In this document: in pieces, positions 1 through 57,013 of the stretch | Position numbering within the stretch: position 1 is the first letter of the stretch | Layout of the letters: each line of letters opens with the position of its first letter | Source of the DNA: Deltaproteobacteria bacterium PRO3 | GTDB lineage: Bacteria; UBA10199; DSSB01 | Length of the DNA: 57,013 nt | NCBI GenBank assembly: GCA_030263375.1 | Contig: SZOV01000008.1 | Coordinates: forward strand, 1 to 57,013 | Direction: 5' to 3' | The notes under the pieces: model-generated | What the model was told of the DNA's origin: nothing | The model's input: only the letters and a program-made list of their open reading frames with translations | Databases searched by the model: none | Translations under genes and position numbers: made by a program

Positions 1-217
1 CAGCGGAGGCCTGGCCCCCGGGACTATTTCACTCCGCAAAGTCTGACGACTTTGCTGCGCGCCCGAAGCAAGTTCGGGCTTGCTGGGGGAACAGGCCGTG
101 TCTCCGCGGGGACATGTCGCCCCCGGCTAGGGGCGGACGCGGCAAGATATAACCGGACAGGCTTTGCAAGTTACCGCAAAAATAAAGTCGTAAGAGAACT
201 AATTACTCTGGAGCGGA
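1..217. other. Non-coding region downstream of cysK
   Basis: I support no gene in this stretch. Two compact hairpins are visible: GCAAAGTC/GACTTTGC at 36-43 and 48-55, and GCCCGAA/TTCGGGC at 61-67 and 73-79, followed by GC-rich sequence. They could be a terminator region, a REP-like repeat or part of an RNA whose other end lies outside the window. An open frame from position 52 on the plus strand runs antisense into cysK and has no family features. Confidence 0.4.
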
Positions 218-1144
<927 letters not shown>

Positions 1145-1154
1145 GGGGCACCTC

Positions 1155-1559
1155 TTAATGAATTTCGGGTTGCTCGGGCAGGCGGTTGAGCTCTTCGGAG
1201 AGCTTGACCTCGGGGAGGACGTTCTTCTCGCGGGCCAGGGAGTCGCGCAGCTCGTCGATTTCCTTTTCGAGCTCGCGGATAGTCTTGTTCTTCATCTTGA
1301 CCTCGCGGGAGCGGGTGAAGGCGTTGACCGCGCCAATCAGGGCCGCGAACAGCATGCCCAAGGTGAAGCTGATGATGAGCAGGTAGCCGACCGGGAAGTC
1401 GATGGACTCGAGGTACAGGAAGGGCGGCATGTTGAACTTGAAGCTCACCAGCGTCGCCAGGCTCTGCGACTGGGAGGTCGAGTTGGTGATGAAGAAATTG
1501 GCGATGACGAAGATGATGAGCGCCGCGAGGATGACTTTGACAAAACGCCAGATGGCCAT
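1155..1559 (-). CDS. LapA-domain (DUF1049-like) inner-membrane protein
   Basis: A small membrane protein of 134 aa. Two hydrophobic helices lie at about residues 5-24 and 57-80, followed by a charged, coiled-coil-prone helix (about 85-115). This is the layout of the LapA/DUF1049 family; the E. coli member works with LapB in controlling lipopolysaccharide synthesis. No LapB partner is adjacent. The gene lies 9 bp after the HIT gene and 10 bp before cysK, so it is probably co-transcribed with both. The family call rests on architecture, operon position and the short conserved FFITNS-type stretch after helix 1. The function in this organism is inferred. Confidence 0.75.
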
Positions 1560-1568
1560 GGGGGCCTC

Positions 1569-2068
1569 CTATCGGTTTTTGTTCTTTCGGACGATCTTAG
1601 TGATCACGGGTGCGAGCCGGTCGTAGGTCTCCCACAAATACTCGATCATGGTCTTGGTCTCGGCCAGGACCGGCATCCAATTGGTGTCCCCCACCCAGCG
1701 CGGGACGACGTGCAGGTGCAGGTGGTCCCGGATCCCGGCGCCCCCTGCGGCACCCAGGTTGATCCCTAAATTATGCCCCTGCGGGAACATAGTCTTCTCG
1801 AGGGCCTTCACCGCGAGGCCCGAGAGCTCGACCATCTCGGCCTGTTCCGCGGGCTTGAGCCTCGCCAGGTCCTTGGTGTGCCGGTAAGGCACCACCATCA
1901 GGTGGCCGTTGTTGTAAGGGTAGCGGTTGAGAATGATGAAGTTGTGCCGGCCGCGGTGCAGGATGAGGTTGTTGCGGTCGTCCTTCTTGCGCGGCAGCTT
2001 GCAGAAAATGCAGCCCTTCTCCCGGGGGCCCAGGATGAATTCTTTTCTCCAGGGCGCCCAGAGGTTTT

Positions 2069-2072
<4 letters not shown>
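1569..2072 (-). CDS. HIT-family nucleotide hydrolase/transferase
   Basis: A cytoplasmic histidine-triad protein of 167 aa. The catalytic triad is H117-L-H119-L-H121 in DHLHLHVVPR. An N-terminal C21-x2-C24 pair (CIFC) is typical of the zinc-binding branch related to Ap4A phosphorylase and HIT hydrolases. The usual NxxPxxxGHLMVVP stretch is near residues 49-63. Its ATG overlaps the stop of the IHF-beta-like gene as ATGA, which implies coupled translation. The substrate (dinucleoside polyphosphate or AMP-lysine type) cannot be told from the sequence. Confidence 0.9.
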
Positions 2073-2391
<319 letters not shown>

Positions 2392-2395
<4 letters not shown>

Positions 2396-3291
2396 GGCAT
2401 GATCCCCTTTGTCCAATAAAGTGCGCGACCCTCGCGCAGGAAGTAAATCCATTTCAGCAGCCGGGACTCGACCTGCTCGTCGGCCAGGATTTCGAAGAGA
2501 CCGGGCTTTTTCTTCTTCGGGTAGTGGAGCTCGGGCTCCTCCGTCCAACCCAGCATTTCCTTGGCCAGGTCGACCGCCCTTTGCTGGCCGCCCAGCTCGT
2601 CGACCAGCTTGAGCTTTTGCGCCTGCTCGCCCGTGAAGACGCGGCCGTCGGCCAGCTTGTCGACCTCCTCGATCGGGAGATTGCGCCCTTTCGCCACCGC
2701 CTCCTTGAATTGGCGGTGCATGTCCTCGAGGATGTTCTGCAAGTAGGCCCTGTCCTCGGGCGTCAGCTCACGCAGCGGGCTGCCGACGTCTTTCATCTTG
2801 CCCGACTTGAGCACCTCGGCGCGCACCTTGAGGAAGCTCAAGAGCTGCTCGATGTTGGCGTAATCCATCAGGACGCCGATGCTGCCGGTGATCGTGCCCG
2901 GAAGGGCGACGATCTTGTCGGCCGCGGCCGCGATGTAATAGCCGCCCGACGCCGCCACCGTCCCCATCGAGACGATGACCTTTTTCTTCTCCTTCACCCG
3001 AAGGACCGCCTGGTAGATCTCTTGCGAGGGGCTCACCGCCCCGCCCGGAGAATCGATTCGCAGGATCAAGGCCTTCAGGTCGTCGTTTTTATAGACCCGA
3101 TTGAGCTCGTCCAGGGTCTCCTTCGGGTCGAAGATGCCGCCCTTGATCTCGACCACGGCCAGGGAATTTTTGCCGAAGATCGAGCCGCCCTCCCCCTCCG
3201 AGACCAGGGCGATGGCGAGGAGGAACATCGCCGCCGACAGGCCGACGAGGGCGAAACTGAGAATGAACAGCCAGAAGCTTTTTCCCTTCAT
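2392..3291 (-). CDS. sppA: Signal peptide peptidase SppA (short form)
   Basis: A membrane-anchored serine protease that degrades cleaved signal peptides. At 299 aa it is the short, single-repeat form. An N-terminal anchor spans residues 7-30. The nucleophile is Ser115 in TVAASGG, and Lys167 in KSGKMKD lies 52 residues later, the spacing of the Ser/Lys dyad in Bacillus SppA. IDSPGG (79-84) is the conserved oxyanion-side motif. Its stop overlaps the ihfB start. A 14-bp-arm palindrome (3306-3335) separates it from rpsA upstream. Confidence 0.93.
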
Positions 3292-3305
3292 TTAAGAAAC
3301 ACCGC

Positions 3306-3335
3306 CGTAGGGGGCGTTCGTGAACGCCCCCTACG
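3306..3335. repeat. Palindromic repeat, GTAGGGGCG family, copy 1
   Basis: Perfect inverted repeat with 14-bp arms (CGTAGGGGGCGTTC / GAACGCCCCCTACG) and a 2-nt GT centre, in the rpsA-sppA gap. It shares the outer GTAGGGG/CCCCTAC arms with the copies near 10.4, 26.7 and 29.5 kb but has a different centre. In RNA it would form a strong stem, so it could attenuate or terminate transcription between rpsA and sppA. Confidence 0.75.
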
Positions 3336-3389
3336 ATGTTGGCGCTCCGGTCGGCCGCGGGGCCGCCGGGGCGCCGGAAATGTGCCGGA

Positions 3390-5036
3390 TTAATTCTTCG
3401 ACAAGACGTCCGACAGGGTCGCCGTAGCGTCGCCCTGCTTGGCGCGGAAGTCCTCGAGGGCCTGCTTCTCGGTCGACTTGTGGTAGGCGCGGATGCTGAG
3501 CACCACGCGATGTTCCTTGTCGTCGATGTTCGTGACCTGGGCCTCGATCTCGTCGCCCACCGCCGGAGACTCGCCGTCGAGCTCTTTGTTGGGGATGAAG
3601 CCTTGGACCTCGTCGCCCATGTCGAGGCTGACGCCGTGGTTTTCGACCGCGGTGACCTTGCCCTTGACGTGGCTGCCGGGCGCGAAACCCCGGATGATCT
3701 TCTGGAAGGGGTCTTCGTCGAGCTGCTTGACGCCCAGGGAGAAGCGTTCGTTTTCTTGGTCGATGTTGAGCACCACAGCCTCGACCTCTTGGCCCTTCTG
3801 ATAGATCTCGGAGGGGTGTTTGGCCTTGTGGGCCCAGGAGAAGTCGCTGACGTGCACCAGGCCGTCGATGCCCTCTTCGATGCCGATGAAGACGCCGAAG
3901 TCGGTGACGTTTTTGACCACGCCCTTGACCCGCGAGCCGAGCGGGTACTTCTGCTGCAGCTGGCTCCAGGGGTTGGGCTCGATCTGCTTCATGCCGAGTG
4001 AGATGCGGCGGCTGTTGGAGTCGAAGTCGAGGACGACCGCCTCGATGAAGTCGCCGACGTTGACGATTTTGGAGGGGTGCTTCACCTTCTTGAGCCAGCT
4101 CATCTCGCTGACGTGCACCAGGCCCTCGACTCCCTCTTCGAGCTCGACGAAGGCGCCGTAATCCGTGACGTTGACGACTTTGCCTTTAAGCCGCGTCCCG
4201 ACGGTGTATTTTTCGGGGACGCTCTCCCAAGGATCGGGGAGCAGCTGCTTTAAGCCCAGGCTGACCTTGTGGCTGTCCTGGTCGAACTTGAGGACGACGA
4301 CCTTGAGGGTTTGGCCCAGCGCGACGACCTCGGAGGGGTGGTTGATGCGGCCCCAGGTCATGTCGGTGATGTGCAGCAAGCCGTCGATGCCGCCCAAGTC
4401 GATGAAGGCGCCGTAGTCGGTGATGTTTTTGACTTGGCCCTCGACCACCTGCCCTTCGGCGATATTCTTGAGCAGCTCGGCCTTTTGCACCTCGCGCTCC
4501 AGCTCGAGGATGGCGCGGCGGGACAACACGACGTTGCCCTTGGCCTTGTTGAGCTTGAGGATCTTGAAGCGGAACTTTTTGCCGATCAGCCGGTCGAGGC
4601 TTTTGACCGGCTTGAGGTCGATCTGCGAGCCCGGGAGGAAGGCGCGCACGCCGCCCACGTTGACGACCATGCCGCCCTTGATCTTGTTGATGATGACGCC
4701 TTCGATGATGCCGTTTTCTTTTTCGACCTCGGCCAGCTTGTCCCAGGCCTGGAGGGCGTCCGCCTTCTCCTTGCTGAGTACGACCATGCCGGATTCGTCT
4801 TCCGCGGCCTCAAAGACCACATCCACCTTATCACCGGGTTGGACCGTGACTTCTCCGTCCAGATTGCGAAATTCGTCGATGTTGATCTGCCCCTCCGACT
4901 TGAAGCCGATGTCGACCATGACATAGTCGCGAGTGACCTTGACCACGGTGCCTTTAACGAGTTCGCCCTCGTTAAGGGGATGTTTTTTAAGGGATTCTTC
5001 AAAAAGAGCCCCAAAGTCTTCGATTTGATTTTGCAT
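3390..5036 (-). CDS. rpsA: 30S ribosomal protein S1
   Basis: A ribosome-associated RNA-binding protein of 548 aa containing six consecutive S1 (OB-fold) domains. The repeats are recognisable by the recurring VxGxVxxxxDYGAFV...GLLH/VHxSD/EMSW pattern; the last ends near residue 530. Length and repeat number match proteobacterial S1. The start at 5036 (MQNQIED) is the only reasonable start in frame. The nearest AGGAGG is about 15 nt upstream, too far for a normal Shine-Dalgarno; E. coli rpsA also lacks a strong one. A near-consensus promoter lies at 5093-5121. It is followed by sppA after a palindrome. Confidence 0.97.
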   Translation of the reverse strand: MQNQIEDFGALFEESLKKHPLNEGELVKGTVVKVTRDYVMVDIGFKSEGQINIDEFRNLDGEVTVQPGDKVDVVFEAAEDESGMVVLSKEKADALQAWDKLAEVEKENGIIEGVIINKIKGGMVVNVGGVRAFLPGSQIDLKPVKSLDRLIGKKFRFKILKLNKAKGNVVLSRRAILELEREVQKAELLKNIAEGQVVEGQVKNITDYGAFIDLGGIDGLLHITDMTWGRINHPSEVVALGQTLKVVVLKFDQDSHKVSLGLKQLLPDPWESVPEKYTVGTRLKGKVVNVTDYGAFVELEEGVEGLVHVSEMSWLKKVKHPSKIVNVGDFIEAVVLDFDSNSRRISLGMKQIEPNPWSQLQQKYPLGSRVKGVVKNVTDFGVFIGIEEGIDGLVHVSDFSWAHKAKHPSEIYQKGQEVEAVVLNIDQENERFSLGVKQLDEDPFQKIIRGFAPGSHVKGKVTAVENHGVSLDMGDEVQGFIPNKELDGESPAVGDEIEAQVTNIDDKEHRVVLSIRAYHKSTEKQALEDFRAKQGDATATLSDVLSKN

Positions 5037-5092
5037 ATTACAGTTTAAAAACCTCCTGGGTTTCTGAATTTTACCTTGAAAAAGGTCGGCGG

Positions 5093-5121
5093 ACTATAGT
5101 GGCTTTGCCTAAACGTGTCAA
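5093..5121 (-). promoter_or_regulatory. Sigma-70-type promoter for rpsA
   Basis: On the minus strand, TTGACA (5116-5121) is followed after exactly 17 nt by TATAGT (5093-5098). This is a consensus -35 and a one-mismatch -10 in the only sizeable gap of the aroA-rpsA region. Transcription would start near 5086, leaving a leader of about 50 nt with a small hairpin (ACCTT/AAGGT at about 5073-5086). It is the cleanest promoter I see in the window. Confidence 0.75.
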
Positions 5122-5160
5122 AAAGAAAATGCCTAGTTTCTGGATAGTTAGGGGCGGGGT

Positions 5161-6468
5161 TCAGCCCTCAAACTCGACCTTGGCGCCCAGGGATTGGAGC
5201 TGGTCGAAGAAATTGGGATAGGAGGTCTGTACGCAGTCCACGTCGAGGACCCGGGAGGGCCTGGGCGCTCGGGTGGCGGCGACGGCCATGCTCATGGCCA
5301 CCCGGTGGTCGGTGCCGCTCTCGAAGTCGCCCGCCTGAAAGTTCGCCGGTCCCGTCACGTCGATGCCGTCCGACACTCCCCTCGCCTTCACCCCCAGCTT
5401 GGCCAGCTCGCGTTCCATGGCCGCGATGCGGTCCGTCTCCTTGACCCGCAACTCCTCGGCGTCCCGCACCTCGGTGGTCCCCTGGGCGGCCGCGGCGGCG
5501 ATGCAGAGGATGGGGATCTCGTCGATCAACCTCGGGATTAAGGCCCCGGAGATCCGGGCGGCCCTTAAGGGGGCGGAGCGGACGCGCAGGTCGGCAACGG
5601 GCTCGCCGCCGATTTCGCGGGGATTCAGAGTTTCGAAGGGAGTCCCCATCGCCTGCAGCACTTCGAGGACGCCGGTGCGGGTGGGATTGATGCCGACGTT
5701 TTTCAGCAGGATCTCGGAGCCACTGCCGATCGCCCCTCCCACTAGGAAGAAGGCCGCCGAGCTGATGTCACCGGGGATCTCGAGGTCCTCGGCCTTGAGG
5801 CTTTGCCCCGAGCGGAGGCGGATCAGGCCGCCGGAGATTTCCAGTGCCACGCCCTTGTGCCGGAGCATCCGCTCGCTGTGGTCGCGCGAGGCCGTCCCCT
5901 CCTCCACGCCGGTCTCGCCCGAGGCGTAGAGGCCCGCCAGCAGGATGGCGCTTTTGATCTGGGCGCTGGCCACGGGGAGCTTGTAATGGATGCCGCGCAG
6001 CGGGCGCCCCGTGACCTTGACGACGCGCTCGGTCTCGGAGGCGCGGAATTCCTCGATCTGGGCGCCCATCTCGCGCAGCGGCTTCGCGACCCGTTCCATG
6101 GGACGGCGGTTGAGGCTGGCGTCGCCGGTCAGGCGCGACTCGAAGGGCTGGCCGGCCAGAATGCCCATCATCAGGCGCATCGTCGTGCCGGAGTTCCCGC
6201 AGTCGAGGACTTTTTGCGGGGGTTTCAAGCCCCTCAATCCGACGCCTTGGACGACGACGCGGTCCGGAAAAATATCGACTTGGACGCCCAGCTCCCGGAA
6301 GCAGCCGATCGTGGAGAGGACGTCCTCCCCCATCAAGAGGCCGCGCAGCGTGGAAACCCCCTCCGAGAGGGCCGAGAGCATGACGGCCCGGTGCGAGACC
6401 GACTTGTCGCCGGGGACCTGGATCTCGCCCCTCAGCGTCGGGGCGGGGTGGACGCGGACGTTCTTCAC
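5161..6468 (-). CDS. aroA: 3-phosphoshikimate 1-carboxyvinyltransferase (EPSP synthase)
   Basis: The sixth shikimate-pathway step: it joins phosphoenolpyruvate and shikimate-3-phosphate. At 435 aa it has the normal length. The N-terminal PGDKSVSHRA motif (catalytic Lys22) and LDCGNSGTTMRLM (88-100) are intact, as are the RLIDEIPIL aspartate-containing loop and the later VKETDRI stretch. It starts with GTG in a GTGA overlap with the tyrA stop, so translation is probably coupled. The pathway logic with tyrA and pheA immediately upstream is clear. In many delta-type genomes cmk follows here; it is absent and rpsA follows directly. Confidence 0.96.
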   Translation of the reverse strand: MKNVRVHPAPTLRGEIQVPGDKSVSHRAVMLSALSEGVSTLRGLLMGEDVLSTIGCFRELGVQVDIFPDRVVVQGVGLRGLKPPQKVLDCGNSGTTMRLMMGILAGQPFESRLTGDASLNRRPMERVAKPLREMGAQIEEFRASETERVVKVTGRPLRGIHYKLPVASAQIKSAILLAGLYASGETGVEEGTASRDHSERMLRHKGVALEISGGLIRLRSGQSLKAEDLEIPGDISSAAFFLVGGAIGSGSEILLKNVGINPTRTGVLEVLQAMGTPFETLNPREIGGEPVADLRVRSAPLRAARISGALIPRLIDEIPILCIAAAAAQGTTEVRDAEELRVKETDRIAAMERELAKLGVKARGVSDGIDVTGPANFQAGDFESGTDHRVAMSMAVAATRAPRPSRVLDVDCVQTSYPNFFDQLQSLGAKVEFEG

Positions 6469-7319
6469 AGCTTCCTCCGCACCCTCGCGGCCGACTCGAA
6501 GAATTTCTCCAGCCCCTTAGCGTCCCGCTTGGCCAGCAGGCCCTTCAGCTGCTTGAGGAACTGCTCGTGGCGGTCGATCATGCGCAGGATCTCGCGGTGA
6601 TTGTCGAGGCCGATGTCGGTCCACATCTGCGCCGAGCTGGCCGCGATGCGGGTGACGTCGCGGAAGCTGCTGCCGGAGAGCTTCAGGGCCTTGCCCCCTT
6701 GCAGGCCCATCGCCGCGTGCACCAGGGCGTAGGCGAGCATGTGCGGGAGGTGGCTGATCGCGGCGAGGATCTCGTCGTGCTCTTTGGGCGAGATCGCGAG
6801 GGGTTTGGCGCCCAGGGCCTTGGCCAGCCGGCTGAGGCGCTTGGCGGCCTTTTGGCTCGCCGCGGAATCGGGCGTGAAGACCCACCAACGCCCCTCGAAG
6901 AGGCCCTCGAGGGCGGAGGCCATGCCGGTCTTCTCGGTGCCGGCGATGGGGTGGCCGCCGACGAAGACCACGCCCTTCGGCAAAAGCTTCTTGGCCCGGC
7001 GGACGATGTTCTCCTTGGTGCTGCCGACGTCGGTGACGACGGCGCCCTTTTTCAGGCCGGGGGCGATCTTGCGCAGCAGCTCGGGGATGTGGCGCACGGG
7101 CGTCGCCAGGACGACCAGGTCGGCGTCGCGCACTGCCGCGACCGGGTCGCCGGTCACGGCGTCGCAGGCCCTGCGCTTGAGCGCCGCGCGCCGGGAGGGC
7201 GCCGAGCGGTTGTAGCCGACGACGCGCCGGGCGAGGCGGCGTTTCTTGAGGTCGAGGGCGATGGAGCCGCCGATGAGGCCGAGGCCGAGGATGGCGATGT
7301 TGTTGTAGAGCTTCGCCAC
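6465..7319 (-). CDS. tyrA: Prephenate dehydrogenase family protein
   Basis: A cytoplasmic NAD(P)-dependent dehydrogenase of 284 aa that oxidises prephenate (or arogenate) towards tyrosine. The Rossmann motif is ILGLGLIGGS (residues 10-19). The TDVGSTKE and GGHPIAGTEKTG stretches are family hallmarks that contact substrate. There is no fused chorismate mutase and no ACT domain, so it is the monofunctional type. It starts with GTG just downstream of pheA and overlaps aroA. Prephenate versus arogenate specificity cannot be told. Confidence 0.93.
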   Translation of the reverse strand: MAKLYNNIAILGLGLIGGSIALDLKKRRLARRVVGYNRSAPSRRAALKRRACDAVTGDPVAAVRDADLVVLATPVRHIPELLRKIAPGLKKGAVVTDVGSTKENIVRRAKKLLPKGVVFVGGHPIAGTEKTGMASALEGLFEGRWWVFTPDSAASQKAAKRLSRLAKALGAKPLAISPKEHDEILAAISHLPHMLAYALVHAAMGLQGGKALKLSGSSFRDVTRIAASSAQMWTDIGLDNHREILRMIDRHEQFLKQLKGLLAKRDAKGLEKFFESAARVRRKL

Positions 7320-7323
7320 TGTC

Positions 7324-8406
7324 TTACTTTCCCACTTCCCGCGGATACGAACCCAATATTTGGAAGAAACTGCACTCCTTCTCCATCTGCGCCAGCACTT
7401 CCCTGATCTCGGGACTCTCCTGGTGGCCGTCCAAGTCGATGAAAAAGACGTACTCCCAGGCCCGCTTTTTCAGCGGCCGGGATTCGATCTTGGTCAGGTT
7501 GATGCGGTGGTCGGCCAAGGGCTTCAGCAGCCGGAACAGGACGCCCGGCTCGTCGCGGGTCGAGAACATGATCGAGGTCTTGTCCTGCCCCGTCGGCGAG
7601 GTGGCCCGCTTGCCGATGACCAAAAACCGGGTGAAGTTGTTCGGATAGTCCTCGATGTGCCGGCGCAGGACGTTCAGGCCGTAGAGCTTGGCGGCGTAGT
7701 CGCTGGCGATGGCGGCGGCGCCCTTCTCTTTGGCCGCGAGCACGGCGCCCTTCGAGTTGGAGTCGGTCGGCAGGAGCTTGGCCCCCGGCAGGTGCTCTTC
7801 CAGCCAATTGCGGCATTGGGCCAGGCCCTGCGGATGGGCGTAGACTTTCTTGATGGCGCGCAGGTCCTTCGCCTTGGAGAGGAGGTTGTGGTTGATCTCC
7901 ATTTGGATTTCGCCGCAGATCGTGAGCGTGAACTCCATGAAGAGGTCGAGCGTGTGCGAGACGACGCCCTCGGTGGAGTTTTCGATGGGGACGATGCCGT
8001 AGTCGACGCGCGAGTTGACGACCTGCTCGAAGACCTGTCGCGGCGTGGTCTGCGGAACGAACTGCGTCGCGATCCCGAACTTCCTAATGGCGGCCAGGTG
8101 CGTGTAGGTTCCTTCGGGCCCGAGATAGGCCACCTGGAGCGGTGCTTCGAGGGCCAGCGAGGCGCTGAGGATCTCGCGAAAGATCCCCTCCACCGCCCGG
8201 TTGTCGTAGGGACCTCGGTTGAGCCGCCGCAGCCGCTGGAAGACCAGGGCCTCGCGCTCGGGGATGTGGAAGGCGCTGCCCTGCTTTTGCTTGATGCGCC
8301 CGATGGCCTGCACCTCTTTGCCCCGTTTCGAGAGCAGGTCGAGAAGCTTGGCGTCGAGGGCGTCGATGCGGTCGCGGTGTTTTTTGAGGTCTTCGGACTG
8401 GCCCAT
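7324..8406 (-). CDS. pheA: Bifunctional chorismate mutase / prephenate dehydratase (P-protein)
   Basis: Turns chorismate into phenylpyruvate in two steps. From ATG 8406 the protein is 360 aa: an AroQ-type chorismate mutase helix bundle (about 5-85), a prephenate dehydratase domain starting at VAYLGPEGTYTH (about 92-103), and a C-terminal ACT domain with the phenylalanine-sensing ESRP motif. I chose 8406 because AGGTGG lies just upstream and MGQSEDLKKHRDRID begins the mutase; the frame is open 18 codons further up without family sequence. ACT-domain feedback inhibition by phenylalanine is expected. It heads the pheA-tyrA-aroA operon. Confidence 0.95.
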   Translation of the reverse strand: MGQSEDLKKHRDRIDALDAKLLDLLSKRGKEVQAIGRIKQKQGSAFHIPEREALVFQRLRRLNRGPYDNRAVEGIFREILSASLALEAPLQVAYLGPEGTYTHLAAIRKFGIATQFVPQTTPRQVFEQVVNSRVDYGIVPIENSTEGVVSHTLDLFMEFTLTICGEIQMEINHNLLSKAKDLRAIKKVYAHPQGLAQCRNWLEEHLPGAKLLPTDSNSKGAVLAAKEKGAAAIASDYAAKLYGLNVLRRHIEDYPNNFTRFLVIGKRATSPTGQDKTSIMFSTRDEPGVLFRLLKPLADHRINLTKIESRPLKKRAWEYVFFIDLDGHQESPEIREVLAQMEKECSFFQILGSYPREVGK

Positions 8407-8490
8407 GAATCCACCTTTGCCTGGCCAGGCTGTCCTACTTTTGAAAGGCGGAAGAGTCAATGATTTGCGGGATTTCGCCCGTCGGACGGG

Positions 8491-9117
8491 TCAGGCCGCG
8501 TAGGCCCGGTGGAAGCAGGCCTGCATGCGCCGCAGGTATTCGGAAAAACATTCGGACTCGAAGGCGAGCAAGGCGTCGGCTTCGCCCTCGCTGAAGCCGG
8601 GGACGAGCGGCATCTTGCCCTCGAGGTAGCTTAGGTGCTCGCTCTCGTCCTTGATGATCTTTTGAATGATGATCTTCGAGGGGGCCTCGGAGAGCCGGTT
8701 GTAATAATGGGGGTAGACGCTCATCGCCCGCTTTTCGACGATGAAGCTGGTCAGGAGGTAGCAGTAAAGCGGGTTCTCGGCGCCGTTGGCCCTTTGCACC
8801 CAGGCGTCGATCTCGCCGTCGATCTTTTGGAAATAGTCCTCCGCGATGTCTTGGTATTCTTGGGAAAAACTCTCCCCCTTCTGGCGGCCGAAATTTTTTT
8901 CGGCCAATTCCCTCAGCATGTAGCTGTGTTGGATCTCGTCGGTGAGGTGGTGGTAGACGCCTTTGTTGACGTTGTCGTAACCCAGGGCCTTCACCATTTT
9001 GCGGTAGCCGATGTACTCGAGGTAGGAAAGCGAGCGTAACCACAGGTAATGCTTGGATTCGGTCGCCGTGACCTCGTCGAGGAAGGACTGCCAGTCTTGT
9101 TGTGCTTGGGCGTTCAT
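8491..9117 (-). CDS. Ferritin-like diiron four-helix protein
   Basis: A soluble, largely helical protein of 208 aa. Two ExxH signatures, E61-x2-H64 and E158-x2-H161, with E34 and E128 as the remaining likely ligands, make the ligand set of ferritin-like diiron proteins (rubrerythrin, ferritin, hydroxylase-like). There is no C-terminal rubredoxin domain. A clear AAGGGG Shine-Dalgarno is 7 nt before the ATG. It is divergent from the VKOR-DsbA gene. The activity (iron handling, peroxide reduction or a specific oxygenation) cannot be assigned. Confidence 0.75.
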   Translation of the reverse strand: MNAQAQQDWQSFLDEVTATESKHYLWLRSLSYLEYIGYRKMVKALGYDNVNKGVYHHLTDEIQHSYMLRELAEKNFGRQKGESFSQEYQDIAEDYFQKIDGEIDAWVQRANGAENPLYCYLLTSFIVEKRAMSVYPHYYNRLSEAPSKIIIQKIIKDESEHLSYLEGKMPLVPGFSEGEADALLAFESECFSEYLRRMQACFHRAYAA

Positions 9118-9244
9118 ACGCTTACCCCTTTTCGAAACACCCGCCCGAAATATTCCTGATTTCCGGGCTTTGCCTCATCGCGTCAAGGAAGTCAATAGCC
9201 CAAAATTCTTGTCTCCCCCGTGTAAAGAGGTTATGGGCGAGGCC

Positions 9245-10414
9245 ATGATTCAACGATTTCGCGGCGGAATTTGGTGGGCGACCCTCTTGGTGGTCTTAAT
9301 CGGCATCGGGGCGAGTGCCTATCTGGTCCAGCAGCATTTTCTGCACCTGCAGGCGGCCTTCACCTCGAAATCCCTCTGCAATATCAGCGCCTATTTGAAC
9401 TGCGACCTGGTCCTGACCAGCGTCTATGCGAGCCTGGGCACCCTCCCCCTGGGAGGCCTGGGCCTGGTCTTCTACGTCTACCTCCTGGGCGCCCTGCTCT
9501 ACGCGCGGCTGGCCCCGGACAGCCTGGCGGAGGTCTTGGCCCTCCCCGCCCTCTTGGCGTTGTTTTCCGTCCTGCTCAGCCTCTTCCTGGCCTACGTCAG
9601 CTTCTTCCAACTGCGTTCGATGTGCATCTTCTGCACCTCGCTCTACGTCGTGAATATCTTGCTCTGGTTTTTACTCAAGGCCCTGATCGGGCAAGGAGGA
9701 CCCGTGACACTCTTCAAGCGCATCCCCTGGGGAAAGAGCCTCGCCTACTTCGCGATCGTCTTCGCGATCGGCGGGATCCTCCTCCACACCAGCCACAAGC
9801 AGTATGCGAAGGAGCTGTCCCCCGCCGATGCTAAGGCCTACCTCGAGCAATTCTTCGCGCAGCAGCCTTACAACATTGACGTCTCCGGCCGGCCCTTCTG
9901 GGGAAATCCCGACGCGAAGGTCGTGATCGCGGAGTTCAGCGACATGGAATGCCCCTACTGCAAGGTCGCCGCCTTCAATCTCAAGCCCATCCTGAGCGAC
10001 TACAAGGACAAGGTGAAACTGGTCTTCCTGAACTATCCCTTGGACAAGAATTGCAACCCGGCGATCACCCGCGACCTGCACGTCAACGCTTGCAACGCGG
10101 CCTACGCCTCCTACTGCGCAGGCAAGCAGGGGAAGTTTTGGGAGTATCACGACGCGGCCTTCGAGCGGCAGCCGAAGTTCTCCCGGGAGTCGCTGGAGAA
10201 CATCGCCAAGAAGCTGAAGTTGGATCTAAGCGCCTTCCAGGCCTGCCTGGGCTCGGAGGAAGCCAAGCAATTCGTCCTCGCTGATATCGAGCTGGGCAAC
10301 AAGGCGAACGTCCAAGGAACGCCGGCGGTCTTCATCAACGGGCGGCCCTTCCCTAATTGGATCTCGAAGAAATTGGTGCATCAGGCGCTGGATCGGATCT
10401 TGGCGGAACAGTAG
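9245..10414 (+). CDS. VKOR-DsbA fusion (periplasmic disulfide-bond formation)
   Basis: A fusion of a vitamin K epoxide reductase domain with a DsbA-like thioredoxin domain. Numbered from ATG 9245 (389 aa), several membrane helices carry the VKOR cysteine pair C45/C53 and the quinone-site C127-x2-C130. After another helix comes a periplasmic thioredoxin domain with the active site C236PYC239 and a cis-proline loop (GTPAVFING). It should oxidise exported proteins and pass electrons to quinone, replacing DsbB plus DsbA. A second ATG at 9233 is equally possible; both have GAGG only 2 nt upstream. The stop TAG lies inside a palindromic repeat. Confidence 0.92.
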   Translation: MIQRFRGGIWWATLLVVLIGIGASAYLVQQHFLHLQAAFTSKSLCNISAYLNCDLVLTSVYASLGTLPLGGLGLVFYVYLLGALLYARLAPDSLAEVLALPALLALFSVLLSLFLAYVSFFQLRSMCIFCTSLYVVNILLWFLLKALIGQGGPVTLFKRIPWGKSLAYFAIVFAIGGILLHTSHKQYAKELSPADAKAYLEQFFAQQPYNIDVSGRPFWGNPDAKVVIAEFSDMECPYCKVAAFNLKPILSDYKDKVKLVFLNYPLDKNCNPAITRDLHVNACNAAYASYCAGKQGKFWEYHDAAFERQPKFSRESLENIAKKLKLDLSAFQACLGSEEAKQFVLADIELGNKANVQGTPAVFINGRPFPNWISKKLVHQALDRILAEQ

Positions 10415-10438
10415 GGGCCGTTCGCGAACGGCCCCTAC
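10411..10438. repeat. Palindromic repeat, GTAGGGGCG family, copy 2
   Basis: A perfect 28-bp palindrome without a loop; each half is GTAGGGGCCGTTCG. The TAG at 10412-10414 is the stop codon of the VKOR-DsbA gene. It sits between convergent genes, where it can form a stem in either transcript, so a bidirectional terminator role is plausible. Confidence 0.8.
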
Positions 10439-10492
10439 AGCCGCTGCGACAAAGCCATACTCTGAATTATCCAATTCGGCGCGTCTCGGGGC

Positions 10493-10517
10493 GGGCGAAC
10501 ACAAGGTTCGCCCCTAC
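10493..10517. repeat. Palindromic repeat, GTAGGGGCG family, copy 3 (degenerate left end)
   Basis: GGGCGAAC (10493-10500), loop ACAAG, then GTTCGCCC (10506-10513) running into CTAC. It has the same centre as the copies at 26.7 and 29.6 kb, while the left outer arm has decayed. Read on the minus strand, its GTAG end supplies the TAG stop (10516-10514) of the ribonucleotide reductase gene. Confidence 0.7.
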
Positions 10518-12289
10518 AGGTAGGTGATGCAGTAATCGCAGGCCTCGGCCTCTCCCGCCAGCACCGCGCGGGTCTTCTTTTTCTTTGGCGCCTTCCCAAG
10601 GCTCAGGACTTGGTCGCCGTGGCTGCCGTAGCGGTAGACCGTGATCCCCTTGCACTTCTGCTCGTAGGCCGACATGTAGACCTGGTAGACCTCCTCCCAG
10701 GTCGCGTCTTCCGGCAGATTTACCGTCTTGCTGACCGCGTTGTCGGTGTATTTCTGGAAGACCGCCTGCATCTTCACGTGATCGAGCGGCTTGAGATCCA
10801 TCGCCGTCTTGAAGAGCTCTTGCAATTTCTTCGGCACCCCCGCCAGGCCCTGCACGCTCCCCGTCTCCGCGATCTTCGTGAAGAGCTCGCGGTCGTTCAA
10901 TCCCTCGGCCTTCATTCGGGCGAGAAAGGTCGGGAGGATCTCGAGCGCCTCCTCCCCTTCCAAAAATTTACGATAGTAGCAGAGGGCGAAGGCCGGCTCG
11001 ATGCCGCCGGTGGTGTTGGCAATGAGGCTCAAGGTGCCGCTGGGCGCGATCGTAGTCAGGGTGGCGTTGCGTATCGGCGGCATCCGCAGCTTCTCCAGGG
11101 CCGAGCCCTTGTAGTTGGGGAAGGCCCCCCGCTGCTTGGCCAGCGACATCGAGGCCTGGCGGCAGCGCTTGAGAAACAGCTTCATCGTGGTCGTCGCGAA
11201 GCTGCGCGCCTTGGCCGAGTCGTAGGGGATGTCAAGCTTCATCAGCATGTCGGCGAAGCCCATCACGCCCAGGCCGATCTTGCGGTTGCCCAGGGTGAGC
11301 TTTTGGATCTCGGGTAAGGGGTAGTGGTTGACGTCGATCACGTTGTCGAGGAAGCGCACCGCCAAATCGATCAGGATTTCGAAGCGCTCCTCGTCGAATT
11401 CGCCCTGGTTCACCAAGGCGGCCAAATTGATCGAGCCCAGATTGCAGCTTTCGTAGGGCAGGAGCGGCTGCTCGCCGCAGGGATTGGTCGCCTCCAGGGC
11501 ACCCAGTTGGGGAGTCGGATTGTGGCGGTTGATTTCGTCCAGAAACAACAGGCCCGGGTCGCCGGTCGCGGCCGCGGCTTTGCAGAGCGCCTCGAAGATC
11601 TCCCGCGCCGGCACGAAGCGGACGATCTTGCCGTTGCGGGGATTCACCAGGGGATAAGTTGTCCCTTTTTTAAGGCAGCGCATGAAGTGGCTGGTGACGG
11701 CGACGGAGAGGTTGAAGTTCTCCAGGCCTCCCTCTTCCTTGGCGCGAATGAAGTCCATCACGTCGGGGTGGTCGACGCGCAGCACGCCCATGTTGGCGCC
11801 TCTTCGCTGGCGGCCCAGCTTGGCGACCTCGGTCGCGTTGTCGAAGAGCTTGAGGAAGGAGACCGGCCCGCTGGCCAGGCCCCCGGTGGAGCTGACGGGG
11901 TCGTTTTTGGGCCGGATCGAGGAGAAGCTGAAGCCGGTGCCGGCCCCCGTCTTGTGCAGCAGCGTCATCTGCTGGACCGCCTTGGTGATGCCCTCGATGC
12001 TGTCGGGCACAGGCAGGACGAAGCAAGCGGCCAGCTGGCCCTTTTCCTTGCCGGCATTCATCAGGGTCGGGGAATTGGGGAGGAACTCCAGATGGGACAT
12101 CATCTGGTAGTATTCGTTTTCGTAGTAATCGACCTCGTCCAGCGAGCTGAAGGCGGCCTCGGCCTGGGCGACGGCGTGGGCGACGCGGCGAAACAGGTCT
12201 TTGGGGCTTTCGACGACGCGGTTGAGGCTGTCCCTCCGCAAATAGCGCGCCTCCAAAATCCTTAACGCGGTGGGCGAAAGGGACTTCAT
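10514..12289 (-). CDS. nrdJ: Adenosylcobalamin-dependent (class II) ribonucleotide reductase
   Basis: Reduces ribonucleotides to deoxyribonucleotides with a cobalamin-generated thiyl radical, independent of oxygen. From ATG 12289 it is 591 aa, a short class II form. Visible family motifs are the early MNAGK...AACFVLP stretch with the first redox cysteine, the finger-loop NPCGEQ followed by SCNLGSINL, and ATTIAPSGT(LS) late in the barrel. The chain ends in ACDYC-ITYL, a C-x2-C pair that probably passes electrons from thioredoxin. ATG 12289 is preceded by AGGAG about 9 nt away. I see no cobalamin riboswitch upstream. It converges with the VKOR-DsbA gene. Confidence 0.92.
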   Translation of the reverse strand: MKSLSPTALRILEARYLRRDSLNRVVESPKDLFRRVAHAVAQAEAAFSSLDEVDYYENEYYQMMSHLEFLPNSPTLMNAGKEKGQLAACFVLPVPDSIEGITKAVQQMTLLHKTGAGTGFSFSSIRPKNDPVSSTGGLASGPVSFLKLFDNATEVAKLGRQRRGANMGVLRVDHPDVMDFIRAKEEGGLENFNLSVAVTSHFMRCLKKGTTYPLVNPRNGKIVRFVPAREIFEALCKAAAATGDPGLLFLDEINRHNPTPQLGALEATNPCGEQPLLPYESCNLGSINLAALVNQGEFDEERFEILIDLAVRFLDNVIDVNHYPLPEIQKLTLGNRKIGLGVMGFADMLMKLDIPYDSAKARSFATTTMKLFLKRCRQASMSLAKQRGAFPNYKGSALEKLRMPPIRNATLTTIAPSGTLSLIANTTGGIEPAFALCYYRKFLEGEEALEILPTFLARMKAEGLNDRELFTKIAETGSVQGLAGVPKKLQELFKTAMDLKPLDHVKMQAVFQKYTDNAVSKTVNLPEDATWEEVYQVYMSAYEQKCKGITVYRYGSHGDQVLSLGKAPKKKKTRAVLAGEAEACDYCITYL

Positions 12290-12445
12290 GCTCACAAACT
12301 CCTCTGATGGGAATTTTAATCCATCCCGAGTCAAGTCCCCAAAACAATCTTTGGAAAAAATGAAGGGGCCTGGAGCGGGGAATGACGCGATCGGTTAAAT
12401 GCGGCGTTTTTGTAGAGGATTTATGCAGGGGCGAACCATTTTGGG
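12290..12445. other. Upstream region of nrdJ, no gene seen
   Basis: An AT-richer stretch holding the nrdJ leader. TTGACT is visible on the minus strand near 12330 but has no well-spaced -10, so I do not call a promoter. GCAGGGGCGAACC near 12425-12437 looks like half of the GTAGGGGCG palindrome family. An open frame of 62 codons on the plus strand (12382-12570) runs through the tRNA remnant and is not credible. Confidence 0.4.
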
Positions 12446-12501
12446 TAAAAAAAAGTGCCCTTTTGGGCCACCTAAGACATGGAGCGGGAGACGGGGCTCG
12501 A
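12446..12501 (-). repeat. Duplicated tRNA-Gly 3' end plus terminator (att-like direct repeat)
   Basis: This 56-nt stretch nearly repeats 12589-12645 in the same orientation, 143 bp away. It contains the last 22 nt of tRNA-Gly, from the T-loop through the encoded CCA (12480-12501), followed on the minus strand by a copy of its terminator. The copy breaks off inside the T-loop, a common crossover zone of tyrosine integrases in tRNA genes. A tandem duplication is the simple alternative. Confidence 0.8.
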
Positions 12502-12505
12502 GACG

Positions 12506-12542
12506 ATTCGCCCGCTCGAAGTGAATTCGAGCGGGCTAAAGC
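12506..12542. repeat. 37-nt palindromic repeat, tRNA-associated, copy 1
   Basis: The core arms CCCGCTCGAA / TTCGAGCGGG (12511-12520, 12526-12535) flank GTGAA. Its reverse complement matches 49685-49721 at about 35 of 37 positions. Its CGAAT end lies 4 nt from the truncated tRNA-Gly copy. Outer arms GGGGCTCG (12493-12500) and CGAGCCCC (12551-12558) extend the stem. Function unknown. Confidence 0.7.
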
Positions 12543-12588
12543 CGTGGGTCCGAGCCCCTTGGATTCTTAAAGGGAGGTTTTTTTTGGA

Positions 12589-12616
12589 TAAAAAAAAGGT
12601 GGCCTTTTGGGCCACC
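12589..12616 (-). terminator. Intrinsic terminator of tRNA-Gly
   Basis: On the minus strand GGTGGCC / GGCCACC (12598-12604 and 12610-12616) forms a 7-bp stem with a 5-nt loop, followed by eight U residues (12590-12597). It lies 7 nt after the encoded CCA of tRNA-Gly. A partially decayed second copy is at 12446-12472. Confidence 0.85.
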
Positions 12617-12623
12617 TAAGACA

Positions 12624-12698
<75 letters not shown>

Positions 12699-12763
12699 AT
12701 GGGTGGGAGGCTCATATCGGCCTCCCCCGGAATTGTCAACCGTTCCGAAAACCTAGTCCCCTA

Positions 12764-12805
12764 CCTCCAATTTCGAAAATCGCATGCGAATTTCGAAATT
12801 GGAGG
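12764..12805. repeat. AT-rich palindrome with GCATGC centre, copy 1
   Basis: A 42-bp near-perfect palindrome: arms CCTCCAATTTCGAAAATCGC / GCGAATTTCGAAATTGGAGG with one mismatch, centred on GCATGC. It lies between tRNA-Gly and the flavoprotein gene. A longer, rearranged relative is at 45155-45228. Composition is unlike the GC-rich surroundings. Confidence 0.75.
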
Positions 12806-12861
12806 AACCCCTTTGCTATCCCCTTCTTTATCAAAAATGCGAAATATGATCTAGGGCGCCC

Positions 12862-14034
12862 ATGCATTGGGATGCCGTCATCATCGGGGCCGGAGCCGCG
12901 GGGCTGATGTGCGCCGTCGAGGCCGGGAAACGGGGCCGCCGGGTCCTCGTCCTGGAACACGCGGACCGGGTCGGCAAGAAGATCCTCATCTCCGGCGGCG
13001 GGCGCTGCAACTTCACCAACCGCAAGGTCGGCCCCGAGAACTTCCTCTCGGCCAATCCCCATTTCTGCCGCTCCGCCCTCGCCCGCTATCGCCCCGAGGA
13101 CTTCATGGACCTCGTGCAAAGCCACGGCATCCCCTACTACGAAAAGACCCTGGGCCAGCTCTTCTGCCGCGGCTCCTCGAAAGAAATCGTGGCCATGTTG
13201 CTGAAGGAATGCGCGGCCGCCAAGGTCAAGATACACTTGAAGAGCCGTATATTTTCCATCGAGAATAACGGGCATTTTCGTTTGGACACCGACCAGGGTC
13301 TCCTGGAGGCCGGCGCCCTCGTCGTGGCCACGGGCGGCCTGTCCTACGCCCAGCTCGGGGCCTCGCCCTTCGGCTACGAGATCGCCCGCCGCTTCGGCCA
13401 CGGCCTGATTGAGTGCCGGCCGGGCCTGGTCCCCCTCACCCTGCCCCCCGCGCTGAGCGAGCGCTGGCGCGAGCTGTCGGGCGTCTCCGCCGAAGTGCGG
13501 GTGTCCTGCGGCAGGGCGAGCTTCCGCGAGGCCCTGCTCTTCACCCACCGGGGCCTGAGCGGGCCGGCCATTCTGCAGGCCTCTTCCTACTGGGAGGCCG
13601 GAGAGCCGCTTCGCATCGACCTGCTGCCGGATCTGGAGGTCCGGGATTACCTCCTGCAGAAAAAAAGGGCCGGCGAGCGCTCCGAGCTGAAAAACCTCCT
13701 CGCCGCCCTCCTGCCCAAGCGCTTCGTCGAGCGCTGGTGCGAGCTGCACTTCCCCTCCCGTCCCCTCCCCCAATACTCCGACCGGGAGCTCGGCGAGCTG
13801 GGCGCCTTGTTGAAAAATTGGGAGCTCGTGCCGGAGGGAACCGAGGGTTACGCCAAGGCCGAGGTCACCCGCGGCGGCGTCGACACCGCCGGGCTTTCTT
13901 CCAAGACCCTGCAGTCGCAAAAAGTCCCCGGGCTTTATTTCATCGGCGAGGTCGTGGACGTGACGGGTTGGCTGGGCGGCTATAACTTTCAATGGGCCTG
14001 GGCCTCGGGCTTCGCGGCGGGTCAGGCGCTTTGA
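12862..14034 (+). CDS. BaiN/YhiN (HI0933-type) FAD-dependent oxidoreductase
   Basis: A cytoplasmic flavoprotein of 390 aa. The Rossmann FAD motif is IIGAGAAGLM (7-16); LEHADRVGKKILISGGGRCNFTN (36-58) is the signature of the HI0933 family. VATGGLSY and the C-terminal FIGEVVDVTGWLGGYNFQWAWASG (second FAD contact) are intact. Family members are linked to NAD(P)H-dependent reduction of unsaturated sterol-like or other compounds, but the physiological substrate is mostly unknown. It converges with the GIY-YIG gene, overlapping its end by 13 bp. Confidence 0.93.
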   Translation: MHWDAVIIGAGAAGLMCAVEAGKRGRRVLVLEHADRVGKKILISGGGRCNFTNRKVGPENFLSANPHFCRSALARYRPEDFMDLVQSHGIPYYEKTLGQLFCRGSSKEIVAMLLKECAAAKVKIHLKSRIFSIENNGHFRLDTDQGLLEAGALVVATGGLSYAQLGASPFGYEIARRFGHGLIECRPGLVPLTLPPALSERWRELSGVSAEVRVSCGRASFREALLFTHRGLSGPAILQASSYWEAGEPLRIDLLPDLEVRDYLLQKKRAGERSELKNLLAALLPKRFVERWCELHFPSRPLPQYSDRELGELGALLKNWELVPEGTEGYAKAEVTRGGVDTAGLSSKTLQSQKVPGLYFIGEVVDVTGWLGGYNFQWAWASGFAAGQAL

Positions 14035-14276
14035 ATGAGGGCCTCTTTATCCGGGCGCGAGAGCCGCTTGATGGCCGCCTCCCGGATCGAGGCCGCGGAG
14101 CGGTCGGGCTGCGGCTCCTGATACACCAGGGTGACGGGCAGACGGGCGCGGGTGTAGCGCGAGGCCTTGCCCTCCAGGTGCCGTTCGAGGCGCTTCGCGA
14201 GGTCTTTGGCGATGCCGGTGTAGAGGCTGCCGTCGGCGCATTTCAGGATGTAGACAAACCACCCGGCTTGATTCAT
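14022..14276 (-). CDS. GIY-YIG domain protein (UPF0213/YhbQ-like)
   Basis: A small stand-alone GIY-YIG nuclease-fold protein of 84 aa. The first strand reads FVYILKC and the second YTGIAKD (the GIY and YIG positions); the conserved Arg follows in LAKRLERH and the catalytic Glu is in the SIREAAIKRL helix. The start at 14276 (MNQAGW) gives the usual YhbQ-type length; the frame is open 28 codons further up without family sequence. Its ATG overlaps the first possible ATG of the divergent DUF1232 gene. The cellular role is unclear. Confidence 0.88.
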   Translation of the reverse strand: MNQAGWFVYILKCADGSLYTGIAKDLAKRLERHLEGKASRYTRARLPVTLVYQEPQPDRSAASIREAAIKRLSRPDKEALIQSA

Positions 14277-14286
14277 GATCCGCCCT

Positions 14287-14685
14287 ATGGAAGTTCCCTC
14301 GATCAAAAATCTGCAGCAGCGCGCCCTGCGCCTGGTCCAAGACCCCGAACAGCTCGACAAGCTGGTTCAGGAGGCCGACGCCAAGGCCCAGGCCCAGCAG
14401 TCGCGGCTGGGTGCCTTTTGGGACGAATTGAAAACTTTGCTCCGCCTCCTGCGCGCCTACGGGACCGGCCGCTACCGCGACGTCCCCTGGAAGTCGCTCC
14501 TGGCCGCGGCGGGGGCCGTGTTGTACTTCCTCAATCCCTTCGATCTTATCGCCGATTTCATCTACGCCTTCGGCTTTGTCGACGACGCCGTGGTGGTCGG
14601 CCTGGTATTGTCCTCGATCCGCCGCGACCTTCAACGCTTCACGGCCTGGGAACAGAGCCAAGAAATTCGAACAAGCGACGGTTGA
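14287..14685 (+). CDS. DUF1232 (YkvA-type) membrane protein
   Basis: A protein of 132 aa (136 from ATG 14275). An amphipathic N-terminal half precedes a DUF1232 core, recognisable by YFLNPFDLIADFIYAFGFVDDA (about 82-103), with the conserved P-D-x-I-P-D-like arrangement of acidic residues in two hydrophobic helices. Function is unknown. Neither ATG has a good Shine-Dalgarno. The 3' end overlaps the convergent hydrolase gene by 47 bp. Confidence 0.85.
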   Translation: MEVPSIKNLQQRALRLVQDPEQLDKLVQEADAKAQAQQSRLGAFWDELKTLLRLLRAYGTGRYRDVPWKSLLAAAGAVLYFLNPFDLIADFIYAFGFVDDAVVVGLVLSSIRRDLQRFTAWEQSQEIRTSDG

Positions 14686-15442
14686 AGGCCTCGGGGTTCT
14701 CGAGGTTGCTCATATGCGCGGCGCCGGGGATGATCTCGAGACGCGAGCCGCGGATTTTTTCGTGCATGGCCCGCGCCGCTTCCGGCGGCGTGGTTCGGTC
14801 TTTTTCCCCGACTAAAATGAGGACCGGTACCCGGACTTTTTCGAGCGAGGCCGTCGTGTCGCTGCGCGCCGCGAGGGCGATCAGGGTGCCGGCGATGCCG
14901 CGCGGCGGGGTGGCCGCGACGATGCCGCGGATCAAGGCCACCGCCTCGGGTCGGCGCTCGAAGCTCTCGGGCGCGAAGACGGCCTTCAGGAAGCCCTCGG
15001 CGAAATGCGCCGAGCCCTTTTCCTTCACCTCTTTGACTTGGGCCGCGCGGCGGAGCTTGGCTTCGTCGGCATCGGCCTCGCTGCGGGTGTCGCAGAGGGC
15101 GGCGGCGAGAAACCTTTCGGGGTTTCGCTCCAGGGCGCGGAGCGCGATATAGCCGCCCATCGAAAGGCCCACCACGACCGCCTTCTCGATCGAGAGCCTA
15201 TCCAGGAGGGCGATCAGGTCGTCGACGTGGCCCTCCAGCGTGTACTGCCCGTCTCCCGGGTCGCTGGCACCGAGGCCCTGCAAATCGTAGGCTATGGCGC
15301 GGAGACCGGCGGGAAGCGCCTCGAGCTGCGGGCGCCACATGGCGTGGCTGAAGGGAAAGCCATGGAGGAAGACCACGGGAAGCCCCCGCGGGTCCCCCGC
15401 CTCGCGGACGAAGAGCTTGCGGCCGTTAATGATCGTGTCCAT
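14639..15442 (-). CDS. Alpha/beta hydrolase (esterase/lactonase-like)
   Basis: A soluble alpha/beta hydrolase of 267 aa. The oxyanion HG motif is VVFLHGFPFSH (23-33). The nucleophile is Ser94 in GLSMGG. The acid is the Asp of VGEKDRTTP and the catalytic His is in GAAHMSNLE near the C-terminus. The profile resembles 3-oxoadipate enol-lactonase and similar esterases, but no aromatic-degradation genes are nearby, so the substrate is open. It starts inside the end of slyD (17-bp overlap) and is probably co-transcribed with it. Confidence 0.88.
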   Translation of the reverse strand: MDTIINGRKLFVREAGDPRGLPVVFLHGFPFSHAMWRPQLEALPAGLRAIAYDLQGLGASDPGDGQYTLEGHVDDLIALLDRLSIEKAVVVGLSMGGYIALRALERNPERFLAAALCDTRSEADADEAKLRRAAQVKEVKEKGSAHFAEGFLKAVFAPESFERRPEAVALIRGIVAATPPRGIAGTLIALAARSDTTASLEKVRVPVLILVGEKDRTTPPEAARAMHEKIRGSRLEIIPGAAHMSNLENPEAFNRRLFEFLGSVPRP

Positions 15443-15899
15443 GGGCGCCGTGGGCGTGGCCGTGGGCCACTTCCTGCTCGGTAGCCTCGCGCGCGTCGAC
15501 GATCTCGACTTGGAAGGTGAGGTCGACGCCCGCGAGGGGGTGGTTGCCGTCGAGGATCACGTTTTTGTCGTCGAGGTCGGCGACGGTCATGGGGGGGCCG
15601 CCGGGGGCGTTGCCCACTTGGAACTTGTCGCCGATTTGGATCTCTTTCACCGGAAACTTGTCGCGCGGTACCTGGAGCACGAGGCTCTCGTCGCGCTCGC
15701 CGTAGGCCTGGCCGTGGGGTACCTGGAGGGTCTTCTTGTCGCCCTTCTTCAGGCCGCCCATTTGGGATTCGAGGCCGGGGATCATCTGCCCCACTCCTTC
15801 CATGAAGGTGAAGGGTTCGCCGCCCTCGGTGGAATCGATGAGATTGCCGTTGGGATCGGTCAGGGCGTAATGGAACGAAACAACTCGAGGATTGGACAT
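15426..15899 (-). CDS. slyD: FKBP-type peptidyl-prolyl isomerase, SlyD-like
   Basis: A folding helper of 157 aa. The FKBP core is split by an insert-in-flap (IF) domain: residues 1-70 contain MIPGLESQMGGLKKGDKK and PHGQAYGERD, the flap region continues to about 120, and NHPLAGVDLTFQVEIVDAR closes the FKBP fold. The tail is His-rich (HGHAHGAHGHDH) and should bind nickel or other metals, as in E. coli SlyD. Start 15899 has AAGGAG 7 nt upstream; the frame is open 39 codons higher without homology. Confidence 0.95.
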   Translation of the reverse strand: MSNPRVVSFHYALTDPNGNLIDSTEGGEPFTFMEGVGQMIPGLESQMGGLKKGDKKTLQVPHGQAYGERDESLVLQVPRDKFPVKEIQIGDKFQVGNAPGGPPMTVADLDDKNVILDGNHPLAGVDLTFQVEIVDAREATEQEVAHGHAHGAHGHDH

Positions 15900-16049
15900 G
15901 TTTTTCTCCTTGGCCTCGAAGCCTAATCGACTTATCTTCGCGAAATCCAGTGTTTTTCCGCAAGCCGGGCGAGATTTCTGTAACCGATGGCAACGCGCCG
16001 GCGTCTTAAGGGACATTCGGAGAAAACGGATTTTTTAAGGAGGCCGACC

Positions 16050-16781
16050 ATGCGTTCCAAGACCCTTTCTTTTCTGCGCGTCCTCGGCGGCATCGCCTTG
16101 GCCGCCTGCGCCGTCTCCGCCCAGGCCTTGGAGGCCCCCAAAACGAAGTACCAGGGCCTGGACAAAAACAAGGACGGCGTGATCACCCGCCAGGAATGGC
16201 GCGGCAGCAGCCGCTCTTTCCGCAACCAAGATTGGAACAACGACGGCGTCCTCTCCGGCATCGAGCTGCAGGTCGGCGCCAAGCGCCCCGGCTCCGGGTT
16301 CGAGACGACCTACCAGGCGCGCTTCGAGGAGCTGGACGTCAACAACGACGGCATCCTCGTCAAGACCGAGTGGCGCGGCAATGTCCGCGATTTCTACAAG
16401 CTGGACGACAACGGCGACAAGGTCCTCACCCGCGTGGAATTCTCCGACCGCGAGGACGAACGCCTCGACCGCTTCGACAACCTCGACAAAAACAACGACG
16501 GCATTGTCTCGCGAGGCGAATGGAAGGAGAGCCGCGAGCTCTTCGAGCGCTTCGACGACAATCGCGACGGGGTCCTGAGCCGGGCCGAGTTCTACCGCAA
16601 GCGAGAGTCCGGCGACCGTAGCTTCGCCAGCCTCGACGATAACCGGGACGGCATCATCTCGAAGACCGAGTGGCGCGGCAAGAGCGAGGAGTTCAAGCGC
16701 ATCGATTACGACCGCAACGGCGTCATCACCGCCCTGGAGTACCAGCAGCGCGACACGGTCTACCGGCCGGTGACCAAATAG
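16050..16781 (+). CDS. Exported protein with eight EF-hand loops
   Basis: A 243-aa exported protein made almost wholly of calcium-binding loops. The signal region (1-26) contains LAAC at 17-20, a good lipobox, and also AQA before residue 27, so it is a lipoprotein or a secreted protein. Eight 12-residue loops of the form DxNxDGxIxxxE start at Asp 38, 61, 96, 119, 146, 169, 196 and 219; only the fourth lacks the central Gly (DDNGDKVLTRVE). Most loops are followed by W, F or Y. AAGGAGG lies 6 nt before ATG 16050. It probably binds calcium outside the cytoplasm; the partner is unknown. Confidence 0.88.
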   Translation: MRSKTLSFLRVLGGIALAACAVSAQALEAPKTKYQGLDKNKDGVITRQEWRGSSRSFRNQDWNNDGVLSGIELQVGAKRPGSGFETTYQARFEELDVNNDGILVKTEWRGNVRDFYKLDDNGDKVLTRVEFSDREDERLDRFDNLDKNNDGIVSRGEWKESRELFERFDDNRDGVLSRAEFYRKRESGDRSFASLDDNRDGIISKTEWRGKSEEFKRIDYDRNGVITALEYQQRDTVYRPVTK

Positions 16782-16830
16782 GCGCCAGCATTCGCTGGAC
16801 CTGGCGGGGGGATTCTTTTAGGTTCCGCCC

Positions 16831-18402
16831 ATGACCCCCAAAACCCCGCGGCTCTTCGTCCCCGGCGACCTGGACGGCTTCTTCGGCCTCTTCATCGACA
16901 ATCTGCTGCAGCTGATGCTGATCGCCGTCTTCAGCACCGCGGTGGCGGGCCTGCCCGAGGACTTGGTCACCCACCGCATCCTGCCGGGGGCGGCCGTCTC
17001 CATCCTCTTGGGCAACGTCTTCTATTCCTGGCAGGCCTGGCGCCTGGCCAAGCGCAGCGGGCGCGACGACGTCACCGCCCTTCCCTACGGAATCAACACC
17101 CCCAGCCTGGTGGCCTTCCTCTTCCTGATCATGGGGCCGATCTATCAGGAGACGAAAAATCCGACCTTGGTCTGGCAGGTCGGTCTCTTCGCCTGCCTGC
17201 TGAGCGGCCTGCTCGAGACCGTGGGCGCCTTTTTCGGCGACTGGCTGCGGCGCCACACGCCGCGGGCGGCCCTGCTCTCCTCCCTGGCCGGCGTCGCGCT
17301 CACCTTCATCGCCCTGGGCTTCATTTTCCAGATCTTCGCCTCTCCGGCCGTCGCGCTTTTGCCGATGATGCTGATCCTCTTCGCCTACGCGGCGAAGGTG
17401 AAGCTGCCCTTGGGCCTGCCCGGGGGTTTCGTCGCCGTCCTCTTGGGGGTCGGTTTGGCCTGGCTGCTGCGCCTGCTGGGCTTCGATTATTTCCAGCCGG
17501 CGGCCTTAAACTACAGCTTTGGCTTTCACCCGCCGCAGCCGGTGCCGGGCGACTTCGTCGCGATGCTCGGCAGCTCCTGGGGCTGGCGGCACATGGCGGT
17601 GATCTTCCCCATGGCCCTGTTCAACTTGATCGGCTCGCTGCAAAACTTGGAGAGCGCCGAGGCGGCCGGCGACCGTTACGAGACGCGGCCCTCGCTGATC
17701 GCCAACGGCCTGTGCAGCGTCCTGGCCGCCTTCCTCGGCTCGGCCTTTCCCACGACGATCTACATCGGGCACCCCGGCTGGAAGGCGATGGGCGCGCGGA
17801 TCGGCTACTCGCTGCTGAACGGCGCCCTCATCACCCTGCTCTGCCTGTTCGGCGGGATCTCCCTGGTCTTGAGGTTCGTGCCCCTGGAGGCGACGCTGGG
17901 GATCCTGCTCTGGATCGGTCTGGTGATGACGGCCCAGGCCTTCCAGGAGGTGCCTCGGCGCCACGCCCTCGCGGTGGCGATGGGGCTCATCCCTTCGCTG
18001 GCGGCCTGGACGCTCATGGTGGTCGAGACCTCTCTGCAGAAGGCGGGGACGACGCTCCTCGCGGTCGCGCCCAAATTCGGCAACCAGCTCTTCATCCACG
18101 GCGTGATCGCGCTCAACCAAGGATTCCTGATCAGCTCGATGATCCTGGCCTCGGTGGTCGTATTTTTGGTCGAGCGGGAATTTCGCAAGGCCGCGGCCTG
18201 GTGCGCGGCGGCGGCCGTCCTGGCCGCGGTGGGCCTCATCCACGCCTACGACCTGACGGCGTTGGGCGTGCAGAATCATTTCGGCTGGGCCGCGGCGCCG
18301 GAGTTCGCCCTGTCCTACGGCCTGAGCGCGGCAGTCTTCCTGGCGGCGGCTTATTGGGTTAAGCCTGCAATGGGCGCCCCAGCGAGCGGCCGGGGGGAGT
18401 GA
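16831..18402 (+). CDS. NCS2-like permease (xanthine/uracil family)
   Basis: An inner-membrane transporter of 523 aa with about 12-13 hydrophobic segments. DNLLQLMLIAVFS, VTALPYGINTPS and the later FPTTIYIGHPGWKAMGAR follow the pattern of the broad xanthine/uracil/AzgA permease superfamily, including the half-helix loops that hold nucleobase substrates. The similarity is distant enough that the substrate (purine, sulfate-like or other) should not be assumed. The following hydrolase starts 5 nt after its stop, which suggests a two-gene operon. Confidence 0.75.
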   Translation: MTPKTPRLFVPGDLDGFFGLFIDNLLQLMLIAVFSTAVAGLPEDLVTHRILPGAAVSILLGNVFYSWQAWRLAKRSGRDDVTALPYGINTPSLVAFLFLIMGPIYQETKNPTLVWQVGLFACLLSGLLETVGAFFGDWLRRHTPRAALLSSLAGVALTFIALGFIFQIFASPAVALLPMMLILFAYAAKVKLPLGLPGGFVAVLLGVGLAWLLRLLGFDYFQPAALNYSFGFHPPQPVPGDFVAMLGSSWGWRHMAVIFPMALFNLIGSLQNLESAEAAGDRYETRPSLIANGLCSVLAAFLGSAFPTTIYIGHPGWKAMGARIGYSLLNGALITLLCLFGGISLVLRFVPLEATLGILLWIGLVMTAQAFQEVPRRHALAVAMGLIPSLAAWTLMVVETSLQKAGTTLLAVAPKFGNQLFIHGVIALNQGFLISSMILASVVVFLVEREFRKAAAWCAAAAVLAAVGLIHAYDLTALGVQNHFGWAAAPEFALSYGLSAAVFLAAAYWVKPAMGAPASGRGE

Positions 18403-18406
18403 GCGC

Positions 18407-19342
18407 GTGACGAGGCGGACGGTGCGGCAAAAATCGCTGTGGGTCCCGGTCGGCGAGAAGGACCGCCTGCACCTGCGCCGCATCTGGAAAAATCCCCAGG
18501 GCCCGCCCCTCTTCCTGCTCCACGGCTCCGTCGAAAACGGCCGCGTCTTTTATTCCGAGGCCGGCAAGGGCCTCGCCCCCTACCTGGCCGAGCACGGCTA
18601 CGACGTCTACGTCGGCGACCTGCGCGGCCGCGGCGCCTCCCGTCCCGCGATCGGGCCCCGCTCGCGCTACGGGCAGACCGAGCAGATCGCCGAGGATATC
18701 CCCGCGATGCTCCGCGCCATCCGCGAACGGCGGGGCCCCGTCCCGCAGCACTGGATCGCGCACAGCTGGGGCGGCGTCCTGCTGGCCTCCGCCTACGCGC
18801 GCTTTCCCGAGATAAGGCCCTGGGTGAAGTCCCTCGCCTGCTTCGCGAGCAAGCGGCGCATCCGCGTCTTCAATTGGGAAAAATTCGTCAAGATCGACCT
18901 GTTTTGGAATTGGGGGGCCAGGTTCCTGGTGGGGCTCTACGGCTACCTGCCGATGAAAGAGCTGCGCCTGGGCGCCGACAACGAGACCGCCCTCTCCCAC
19001 CGGCAAAACCGCCTGTGGGTGCAGCCGAACTATCCCTGGATCGACCCGGCCGACGGCTTCGACTACGCGGCGGCCCTGGCCGAGGCGAAGCTGCCGCGGA
19101 CCCTGCACCTCGTGGGCTGCGCGGACCGCAGCCTCGGACACCCGAGCGACGTGGAGGATTTCATCCAGGAGACGCATCCCGGCCGCTTCGAATATCGTAT
19201 CTTGGGAAGGCGCTGGGGAAACCTCCACGACTACGGGCACATCGACATCCTGACGCACCCCGACGCGCGGGAAGATCATTTCCCCTGGCTATTGCATTGG
19301 TTGAAAGGCGAGCCCTTGCCTACTCGTCCAGGACGAAGGTGA
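18407..19342 (+). CDS. Alpha/beta hydrolase (lysophospholipase/aminopeptidase-like)
   Basis: A 311-aa alpha/beta hydrolase. The oxyanion loop is LFLLHGSVENG; the YVGDLRGRGAS strand-turn precedes the nucleophile in AHSWGG; the acid is likely in GCADRSLGH and the catalytic His in DYGHIDIL. I read a GTG start at 18407 with GGGGGAG about 8 nt upstream. It follows the NCS2-like permease directly. No signal peptide is visible. Its end overlaps the convergent dodecin gene by 23 bp. Substrate unknown. Confidence 0.85.
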   Translation: MTRRTVRQKSLWVPVGEKDRLHLRRIWKNPQGPPLFLLHGSVENGRVFYSEAGKGLAPYLAEHGYDVYVGDLRGRGASRPAIGPRSRYGQTEQIAEDIPAMLRAIRERRGPVPQHWIAHSWGGVLLASAYARFPEIRPWVKSLACFASKRRIRVFNWEKFVKIDLFWNWGARFLVGLYGYLPMKELRLGADNETALSHRQNRLWVQPNYPWIDPADGFDYAAALAEAKLPRTLHLVGCADRSLGHPSDVEDFIQETHPGRFEYRILGRRWGNLHDYGHIDILTHPDAREDHFPWLLHWLKGEPLPTRPGRR

Positions 19343-19523
19343 TCCAGCACTCGACGCGGTACTCGACGATCTTTTTCTTCTCCACCTTCGCCTTTTGGGC
19401 GACGACCTCCAAGCCGGTGATGCCGCGCAGGGTCTTGGCGGCGCGAGAGATGGCCTGGTTGACGGCGTCGTGGAAGCTTTCCTTCGAGGAAGCCACGATT
19501 TGGGTCTTGCGAGCGACGGCCAT
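19320..19523 (-). CDS. Dodecin family flavin-binding protein
   Basis: A small protein of 67 aa that forms dodecameric shells binding flavins. The sequence follows the dodecin pattern: an initial strand, SSKESFHDAVNQAISRAAKT (13-32) as the single helix, then two strands including VEYRVECWITFVLDE; a Trp at the flavin stacking position is not at the classical place. AAAGGAG precedes the ATG by 6 nt, and TATAAT (19558-19563) is a candidate -10. A role in flavin storage or protection is inferred from the family. Confidence 0.92.
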   Translation of the reverse strand: MAVARKTQIVASSKESFHDAVNQAISRAAKTLRGITGLEVVAQKAKVEKKKIVEYRVECWITFVLDE

Positions 19524-19607
19524 AGGAGACTCCTTTCGAGGTTTTTGGGATGGGGAAATTATAGGAGTCCGGGGACTAATTAAAAACCTTTATTTTCGGG
19601 AACCCGG

Positions 19608-20273
19608 TTACAGGGCGGAATTCGCCTTGGGCGCGCCGGAGAGCAGGCGTTTGGCGATCCCCACGACCATCGGCAGGATGGAGATGAAAATCACCACCAA
19701 GATAATCAGGTGGATCTTTTCCCCCCAGGGGCTGCGGCCTAAAAAATACCCCAGCATCGTCATCGAAAGGACCCAGCCGATGCCGCCGAAGACGTTGAAC
19801 ATCACGAACCTGCGGTAGGACATGTCGGCCACGCCGGCGATGAATGGCACGAAGGTCCGCATGATCGGCACGAAGCGCGCCAGGATGATCGCCTTGCCAC
19901 CGTGCTTTTCGTAGAAGGCGTGGGCCTCGAGGGCGTATTTTTTCTTGAAGAAACGATTGTCCGGCTTGTCGAAGATCTTGGGTCCCGTCTTGCGGCCCAG
20001 TAGGAAACCTACTTGGTCTCCGATCACCGCGGCGGCCATCAAGGTCAGGTTGACGGTCCAGATATTGAGAATGGGTTCGCCCCCGCTGAGCGAGCGCGAG
20101 CAAAGGACGCCCGCAGTCACCAAGAGCGAGTCGCCCGGCAGGAAAAAGCCCACCAAGAGCCCCGTCTCGGCGAAGACGATCGCGATCAGGACCGCCAGTC
20201 CGCCGGAGCGGATCAGGGCCTCAATGCCCTCGGGGGTGTGGAGGTTGGTGATCAGGGCGAAGAGCTCTTGCAT
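19608..20273 (-). CDS. DedA family membrane protein
   Basis: A 221-aa inner-membrane protein of the DedA/VTT superfamily. Helices lie at about 25-45, 65-90, 140-165 and 175-210. Family hallmarks are FAETGLLVGFFLPGDSLL (34-51), GDQVGFLLGRKTG, and the RFVPIMRTFVPFIAGVADM loop with conserved arginines. Some DedA/VTT proteins flip undecaprenyl phosphate or phospholipids; the cargo here is not determinable. It has its own short transcription unit between dodecin and a fatty-acid-hydroxylase-like gene. Confidence 0.93.
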   Translation of the reverse strand: MQELFALITNLHTPEGIEALIRSGGLAVLIAIVFAETGLLVGFFLPGDSLLVTAGVLCSRSLSGGEPILNIWTVNLTLMAAAVIGDQVGFLLGRKTGPKIFDKPDNRFFKKKYALEAHAFYEKHGGKAIILARFVPIMRTFVPFIAGVADMSYRRFVMFNVFGGIGWVLSMTMLGYFLGRSPWGEKIHLIILVVIFISILPMVVGIAKRLLSGAPKANSAL

Positions 20274-20317
20274 GGGCCTGGGCTAGCACGCTTCGCCGCC
20301 CCGTCCAAGCAAAAGGC

Positions 20318-20926
20318 TCAAGGTTGGACCCGGGTGCGGAAGACCCAATCCCACAGCGGCGTGGTGACGCCGAAGTTCCCGTGGGGGTCCTTGAAGTGGT
20401 GGCGCAGGTGGTGGGTCTTCCAGAATTTCATCAGAGGGCCGCGGGCCGGGCCGAAATGGGTCGAGTAATGCACCCATTCGTAGAGGAAATAACCGATGAA
20501 GAGCCCCGCCTCCATCAGGAGGCCTCGCGCCAGGCCGCCGCTTAAGAGCGTGAAGAGCAGGACCTCCGCGGGGCCCAGGAGAAAGCCGATAAAGGGAGGG
20601 GCCAAGATCAGGTCTTGGGCCTCGACGTCGCGGTGGTGGGCCAGGTGGAGGCCGGAGTGGAAGGTCTTCCAGGGCTCTCCGCCCCGCGTTCGGTGGAAGG
20701 AGAAGCGGTGCAGCAAGTATTCCACCAAGGTCCAGGCGAAGACTCCCAGGCCGATCCAGAGCAAGGCGGATTGCCAGGACCTTGTTTCTAAATGCAGGGA
20801 CCAGAGGACCAGGGCTAGGCCCGCCGGGACGTAGATCGCGATCGTGACCCAGGGGTGGGGGAAGCGGGTGAAGAAGAGCTTTAGCGCCGGATGCTGGAAG
20901 GGTTGGTAGGAGGACGTCCGTTTCAT
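20318..20926 (-). CDS. Fatty-acid-hydroxylase superfamily membrane protein
   Basis: A 202-aa membrane protein with the histidine clusters of the diiron hydroxylase/desaturase superfamily: HRFSFH, HLAHH, HYSTH and HHLRHH. They lie between two pairs of hydrophobic helices, as in FAH12/Scs7 and carotenoid or sterol hydroxylases. I start it at 20926 (MKRTSS); the longer frame to 21139 runs into an inverted-repeat element and has no homology character. The substrate is unknown; hydroxylation of a lipid is the natural inference. Confidence 0.88.
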   Translation of the reverse strand: MKRTSSYQPFQHPALKLFFTRFPHPWVTIAIYVPAGLALVLWSLHLETRSWQSALLWIGLGVFAWTLVEYLLHRFSFHRTRGGEPWKTFHSGLHLAHHRDVEAQDLILAPPFIGFLLGPAEVLLFTLLSGGLARGLLMEAGLFIGYFLYEWVHYSTHFGPARGPLMKFWKTHHLRHHFKDPHGNFGVTTPLWDWVFRTRVQP

Positions 20927-21014
20927 GGTGCTCTCGTTTAAAAAACGGAGTGCCCTAGCTTTGTAACGAATAGCGGGCGGGATGTAAATAACCTCTCGGT
21001 TACCTTTAAAGGAG

Positions 21015-21138
21015 TGCGTCCTAGGCGATGGGCCTGGAACGGGTCCTGTCCGGTCTGCACCCCCACCGTGCTCGCAGGCTGCGCGCGGCGGGGGGCCCCC
21101 GCCCGGCCACCCGTTCCAGGCCCATCGCCTAGGACGCA
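21015..21138. repeat. Long inverted-repeat (MITE-like or snap-back) element
   Basis: Perfect 30-bp arms (21015-21044 and 21109-21138, beginning TGCGTCCTAGGCGATGG) enclose a 64-nt, very GC-rich, asymmetric loop that contains a small GGGGGCCCCC palindrome. Flanking TTTAA on both sides extends the symmetry imperfectly. It lies downstream of typA and upstream of the hydroxylase-family gene. It could be a miniature transposable element, a very strong hairpin or an assembly artefact. Confidence 0.7.
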
Positions 21139-21203
21139 ATTTATTAAAGTATTACTTGCGGAGTTTTGCTTGGAGAGTATTGCCTTCGGGAGTGCTGAGC
21201 GAA

Positions 21204-23012
<1,809 letters not shown>

Positions 23013-23095
23013 AGTTTTCCTTGGGCTGCGTTCCTAGCGGGGCCGGGCCGGCGAAGGCAAGGCTTTTTGCGCTTATTTTCGGAGAATCATGGCAG

Positions 23096-23572
23096 CTAGT
23101 CCAGATGCGCGCCGAGGCCCTCCGGGCCGGGCGGGAAGATCTCTTGGAGGGCGCGGCAGCGGTAGGCGAAGATCTTGTCGAGGTCGCGGCGCACCAAAAG
23201 CCGGTTGACGAGGGCCCCGCCCAGGACGGCGTACTCGACGAGGTCTTCGACTTGGGTGCCGCCGTCCCTTTCGGTGAAGAGATGCTGGTGAATCCAGCGC
23301 CGGTAGGGTCCCCGCCGCTGCTCGTCGACGAAGCGAAAGGGCGGCTCCCAGACGCTGATCTCGCTGCGCCAACGGATGGGGAGGCCGCGCAGCCACAGCC
23401 GGTAGTCGATCACGGTGCCCTGTCGGATTTCGGGCGTGCTGGACTTCAGGACCTTGAAATGGAGCCAGGGTGGCGTGATCCGCTGCAGATTGCCGGGGTC
23501 GGCGAAAAAGGGAAAGAGCTCCGCGCGGGGCGTCGGCAGCCAAAGGGAGCTTTTCAGCAGAAAGGTCTTCAT
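23096..23572 (-). CDS. SRPBCC-fold (START/polyketide-cyclase-like) protein
   Basis: A 158-aa soluble protein with the SRPBCC ligand-binding layout: SSLWLPTPRAELFPFFADPGNLQRITPPWL (8-37) is the usual helix-grip start, and the C-terminal helix follows VEDLVEYAVLGG. Members of this subgroup (coenzyme-Q-binding COQ10-like, ligand-binding SRPBCC) often have no known ligand. It starts one base after the thermonuclease-like gene's stop, so the two are probably co-translated. Confidence 0.82.
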   Translation of the reverse strand: MKTFLLKSSLWLPTPRAELFPFFADPGNLQRITPPWLHFKVLKSSTPEIRQGTVIDYRLWLRGLPIRWRSEISVWEPPFRFVDEQRRGPYRRWIHQHLFTERDGGTQVEDLVEYAVLGGALVNRLLVRRDLDKIFAYRCRALQEIFPPGPEGLGAHLD

Positions 23573-24133
23573 TCAATCTTTCCAGAGCCCGAGGCCTTGC
23601 TGCCGCGCTTGGCGTTCCAGGTCGAGGAACTCCGCCTTGTAGCGGTAATCGAAGTTGCGGAAGGCGTCGGCCCAGCCGTAGCGAATCAGCTCGCGGTTGA
23701 CCAGGTATTCCCTCGTTTCGTCGTCCGCTCCCTTCTTGGGGCGCGGCGCCCCGACGGCCTTCGCGAAGCGCTCTGGTTTCATCCGCACGTAGACATAGGC
23801 CAGGGAGCGCTGGTACTTGTCCCGGCTGGTCTGGTCAAATTCCAGCCGCACGGGCCCCTTCCCCACCAGCTTCTTCAGCACCTCGTAGGATTTTTTGCCC
23901 ATCTTGAGCAGCGTCTTCGCGTCGCGATGGGTGCGCTGGGTGTCGCGGTACAACTTGTCGTTGCGATGCAGCTCGGGGGCGTCGATCCCGATCAGGCGGA
24001 CCTTGCGGCCGTCCTTCAGCTTGAGGGTGTCGCCGTCGTAGATCTTCTTCACGGCGATCCACTCGGACTCGGCGCGCAGGGGCGCGGGGCAAAGCGCGAG
24101 GCAGAGCAAGAAAATTCCGATGACTCGCTTCAT
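23573..24133 (-). CDS. Exported thermonuclease-like (SNase) protein
   Basis: A 186-aa protein with a signal peptide (MKRVIG...LRA, cleaved about residue 21) and an OB-fold SNase domain. Catalytic and calcium-site residues are recognisable in YDGDTLKLK (32-40), Arg46, IDAPELH (50-56) and the later RSLAYVYV arginine. The long insert between the strands (about 60-85 and 125-140) is larger than in staphylococcal nuclease. A secreted or periplasmic nuclease is expected. Its ATG overlaps the stop of the 51-aa zinc ribbon gene as ATGA. Confidence 0.88.
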   Translation of the reverse strand: MKRVIGIFLLCLALCPAPLRAESEWIAVKKIYDGDTLKLKDGRKVRLIGIDAPELHRNDKLYRDTQRTHRDAKTLLKMGKKSYEVLKKLVGKGPVRLEFDQTSRDKYQRSLAYVYVRMKPERFAKAVGAPRPKKGADDETREYLVNRELIRYGWADAFRNFDYRYKAEFLDLERQARQQGLGLWKD

Positions 24134-24285
24134 TCCGCTCCGCCTTCACAGCAATGCGTGAGCCAGCCGCAGGCGTTGCACTTGAAATGGCCGTGCTCGG
24201 CGCGGACGGGTTGGCCGCAGCGCTCGCAGGCGGCGGGGACGGTTCGATCGCAAAGGGGCGGGCATTCGGTATCTTCGCCGCTCAT
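24130..24285 (-). CDS. Small zinc-ribbon protein (51 aa)
   Basis: A short frame I read directly: it begins MSGEDTECPP and ends CCEGGAE. Two C-x2-C pairs (CERC at 20-23 and CNAC at 36-39) make a zinc ribbon; four additional cysteines lie at the ends. The start overlaps the pgsA stop as ATGA and the stop overlaps the nuclease start as ATGA, so the three genes should be translated together. This coupling is the main evidence that it is a real gene. The function is unknown. Confidence 0.72.
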   Translation of the reverse strand: MSGEDTECPPLCDRTVPAACERCGQPVRAEHGHFKCNACGWLTHCCEGGAE

Positions 24286-24887
24286 CGGTACCTCTGGAGG
24301 ATGGTGCGGGAGAATTGGACGACGTAGTTGACCCCGGAGCCGACGGCGATGACCAGGGAAAGGATCAGGAGGATCCAGCCCATCCGTCCGAAGTCGAGAC
24401 CGAGGAAGGGGTAGTAGACCATCAGGCCGATCAGGGCGAGGGTCTGGGTGGCGGCCTTCTTCTTGCCCCAGTAGTCCGCCGGCAGGTCGATCTGCTCGGA
24501 GGCTGCCATGCCCCGCAGCGCGGTGATCGAGATCTCGCGGGCCAGGAATACGATGACCATCCAGGCCGGGATGCGGCCGATCGGGATCAGCATGATCATC
24601 ACCGCCAGGATCAGCAGCTTGTCGGCCAGGGGGTCGAAGTATTTTCCGAAGACGCCGTTGATCTTGTACTTGCGCGCGTAATAGCCGTCGACCAGGTCGC
24701 TGACGCCGGCCAGGATGAAGACCAGGGCGGCGGCGATGCCCATGACCAGGTTGTCGCGGACGCTCTTTTCGGGGGAGATCTTGGCGATCAGGACCAAAAC
24801 GACGGGAATCAGCAGGATCCTGCCCAGGGTGAGGTAGTTGGGGAGGTTGAAATACTCCCGCTTTTTGGCGGTCTTCAAGCTGTCCAT
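24282..24887 (-). CDS. pgsA: CDP-diacylglycerol-glycerol-3-phosphate 3-phosphatidyltransferase
   Basis: An inner-membrane enzyme of 201 aa that commits CDP-diacylglycerol to phosphatidylglycerol synthesis. The CDP-alcohol phosphotransferase motif is complete: D64-x2-D67-G-x2-A-R-x8-G81-x3-D85-x3-D89. About six hydrophobic helices are visible. No Shine-Dalgarno is seen: the start codon lies about 12 nt from the arm of an inverted-repeat element that also abuts nadB. It leads the coupled pgsA-zinc ribbon-nuclease set. Confidence 0.93.
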   Translation of the reverse strand: MDSLKTAKKREYFNLPNYLTLGRILLIPVVLVLIAKISPEKSVRDNLVMGIAAALVFILAGVSDLVDGYYARKYKINGVFGKYFDPLADKLLILAVMIMLIPIGRIPAWMVIVFLAREISITALRGMAASEQIDLPADYWGKKKAATQTLALIGLMVYYPFLGLDFGRMGWILLILSLVIAVGSGVNYVVQFSRTILQRYR

Positions 24888-24896
24888 GTCTGAATT

Positions 24897-25116
24897 TCTA
24901 AGTGTCTAAGTACCTAAGTGCCTGAGTGCCTAAGTTTCTGGGCGCAAAATACGATAAAAAGTTGAAATTAGGCAAAAGAAACTTCGATGCTTGACAAGGT
25001 AATATGTTTCGAAGATGCAGGAAACCGGCGCTTTTCCAAGTACGATGAAATACAAGGACCATTTTTGCATGAGAAACTTTGACACTCAGGCACTTAGGTA
25101 CTTAGGCACTTGACAC
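24897..25116. repeat. Inverted element of degenerate 8-bp units, copy 1
   Basis: The left arm (about 24897-24939) is a run of 8-bp units such as AAGTGTCT, AAGTACCT, AAGTGCCT and GAGTGCCT. The right arm (about 25074-25116) is its reverse complement at about 37 of 40 positions. The roughly 140-bp interior is AT-rich and shares GGCAAAAGAAACTT with copy 2 at 36 kb. It fills the whole gap between the divergent pgsA and nadB genes. No transposase is present; a MITE-like origin is inferred. Confidence 0.8.
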
Positions 25117-25117
25117 T

Positions 25118-26707
25118 ATGAATCGGCACTACGATTTCATCGTCTTGGGGAGCGGCATCGCCGGATTGAGCTTCGCCTTGCAGGCGGCCCGCCACGGGAG
25201 CGTCGCGGTCCTCACCAAAAAGAACAGCGCCGAGTCCAACACCAACTACGCCCAGGGCGGCATCGCCTCGGTCGTCTCCCCCTCCGACAACCTCGAATCC
25301 CACGTCAAGGACACCCTCGAGACCGGCGCCGGCCTCTGCCATGAAGACGTCGTCCGCCGCGTCGTCGGCGAGGGACCGCACGTCGTGCAAGAGCTGATCG
25401 ACTTCGGCGTCGAGTTCAGCCGCGGCGAGTCGGGCGACTTCGACCTGGGCCGCGAGGGCGGCCACAGCGCTCGCCGCGTCCTGCACGCCGGGGATTTCAC
25501 CGGGCGGGTGATCGAGCAGGCCCTGCTCGCCTCCGTCAAGGCCCATCCCAACATTCAAATTCTCGAGCACCACTTCGCCGTCGACCTGCTGACCTCCCGC
25601 AAGCTGGGCATCGAGGAAAACCAGCCCAACCGCTGCCTGGGCGCCTACGTCCTCGACACGGTGAACCGCCGCGTCGAGACCTTCACCTCGGGAGTGACCG
25701 TCCTCGCCACCGGAGGGGCCGGCAAGGTCTATCTCTACACTAGCAACCCCGATATCGCGACCGGCGACGGCCTGGCGATGGCCTGGCGCGCGGGGGCCAA
25801 GGTGGCCAACCTCGAGTTCGTCCAGTTCCACCCGACCTGTCTCTATCACCCCAAGGCCAAGTCCTTCCTGCTCTCCGAGGCCCTGCGCGGCGAGGGCGGG
25901 ATCCTGCGCCTGAAGAGCGGCGAGACCTTCATGGAGCGCTACGACCCGCGCAAAGAGCTGGCACCCCGCGACATCGTCGCCCGAGCCATCGATTACGAGC
26001 TGAAAAAACGTGGCGACGATTACGTCCTTCTGGACATGACCCATATCCCCGTCGAATACCTGCGCGAGCGCTTCCCCAACATCTGCGCGAAGCTTTTGGA
26101 ATTCGGCTACGACCTCTGCCGCGAACCGGTGCCGGTGGTCCCCGCCGCCCACTACATGTGCGGCGGCGTGGTTGTGAACGAGCGGGCCGAGACTTCCTTG
26201 AAGAACCTCTTCGCCTGCGGCGAGGTCACCTTCACCGGCCTGCACGGCGGCAATCGCCTGGCCAGCAATTCCCTGCTCGAGGCCGTCGTCTATGCCGACC
26301 TGGCCGCGAAGCACGCCCCCGAGCGCCTCGCGGACGCCGCGGCGCCGAGCGTGGACATCCCCGCCTGGAATCCCGGCGACGCCTCCGATTCCGACGAGGC
26401 GGTGGTCATCAAGCAAAACTGGGATGAGATACGCCACTTCATGTGGAATTACGTCGGAATCGTCCGCACCAACAAGCGCCTGCTGCGCGCGAAAAAGCGG
26501 ATCGAGCTGCTCAAGGAAGAAATCAAAGAATATTACTGGAATTCGGTCGTGACCTCCGACCTGCTGGAGCTGCGCAACATCGCCTGCGTCGCCGAGCTGA
26601 TCATCCTCTCGGCCTTGTGGCGCAAGGAGAGCCGCGGCCTGCACTACAACCTCGACTTCCCCTCCCCCTCCGAGCTCTATCGCCGGGATACGATCCTGGA
26701 GCCGTAG
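25118..26707 (+). CDS. nadB: L-aspartate oxidase
   Basis: The first step of de novo NAD synthesis: it oxidises aspartate to iminoaspartate. A 529-aa flavoprotein of the succinate dehydrogenase/fumarate reductase family. The FAD motif is VLGSGIAGLSFA (8-19); TNYAQGGIA, GGHSARRVLHAGDFTG and HYMCGGVVV are NadB/SdhA active-site stretches. It lacks the SdhA N-terminal membrane-partner features. No nadA or nadC is adjacent. The ATG follows directly after an inverted-repeat arm with no Shine-Dalgarno. The stop TAG is part of a palindromic repeat. Confidence 0.95.
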   Translation: MNRHYDFIVLGSGIAGLSFALQAARHGSVAVLTKKNSAESNTNYAQGGIASVVSPSDNLESHVKDTLETGAGLCHEDVVRRVVGEGPHVVQELIDFGVEFSRGESGDFDLGREGGHSARRVLHAGDFTGRVIEQALLASVKAHPNIQILEHHFAVDLLTSRKLGIEENQPNRCLGAYVLDTVNRRVETFTSGVTVLATGGAGKVYLYTSNPDIATGDGLAMAWRAGAKVANLEFVQFHPTCLYHPKAKSFLLSEALRGEGGILRLKSGETFMERYDPRKELAPRDIVARAIDYELKKRGDDYVLLDMTHIPVEYLRERFPNICAKLLEFGYDLCREPVPVVPAAHYMCGGVVVNERAETSLKNLFACGEVTFTGLHGGNRLASNSLLEAVVYADLAAKHAPERLADAAAPSVDIPAWNPGDASDSDEAVVIKQNWDEIRHFMWNYVGIVRTNKRLLRAKKRIELLKEEIKEYYWNSVVTSDLLELRNIACVAELIILSALWRKESRGLHYNLDFPSPSELYRRDTILEP

Positions 26708-26732
26708 GGGCGAACACAAGGTTCGCCCCTAC
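26704..26732. repeat. Palindromic repeat, GTAGGGGCG family, copy 4 (type copy)
   Basis: Perfect arms GTAGGGGCGAAC / GTTCGCCCCTAC with loop ACAAG. The TAG in its left arm (26705-26707) stops nadB. Read on the other strand, the TAG in its right arm (26731-26729) stops the convergent exported-protein gene. The two genes therefore meet exactly at this hairpin, which could terminate both transcripts. Confidence 0.88.
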
Positions 26733-27310
26733 TGAAACTTGAGCGTCCCGCCCCCCGCCACGCCGTGGATCCGCAAAGAAAAGGGCACCTGCCGATCCCG
26801 CAGGCCCTCGTAGGGAAACACCACGCGATAACCCTGGTACCACAGGTTGAGGTAGTTGAAGAAATACAGCTCGAAGGCCGTAAGGGGGATCTTCTCGACC
26901 GTCTTGGGCTTGTAGACCTGGCCTCCCGCCTCGAGGCTTAAATCCTGGAGGGACTTCTCGTTGCCCAACTCCATCATCTCGCGCTTGCGACCGTAGAGCG
27001 CGACGAAGAAGGTCGCCTCGGGATCGGCGGCCAGCCAAGGGGCGGCCCGCTCCTTTGCCCGCTGGTCCTGGCCCAAGGGATAGACCTTGTCGTACTCGGC
27101 GCGGAAGGCCTCGCGGAACTCGTCGGAGGCGTAGGTGGCGTAGATCATCAAGGTGGCCTGGAGGTCCTGCCAGTTATAGTACTCGCCCTTCTTGGTGTAG
27201 CGCCGGAGGACCTTGCCGTAGGGATCTTGGACGGGAAAGACGGTGTCCTTCGCCAGGGCCGTTCCCGAGAACAGCGAGAGCACGAGCAGCCAAAGGACGC
27301 GCTTTTTCAT
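26729..27310 (-). CDS. Exported protein of unknown function
   Basis: A 193-aa protein with a clear signal peptide (MKKRVLWLLVLSLFSGTALA, cleavage after residue 20). The mature part is mixed alpha/beta with aromatic residues in a conserved-looking centre (ATFFVALYGRKREMMELGN, FELYFFNYLNLWYQGYRVVFPYE) but no domain I recognise. It is the last gene of the operon moxR to pyrE, 10 bp after pyrE. A periplasmic role is inferred only from the signal peptide. The stop codon is inside a palindromic repeat. Confidence 0.75.
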   Translation of the reverse strand: MKKRVLWLLVLSLFSGTALAKDTVFPVQDPYGKVLRRYTKKGEYYNWQDLQATLMIYATYASDEFREAFRAEYDKVYPLGQDQRAKERAAPWLAADPEATFFVALYGRKREMMELGNEKSLQDLSLEAGGQVYKPKTVEKIPLTAFELYFFNYLNLWYQGYRVVFPYEGLRDRQVPFSLRIHGVAGGGTLKFQ

Positions 27311-27320
27311 GGGGTGTTCC

Positions 27321-27878
27321 TCACGCCAACAATTCCGTTTTGGTAAAGAGACTGCGCACTTTCAAACCCTCCGCCTCGAGGGCCTCGCGCCCGCCCTCCT
27401 CCCGGTCGACGATCACCATGACGCCCAGGGGCACTAAGCCGGCCTCGCGGACCGCCTTGCAGGCCTTCAGGATGGAGCCGCCCGAGGTGATGACGTCTTC
27501 GACTAAAATCACCCGCATCCCCGGCCTCAGGTGGCTCGCCCCCTCGATCCAGCTCATGGTGCCGTGGCCCTTGGGTTCTTTGCGGACGATGAAGCTGAGC
27601 AGCGGGAAGCCGCGCAGGAAAGAAGTGACGGCGATCGCGGTGGCGATGGGGTCGGCGCCCAGCGTGGGGCCCCCGACGGCCTGGGCCTCGGCGAAATGCT
27701 CGGCCGCCAGCTCGCCCATCAGCTGCCCGACCAGGGTTGCGCCTTCCGGATGGAGGGTGGTCTGCTTGCCGTCGAAGTAGAAGTCGCTCATCCGGCCCGA
27801 GGCCAGGCGCACCTCCCGCTTCTGGTAGCTGAATTTCAGGATCAGTTCTTTGAGCCGTCGCCGGCGCTCCGCGTTCAC
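27321..27878 (-). CDS. pyrE: Orotate phosphoribosyltransferase
   Basis: Cytoplasmic pyrimidine enzyme of 185 aa that transfers phosphoribose from PRPP to orotate. The PRPP loop is VILVEDVITSGGS; the orotate-side SFIVRKEPKGHG loop carries the catalytic Lys region (family K-x-x-x-K/G-HG). ATG overlaps the preceding hydrolase stop as ATGA. Other pyr genes are not in the window. The placement at the end of the Bat operon has no obvious functional meaning. Confidence 0.94.
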   Translation of the reverse strand: MNAERRRRLKELILKFSYQKREVRLASGRMSDFYFDGKQTTLHPEGATLVGQLMGELAAEHFAEAQAVGGPTLGADPIATAIAVTSFLRGFPLLSFIVRKEPKGHGTMSWIEGASHLRPGMRVILVEDVITSGGSILKACKAVREAGLVPLGVMVIVDREEGGREALEAEGLKVRSLFTKTELLA

Positions 27879-28720
27879 TTGTGCAACCTCGCTTCCAGCC
27901 AGTGTTCGATGTCGCGAAAGACCTTCTCTTTGCCGACCTCGTTGAAGGTCTCGTGGAAATAGCCGGGATAGACCTTGAGCTGCTTGTCCTTGATCTCGAC
28001 GCGTTCGAAGAACTCCCGACTGCCTTCGGCCGCGGTAATCTTGTCGTCGCCGCCGTGGACGATCAAGAGCGGCGTCTTAATTTCCGGCGCCAGGGCCATC
28101 ACCTCGTCGAGGTTTTTCAAAATCTCGGCGCCGAGCTTCAGGCTGATCTTGCGCGCGACCAGGGGGTCTTCCTCGTAGGCGCGGACCACCGCCTCGTCGT
28201 GCGAGACCCAGGAGGCGTGGATGTCGTTGGGGATGAGGACCTCGGGCAGAAAGCGGGAGGCGGCGGTGCCGAGGATTTTCTTCAGGGCCGGGACCGGCAG
28301 GGCCAGTTTCAAATTGGGGCTCGAGAGTACCGCGCCCTTCAGCTCTTTGGGCCTGCGCGCCAGGTAGTTGACCCCGACCTGCCCGCCGAAGGAGTGGGCC
28401 ACGAGAAACAAGGGCAGCTTCGCCTCGCGCTCGCGGACCAGGCCGACGAAGCGCTCGAGGTCGTCGACCAAGTCTTGGAAGCGGTCGGCGTGGGAGCGCG
28501 GGCCGGGGCTTTTGCCATGGCCGCGTTGATCCATCAGGTAGAGCGCCCAGCCTTGGTCGAGGAAGTAGTCGATGAAGAAGCGGTAGCGGCCCGAATGCTC
28601 GCCCAGGCCGTGCAGGACGACGAGGCTCCCCTTCTTTTTTTCGGGAATCCAAGACTGGTAGTACAGCTCATAGCCGTCCCAGGTCTTGAAAAATTGGTGC
28701 GTCGGCTCGGCGGCCTTCAT
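27875..28720 (-). CDS. Monoacylglycerol lipase-like alpha/beta hydrolase
   Basis: A 281-aa hydrolase of the serine aminopeptidase S33/monoglyceride lipase type. VLHGLGEHSGRY is the oxyanion loop, MDQRGHGKSPGPRSHADRF the typical S33 turn, AHSFGG holds the nucleophile Ser, HGGDDKIT the acid and YPGYFHETFNE the His. Start 28720 (MKAAEPTHQF) overlaps the BatE stop as ATGA and has GGGGAG 5 nt upstream. It probably cleaves monoacyl lipids; nothing suggests secretion. Confidence 0.88.
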   Translation of the reverse strand: MKAAEPTHQFFKTWDGYELYYQSWIPEKKKGSLVVLHGLGEHSGRYRFFIDYFLDQGWALYLMDQRGHGKSPGPRSHADRFQDLVDDLERFVGLVREREAKLPLFLVAHSFGGQVGVNYLARRPKELKGAVLSSPNLKLALPVPALKKILGTAASRFLPEVLIPNDIHASWVSHDEAVVRAYEEDPLVARKISLKLGAEILKNLDEVMALAPEIKTPLLIVHGGDDKITAAEGSREFFERVEIKDKQLKVYPGYFHETFNEVGKEKVFRDIEHWLEARLHK

Positions 28721-29469
28721 GGAATCTCCCCAAGGCTCGATCTCTCGACCCAACCTTCCTTCCCGGAGGCGCTTTTGACAAGCGCAAAATCACCCTGCGA
28801 TTTGCGCAGCCGAACCAGGGCGCCGTCCTTCAACTCCTCACGGCTGGCGGCGTCGGGCAGCGGGTTTTCGCGCAGGGCCACGCGGGGGGCGACGATCAGG
28901 GCGGGCTCGGAGAGCCAATCGGGAGGCCGGCGCAGCGCGAATTGGAAGATCCCGTAAACCAGCGGCAAGGCGCAGCAGGCCGCCGCGACGGCGAAGGCGG
29001 GCCGGCGCCTCAGCCGATGGGCGGTCAGGAAGCCGAAGAGCCCCAGGCTGCCCGCGGCGGCCAGGACCAAAGCCTCGGAGGCGTTGAGGGAAAGGCGATA
29101 CCAGGGAATCTTGCGCAGCAGGGCGCGGGGGCCCTCCGCCGGCGGGGTCTTCTCGACCTTGGCCTCGAGGAAGGCCAGGTTGTGGCGGATGTCCGGATCC
29201 CGTGGCGACCAGTCGCGGGCGCCGAGGAAGTAGCGCCGCGCCTGCCCCACCTTGCCGAGGCGCCAGTAGGCGCTGGCGACGTTGTAGTAGAGGTCGCCGT
29301 TGTGGAAGCCGATCTCGCCCAGCTCGTTCCAGGCGCGGATGGCGTTCTCGTAGCGGCCGGCCTGGTAGTCGGCCTGGGCCTGGTTGGCGAGCTCGGCGGG
29401 CGTGACGGCGCGGGCGGAGACGGGAAAGAACGCAAGACAGCCGAGGATGAAGATTTTTCTCAAGTTCAT
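28717..29469 (-). CDS. batE: BatE-like TPR/SH3 protein of the Bat operon
   Basis: A 250-aa protein: signal peptide (1-22), TPR-type helices (about 24-115: ANQAQADYQAGRYENAIRAW, YYNVASAYWRLGKVGQA), two membrane helices (about 135-160, 168-188) and a C-terminal SH3-like domain with GWVERSS. This is the BatE layout. Start 29469 (MNLRKIF) begins the signal peptide; the longer frame passes through the repeat pair 29488-29591. It follows BatD after a gap of roughly 125 bp, the longest in the downstream half of the operon. Confidence 0.82.
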   Translation of the reverse strand: MNLRKIFILGCLAFFPVSARAVTPAELANQAQADYQAGRYENAIRAWNELGEIGFHNGDLYYNVASAYWRLGKVGQARRYFLGARDWSPRDPDIRHNLAFLEAKVEKTPPAEGPRALLRKIPWYRLSLNASEALVLAAAGSLGLFGFLTAHRLRRRPAFAVAAACCALPLVYGIFQFALRRPPDWLSEPALIVAPRVALRENPLPDAASREELKDGALVRLRKSQGDFALVKSASGKEGWVERSSLGEIP

Positions 29470-29487
29470 AAATATTCGGACGCTGTT

Positions 29488-29516
29488 GTAGGGGCGAACC
29501 TTGTGTTCGCTCCTGC
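29488..29516. repeat. Palindromic repeat, GTAGGGGCG family, copy 5
   Basis: Left arm GTAGGGGCGAAC, loop CTTGT, right arm GTTCGCTCCTGC; two bases have drifted. It lies just upstream of the batE start on the minus strand, so it would be a stem in the operon mRNA between the BatD C-terminal segment and batE. Confidence 0.78.
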
Positions 29517-29563
29517 CGGAGCCTGTTTGTAGAAACTCGTTGGACAATGGCAATATCCTTGCC

Positions 29564-29591
29564 CTGGGGCGAACACAAGGTTCGCCCCTAC
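29564..29591. repeat. Palindromic repeat, GTAGGGGCG family, copy 6
   Basis: GGGGCGAAC, loop ACAAG, GTTCGCCCCTAC: right arm intact, left end changed to CCTGGGG. It lies about 48 bp from copy 5 in inverted order, and the stop of the BatD C-terminal frame follows at 29598-29596 in CCCTACG, itself close to a repeat end. Two copies in the same gap suggest local duplication or repeated insertion. Confidence 0.75.
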
Positions 29592-29595
29592 GTCC

Positions 29596-29937
29596 CTACG
29601 TCGCCTTCTCAATCTCTCTTAACAAATCCATCGCCTCCAGCTTCAACATCTTGTCGCTGGGGCGCTTCTCCGCCGCGCCGCCGTACTGCCACATGTCCAG
29701 CTGCTCGAGGAAATACACCGCGCGGCGGTAGGTCTCGATGGGGACGCCGCGGGATTTCAATAAATCCTCGATTTCCATTGGCGTCAGCGCCGTGCCCTTC
29801 ACCAAAAAGCGGTCGCTCAAGTATTGTTTGAAGACCAGGCTCAGCTTCGAGAAGTCCGATTCCCCGCCCAGCCTCTGCACCGCGGCCTTGGCCTGCTTGA
29901 AGGCGCGGCTGCGCTTGCGATCGTCGGCGTGGGCCAG
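29596..29937 (-). pseudogene. C-terminal domain of BatD, separated by an in-frame TAG
   Basis: The 113 codons after the BatD TAG stay in the same frame with no further stop until 29598-29596. They encode a charged helix just after the BatD membrane anchor (LAHADDRKRSRAFKQAKAAV), then a helical domain (FSKLSLVFKQYLSDRFLV, LTPMEIEDLLKSRG, LEQLDMWQYGG). In BatD-like proteins a cytoplasmic C-terminal domain of this kind commonly follows the last helix. A GTG at 29880 could restart translation but has no Shine-Dalgarno. Either the protein is truncated, TAG is read through, the two parts are made separately, or the base is wrong. Confidence 0.65.
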
Positions 29938-31467
29938 CTAGCGGGCGCGGTAGCGGCCCCAGCCGATCAGGCCGAGGAAGCCCAGGGGCGCGCCCAACAG
30001 CAGGGCCCAGGCGGTCGCGCCTTCCCAGGGGCGCAGGGCCTGGCTGTAGAGGACCGCCGCGGCCGGTTTGATCGGCCGCAGGTCGAAGGCCGGCCCCTGC
30101 GCCGCGGCGGGGGCCTTGGAGTCCTCGAGACCCGCCGTTACCAATTTTTCCGAAGAGGGTCCGCCGAGGATGTGGACGGTCAGCGGCGCCGTGCTCAGCT
30201 TCTCGTAGGTCCCCGTGTCCGGGTTGAAGTAGCTGAACTCCTGCGCGGGGATGACCGTCGTCCCCGGCCGTTCGGCGACCAGGGCGTACTCGAAGGTCTT
30301 CTTGCCGGAGAGGCCTTGGAGGCTCTTGTCGAGCTTCACCTCCGGCTTGGAGGGATAGACCTTGAAGTAATCCAGGTTTTGCAAATCCGGGAGGGTGGCC
30401 TCGCGAATATTGCCCTTCCCCGCGACCTCGATCTTCAGGTTGCTGGTCTCGCCCAGGCTGAGGCTGTCCTTGCTGAGCGTGCTCGAGATCGCGAACTGCC
30501 CGACCAGGCCGGTGAAGTCCTGGGGCGGCGGCGGCAGCTCCTTTACGTGAATCCCCACGCTGGCCGCGGTGAAGGTCCGTGGCTTGCTGGTCATGGCGAA
30601 ACCCTGGAAAAAGGGATCGTCGAAGGGCCCGCGTTGGATCCGCACCGGGACGTTGCCCTTCACCTTGGTCTCGCCGGTCTGCAGGTCCCCCGCCTTGGTC
30701 GGGAACAGGGCGAAGCGCCACTCGTTGACGGCGTAGCGCCGGCCGCCGAGCTCGGTCTCGTACTTGCGCTCCTTCATCAGCTCCTCGGTGAAGAAGTCCT
30801 TGAAGTCGGGCAGGCTCAAGGTGGCGCCGGAGATGCTGACGGTGGAGTAGAGCCTGAAGGTGAAGATCACCTGCTGGCCGATGTAGGCCTCTTTGCGGTC
30901 GGTCTCGGCGGTGACGAAGGTGTCCGCGTAGGCCTTCTCGTCGGGCGGGGCCTGCGGGGGCTGGCGGGGCCAGGGCTGGGGCATGCCGGGCAGCTGCGGA
31001 AAGCCCGGCGGCGTCGAGGGGAAGCCGGGCATTTGGGGGAAACTCGGCTGGGTCTGGTAGCCGGGACCTCCCCCGCCGCCCTCCGGAGTGACCCGGACGC
31101 GGACCGGGCCGGCGCTGTATTCCTGCCCTTCGATGTAGACCTTGACCGGGCCGATCTGGAAATCGCCCACGCGGCGCGGGGAGAGGACGTAGGTGAAGGT
31201 CTTGCTCACCGACATCTCGCCGTTGACGATCTCGACGGAGTTCGCCGTCGAGCGGCCGACGACGTCGAAGTTGCCGAGCGGCGGGATCTCAGGCGTGGTC
31301 AGGGCGCTGCCGCCGCGGATCTCGACGGTCATCGTCAGGGTGTCGTCCATCGAGACGGTGTTTTGGTCGACCTCGACGTGGACCGTGGGCTGCGCCAGGG
31401 CCTCGGGCCCCATGCCGAGCCACGCGGCGGTCAGCGCTCCCAAGATGTAAAGACGAAATTTGCGCAT
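29938..31467 (-). CDS. batD: BatD, oxygen-tolerance/aerotolerance operon protein
   Basis: A 509-aa exported, C-terminally anchored protein. Signal peptide 1-25; immunoglobulin-like beta domains (27-125: VEVDQNTVSMDDTLTMTVEI) follow. A Pro/Gln/Gly-rich linker occupies about 131-176. A second set of beta domains runs from about 180 to 450, and the transmembrane helix lies at about 486-503. It ends abruptly at RYRAR, then TAG. It begins 3 nt after the BatC-like gene. In Bacteroides and Leptospira the Bat genes have been linked to oxygen tolerance and stress; the biochemical role remains uncertain. Confidence 0.88.
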   Translation of the reverse strand: MRKFRLYILGALTAAWLGMGPEALAQPTVHVEVDQNTVSMDDTLTMTVEIRGGSALTTPEIPPLGNFDVVGRSTANSVEIVNGEMSVSKTFTYVLSPRRVGDFQIGPVKVYIEGQEYSAGPVRVRVTPEGGGGGPGYQTQPSFPQMPGFPSTPPGFPQLPGMPQPWPRQPPQAPPDEKAYADTFVTAETDRKEAYIGQQVIFTFRLYSTVSISGATLSLPDFKDFFTEELMKERKYETELGGRRYAVNEWRFALFPTKAGDLQTGETKVKGNVPVRIQRGPFDDPFFQGFAMTSKPRTFTAASVGIHVKELPPPPQDFTGLVGQFAISSTLSKDSLSLGETSNLKIEVAGKGNIREATLPDLQNLDYFKVYPSKPEVKLDKSLQGLSGKKTFEYALVAERPGTTVIPAQEFSYFNPDTGTYEKLSTAPLTVHILGGPSSEKLVTAGLEDSKAPAAAQGPAFDLRPIKPAAAVLYSQALRPWEGATAWALLLGAPLGFLGLIGWGRYRAR

Positions 31468-31470
31468 CGC

Positions 31471-32826
31471 CTACCAGTCGTTCTCCGGAGTCCGGGAACG
31501 GCCCATGGCCTCCCGAATCTGTTTATTGCGGATCGCTTCGCTCTTGTCCTCGATCATCTCCAGCCAGCGCTCGGCCTCCTGCTCGCCCGGGCCGGGCTTG
31601 GCCTTGACCCTGCCTTGGCGGCCGCCGCCTTGGCCTTCCTTGGGCGCCTCGCCGGCGGCCTCCAGCTGGCCCTCGAGGTTAGGCTTCTTCTGACCCTGCC
31701 CTGCTTCGCCGCGGTCCTGGGAACCTTGCGAGGTCTCTCCCTGATTTTGCCCCTGGCCCTCGGGGGAATCCTTTTGGGCCTGTCTGTCTCCGGCCTGCTC
31801 GCCTTCGCCGGGTTCCGGTGTTTTCGGCTCGCCCTCGGCTCGATCCGGTTGTTGGCCGGCCTGCGGGCCCTGGGATTTTTGGTCTCCAGACCTTTCCGGC
31901 TCCGCTTGGCCTTGGGATCCGCCCTGGGCCTGAGGCTGCGGCTTTTCGCCCTCGGCGCCCTGGGGCTGGGCCTGCGATCCGGAATCCGGCTTAGAACCTT
32001 GTTGGGCTTGCTTTTGCTTGCCCTGTTCTCCCGCCTCCGCCTGTTTTTGTGGCTCGGGCTGCTGGCCGCTTTGGCCCTCTTGCGGAGGCTTTTCCTGCTC
32101 CGCCTGTGGCGCCTCTTTCTTTTGGTCTTGACCTTGGCCGCCTTGGGCCTGCTGCGAGTCCTGTTGCTCCTGTTTTTGACCGCCCTGCCCTGGCTGCTGT
32201 TGGTCCTGGGGTTTTTGCCCCTGGGATTGGGCCTGGTCTTGTTTTTGCTGGTCCGAACCGGAGCTCTGCTGCTGTTGGTCTTGCTGGCCGCCCTGGGCCT
32301 GTTGTTGCTGTTGTTCGCCTTGTTGGTTCTGCTGCTGTTGCTGTTCTTGTTGTTGCCGCTGGGCCTCCTGCTGCTTCTGCAGCCGGCGCTTGACGAACTC
32401 GAGGTTGAGCTTGGCCTCGGCGTCGTCGGGTTTCAGCTTCAGGGCCTGCTCGTAGGCCTGGATCGACTCCGGCAGCTTGCCCAAGCGGTATTGGGTGTTG
32501 CCGAGATTGTAAAGGGCTTGTTCTTGCTGCGTCGGCGTTCCGGTCTTGACCGCGGCCTCGAAGCTCTCGCGGGCCTTGTCGAAGGCGCCCATCCGGTACT
32601 GCGTCGCGCCCAGGTTGTAGTAGTCTTGGGCGTCGGCGTCGGCCTTCAAGTTTTCCTCGAAGTTTTTTTGGGCCTCCGGGTAGTTCTTCTCCTCGTAGGC
32701 CTTGCGCCCCCGGTATTCCCGCCAAGTGTCCCAAGGACCCGCCCAGGCGCGGACGGGAATCGCGCCCACCGCCGCCAGCGTGAGGGCTAGGATGCCGAGA
32801 AGTTTTAGCGTCCGGTTAATATCCAT
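31471..32826 (-). CDS. batC: BatC-like TPR protein with long Gln/Gly-rich tail
   Basis: A 451-aa exported protein. Signal peptide about 1-29; three TPR units at about 34-140 (DAQDYYNLGATQYRMGAFDK, ALYNLGNTQYRLGKLPE). Residues about 150-395 are a low-complexity region rich in Gln, Gly, Glu and Pro. A short ordered end (EAERWLEMIEDKSEAIRNKQIREAM, 420-445) follows, matching the small conserved C-terminal motif of BatC proteins. The repetitive CAG/GGC codons give the antisense strand a long, meaningless open frame. Overlaps the batB end by 11 bp. Confidence 0.85.
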   Translation of the reverse strand: MDINRTLKLLGILALTLAAVGAIPVRAWAGPWDTWREYRGRKAYEEKNYPEAQKNFEENLKADADAQDYYNLGATQYRMGAFDKARESFEAAVKTGTPTQQEQALYNLGNTQYRLGKLPESIQAYEQALKLKPDDAEAKLNLEFVKRRLQKQQEAQRQQQEQQQQQNQQGEQQQQQAQGGQQDQQQQSSGSDQQKQDQAQSQGQKPQDQQQPGQGGQKQEQQDSQQAQGGQGQDQKKEAPQAEQEKPPQEGQSGQQPEPQKQAEAGEQGKQKQAQQGSKPDSGSQAQPQGAEGEKPQPQAQGGSQGQAEPERSGDQKSQGPQAGQQPDRAEGEPKTPEPGEGEQAGDRQAQKDSPEGQGQNQGETSQGSQDRGEAGQGQKKPNLEGQLEAAGEAPKEGQGGGRQGRVKAKPGPGEQEAERWLEMIEDKSEAIRNKQIREAMGRSRTPENDW

Positions 32827-33835
32827 TGGCGAAATTCAGTCCCTTTTTCGGGCGTCGCGATTCGGAGATCAGGCGTTCCAGCGCCAGGAAGGCCAGCGCG
32901 ATCCCCAGCGGCCAGTAAAAACGGCTCTCCCAGACCTGCTTGCGGGCGGCCTTCAGCTCGCTCAGCTCGAGGGCGCCGCGGACCCCCTTGACGTAGAGCT
33001 GGCGCAGGTCCTCGTCTCCGCTCACCGTTCGCACGTAGGCCCCGCCGGTCTTAAGGGCGAGGTCCTTGAGGGCCTCCTCCTTCAACTTAGATACGACCAT
33101 TTCCCCTTCCGGGTTGGTCTTAAAACCTCCGCCCGGTTCGGGGATGGGGGCCCCCTCCGGGGTGCCGAAGCCCAGGGCGAAGACCTTGATTTTCTTCTCT
33201 TTTAAGGTCTCGATCATCTTGTCGAGCTTTTCGCTGAAATCCTCTCCGTCGGAGAATACCAGAATCGCCTTGGCCGATTCTTTGTCGCTCATCGCCTTGA
33301 TCGCGAGCGAGAGAGCCCCGCTCAGGTCCGTCCCCTGCACGGGGATGGTGTTGGGGCTGAGCTCGTCGACGAACATCTCGAGGGTCCCGTAGTCGATGGT
33401 CAGCGGGGACAGCAGGAAGCTGCGGCCGGCGAAGGCGATCAGGCCGACCCGGTCCCCCGCCAGCATCTGCAAGAGGTCGCGGAGCTTGCGCTTCATCCGT
33501 TCCATCCGCGAGGGCTTGAGGTCCTGGGCCAGCATCGAGTTAGAGACGTCCAGCACCAGCATCAGGTCGGCGCCCTTGAGCGTGACCTCTTCTTCCTTCA
33601 TCCCCCACTGCGGTTCCATCAGGGCGAGGATCATAAAGACGAGGGCCAGGACCTTGAGGCCGTTCTTGAGGGCGATGCGCCAGGGCGCGCGCTGGGGCAT
33701 CAGGTTGGCGCGCAGGGGCTCGTCGGCCAGGGCTCGCCAGGCCTTCTTCCGGCGGTAGGCCTGGTAGAAGAGCAGCGCCAGGAGCAAGGGCACCAGGAAG
33801 AACAGGAAAACCAAGTCGGGGTGGTTGAAGCGCAT
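32816..33835 (-). CDS. batB: BatB, von Willebrand factor A-domain membrane protein
   Basis: A 339-aa protein. Two N-terminal helices (about 8-25, 57-75) precede a periplasm- or cytoplasm-facing VWA domain (about 88-285) with an intact metal-binding MIDAS: DVSNS (95-99), the Thr in GTDLSG, and FSDGED. A last helix near 308-322 anchors the C-terminus. It follows batA with one base between stop and start, and overlaps batC. The MIDAS implies metal-dependent protein binding, probably regulated by the MoxR ATPase upstream. Confidence 0.92.
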   Translation of the reverse strand: MRFNHPDLVFLFFLVPLLLALLFYQAYRRKKAWRALADEPLRANLMPQRAPWRIALKNGLKVLALVFMILALMEPQWGMKEEEVTLKGADLMLVLDVSNSMLAQDLKPSRMERMKRKLRDLLQMLAGDRVGLIAFAGRSFLLSPLTIDYGTLEMFVDELSPNTIPVQGTDLSGALSLAIKAMSDKESAKAILVFSDGEDFSEKLDKMIETLKEKKIKVFALGFGTPEGAPIPEPGGGFKTNPEGEMVVSKLKEEALKDLALKTGGAYVRTVSGDEDLRQLYVKGVRGALELSELKAARKQVWESRFYWPLGIALAFLALERLISESRRPKKGLNFANGY

Positions 33836-33836
33836 C

Positions 33837-34832
33837 CTAGGCCAGCCTCCTCAGCCAGGTCGCCGCGAGCAGGGATTCGAAAAGCAGCAGGCCCAGCCCG
33901 GCGAAGCCGAAATAGGCGTACCACTCCTCGTAGATCTCATAATGCTTGACCTTGGCCTTGGTCTTTTCGAGCTGGCCGATTTCTTTGTAGATGGCCTCCA
34001 GCTTCTTGGTATCGGTGGCGTAGAAGTAGCGCCCGCCGGTGGTCTCGGCGATCTTCTCGAGGGTCTCCTCGTCCATGTCGAGGTTCACGTAGATGAGGCG
34101 ATTGCCGAAGATGCCCGGCTGCGGAAAGGGCACCGGACCCTTGGTGCCGATGCCGATGGTGTAGACCTTGATGCCGAAGGTCTTGGCTATCTCGGCAGCC
34201 TTCTCCGGCGAGACCGATCCGGCGTTGTTGCGCCCGTCGGTCAGCAGGATCACGACGCGGGACTTGCCCGGGAGATCTTTCAAGCGCTTCACCGCCAGTG
34301 CTAGGCCGTCGCCAATCGCCGTGCCGTCTCCGGCGATGCCGATTTCGACGTGGTCCAGAAGCTGGGTCAGGACGTCGTAGTCGAGGGTGAGCGGGCACTG
34401 CGTATAGGCCTCCTCGCCGAAGACCACCATGCCCAGCCGGTCGCCCTTCTGCCCGCGGATGAATTCGGAGACGACCTTCTTGACGACCACCAGGCGGTTG
34501 ACCGCCTCCCCGTCCAGCTTGAAGTCCATCGCCGCCATGCTGCCGGAGGCGTCGATGGCCAGCATGATGTCGATGCCCTCGCTGGTCACCTCGGTCTCGG
34601 CCCGCCCCCGCTGCGGGCGGGCCAGGCCGACGATCAGGCAGGCCAGGGCCAGGGCCATCAGCCAGGAAGGAAGGCGCATCGCCAGGCCGTCGCCCCGCCG
34701 GTACAGCGGCTTCAGGGCCGTGGCCAGGGGAAAGCGGAAGTAACCGCGACCGCGCCGCAGCCGCTCGAGCAGGAGGAGGCCGACCGGGAGGATCAGCGCC
34801 GTCAGGACCCAGGGATAGAGGAAACGGAACAT
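33837..34832 (-). CDS. batA: BatA, von Willebrand factor A-domain membrane protein
   Basis: A 331-aa protein with the same layout as BatB: two N-terminal helices (about 5-20, 52-70), a VWA domain with MIDAS DASGSM, GDGTAIGDG and LLTDGRNN, and a C-terminal helix (about 308-328). ATG 34832 (MFRFLYPW) follows the DUF4381-like stop by one base. BatA and BatB are probably paralogues acting side by side in the membrane. Confidence 0.92.
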   Translation of the reverse strand: MFRFLYPWVLTALILPVGLLLLERLRRGRGYFRFPLATALKPLYRRGDGLAMRLPSWLMALALACLIVGLARPQRGRAETEVTSEGIDIMLAIDASGSMAAMDFKLDGEAVNRLVVVKKVVSEFIRGQKGDRLGMVVFGEEAYTQCPLTLDYDVLTQLLDHVEIGIAGDGTAIGDGLALAVKRLKDLPGKSRVVILLTDGRNNAGSVSPEKAAEIAKTFGIKVYTIGIGTKGPVPFPQPGIFGNRLIYVNLDMDEETLEKIAETTGGRYFYATDTKKLEAIYKEIGQLEKTKAKVKHYEIYEEWYAYFGFAGLGLLLFESLLAATWLRRLA

Positions 34833-34833
34833 C

Positions 34834-35406
34834 CTAGGCGCTCGCCTCCTTTCGGGCCAGGCTCTCGGCGAGGGCCCGGGCACGCCCCTCGGCGACCTGG
34901 GTCATCCAAGCCCGGGCGAGCTTGACGCTCTTCACCAGCTCGTCGCGCGGCGGGACGTATTGGGCGAACTTGGCCATGTCGGCCAACTCGAGCAGGCCGA
35001 CGGCCTCGCGTACCCGGTCGGGGTCGAGCCAGGGCGAGGTCTTAAGCTTGGGGCGCAGCTCCTCGAGGGTGGCCTCGCAGGCCGGGATCTCCAGCTCGCG
35101 CTCGATGAATTCGCGAAACAGGTCGGAGAGGGAGAAGTAGAAGCGCCGCACCTGCCCCGACTCGGCCAAGCGGCTATTCACCAGCTCGTCGAGCTTTTTG
35201 AGGGCCGCCTCCAGCGGCGACAAGGGAACCGCCGCCTCGGCCTTGGCCTTGCGCGGACGCCGCCACAGCGAGCGGAGCAGCAGGAAGATCAAGATCGCCG
35301 CCAACGAGGCGGCCAGGGCCCAGATCCAGCGGACGTCCCAGGCCTGGATGTCCTTCAGGTCGAGGATGTCGGTCATCTCTTCCAGCTTGGGCAGGGGCGT
35401 GGGCAT
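34834..35406 (-). CDS. DUF4381-like membrane protein of the MoxR operon
   Basis: A 190-aa protein: a short soluble N-terminus, one transmembrane helix (about 27-46), and a cytoplasmic helical domain (about 62-165) with FYFSLSDLFREFIERELEIPACEATLEEL, the recognisable pattern of the family found between DUF58 and VWA genes. Similar in style to the BatD C-terminal domain (LSDRF..., LTPxE), which suggests a shared fold. Starts 3 nt after the DUF58 gene ends. Confidence 0.8.
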   Translation of the reverse strand: MPTPLPKLEEMTDILDLKDIQAWDVRWIWALAASLAAILIFLLLRSLWRRPRKAKAEAAVPLSPLEAALKKLDELVNSRLAESGQVRRFYFSLSDLFREFIERELEIPACEATLEELRPKLKTSPWLDPDRVREAVGLLELADMAKFAQYVPPRDELVKSVKLARAWMTQVAEGRARALAESLARKEASA

Positions 35407-35409
35407 GGC

Positions 35410-36285
35410 TTACTGTCGTTTCTCCCGGAAGCGGAAAAATTGCAGCAGCGGGTGGATGTAGTCCTTGCTCTGGTCGATCAGGACCGAGTCGACGCCCAGG
35501 GACTGGAAGGTCCGCTGCGGCGTCAGCAGCAGATCTTGGGCGAGTTCGGCGAATTTCTTCTGAAAGCCCGGGCGCGAGCTGTTCACCCATTGCAGCTCGC
35601 CCGTCTCGGGGTCGCGCCACTTAAGCCAGCCCGCCTTGGGGAACTCCGCCTCGGCGGGGTCGTGGAGCTGGATGCAGACCATGTCGTGGCGGCGCTTGGC
35701 GATGGCCAGGGCGCGCTCGTAGCCCTGGTCGAGGAAGTCGGAGATCAGAAAGCAGATGGAGCGGCGGTGCATGACCCGGATCAGGTATTCGAGGGGAACG
35801 CGGATCTGGGTCTTGGGGTGTTGCGGCTGAAAGCTCAGGATCTCTTGGATGACCCGGTAGACGTGGCCGCGGCCCTTCTTGGCGGGGATGAACTTCTCGA
35901 CCCGGTCGGTGAAGAGGATCAGGCCGACCTTGTCGTTGCTCTTGATCGCCGCGTAGGCCAGGACCGCCGCGACCTCGGCGGCGGCCTCGCGCTTGAGGCG
36001 CTCGCGGGTGCCGAAGTCCAGCGAGGCCGACATGTCGACCAGGATCATGACGGTCATCTCGCGCTCCTCGCGGTAGATCTTCACGAAGGGCCGGCCGCTG
36101 CGCGCGGTGACGTTCCAGTCGATGGTGCGGACGTCGTCGCCGGGCTGGTACTCGCGCACTTCCTCGAACTCCATCCCGCGGCCGCGGAAGGCGCTCTCGT
36201 ACTCGCCGGCGAAGATCTCGTTGGCGAGGTAGTTGGTCTTAAGCTGGATGCGCTTGATCTTTTTTAGTATCTCGGGAGGAAGCAT
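35410..36285 (-). CDS. DUF58 domain protein
   Basis: A 291-aa soluble protein with the DUF58 signature VREYQPGDDVRTIDWNVTARSGRPFVK (43-69) followed by a VWA-like fold beginning ILVDMSASLDFG. The MIDAS sequence DMSAS is close to consensus. DUF58 proteins regularly accompany MoxR ATPases and are thought to be adaptors or targets. The gene is separated from moxR by an inverted-repeat element and has no obvious Shine-Dalgarno next to its ATG. Confidence 0.9.
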   Translation of the reverse strand: MLPPEILKKIKRIQLKTNYLANEIFAGEYESAFRGRGMEFEEVREYQPGDDVRTIDWNVTARSGRPFVKIYREEREMTVMILVDMSASLDFGTRERLKREAAAEVAAVLAYAAIKSNDKVGLILFTDRVEKFIPAKKGRGHVYRVIQEILSFQPQHPKTQIRVPLEYLIRVMHRRSICFLISDFLDQGYERALAIAKRRHDMVCIQLHDPAEAEFPKAGWLKWRDPETGELQWVNSSRPGFQKKFAELAQDLLLTPQRTFQSLGVDSVLIDQSKDYIHPLLQFFRFREKRQ

Positions 36286-36292
36286 ACGGCTT

Positions 36293-36413
36293 TAAGTGTC
36301 TGAGTGCCTGAGTGTCTAAGTGCTTAAGTTTTTTTCGCCGTATCCATGTAAAAAAATAAAATAGGGCGAAAGAAACTTTGACACTCAGGCACTTAGACAC
36401 TTCGACACTTAGA
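36293..36413. repeat. Inverted element of degenerate 8-bp units, copy 2
   Basis: Left arm (36293-36331): units AAGTGTCT, GAGTGCCT, GAGTGTCT, AAGTGCTT. Right arm (36371-36413): GACACTCAGGCACTTAGACAC and similar, the reverse complement of the same units. The interior is short and AT-rich, and GGCGAAAGAAACTTTGACAC matches part of copy 1 at 24.9-25.1 kb. It is inserted between moxR and the DUF58 gene, ending at the moxR stop. Confidence 0.78.
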
Positions 36414-37400
<987 letters not shown>

Positions 37401-37462
37401 GCCGTCCTCCCGTGGAATAGGAATGTCGCTGGGGCTTCAACGAGCCGCCGGGGGCTTGGGGT

Positions 37463-38578
37463 TTAAAACCAACCCTTGGACTTCTTAGATTTTTTTGAGG
37501 CTTTGGTAAAGGAACTTTCCTTAAGCGTTTCGCCGCCTTCCCGCAGGAAGGCCTCGAGCAGCTCGCGCTGCTTGGCGCTTAAGTCCTTCGGGGTCTCGAC
37601 GAAGAGGTGGACGTGGAGATCGCCGCGGCGCTTGTCGCGCAGGCTGGGCATCCCCTTCCCCGCCAGCTTGAGGACGTCGCCGGTCTGGGCCCCCGGCGGG
37701 ATGCGCAGCTTTTCGACGCCCTCGGGGCTGGGGACCTCGATCTCCAACCCTAAGGCCGCCGCGGCCATGGAGATTTTGCTTTGAAAGTGCAGGTCGGCCC
37801 CGTGGCGCTGGAAGCGCTCGTCCTCCTCGACGTGCAAGACGACGTAGAGATCGCCCGGCGGACCGCCGCGCTTGCCCGCCTCACCCTCTCCGCGCAGGCA
37901 GAGCTGGGTGCCGGTGTCGACGCCGGGGGGCACCTTGACGGTCATCTTTTTCGCCTTGGCCACCGTGCCGTGGCCGCGGCACTCGGGGCAGTGCTCTTTG
38001 ACCACCCGGCCCTGCCCTTGGCAGGCGGCGCAGGCGGTGGAGATGGTGAAGAAGCCCTGGGAATGGTAGAGCTGGCCCTTCCCGCCGCAGTGGCGGCAGA
38101 CCATGGGCTCCTGGCCCTTGGGGTAGCCCTGCCCGCCGCAGCGGGCGCACTCTTCCTGGCGCTCGACCTCGATCTTCTTCTCGACGCCGTGAAAGGCCTC
38201 GAGGAAGCCGATCTCGAGGTCGTAGCGGATATCTCGGCCGGCGGCGGGGCCCGTGCGGCTGCGACCGCGGCGGCCGCCCATCCCGAAGAAATCCTCGAAG
38301 ACGTCGGAGAAGTGGCTGAAGATGTCGCCCACGTCCTCGAAGCCGTGGAAGCCCTGATTGCGTAGGCCGGCGTGGCCGTATTGGTCGTAGAGTCCGCGTT
38401 TTTGGGGGTCGCTCAAGACCTCGTAGGCCTCGGAGGCCTCCTTGAACAGCTCCTCGGCCTCGTGGCTGGGGTTGCGGTCGGGGTGGTACTCGAGGGCCTT
38501 TTTACGGTAGGCGGTCTTGATCTCGGTGCTCGAGGCCTCGCGCTGCACGCCCAAAATTTCGTAATAATCCCGCTTCAC
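37463..38578 (-). CDS. dnaJ: Chaperone protein DnaJ
   Basis: The Hsp40 co-chaperone of DnaK, 371 aa. J domain 1-70 with HPDRN (HPD tripeptide), a Gly/Phe-rich segment near 75-115, and four zinc-binding CxxCxGxG repeats (CARCGGQG, CRHCGGKG, CAACQGQG, CPECRGHG). The C-terminal substrate domains have normal length. The tail is Lys/Ser-rich (KASKKSKKSKGWF), an odd but short extension. It is divergent from the unrecognised gene at 38666, beyond which dnaK lies. A 62-bp gap separates it from moxR downstream. Confidence 0.96.
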   Translation of the reverse strand: MKRDYYEILGVQREASSTEIKTAYRKKALEYHPDRNPSHEAEELFKEASEAYEVLSDPQKRGLYDQYGHAGLRNQGFHGFEDVGDIFSHFSDVFEDFFGMGGRRGRSRTGPAAGRDIRYDLEIGFLEAFHGVEKKIEVERQEECARCGGQGYPKGQEPMVCRHCGGKGQLYHSQGFFTISTACAACQGQGRVVKEHCPECRGHGTVAKAKKMTVKVPPGVDTGTQLCLRGEGEAGKRGGPPGDLYVVLHVEEDERFQRHGADLHFQSKISMAAAALGLEIEVPSPEGVEKLRIPPGAQTGDVLKLAGKGMPSLRDKRRGDLHVHLFVETPKDLSAKQRELLEAFLREGGETLKESSFTKASKKSKKSKGWF

Positions 38579-38665
38579 GATTTGACCTTTGCCAAAAGCC
38601 TCGGAGGTAGATAATCATTATTTTGGGATTGTCAATGCGGATCGGACAGATATCCCCTAAGAATC

Positions 38666-39403
38666 ATGGAACTTTTAGACTACGTCTGGAAAAAATTGAC
38701 CCCCGAGGAAGAGGAAGGCGTCCGAAGCGCCTCCGAGGCCCTCATCGCCGACGTTTATCAGCAAGGCTTCATCGACGCCCGCCGCTTTTCGCTCAACCAA
38801 TGGAAGGGTGCCTGCCAAAAGTTTGCCAGGGGCAAGGGGCTCTACCGTTTCAAACGGGCGGATCTCGACTCCCTGAAGCCCTACTTCTTCCAGGCCCAGA
38901 TCAAGAAGCCCTTCGACCCGCGGCGCCTCAAGGACGGCCCCCGGCCCTTGGCCTGGACCGGGGAGCTGTATCAAAAGGTGTTGCGCTTCGAGACCAACCT
39001 GACCCTCGAGGCCTGGCGGCAGATCGTCAACGCCCAGATATTGCCCAGATTCAAAAAAGGGGAAGAGCTGCTTTACAACGCGGCCTTCAAGGCCCTGCTC
39101 GAGGCGGTGTTGGACAAGCACGCCTCGCCCCTGCGCCGCTTGGAGCTCTGGTATCACTTTCAGCGCGAGGCCGAGGCCGCCGCCGAGGCGAAACCCGAGG
39201 GCGCCGCCGCGCCCGCCCCCAAACCCGCGGCCCCCGTCGTCATTAGGGACTCCTTCGTGGCCAAGCCCGACGAGAGCGTCAAGCGCACCGCCATCGACAA
39301 GCTGTATTTCCACCACGGCGAGACCCCCAAGGGAGACGACCAGGAAAACCTCGATTTTTTGGACGAGCTGGCCAAGCTGGGCGACGAGGAAGAGCTCCCC
39401 TGA
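38666..39403 (+). CDS. Unrecognised soluble protein between dnaJ and dnaK
   Basis: A 245-aa protein without signal peptide or membrane helix. Residues 1-160 are mainly helical and aromatic-rich (WKKLTPEEEEGVRSASEAL, FDPRRLKDGPRPLAWTGELY, ELWYHFQREAEAAAE). An Ala/Pro/Lys-rich linker follows (about 168-190), then an acidic C-terminus with FLDELAKLGDEEELP. I recognise no family. The location suggests a link to the chaperone system, but this is inference only. It could be a lineage-specific protein with its own promoter. Confidence 0.7.
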   Translation: MELLDYVWKKLTPEEEEGVRSASEALIADVYQQGFIDARRFSLNQWKGACQKFARGKGLYRFKRADLDSLKPYFFQAQIKKPFDPRRLKDGPRPLAWTGELYQKVLRFETNLTLEAWRQIVNAQILPRFKKGEELLYNAAFKALLEAVLDKHASPLRRLELWYHFQREAEAAAEAKPEGAAAPAPKPAAPVVIRDSFVAKPDESVKRTAIDKLYFHHGETPKGDDQENLDFLDELAKLGDEEELP

Positions 39404-39432
39404 AATTCCACGATATTTTCGGGGTGTAAGCC

Positions 39433-39462
39433 TTGACATCCCGGCGGAGGGACTTATATCTC
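39433..39462 (+). promoter_or_regulatory. Candidate sigma-70-type promoter of dnaK
   Basis: TTGACA (39433-39438) is followed by TATATC at 39455-39460 (16-nt spacer) or TATCTC at 39457-39462 (18-nt spacer). It lies about 95 nt before the dnaK ATG in the only intergenic space. I see no CIRCE-like inverted repeat, so HrcA control is not supported; sigma-32-type elements were not recognised either. Confidence 0.5.
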
Positions 39463-39555
39463 GCTTAGGATTTTTGGGAGACCTTCCTAAGGCATTGAAT
39501 TATACTCGAAAAAATCTCGGAGGCTCCCTACCCCACGAAAGGAATTCATTCGATT

Positions 39556-41484
<1,929 letters not shown>

Positions 41485-41528
41485 GGCCTCGGGCGGCTTG
41501 TGAGAATGATTCTCCGTTCCTAAAGATT

Positions 41529-41564
41529 ACGGGGCGTCGCTACGACGGCGCCCCGTTTTTTTTT
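41529..41564 (+). terminator. Intrinsic terminator of dnaK
   Basis: ACGGGGCG...CGCCCCGT forms a GC-rich stem with internal symmetry (GTCG/CGAC) and is followed by nine T residues (about 41556-41564). It starts 45 nt after the dnaK stop. Confidence 0.85.
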
Positions 41565-41770
41565 GCCCAAAATCCGCAATGCCCCTGGGGCCGAGCCCTT
41601 GCAGGTCGCAAGGCCCGGCCCTAAGCTGTGTTTCGAAGGCCCTGGCGCGGCGCTGAAGGGTTTGTCCGGTTTCCGGCCCCGCCTTCGCGCGAAGCGGTGA
41701 AATTTTATTTGTTTTTTCCAATACTCCTGCGCTATGGGCAGGCTGCGTTTCGTTGGGAAAGGAGTATCTT
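41565..41770. other. Leader region of sdhC, no gene seen
   Basis: The 5' half is GC-rich with small inverted repeats (CCGCTTCGCGCGAAGGCGG on the minus strand near 41682-41700). The 3' half is T-rich and ends in AAAGGAG before the TTG start of sdhC. No well-spaced promoter stands out. A minus-strand open frame across it (41527-41877) is not supported. Confidence 0.4.
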
Positions 41771-42441
41771 TTGAATTGGCTTATAAAGGCCCTGGGCTCC
41801 TCGATCGGCCGGAAATTCGTGATGGGCCTGACGGGGCTCCTGCTCATCGGCTTCGTGATCGTCCACCTCGCCGGCAATCTCCTCCTCTACGTCGGAATCG
41901 AAGACTACAATAACTACGCCCACGCCCTGCATTCCAAGCCCGGCCTCGTCCTGGTCGCCGAGCTCGGCCTGCTGGCCCTCTTCCTGGCCCACATCCTCAT
42001 CGCCGTCGGCATCACCCGCGAAAACCGTGCGGCGCGCCCCGAGGGCTACCAGATGCGCCGCTCCAAACAGGATCGCACGGCGGCCACGCCCTCCGCGCTG
42101 ATGTTTGTCTCCGGCGCCATCCTCCTGGGCTTCATCCTCCTGCACCTGGCCGACTTTCGCTTTCACCTGCGCAACCCGGGCCCTGACGGCGAAGAGCCTT
42201 TCGCCAAGGCCCTGCGGCTGCTGCAAGACCCCGTCTCGGCCGGCGTCTACTTCGTCGGCAGCCTCTTCCTGGGCTGGCACCTGCTCCACGGCTTTCAGAG
42301 CGTCTTCCAGACCTTCGGTTGGAACCACCCCAAATACACCCCGCTGATCAAAAAAGTCGGCGTCGTCTTGGCGGTCGTCCTCGCCCTGGGCTTCGCCTCC
42401 TTCCCGGTTTGGGCCATGCTTAAGAAATACGGAGTGCAGCT

Positions 42442-42445
<4 letters not shown>
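41771..42445 (+). CDS. sdhC: Succinate dehydrogenase/fumarate reductase cytochrome b subunit
   Basis: The membrane anchor, 224 aa from TTG 41771, which has AAAGGAG exactly 6 nt upstream; a start at 41753 would put the Shine-Dalgarno inside the gene. Five helices are visible, with histidines in [30 protein letters not shown] and GWHLLHGFQ as candidate ligands for two hemes. This is the single-subunit cytochrome b558 type (Bacillus, Wolinella, Geobacter). sdhA overlaps the stop as ATGA. Confidence 0.92.
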
Positions 42446-45144
<2,699 letters not shown>

Positions 45145-45154
45145 GCCCTCCCCT

Positions 45155-45228
45155 CCTCCAATTTCCAATTTCGCATGCGAATTTCGGGCAGCGGACCGCA
45201 TTCGAAATTCGAATTTCGAAATTCGAGG
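45155..45228. repeat. AT-rich palindrome with GCATGC centre, copy 2 (rearranged)
   Basis: Begins CCTCCAATTTCCAATTTCGC, has GCATGC in the first half, then a GC-rich insert (GGGCAGCGGACCGC) followed by repeated TTCGAAATTCGAATTTCG and ends in CGAGG. It is the same family as 12764-12805, with duplication or insertion inside. It lies downstream of sdhB. Confidence 0.65.
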
Positions 45229-45229
45229 T

Positions 45230-45255
45230 AAAAAAAAGGGAACCCGAAGGTTCCC
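45230..45255 (-). terminator. Intrinsic terminator of the SCP2-domain gene
   Basis: On the minus strand GGGAACC-TTCG-GGTTCCC (45255-45238) makes a 7-bp stem with a UUCG tetraloop, followed by eight U residues (45237-45230). It begins 25 nt after the stop of the SCP2-domain gene. Confidence 0.88.
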
Positions 45256-45279
45256 TTAGAAATCCGCAAAATTTGATAT

Positions 45280-45606
45280 CTAGCCGAGGATGGCTCCCAG
45301 CTTCAAGGCCAGGCCCATGTCTCCGCCCACCTTCAGCTTGCCGGTCATGAACGCCATCTGGGGATTGAGCTTGCCATCGATGATGTCGGAGAAATCGGCC
45401 GCCGCCACCGTCACGGTGCACTTGGCGTTGCCGGTGGAGCCGGCCACGACCTTCTTGTCGGGCCCGGAGAGGTCGATCGACCAGACCCCGCCGCCGTCGC
45501 CCGTGATGTTGAACTCGTAGATCGCGGTGTTGCCGGCGATCTTGGCCTCGTTGGCCTTCAGTTTTTCGGGAATTTTTTGCTCGAAGATTTCTTTCGGGGT
45601 CGACAT
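45280..45606 (-). CDS. SCP2 sterol-binding domain protein
   Basis: A 108-aa stand-alone SCP2-type lipid-binding domain: beta-strands IYEFNITGDGGGVWSIDL (29-46), KCTVTVAAADFSDIIDGKLNPQMAFMTGKLKVGGD (62-96) and a final helix. These domains bind acyl lipids in a hydrophobic tunnel; the acyl-CoA synthetase gene three genes upstream on the same strand may be related in function. It has its own terminator. Starts with ATG and GAAGGAG about 5 nt upstream. Confidence 0.92.
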   Translation of the reverse strand: MSTPKEIFEQKIPEKLKANEAKIAGNTAIYEFNITGDGGGVWSIDLSGPDKKVVAGSTGNAKCTVTVAAADFSDIIDGKLNPQMAFMTGKLKVGGDMGLALKLGAILG

Positions 45607-45623
45607 TTCGTCTCCTTCAATCG

Positions 45624-46007
45624 TTAGAGTATTTTTACCAAGTGAAGTCCGGATTTATAGAGCCATTGTCCCAAAGCCAGGACTCCAAACAAAGAGCTGA
45701 TCCAACGGCTGCCCCCGGCGCTGTACCAGAGGGGCCGGCGGCCGGCCCGGGCGGTGTAAAACCGATCCGCGGCCAAGACGGCCAAATATAGGGCGATCAC
45801 CGGCGCCAGGGCGTTCAGCTGAAAGACTTGGCGCCAGTGACCATGAAACATCTCCAGAAAGGCCCGGCTTAAGCCGCAGCCGGGGCAATCCCAGCCGGTG
45901 GCCTCGCGGATCATGCAGAGCGGCAGCCCCTCGATCCAAGCCAAGGGTACCAGCGCCGCGCCCGCAAACAAGAGCGCGACGAAAGCTATCGCCCCGAGAC
46001 CTCTCAT
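45624..46007 (-). CDS. DUF2752 membrane protein
   Basis: A 127-aa protein with about three hydrophobic helices (5-25, 60-80, 103-118). The DUF2752 signature DCPGCGLSRAF (40-50) follows a short loop with C31. Function unknown; the two cysteines in CPGC could be redox active or bind metal. It lies between the SCP2 and DUF4870-like genes on the same strand, with 12-17-bp gaps. Confidence 0.88.
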   Translation of the reverse strand: MRGLGAIAFVALLFAGAALVPLAWIEGLPLCMIREATGWDCPGCGLSRAFLEMFHGHWRQVFQLNALAPVIALYLAVLAADRFYTARAGRRPLWYSAGGSRWISSLFGVLALGQWLYKSGLHLVKIL

Positions 46008-46019
46008 GGATGGCTCAAA

Positions 46020-46400
46020 TTACTTGTTGGCCTGCTGCTCGGCCATCGGTCCGATGACCGGGATCAGCCAGCGCTGGCCCTGGTAGGCCTTGATCATCGC
46101 GATCAGCCAGATGACGAAGAGGCCGATATAGACCACGATGCTCAGGATGCCGCTGACGATGCCGACATAGGGGATGAAGGCCAGGACCATGAACACGATC
46201 CAGGAGGCGAAATATGCGCCGCCCAGGAAGATCGCCTGCCAGGCGTGGAACTTGATGTCCTTGTTGTCCTTCTCGATGATCAGGAAGATGATCCCGGTCA
46301 CGAAGGTGCAAAGGTAGCAGAGCATCGACGCGATGTTGGGCGCCAATCCGCTGCCGCCCGAGCTTCCGCCGGTGTTTTGAGGTTGGGCTTGTTGTTCCAC
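46020..46400 (-). CDS. DUF4870-like membrane protein
   Basis: A 126-aa membrane protein: a polar Gln/Gly/Ser N-terminus (1-18), then three helices (about 25-42, 58-78, 82-108). FLIIEKDNKDIKFHAWQAIFLG is the typical DUF4870/TM2-related loop. Found widely without a known role. Located between the DUF2752 and acyl-CoA synthetase genes on the same strand. Confidence 0.82.
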   Translation of the reverse strand: MEQQAQPQNTGGSSGGSGLAPNIASMLCYLCTFVTGIIFLIIEKDNKDIKFHAWQAIFLGGAYFASWIVFMVLAFIPYVGIVSGILSIVVYIGLFVIWLIAMIKAYQGQRWLIPVIGPMAEQQANK

Positions 46401-46430
46401 GGTTTCCTCCTATGTTTGGGATAAAATCGC

Positions 46431-48209
46431 TCAGTCGCTGTACAGGCTGTCGAACAGGTCGCGGTAACGCTCGTTGATCACCTTGCGCTTGACCTTGAGG
46501 GTCGGGGTCAGCTCGCCGGTCTCGATGGAGAAGTCCTTGTCGAGGATGGCGAAACGCTTGATGGTTTCGTACTTGGGCAGCTCGTGGTTGATCTCGTCGA
46601 CGACCTTCTTCACCCAGTCGTAGATCTTGGGTTCTTGGACCAGTTGCGAATAATTTTCGAAGGGGATGCCCATCTCCTTGGCCTTGGCCTTCACTTCGTC
46701 GGGGTTGAGCGTCACGACGGCCGTCAGGTACTTGCGGCGGTCGCCGTGCACCACCACCTGGCTGAAGATGGGCTTGCTCTTCATGAGGTTTTCGATGTTT
46801 TGCGGGGCGACGTTTTTGCCGCCAGCCGTGACGATGATGTCTTTCTTGCGGTCGGTGATGCGCAGCATCCCCTGCTCGTCAAACTCGCCGATGTCGCCGG
46901 TGTGGAACCAGCCGTCCGGCTCGAGGGCCTCGGCCGTCGCCTTGGGGTTGTTCCAATAGCCCTTGAAGATCATCGGCCCGCGCACCAGGATCTCGCCGTC
47001 GGGGGCGATCTTTTCTTCGATATATGGGAGCGGCTTGCCGACGAAGCCGAAGCGCATCAGGTTGGGCAGATTGAGATTGACCGCCGCGGTGGTCTCGGTG
47101 AGGCCGTAGCCCTCGAGGATGAGGATGTCCGCCGCGTGGAAAAACTCGGCGATGTCCTTGGAAAGCGGCGCGCCGCCCGAGACGAAGAATCGAATTCGCC
47201 CGCCCAGCTTTTTGTGCAGCTTGGAGAAGACGAGCTTGCTGGCCACGGAATAGCGCAGCTTCAGCCCCGAGGGCAGCGGTTTTCCTTTGAGCACGTAATC
47301 GGAGCGCTCTTTGCCGACCTCGAGCGCCCAATAGAAGATATTGCGCTTGAAGCCGGAGCCGCTTTCGACGTCGTTCATCACCTTCGTGTAGATCTTCTCG
47401 AAGATGCGCGGCACGCTGACCATGAAGTGCGGCTTGATCTCGCCGATGTCCTCGAGGAGCTTCTCGATGCTCTCGGCGTAGGCGTGTGTGAAGCCGACCT
47501 TCAGCTGGAAGAATTGAATGACCCTCGCGAGGATGTGCGCCAAGGGCAGAAACATCAGGCTCACGTCGTTGGGGTCGATCGGGAAGGATTTCTCGGCCGC
47601 GTCCACCTCGTAGGCGATATTGCCGTGGGTGAGCATGACGCCCTTGGGGGGGCCGGTCGTACCGGAGGTGTAGACCAGGGTGGCCAGCTGGTCGAGCTCG
47701 ATCTGACGAATGCGCACGCCGAAGTCGCTCTCGACGCCCTCGGCCAGGGCCTTGAACTCGTCGAAGGTCATGAGGCCGTCGCCCATCACCTTCCCGTCGA
47801 GCAAAATTATTTTTTGGAGGCCGTTGTGGAGGTTGGCCTTCACCTTGAGGACCTTCTCGAGCTGCGTGGAATTTTCGGCGAAGACGGCCTTGGCGCCGCT
47901 GTCGTTGAGGATGTGTTGGATCTCTTCGGAGACCGAGCTGTGATAGATGGGAACCGTCACCGCGCCCAGCGAGAGGATGGACATGTCGAGCAGGGTCCAT
48001 TCGTAGCGGGTGTTGGAGAGCAGCGCCACCCGGTCGCCGCTTTGGATGCCCAGCTTTTTGAGCCCTTCCGACAGGTGCTTGATTTGAGCGAGGGTCTGCG
48101 TCCAGCTGAGCGAGCGCCAGATGCCGCCCTGTTTGAAGCGGAGACAGGCCTCCTCGCCTCGACGCTCCGCGGTGTCCTGGAATAATCTAAGGATATTCTC
48201 GGGTTTCAT
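46431..48209 (-). CDS. Long-chain acyl-CoA synthetase (AMP-forming)
   Basis: A 592-aa adenylate-forming enzyme that activates fatty acids. The P-loop is LVYTSGTTGPPKGVMLTHGN; GYGLTETTAAVNLN (A5), WFHTGDIGEFDEQGML (A7-A8) and DRKKDIIVTAGGKNVAPQNIE (A8-A10) are intact. It belongs to the FAA1/long-chain (LACS) branch judged by ALLSNTRYEWTLLDMSILSLGAVTVPIYHSS. Shares a strand with three small membrane or lipid-binding genes downstream. Chain-length preference unknown. Confidence 0.94.
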   Translation of the reverse strand: MKPENILRLFQDTAERRGEEACLRFKQGGIWRSLSWTQTLAQIKHLSEGLKKLGIQSGDRVALLSNTRYEWTLLDMSILSLGAVTVPIYHSSVSEEIQHILNDSGAKAVFAENSTQLEKVLKVKANLHNGLQKIILLDGKVMGDGLMTFDEFKALAEGVESDFGVRIRQIELDQLATLVYTSGTTGPPKGVMLTHGNIAYEVDAAEKSFPIDPNDVSLMFLPLAHILARVIQFFQLKVGFTHAYAESIEKLLEDIGEIKPHFMVSVPRIFEKIYTKVMNDVESGSGFKRNIFYWALEVGKERSDYVLKGKPLPSGLKLRYSVASKLVFSKLHKKLGGRIRFFVSGGAPLSKDIAEFFHAADILILEGYGLTETTAAVNLNLPNLMRFGFVGKPLPYIEEKIAPDGEILVRGPMIFKGYWNNPKATAEALEPDGWFHTGDIGEFDEQGMLRITDRKKDIIVTAGGKNVAPQNIENLMKSKPIFSQVVVHGDRRKYLTAVVTLNPDEVKAKAKEMGIPFENYSQLVQEPKIYDWVKKVVDEINHELPKYETIKRFAILDKDFSIETGELTPTLKVKRKVINERYRDLFDSLYSD

Positions 48210-48246
48210 ATTCCCCTCGGTTTATAAAGACAAGCCCCTGTCTTGT

Positions 48247-48774
48247 CTAGGGTTTTGTCGACCGCCGGCGCTCGATCCAGGGGAGGTTTCGGTAGAGGCC
48301 GTCGAGGTCCATGCCATATCCGATCACATAGTCGTCGGGGACCTCAAATCCAAGGTAATCCAAAGCCAGCCCGGAGGGCGAGCCGCGTTTCTTGAGTAGG
48401 CTGCAGAAGCGCACCGAGGCCGCCCCCTTGCTCAGCAGGTGAGGCAGGATGAACTGGAGGGTCTTGCCGGTGTCGACGACGTCCTCCAGGACCAGGACGT
48501 GCTGCCCCGCGATGGGCTGAGTGAGGTCAAACTCGAGGCGCAGGTCGCCCGAGGTCCCCTCCCGGGTGTAGCTGGAGATGCGCAGAAAGTCGCAACGCAA
48601 GGGCATCCGCAGCCGGCGGATCAGGTCGGCCATGAACAAGACGGCCCCCTTCAAGACGCCGATGACGACCAGCTCTTTCCCCTGGTAGTCCCGATTGATC
48701 GCCTCGGCGAGGCGGGCGACCCCGGCGGCGATCTCGTCTTCGCTGAGCAGGATATCTTCGGATGTTGGCGGCAT
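48247..48774 (-). CDS. hpt: Hypoxanthine phosphoribosyltransferase
   Basis: Purine salvage enzyme of 175 aa. The PRPP motif is [31 protein letters not shown], the flexible-loop [12 protein letters not shown] and the base-contacting VGYGMD-like [10 protein letters not shown] are all present. Length is typical of bacterial Hpt. It precedes the acyl-CoA synthetase gene on the same strand and is divergent from the exported orphan gene at 48882. Confidence 0.95.
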
Positions 48775-48881
48775 AGGTCCTTTGGAAAGATTTGCCTCGA
48801 GTCAAAGATTTCTTCAATTCCTATTTTAATAAATCGGGAAAATAGCTTGAATCGGAAGGGTAAAAGACGGACAAGGAAGCC

Positions 48882-49526
48882 GTGTCTTTTCGCGGATTAT
48901 TTTCAGGAGGCCTCTCTCCACCGGCAGTCCGGGGTCTTTTGGCCCTCCTCTGTTCCCTGGCGGGTTTTGCGGGGGTCGTGATGGCTCAGAGCACCTCTCT
49001 ATCCGAAAAGGTCAACGCCCTGGCGGCGAAAGAGTGGCGCACAGTCGCCCCGCCGGCTCTTCCTTCCGGAGAACCGCGGTTCTGGAACTTCCAATCCAGC
49101 CCTCCCCTGCCCTGCGCTTGGCCCGCCCAAGGCTCGGGAAAGGTCTGCTATTACCTCTACGCGCAGGCGACGGATCCGCGCCTGGCCGACGGGGTTCGAG
49201 TCGCCGCGCCCTGGGCCAAGGCGGTCGCGGATCTGCGGCTTCCCTCGCCGGAGCCCCGGATCGAGATGCTGGGAATGCGTTTGGAAGAGTTGGGGATCCA
49301 GGGCCATAGGCCGCTAAGCGGAGGGGAGCTCGCCATCGTTAAAACGGGGGACGCGGCCAAGGGCGGCCTGGAGGCCTGGGTGGCCGGTCGCCCCGGGCTC
49401 TCGCCGGGGTCTCTCGCCGAGATAAAGACCTATTATTGTCAGTGGAAGCGAAACAACGGCGTGATCGCCGCCGCGCTGGCGCCGCAGCAGGCGGAATTTT
49501 TCGCTTGGCTGGCCTGCGGGGATTAG
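48882..49526 (+). CDS. Exported protein of unknown function
   Basis: A 214-aa protein. The hydrophobic segment VRGLLALLCSLAGFAGVVMAQ (17-37) with cleavage near AQ is a signal peptide. The mature part has four cysteines (CAWPAQGSGKVC, one in YYCQW, one near the C-terminus in LACGD) that could form disulfides, fitting the VKOR-DsbA system. I recognise no domain. The start is GTG 48882 with AAGGA about 6 nt upstream. It ends shortly before tRNA-Leu. Confidence 0.68.
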   Translation: MSFRGLFSGGLSPPAVRGLLALLCSLAGFAGVVMAQSTSLSEKVNALAAKEWRTVAPPALPSGEPRFWNFQSSPPLPCAWPAQGSGKVCYYLYAQATDPRLADGVRVAAPWAKAVADLRLPSPEPRIEMLGMRLEELGIQGHRPLSGGELAIVKTGDAAKGGLEAWVAGRPGLSPGSLAEIKTYYCQWKRNNGVIAAALAPQQAEFFAWLACGD

Positions 49527-49536
49527 CTGGACAATA

Positions 49537-49622
49537 TGCCCGGGGCCGGAATCGAACCGGCACGGCCCTTTCGGACCTCAGGATTTTAAGTCCTGTGCGT
49601 CTACCAATTCCGCCACCCGGGC
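49537..49622 (-). tRNA. tRNA-Leu (UAA)
   Basis: The minus strand gives a class II tRNA: acceptor GCCCGGG/CCCGGGC, D-arm GGTGGCGGAATTGGTAGACGC, anticodon stem CAGGA/TCCTG enclosing CTTAAAA (anticodon TAA), a long variable arm (GGTCCGAAAGGGCC) and T-arm GGTTCGATTCC. The discriminator is A. CCA is not encoded. Confidence 0.96.
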
Positions 49623-49684
49623 TTTAATGAAAATATACCCCAACCGATGGGGGTTGAAGGGGGAGGATGGAATCCGCCCCCTGA

Positions 49685-49721
49685 GCTTTAGCCCGCTCGA
49701 ATTTACTTCGAGCGAGCGAAT
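49685..49721. repeat. 37-nt palindromic repeat, tRNA-associated, copy 2
   Basis: GCTTTAGCCCGCTCGAATT-T-ACTTCGAGCG and on to GCGAAT; about 35 of 37 positions match the reverse complement of 12506-12542. Its CGAAT end lies 2 nt from the tRNA-Cys 3' end. Next to the other end is GGAATCCGCCCCC, which loosely resembles a tRNA T-arm. Confidence 0.7.
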
Positions 49722-49723
49722 AG

Positions 49724-49795
<72 letters not shown>

Positions 49796-49845
49796 GGATT
49801 GTAAAATCGCGACAGCACTTACTGTTTCGCCCTGCGGAAAACAAC

Positions 49846-50877
49846 CTAAAAATTCGCCTTGGGCGGTACGTTGGGATCCTTTTCGAAATCGAGTTCCGGC
49901 TTTTTCGGCCACTTCTTACCGCGGGAAAATTCGACGGTCACCGTCGAGCCCGGCGCCTGCGCCAGGATGGCCTCCGCCCCCTTCAGGGAAAGGGCGTTGC
50001 CGGCCTTGTCCCGGATCGAAAGGCTCTCGAGGTGCAAGGTCACCTTGTTGAGGCCCCAAAGGATATTGGGATTGGCGATGTCCATCATACAGCGCAGGCG
50101 TTTGCTCTGCGGCACCGGCTTGCACTTGGCCTCGAGGAGGTCGACCGTCGTCCCGTCCACCTCCACCCGGTAAAAGACGCGCAGCGAGTTTTTCTCGAGG
50201 CCGGCGACCTTGTCCTCGAATTCGAAGCCCTGCTCGAAGCGGATCCTCAGCACTCCGGAATAAAACTGCGCTTTATAGGGCGGACGCTTATAGGTCACGA
50301 TCCGGCTCAGCTTGGGGGCCTCCCCGTCGATCCGCGGATTCTGAACCTCCAACTCCTCGACCCTTTGGAATTCGTAGAGATAATTGCGCAGCGAGTAGAA
50401 GCTCTCGTCGCTCGTCGCCCAAAACAAGTCCGCGACCTGGTATACGCCCGGCTGCACCGTCTCGGGCAGCTTCCACTCCCCGCCGAAGCAGCCGGAGGCG
50501 TCGGGTTTGAGGCGCTGCAGGCGATTGCCCAGGGCGATGGAGAGGCGCTTGGGCGGCTCGGAGCTGTCCTCGAGGATCAGGAGGAAGCCGATCGCCTTCG
50601 CGCTCAGCTTTTCCAGATAGGCCGAGGCCTGGGCGGAAAGTCTCACGCAGACGGGGATCTCCTGCCCGGCCTGCACCCGAAAGCGCTCGTCGGAGGGACG
50701 GCTCTCGCTGGCCGGGAAAAAGACGATGCTGCCGTAGGGCCCCGCGGGCGCCGGCGCACTTTCGGGGGGCAAGGCGGGGACGCTCTCCGCGGACTTCGCG
50801 CCGGGCGCGTCGGCCCGCGCCGGGCCTCCCGCCGCGGCAAGAAGGGCCAGGCCCAAAGCTATGAGGACTTTCCGCAT
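49846..50877 (-). CDS. Exported protein of unknown function
   Basis: A 343-aa protein with a signal peptide (MRKVLIALGLALLAAAGGPARA, cleavage about residue 22), a Pro/Ala-rich linker (25-45) and a mostly beta-strand mature domain. Repeated patterns such as VCVRLSAQASAYLEKLSAK, GVYQVADLFWATSDESFYSLRNY and KVTLHLESLSIRDKAGNAL resemble immunoglobulin-like strands, but no family is recognised. Two cysteines in CKPVPQSKRLRC may pair. ATG 50877 begins the signal peptide; a longer frame upstream is antisense to the glycosyltransferase gene and is not real. Confidence 0.75.
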   Translation of the reverse strand: MRKVLIALGLALLAAAGGPARADAPGAKSAESVPALPPESAPAPAGPYGSIVFFPASESRPSDERFRVQAGQEIPVCVRLSAQASAYLEKLSAKAIGFLLILEDSSEPPKRLSIALGNRLQRLKPDASGCFGGEWKLPETVQPGVYQVADLFWATSDESFYSLRNYLYEFQRVEELEVQNPRIDGEAPKLSRIVTYKRPPYKAQFYSGVLRIRFEQGFEFEDKVAGLEKNSLRVFYRVEVDGTTVDLLEAKCKPVPQSKRLRCMMDIANPNILWGLNKVTLHLESLSIRDKAGNALSLKGAEAILAQAPGSTVTVEFSRGKKWPKKPELDFEKDPNVPPKANF

Positions 50878-50955
50878 CCGGGGTTTTCTAGGGGTGAAAC
50901 GTAAGGGAGTCAAGAACTTGCCATCGTTTCCGGGAGGGTGTAGAACCAGGCCTCC

Positions 50956-51837
50956 ATGTCGGCAAATCCTGTCAGCATCCTGGTTCCCGCCTTCAACGAA
51001 GAGGCCGCCATCGAATCGGTCGTCCGGCAGCTCAAGGCGCTTCGGCCCCACGACGAAATTTTGGTCATCGACGACGCTTCTAAAGACCGTACCGCCGAGC
51101 TCGCGAAGGCCGCCGGCGCCGAGGTCGTCCGGCACGCCTACAACCTCGGCTACGGCGGAGCCCTCAAGACGGGGATCCGCCACGCCCGCCACGAGACCGT
51201 GGTCTTCTTCGACGCCGACGATCAATTCCATCCCGAGGACATCGGCCGATTGGTCGAAGCCCTGAAGGACTGCGACATGGCGGTCGGTGAACGCCCCAAG
51301 GGCTCGGGGGCTTTGAGCCGGCGCTCGGGGAAGTGGTTTCTCTACCGCGTCGCCAATTACCTGGTCGGCCACGAGATCCCCGACCTCAATTGCGGCCTGC
51401 GCGCCCTGCCGCGCGAGCTCGCGATGCAGTTTTTGCACCTGTTGCCCAACGGCTTCTCGCTCACCACTACCATTACCCTCGCGGTAATGCGCAGCGGCTA
51501 TCAGGTGCGCTATCTGCCCGTCGGCCTCAAGAGCCGCACCACCGGAAAGAGCCGCGTCTCCTTCCGCGACTTCTTCCGCACCATGCTGCTGATCGTCCGG
51601 ATGATCGCCCTCTTCGCCCCGCTCAAGATCTTCATTCCTTCCAGCCTGGCCTTGGCGGCGGTGGCGATCCCCTTCAGCGTCTACGATATTTGGCACCGCA
51701 ACATCGGGGACACCACGGTCCTCCTCTGGCTCGCGGCGATGGTGGTCTTTTTCTTCGGCCTGCTCGCCGACACCGTCGCGCTGGTCTCCCGCCAAGGGCC
51801 GGGGAAAACCCCCCTGCCCCCCGTCGAAAGGGGCTGA
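50956..51837 (+). CDS. Family 2 glycosyltransferase (polyprenyl/dolichyl-phosphate sugar type)
   Basis: A 293-aa membrane-associated GT-A enzyme. Nucleotide-sugar motifs: LVPAFNEEAAI (9-19), VIDDASKDRT (37-46), the DxD-type FFDADDQ (84-90), and NCGLRAL later. After about residue 200 two hydrophobic helices follow (about 214-236 and 249-270), as in bacterial dolichol-phosphate mannosyltransferase-like enzymes that load sugars on polyprenyl phosphate. Sugar and acceptor unknown. It overlaps nothing, and the AddB-like gene starts 4 nt after its stop. Confidence 0.9.
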   Translation: MSANPVSILVPAFNEEAAIESVVRQLKALRPHDEILVIDDASKDRTAELAKAAGAEVVRHAYNLGYGGALKTGIRHARHETVVFFDADDQFHPEDIGRLVEALKDCDMAVGERPKGSGALSRRSGKWFLYRVANYLVGHEIPDLNCGLRALPRELAMQFLHLLPNGFSLTTTITLAVMRSGYQVRYLPVGLKSRTTGKSRVSFRDFFRTMLLIVRMIALFAPLKIFIPSSLALAAVAIPFSVYDIWHRNIGDTTVLLWLAAMVVFFFGLLADTVALVSRQGPGKTPLPPVERG

Positions 51838-51841
51838 CGGC

Positions 51842-54415
51842 GTGCCGCTGCGCCTGCGCTACGTCCCCTCCGTCGCCCCTTATCTCGACGAGATCCTCGC
51901 GCCCCTGATCCGCCGCCACATCGACTTCAAGCTGCGCGACAGCTTCCGCATCGTCACGCCCGACGCCGAGAGCCGCCAGGACCTCGAAGAACGGTTTTTG
52001 AGCCGCGAGGCCTTGGGCGGCGTCCTGATCGGCAAGAGCCTGCTCACCCTCCACTCCCTCGCGCAGACGCTCCTGCTGGAGCACCCGGCGCCCAGGCCTT
52101 TGGCGACGTTGCCGGTCCAACGCCGGGCCCTGCGGCGCGCCCTCGCGCGGCTGAAGCCGGACTGGAATTTGGACGGCGCCTCGCTGCAGAAGTGCCTGCG
52201 CGAGCTCCAAGACCTGCGCCGCCTAGCCGACCTACGGACAAGGGGCCGCGCGGGATTGGGACAGCGGGTCGACGGCGAATTCCAAAAAATACTCGCGGAG
52301 GACTTCGGCGCCTGGACCGCCGAGCGGCAGATGGCCGAGGCCTGGGGGCTGTTGGGAAGAAGCCGCGCCTCGGGTCTCGAGCTCGTCCAAGAGTGCTGGT
52401 TTCTGGGCTTCCGCTTTCCCGAGGTCGCCCTGCTCAATCCGATCGAGGCCTTGTTGCGTGCCTACCCGCGCATGGAAATCCACCTCTTCCTCCCGCCGCC
52501 GGAGCAGTTCGTCGACGCCGATCGCCGGCTCGAACCCTGGCTGCAACGCTTGCAGTCCCTGGCCGAAGACGGCGAGAGCCTCCCGATGCCGCGCCCGCCG
52601 CGCCTGGAGATCCGGCCCTACGCCACGCCGCTGCACGAGGCCCGCGGCGTCCTGCGCGAGGCGCGCGAGGGGATCTGGACGCCGGCCTTCAGCCCGGTGG
52701 GGCCCCTGCTCGAGGCCGAGCTCGCGGTGAGCTCCACCGCCACGCAGCTGCCCGCCCGGATCCTGGCCGGCTTGGCCGGGGACTTAGCTTCGGAAGCGCC
52801 GATTCCCTTCTCGTCTTTGGCGGCGGACGCCGCCCCCGTCTTTCAATCCCTGCAGGAGACCTTGGCGGCGAACGCCGATTTCGACTCGCTGCGCTACCTC
52901 GATGCCGCGCGCCGCTGGCTCCTGGACTGCGCGAGGGCCGAGGCACCGGCCCCCGAGGCGCGCCCGCGCGCCGCCTGGCTGGCGGAGTTGAAGGAAGACC
53001 TGCTCGAGCTCCGCCTCGCCGCTCCCGCCGGCGCCGCGCAGCGCCTGCCGCTGCGCCGCCTCGAGCGCCCCGGTCTCGCCCGGCGGCGACATATTGCCGT
53101 AGCGGGGATGAACGAGGGTTCGTATCCTTCTCCTCCTTCGCCCGCCTTTTTCGAAGAAGAAAGCCTGCGCTTCTTCACCTTGCACGAGGAGGGCCTCGCC
53201 TTCCGCCAACTGCTGCACTTGGCGGAGGAGGAGGCGACGCTCAGCTACGCGCAGCTCTCGCTCTCCGGCCGCGCGCTGCCCCCCTCGCCGCTCCTGGCCG
53301 ATCTGGACGCGGCGACCTGGCGGGAACCGGAGGTCGAACTCGCGCCGCGGCGCGAGGGCCGGCACCCTTACTTCGCGGAAAACGCCGCCCGCGAGGCGCG
53401 CCGGCACCGCGGGGCCGAGCCCGGCCTGGACTCGGGCCGCTTGAGCTCCCTCCCGCTCGGGGGGACTATTCTCGACGAGCTGCTGCGCCGGCCGCTCAGC
53501 GCCACCTATCTCGACGATTTTGCCAAATGCCCCTGGCGTTTTTTCGCCAAGCGTTTTTTGCAATTGAAGGAAGAGCCGGAGGAAGACCTCGAGATCGACC
53601 CGAGGCGCCGCGGCAGCCTGAGCCACCGCCTCCTCGAGGAGAGCTTCGCCCGCTTGATCGAGAATTTTTTCAGCCGCGGAAATTTTCCCACGCCCGAGGA
53701 CACCCGGGCCGCGCTGGAGACCGCCTTCGCCCGACTGCGCGACGCGGCCCTGGCCGAGGCCTCCCGCGTCCCCCGGGTCCTGCTCACCGACCAACTCGAA
53801 CGGCTGCGCGGCACGGCGCAGGCCCTGCTTGAGCAAGAGCAGGCGGCCTGGAGCGAGGCCCCCGCGCGCCTCATCCCCCGCCACCTGGAATGGGGCTTCG
53901 GGCGCGGCGGCCGGCCGCCGCTGACCCTCGATCTGCCCGGCGGCCCTTCCCTGCCCTTGACCGGCGCCGTCGACCGCATCGACGTCAGCGAGGATGAGAG
54001 CCGGTTTCTGCTCATCGATTACAAGACCTCGAAGACCTCCGACTTGGCCCGCGAGATCCGGGAAGGGCTCAGCCTGCAGCTCTGGATCTACCTGCGGGCG
54101 GTGCGCCGCCTGCTCTACCCGCGGGCCGAGGCCCTCGGCGGGCTCTATTGGGATCTCAAGGAGACGAAAAAAGACCAGGGTATGGCGAGGCGGGAGGCGA
54201 TCCAGGACTACTTGAAAAAGAAACCGACCGCCCAGGCGAAGAGCTTTTTGAAGGACGAGGACTTCGAGGCCTTGGAGGCGCGGCTGGAGACCGCCGCGAT
54301 CGATATCCTGCAAAGGATCCTGCGCGGGGATTTTTCCCTGACGCCGGCCCAATGCCTGGGGCCCCGCTGCGAATACCGCGAGATCTGCCGCTATGACGAC
54401 AAACCGAGAAACTGA
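51842..54415 (+). CDS. AddB-like PD-(D/E)XK nuclease subunit
   Basis: An 857-aa protein. The helicase-like N-terminal half lacks an obvious Walker A. The C-terminal nuclease domain has ID in GAVDRIDVSED and IDYKTSKTSD, the D...DxK core of RecB-type nucleases. Four cysteines around it, one in KCPWRFF and three in CLGPRCEYREIC at the C-terminus, are placed as the iron-sulfur ligands of AddB. It overlaps the downstream AddA-like gene by 23 bp. Together they should process double-strand DNA ends for recombination. Chi recognition cannot be read from sequence. Confidence 0.85.
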   Translation: MPLRLRYVPSVAPYLDEILAPLIRRHIDFKLRDSFRIVTPDAESRQDLEERFLSREALGGVLIGKSLLTLHSLAQTLLLEHPAPRPLATLPVQRRALRRALARLKPDWNLDGASLQKCLRELQDLRRLADLRTRGRAGLGQRVDGEFQKILAEDFGAWTAERQMAEAWGLLGRSRASGLELVQECWFLGFRFPEVALLNPIEALLRAYPRMEIHLFLPPPEQFVDADRRLEPWLQRLQSLAEDGESLPMPRPPRLEIRPYATPLHEARGVLREAREGIWTPAFSPVGPLLEAELAVSSTATQLPARILAGLAGDLASEAPIPFSSLAADAAPVFQSLQETLAANADFDSLRYLDAARRWLLDCARAEAPAPEARPRAAWLAELKEDLLELRLAAPAGAAQRLPLRRLERPGLARRRHIAVAGMNEGSYPSPPSPAFFEEESLRFFTLHEEGLAFRQLLHLAEEEATLSYAQLSLSGRALPPSPLLADLDAATWREPEVELAPRREGRHPYFAENAAREARRHRGAEPGLDSGRLSSLPLGGTILDELLRRPLSATYLDDFAKCPWRFFAKRFLQLKEEPEEDLEIDPRRRGSLSHRLLEESFARLIENFFSRGNFPTPEDTRAALETAFARLRDAALAEASRVPRVLLTDQLERLRGTAQALLEQEQAAWSEAPARLIPRHLEWGFGRGGRPPLTLDLPGGPSLPLTGAVDRIDVSEDESRFLLIDYKTSKTSDLAREIREGLSLQLWIYLRAVRRLLYPRAEALGGLYWDLKETKKDQGMARREAIQDYLKKKPTAQAKSFLKDEDFEALEARLETAAIDILQRILRGDFSLTPAQCLGPRCEYREICRYDDKPRN

Positions 54416-57013
54416 AGACGGGCACGAGGCCCTGCTGGCCCGCGCCGTCGGCTTGCTGGACCGCGACGCGATCATCGTCGCCAACGCCGGCGCCGGCAAG
54501 ACCTACCTGCTGGTCGAGCACTACTTCGCCCTGCTGGAGGCCGGCCTCGAGCCGGCCCAGGTCGTCGCCTTCACCTTCACCGAAAAGGCGGCGAACGAAT
54601 TGAAAGAGCGCATCGTCGCGCGGCTGCGCACGCACCCCGGCTTCGCCGGGCTGCCCGACGAGGTGCTGCGCGACTACCGCGCGAAGATCCTCAACGGGCC
54701 GATCGGGACCATCCATCAATACTGCCTGCGGATCATCGAGGCCTCGCGCAGCGCCGGCGAGCGCGCCGCCGTCAAGATCGTCGACGAGGCCCTCGAATCC
54801 GCCCTGCAAGAATCCGTCCTCCGCGCCTACCTGCGGCGGCGCTTCGAGGCCGAGGACCCCGACGCCCTCCGGCTGCTCCGGCGCTTCGGGATCCGCGACC
54901 TGGGCTTGATCCTCGAGCGCTACCTCGCCTTCCTTCCGATGGAGCCCGAGGAAGGCCTGCCCCTGCCGCCGCCGGAGGAGGAAGAGCGGCTCCTGCTGGA
55001 GGCGGTGGAGCGGCTGGGCGGGCCCCTCTGGGAGGAGATCCAGGCGCAGAAGCGCGCCCTGGGCTGGATGAGCTTCGCCGACATGGAGCGCCGCGCCCTC
55101 GAATTGCTCCAGCGGCCGCCCGAGACGCTGAAACAATTCCTCCAACCGGTCGCGCACATCCTCGTCGACGAATTCCAGGACACCGCGCCGATCCAAATCC
55201 GCCTCATCGAGGCGCTGCGCGCCCAGGGACGCGCGGCGGGGAAGCGGTTGCGCCTCTTCTGCGTCGGCGACCCCAAGCAGTCGATCTACCGCTTCCGCGA
55301 CGTGGACCGAAACCTTTTGCAGAAGACCGAGGCGGAGATCCTGGCCGGCGGCGGCGAGAAATTCGACTTTGTCGTCAACTTCCGCTCGACGCCCGAGGTA
55401 CTCGGGTTGGTCAACGCCTTCTCGCGCGGCGCCTTTCCCGAGGCGCGGGACTCCGTCGCCCAACGCCCCTCTTCCGCCGAGAGCCTCGCCCGACTGGTCG
55501 AGATTCGGCCGCAGGGGGACGGCGAAGGGGCCGAGAGCTATGCCGCGGCGGAGGCCCGATGCGTCGCCGAGGCCGTCGCCTCGCGGCGCGGGGAGCTGCC
55601 GCTCGACCGAATCGCCGTCCTCTACCGCGCCAGCTCTTCCGCCGGGCCCTTGATCCGCGAGCTCCAGGCCCGCGGCATCCCCTACAGCGTCCGCGGCGGA
55701 CAGAACCTTTTCGAGCGCCAGGAGATCCTCGACCTGCACCGCCTCGTCTATTTCCTCGCCGATCCCGCGGACGACCTCTCGCTGGTCGGCGTCCTGCGCT
55801 CGCCGCTCTTCCTCCTCTCCGACGCCGCCCTCTTCTTCCTCTGCCGGCGCGATCCGGAGCGCGGCCTTTGGGAGCGCCTGCAGGAGCCCGAGGCCCTCGA
55901 GACCCTGGAGCGAGAATTTCCGCAGGAGGCCGCCAAGGCGGCCTGGGCCCTGGCGCGGCTTAGGCGCCTGCTCGCCTTGGCCGAGACCCGTTCGGCCCAT
56001 CGGCTGGTCGAGGACTGGCTGCGAAGGGAGGATTTGGGCGATCTCTACGCGGCGGCCGGCGGCGGGCCCCAGGCCCTGCTCGCGATCGAGCAGTGGCTGG
56101 ATTGGCTGCGGGCCCTCGAGGAGGACCACGCCCCGCTGCGGCTGGCCGACGCGGCGCGGATCTTGCGGGAGGTTTCGGCCCTCCAGCCCAACAAGACCCC
56201 GCTGGGCGACTTGGTCGCCTCGCGGGACAGCGTCCAATTGATGACCATCCACGCGGCCAAGGGGCTGCAATTCGACACCGTCTTCCTGATCGGGGCCAAC
56301 CGCCGGACGCACGTCGACTACCCCCTGCTCCAGCGGGTCGGCGGTTCCCTGGCCCTGAAGCTTCCGGACGCGGGGACGAAGAAGCGCAAGACCGAGCGCT
56401 ACGACGCGATCGAGTCCCATCACCGGGAGGAGGACCGCGAGGAATCCAAGCGCCTGCTCTACGTCGCGACGACGCGCGCGGAGAACCGGCTCTTCGTGAC
56501 GATGAATCCGGAAGGAGCCCGCGCCGGATCGCTTCAGGACTTGCTCTTGGAATGCCTGGGCGACTCCGCCGAGGCCTGGAAGGGGCCGCTGCCGCCGGGG
56601 CCGGGGCTTGTCGCGGCGCCCCTGGCCGTCACCCCGGCGCCCGAAGAGCCCGCCTTCCAGCCCGCCCCGAGGCTTCGCGAGACCCGCGTCTCCGAGCTGG
56701 AGACCTACCTCGCCTGCCCGCTCAAACATCACTTCGCCTACGCGCGTCAGGTCCCCACGAACCCCGCCGACTTGAGCGACGTTGCCGGTGCCACCGAGAT
56801 CGGCACCCTGCTGCACGCCGCCTTGAACGCGCTGCATGCCGCGCCTGGAACCGGCACCCGGGAAATCGTCGCACGCCTGCTCGCCGCGCTGGGCCGCGAG
56901 GGAGACCCCGAATTGACCGAAACCCTCGTCACCAGCCTCGACTCCTACCTCGCCGGGCCCGCCGCCGCGACCTTGCGCGGCGCCCTCGAGGACTACAGCG
57001 AGCTTCCCTTTCT
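54393..57013 (+). CDS. AddA-like UvrD-family helicase/nuclease (5' part, runs off the window)
   Basis: Open from ATG 54393 to the last base, at least 873 codons. I translated it by eye. Walker A is ANAGAGKTYL (30-39), followed by FTFTEKAANELKERI (motif Ia). Motif II is VDEFQDTAPIQ and motif III GDPKQSIYRFRDVD. Motif V is TIHAAKGLQFDTVF, and motif VI is LLYVATTRAENRLF. A nuclease region begins near SELETYLACPLKHHFAY, the typical cysteine-bearing start of the AddA/RecB nuclease domain; the catalytic core lies beyond the window. It starts inside the AddB-like gene. A long open frame on the opposite strand is only its shadow. Confidence 0.9.
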   Translation, partial: MTTNRETEDGHEALLARAVGLLDRDAIIVANAGAGKTYLLVEHYFALLEAGLEPAQVVAFTFTEKAANELKERIVARLRTHPGFAGLPDEVLRDYRAKILNGPIGTIHQYCLRIIEASRSAGERAAVKIVDEALESALQESVLRAYLRRRFEAEDPDALRLLRRFGIRDLGLILERYLAFLPMEPEEGLPLPPPEEEERLLLEAVERLGGPLWEEIQAQKRALGWMSFADMERRALELLQRPPETLKQFLQPVAHILVDEFQDTAPIQIRLIEALRAQGRAAGKRLRLFCVGDPKQSIYRFRDVDRNLLQKTEAEILAGGGEKFDFVVNFRSTPEVLGLVNAFSRGAFPEARDSVAQRPSSAESLARLVEIRPQGDGEGAESYAAAEARCVAEAVASRRGELPLDRIAVLYRASSSAGPLIRELQARGIPYSVRGGQNLFERQEILDLHRLVYFLADPADDLSLVGVLRSPLFLLSDAALFFLCRRDPERGLWERLQEPEALETLEREFPQEAAKAAWALARLRRLLALAETRSAHRLVEDWLRREDLGDLYAAAGGGPQALLAIEQWLDWLRALEEDHAPLRLADAARILREVSALQPNKTPLGDLVASRDSVQLMTIHAAKGLQFDTVFLIGANRRTHVDYPLLQRVGGSLALKLPDAGTKKRKTERYDAIESHHREEDREESKRLLYVATTRAENRLFVTMNPEGARAGSLQDLLLECLGDSAEAWKGPLPPGPGLVAAPLAVTPAPEEPAFQPAPRLRETRVSELETYLACPLKHHFAYARQVPTNPADLSDVAGATEIGTLLHAALNALHAAPGTGTREIVARLLAALGREGDPELTETLVTSLDSYLAGPAAATLRGALEDYSELPF

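Follow-up and report, generated by a model that had tools for sequence, protein, structure and literature searches.

An in-frame TAG in a single-copy batD gene is very probably due either to recent nonsense mutation or to an erroneous consensus base

BatD proteins (PF13584) are encoded in Bat (Bacteroides aerotolerance-type) operons. The Bat proteins have been proposed to form a membrane-associated complex, and the BatD protein of Leptospira carries a predicted signal sequence (PMC3557215). In-frame stops have been reported in bacterial genes whose dN/dS lies below 1, in a survey that counted only stops common to two or more genomes (PMC7918605). The batD gene presented here shares with the known Bat systems the domain match, the signal sequence and C-terminal membrane helix of the protein, and the neighbouring VWA, TPR and DUF58 genes; what sets it apart from the BatD of its relatives is one in-frame TAG, placed downstream of the membrane helix. 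The gene resembles the surveyed cases in being constrained and interrupted by a single nonsense codon, but those stops are shared by at least two genomes, while the batD stop was seen in one.

The window, i.e., the whole stretch of DNA analysed, is an entire contig (C8) of 57,013 bases from a 3.55 Mb genome assembled in 198 contigs and rated 100% complete and 2.6% contaminated. The coordinates of the batD region are collected in Table 1. The codons around the stop, read on the minus strand, are CGC GCC CGC TAG CTG GCC CAC; the TAG falls directly after the membrane helix, and 113 sense codons separate it from a second TAG in the same frame. This arrangement, a BatD cut by an in-frame stop with coding-like codons running on behind it, had been described in an earlier note, and both the sequence and the coding tests confirmed it. 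The part before the stop matches PF13584 with 132 bits against a gathering cut-off of 24.1, and the gene is present in a single copy in the genome, whether searched with the tail or with the whole protein. On the strength of its relatives, batD is taken here as one 623-codon gene. Its neighbours constitute a normal Bat set of VWA, TPR, DUF58 and BatE-like genes. In a distant genome (L021 727-3285, minus strand) BatD and a BatE-like protein are joined in one 853-residue frame.

Table 1. Features of the batD region; positions are those of the window.
Feature	Position	Strand	Evidence or remark
batD, one 623-codon gene with one in-frame TAG	29596..31467	-	Pfam BatD PF13584, E 1.3e-38; relatives open full length
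509 codons preceding the stop: signal sequence, BatD extracytoplasmic domains, membrane helix	29941..31467	-	Pfam; signal and helix recognised from the sequence
In-frame TAG; closest relatives have Ser, Ser, Thr here	29938..29940	-	Alignment with relatives
C-terminal domain of 113 codons, presumably cytoplasmic, with five predicted helices; follows the membrane helix	29599..29937	-	dN/dS 0.033; AlphaFold mean pLDDT 89.8, pTM 0.84
Terminal TAG of the batD frame; TAG in the closest relative too	29596..29598	-	Sequence, comparison with relative
BatE-like TPR/SH3 gene	28717..29469	-	Downstream of batD, open
BatC-like TPR	31471-32826	-	Upstream of batD, open
BatB-like VWA	32816-33835	-	Upstream of batD, open
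BatA-like VWA	33837-34883	-	Upstream of batD, open
DUF4381-like	34834-35406	-	Upstream of batD, open
DUF58	35410-36285	-	Upstream of batD, open

The batD frame was searched against its own genome and 59 others, a set in which the species is represented by this one genome. Matches were found in 25 of the 59, none with a stop inside; at the site of the TAG a sense residue is aligned in 23 of them and a local alignment gap falls there in the remaining two. The residue is serine in the two relatives of the same genus and threonine in one of the same family. The alignment of BatD relatives proposed in the earlier note thus revealed an uninterrupted reading frame, and its contrary prediction, that the closest relatives would all stop there and carry an independent second gene, was not borne out. 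The nearest relative, of the same genus, is a Deltaproteobacteria MAG represented by a 6,235-base contig (JADYZQ010000186.1), in which the frame is open for 623 residues and has at this site a serine codon differing by one base. The two BatD proteins are 95% identical, and an ungapped DNA match of 3,230 bases at 92.8% spans the gene. When the contigs of the named genomes were scanned with the tail, the sole return was the same-genus relative. Wherever a relative extends over this region, the tail is fused to BatD; one relative (L009) is truncated by the end of its contig. The stop could be common to the species.

The tail is coding beyond chance. Its hexamer score is 0.96–0.98, compared with 1.07–1.08 over the last 50 codons ahead of the stop, and it is 96% identical to that of the nearest relative. 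The dN/dS of the tail against this relative (Table 1), compared with 0.112 before the stop, indicates strong purifying selection on the tail. With a third genome as outgroup to the window and the nearest relative, eight synonymous and no nonsynonymous changes in the tail could be assigned to the window's branch (three nonsynonymous changes were unassignable), whereas around 45 nonsynonymous changes would be expected without constraint along the entire branch. The lack of assignable nonsynonymous changes implies that the stop is very recent, or not real, or tolerated by read-through, and the constraint alone does not choose among the three.

This assembly contains sporadic nonsense codons, and they are not all of one type. 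A scan for in-frame stops that are flanked on either side by a hexamer coding signal and have no ATG close by covered 1.99 of the 3.55 Mb and returned 23 candidates, including TGA cases in L166 and L145. Most of the candidates were neighbouring genes whose GTG or TTG start lies one or two codons past the stop; one of those set aside (L065 3013-3015) was recognised from its translation as a mtnA-like/ilvE-like gene pair. Besides batD, one further conserved gene, with a signal-like N-terminus (L066 1962-2858, minus strand), is interrupted by an in-frame TGA at a position occupied by TGG in three relatives, so that such stops are confined neither to TAG nor to batD.

Taken together, these data point to one batD gene in which a single base substitution created the TAG, and we consider it very probable that this is either a recent nonsense mutation or an error in the consensus base. 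The four options raised in the earlier note (truncation, base error, amber read-through and a split gene) are thereby narrowed to truncation by a recent nonsense mutation and base error, which we regard as about equally likely. Read-through and a split gene are both disfavoured: the stop is missing from every relative examined, searches for a suppressor tRNA and for PylS came back negative, the genome encodes RF1, and the frame has TAG as its own terminator. A separately translated tail could re-initiate at GTG 29880, 19 codons past the stop. The earlier note had credited this GTG with no Shine-Dalgarno sequence; an AAGG does lie 5 nt upstream, but it belongs to ordinary codons (AAG GCC GCG GTG). 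Initiation at the GTG would moreover cost the predicted domain the greater part of its first helix, and the fusion of the tail to BatD in every relative covering it also speaks against independent translation, which we consider very improbable.

It is just as improbable that an amino acid is inserted at the TAG, giving some full-length BatD. Such decoding would fit the intact and constrained tail, the published in-frame stops in bacterial genes whose dN/dS is below 1, and a transposase-like gene of the same genome (L107, which came from a family search and not from the scan) whose in-frame TAG corresponds to Trp in its paralogue. However, the constraint can predate the stop and therefore says nothing for read-through, the published cases had to share their stop in two or more genomes, and an orthologous stop was found in none of the 25 matched genomes, all of other species. 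The search for an amber-suppressor tRNA suggested in the earlier note gave a negative result: among the 45 Rfam tRNA matches in the genome, ARAGORN calls on the fetched loci included no CTA, TTA or TCA anticodon. This absence is not airtight, since the assembly is split into 198 contigs and at least one tRNA that should be there (Pro-TGG) did not turn up. The best PylS matches reached 25.6 and 20.8 bits against a cut-off of 178. TAG is a normal stop in this genome, as it terminates 309 of the 1070 called genes in the 1.99 Mb scanned (TAA 411, TGA 350) and the batD frame as well. We likewise give very little credence to a stop that is real and fixed in the species, with low-level read-through or re-initiation keeping some of the C-terminal domain, which would make the stop a means of setting the dosage of the Bat complex.

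The preferred reading, a single batD of a Bat operon with one substitution that turned the sense codon just past the membrane helix into TAG, would place the change very recently in the lineage or in the assembled consensus only. If the stop exists in the cells, RF1 should terminate translation there. The predicted product of 509 residues would keep the extracytoplasmic part and the membrane helix and lack the C-terminal helical domain, so that BatD function would probably be lost in part or altogether. The case is ordinary, with a single gene, a single stop and intact copies in relatives; it provides no evidence for amber recoding and carries little weight beyond annotation. In annotation, the region should stand as one batD that may carry a nonsense lesion and should not be divided into a truncated BatD and a new small gene.

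The comparison also shows that BatD recurrently includes the C-terminal helical domain and that this domain is under constraint. Its five-helix structure is predicted with confidence (Table 1). The domain had no match in Pfam or NCBIfam, and a Foldseek search with the tail gave no PDB match at E 0.001 or better. The similar domain that the earlier note ascribed to the neighbouring DUF4381-like protein (190 residues, unnamed by Pfam or NCBIfam at the thresholds used) was recovered by hhalign with a probability of 64% and P 7e-5, a weak likeness that is suggestive only. Lying next to the membrane, the domain may bind other products of the operon.

Some further features of the genome were recorded. 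A degenerate tRNA-like sequence with a CAT anticodon (L084 2205-2269), covered by one weak Rfam match, lies near a normal tRNA-Met. A 23-base imperfect palindrome, GGGGCGAACACAAGGTTCGCCCC, was counted 71 times in the genome when up to one mismatch was allowed, against 0 for the reversed control, and occurs in the window at 29488-29591, 26707-26729 and 10492-10514. Several copies form close inverted pairs, a REP/BIME-like arrangement, and the copy adjoining the end of batD is inverted in the nearest relative. Possible partners of this palindrome are three transposase-like genes of the Y1 type (PF01797), namely L105, L106 and L107.
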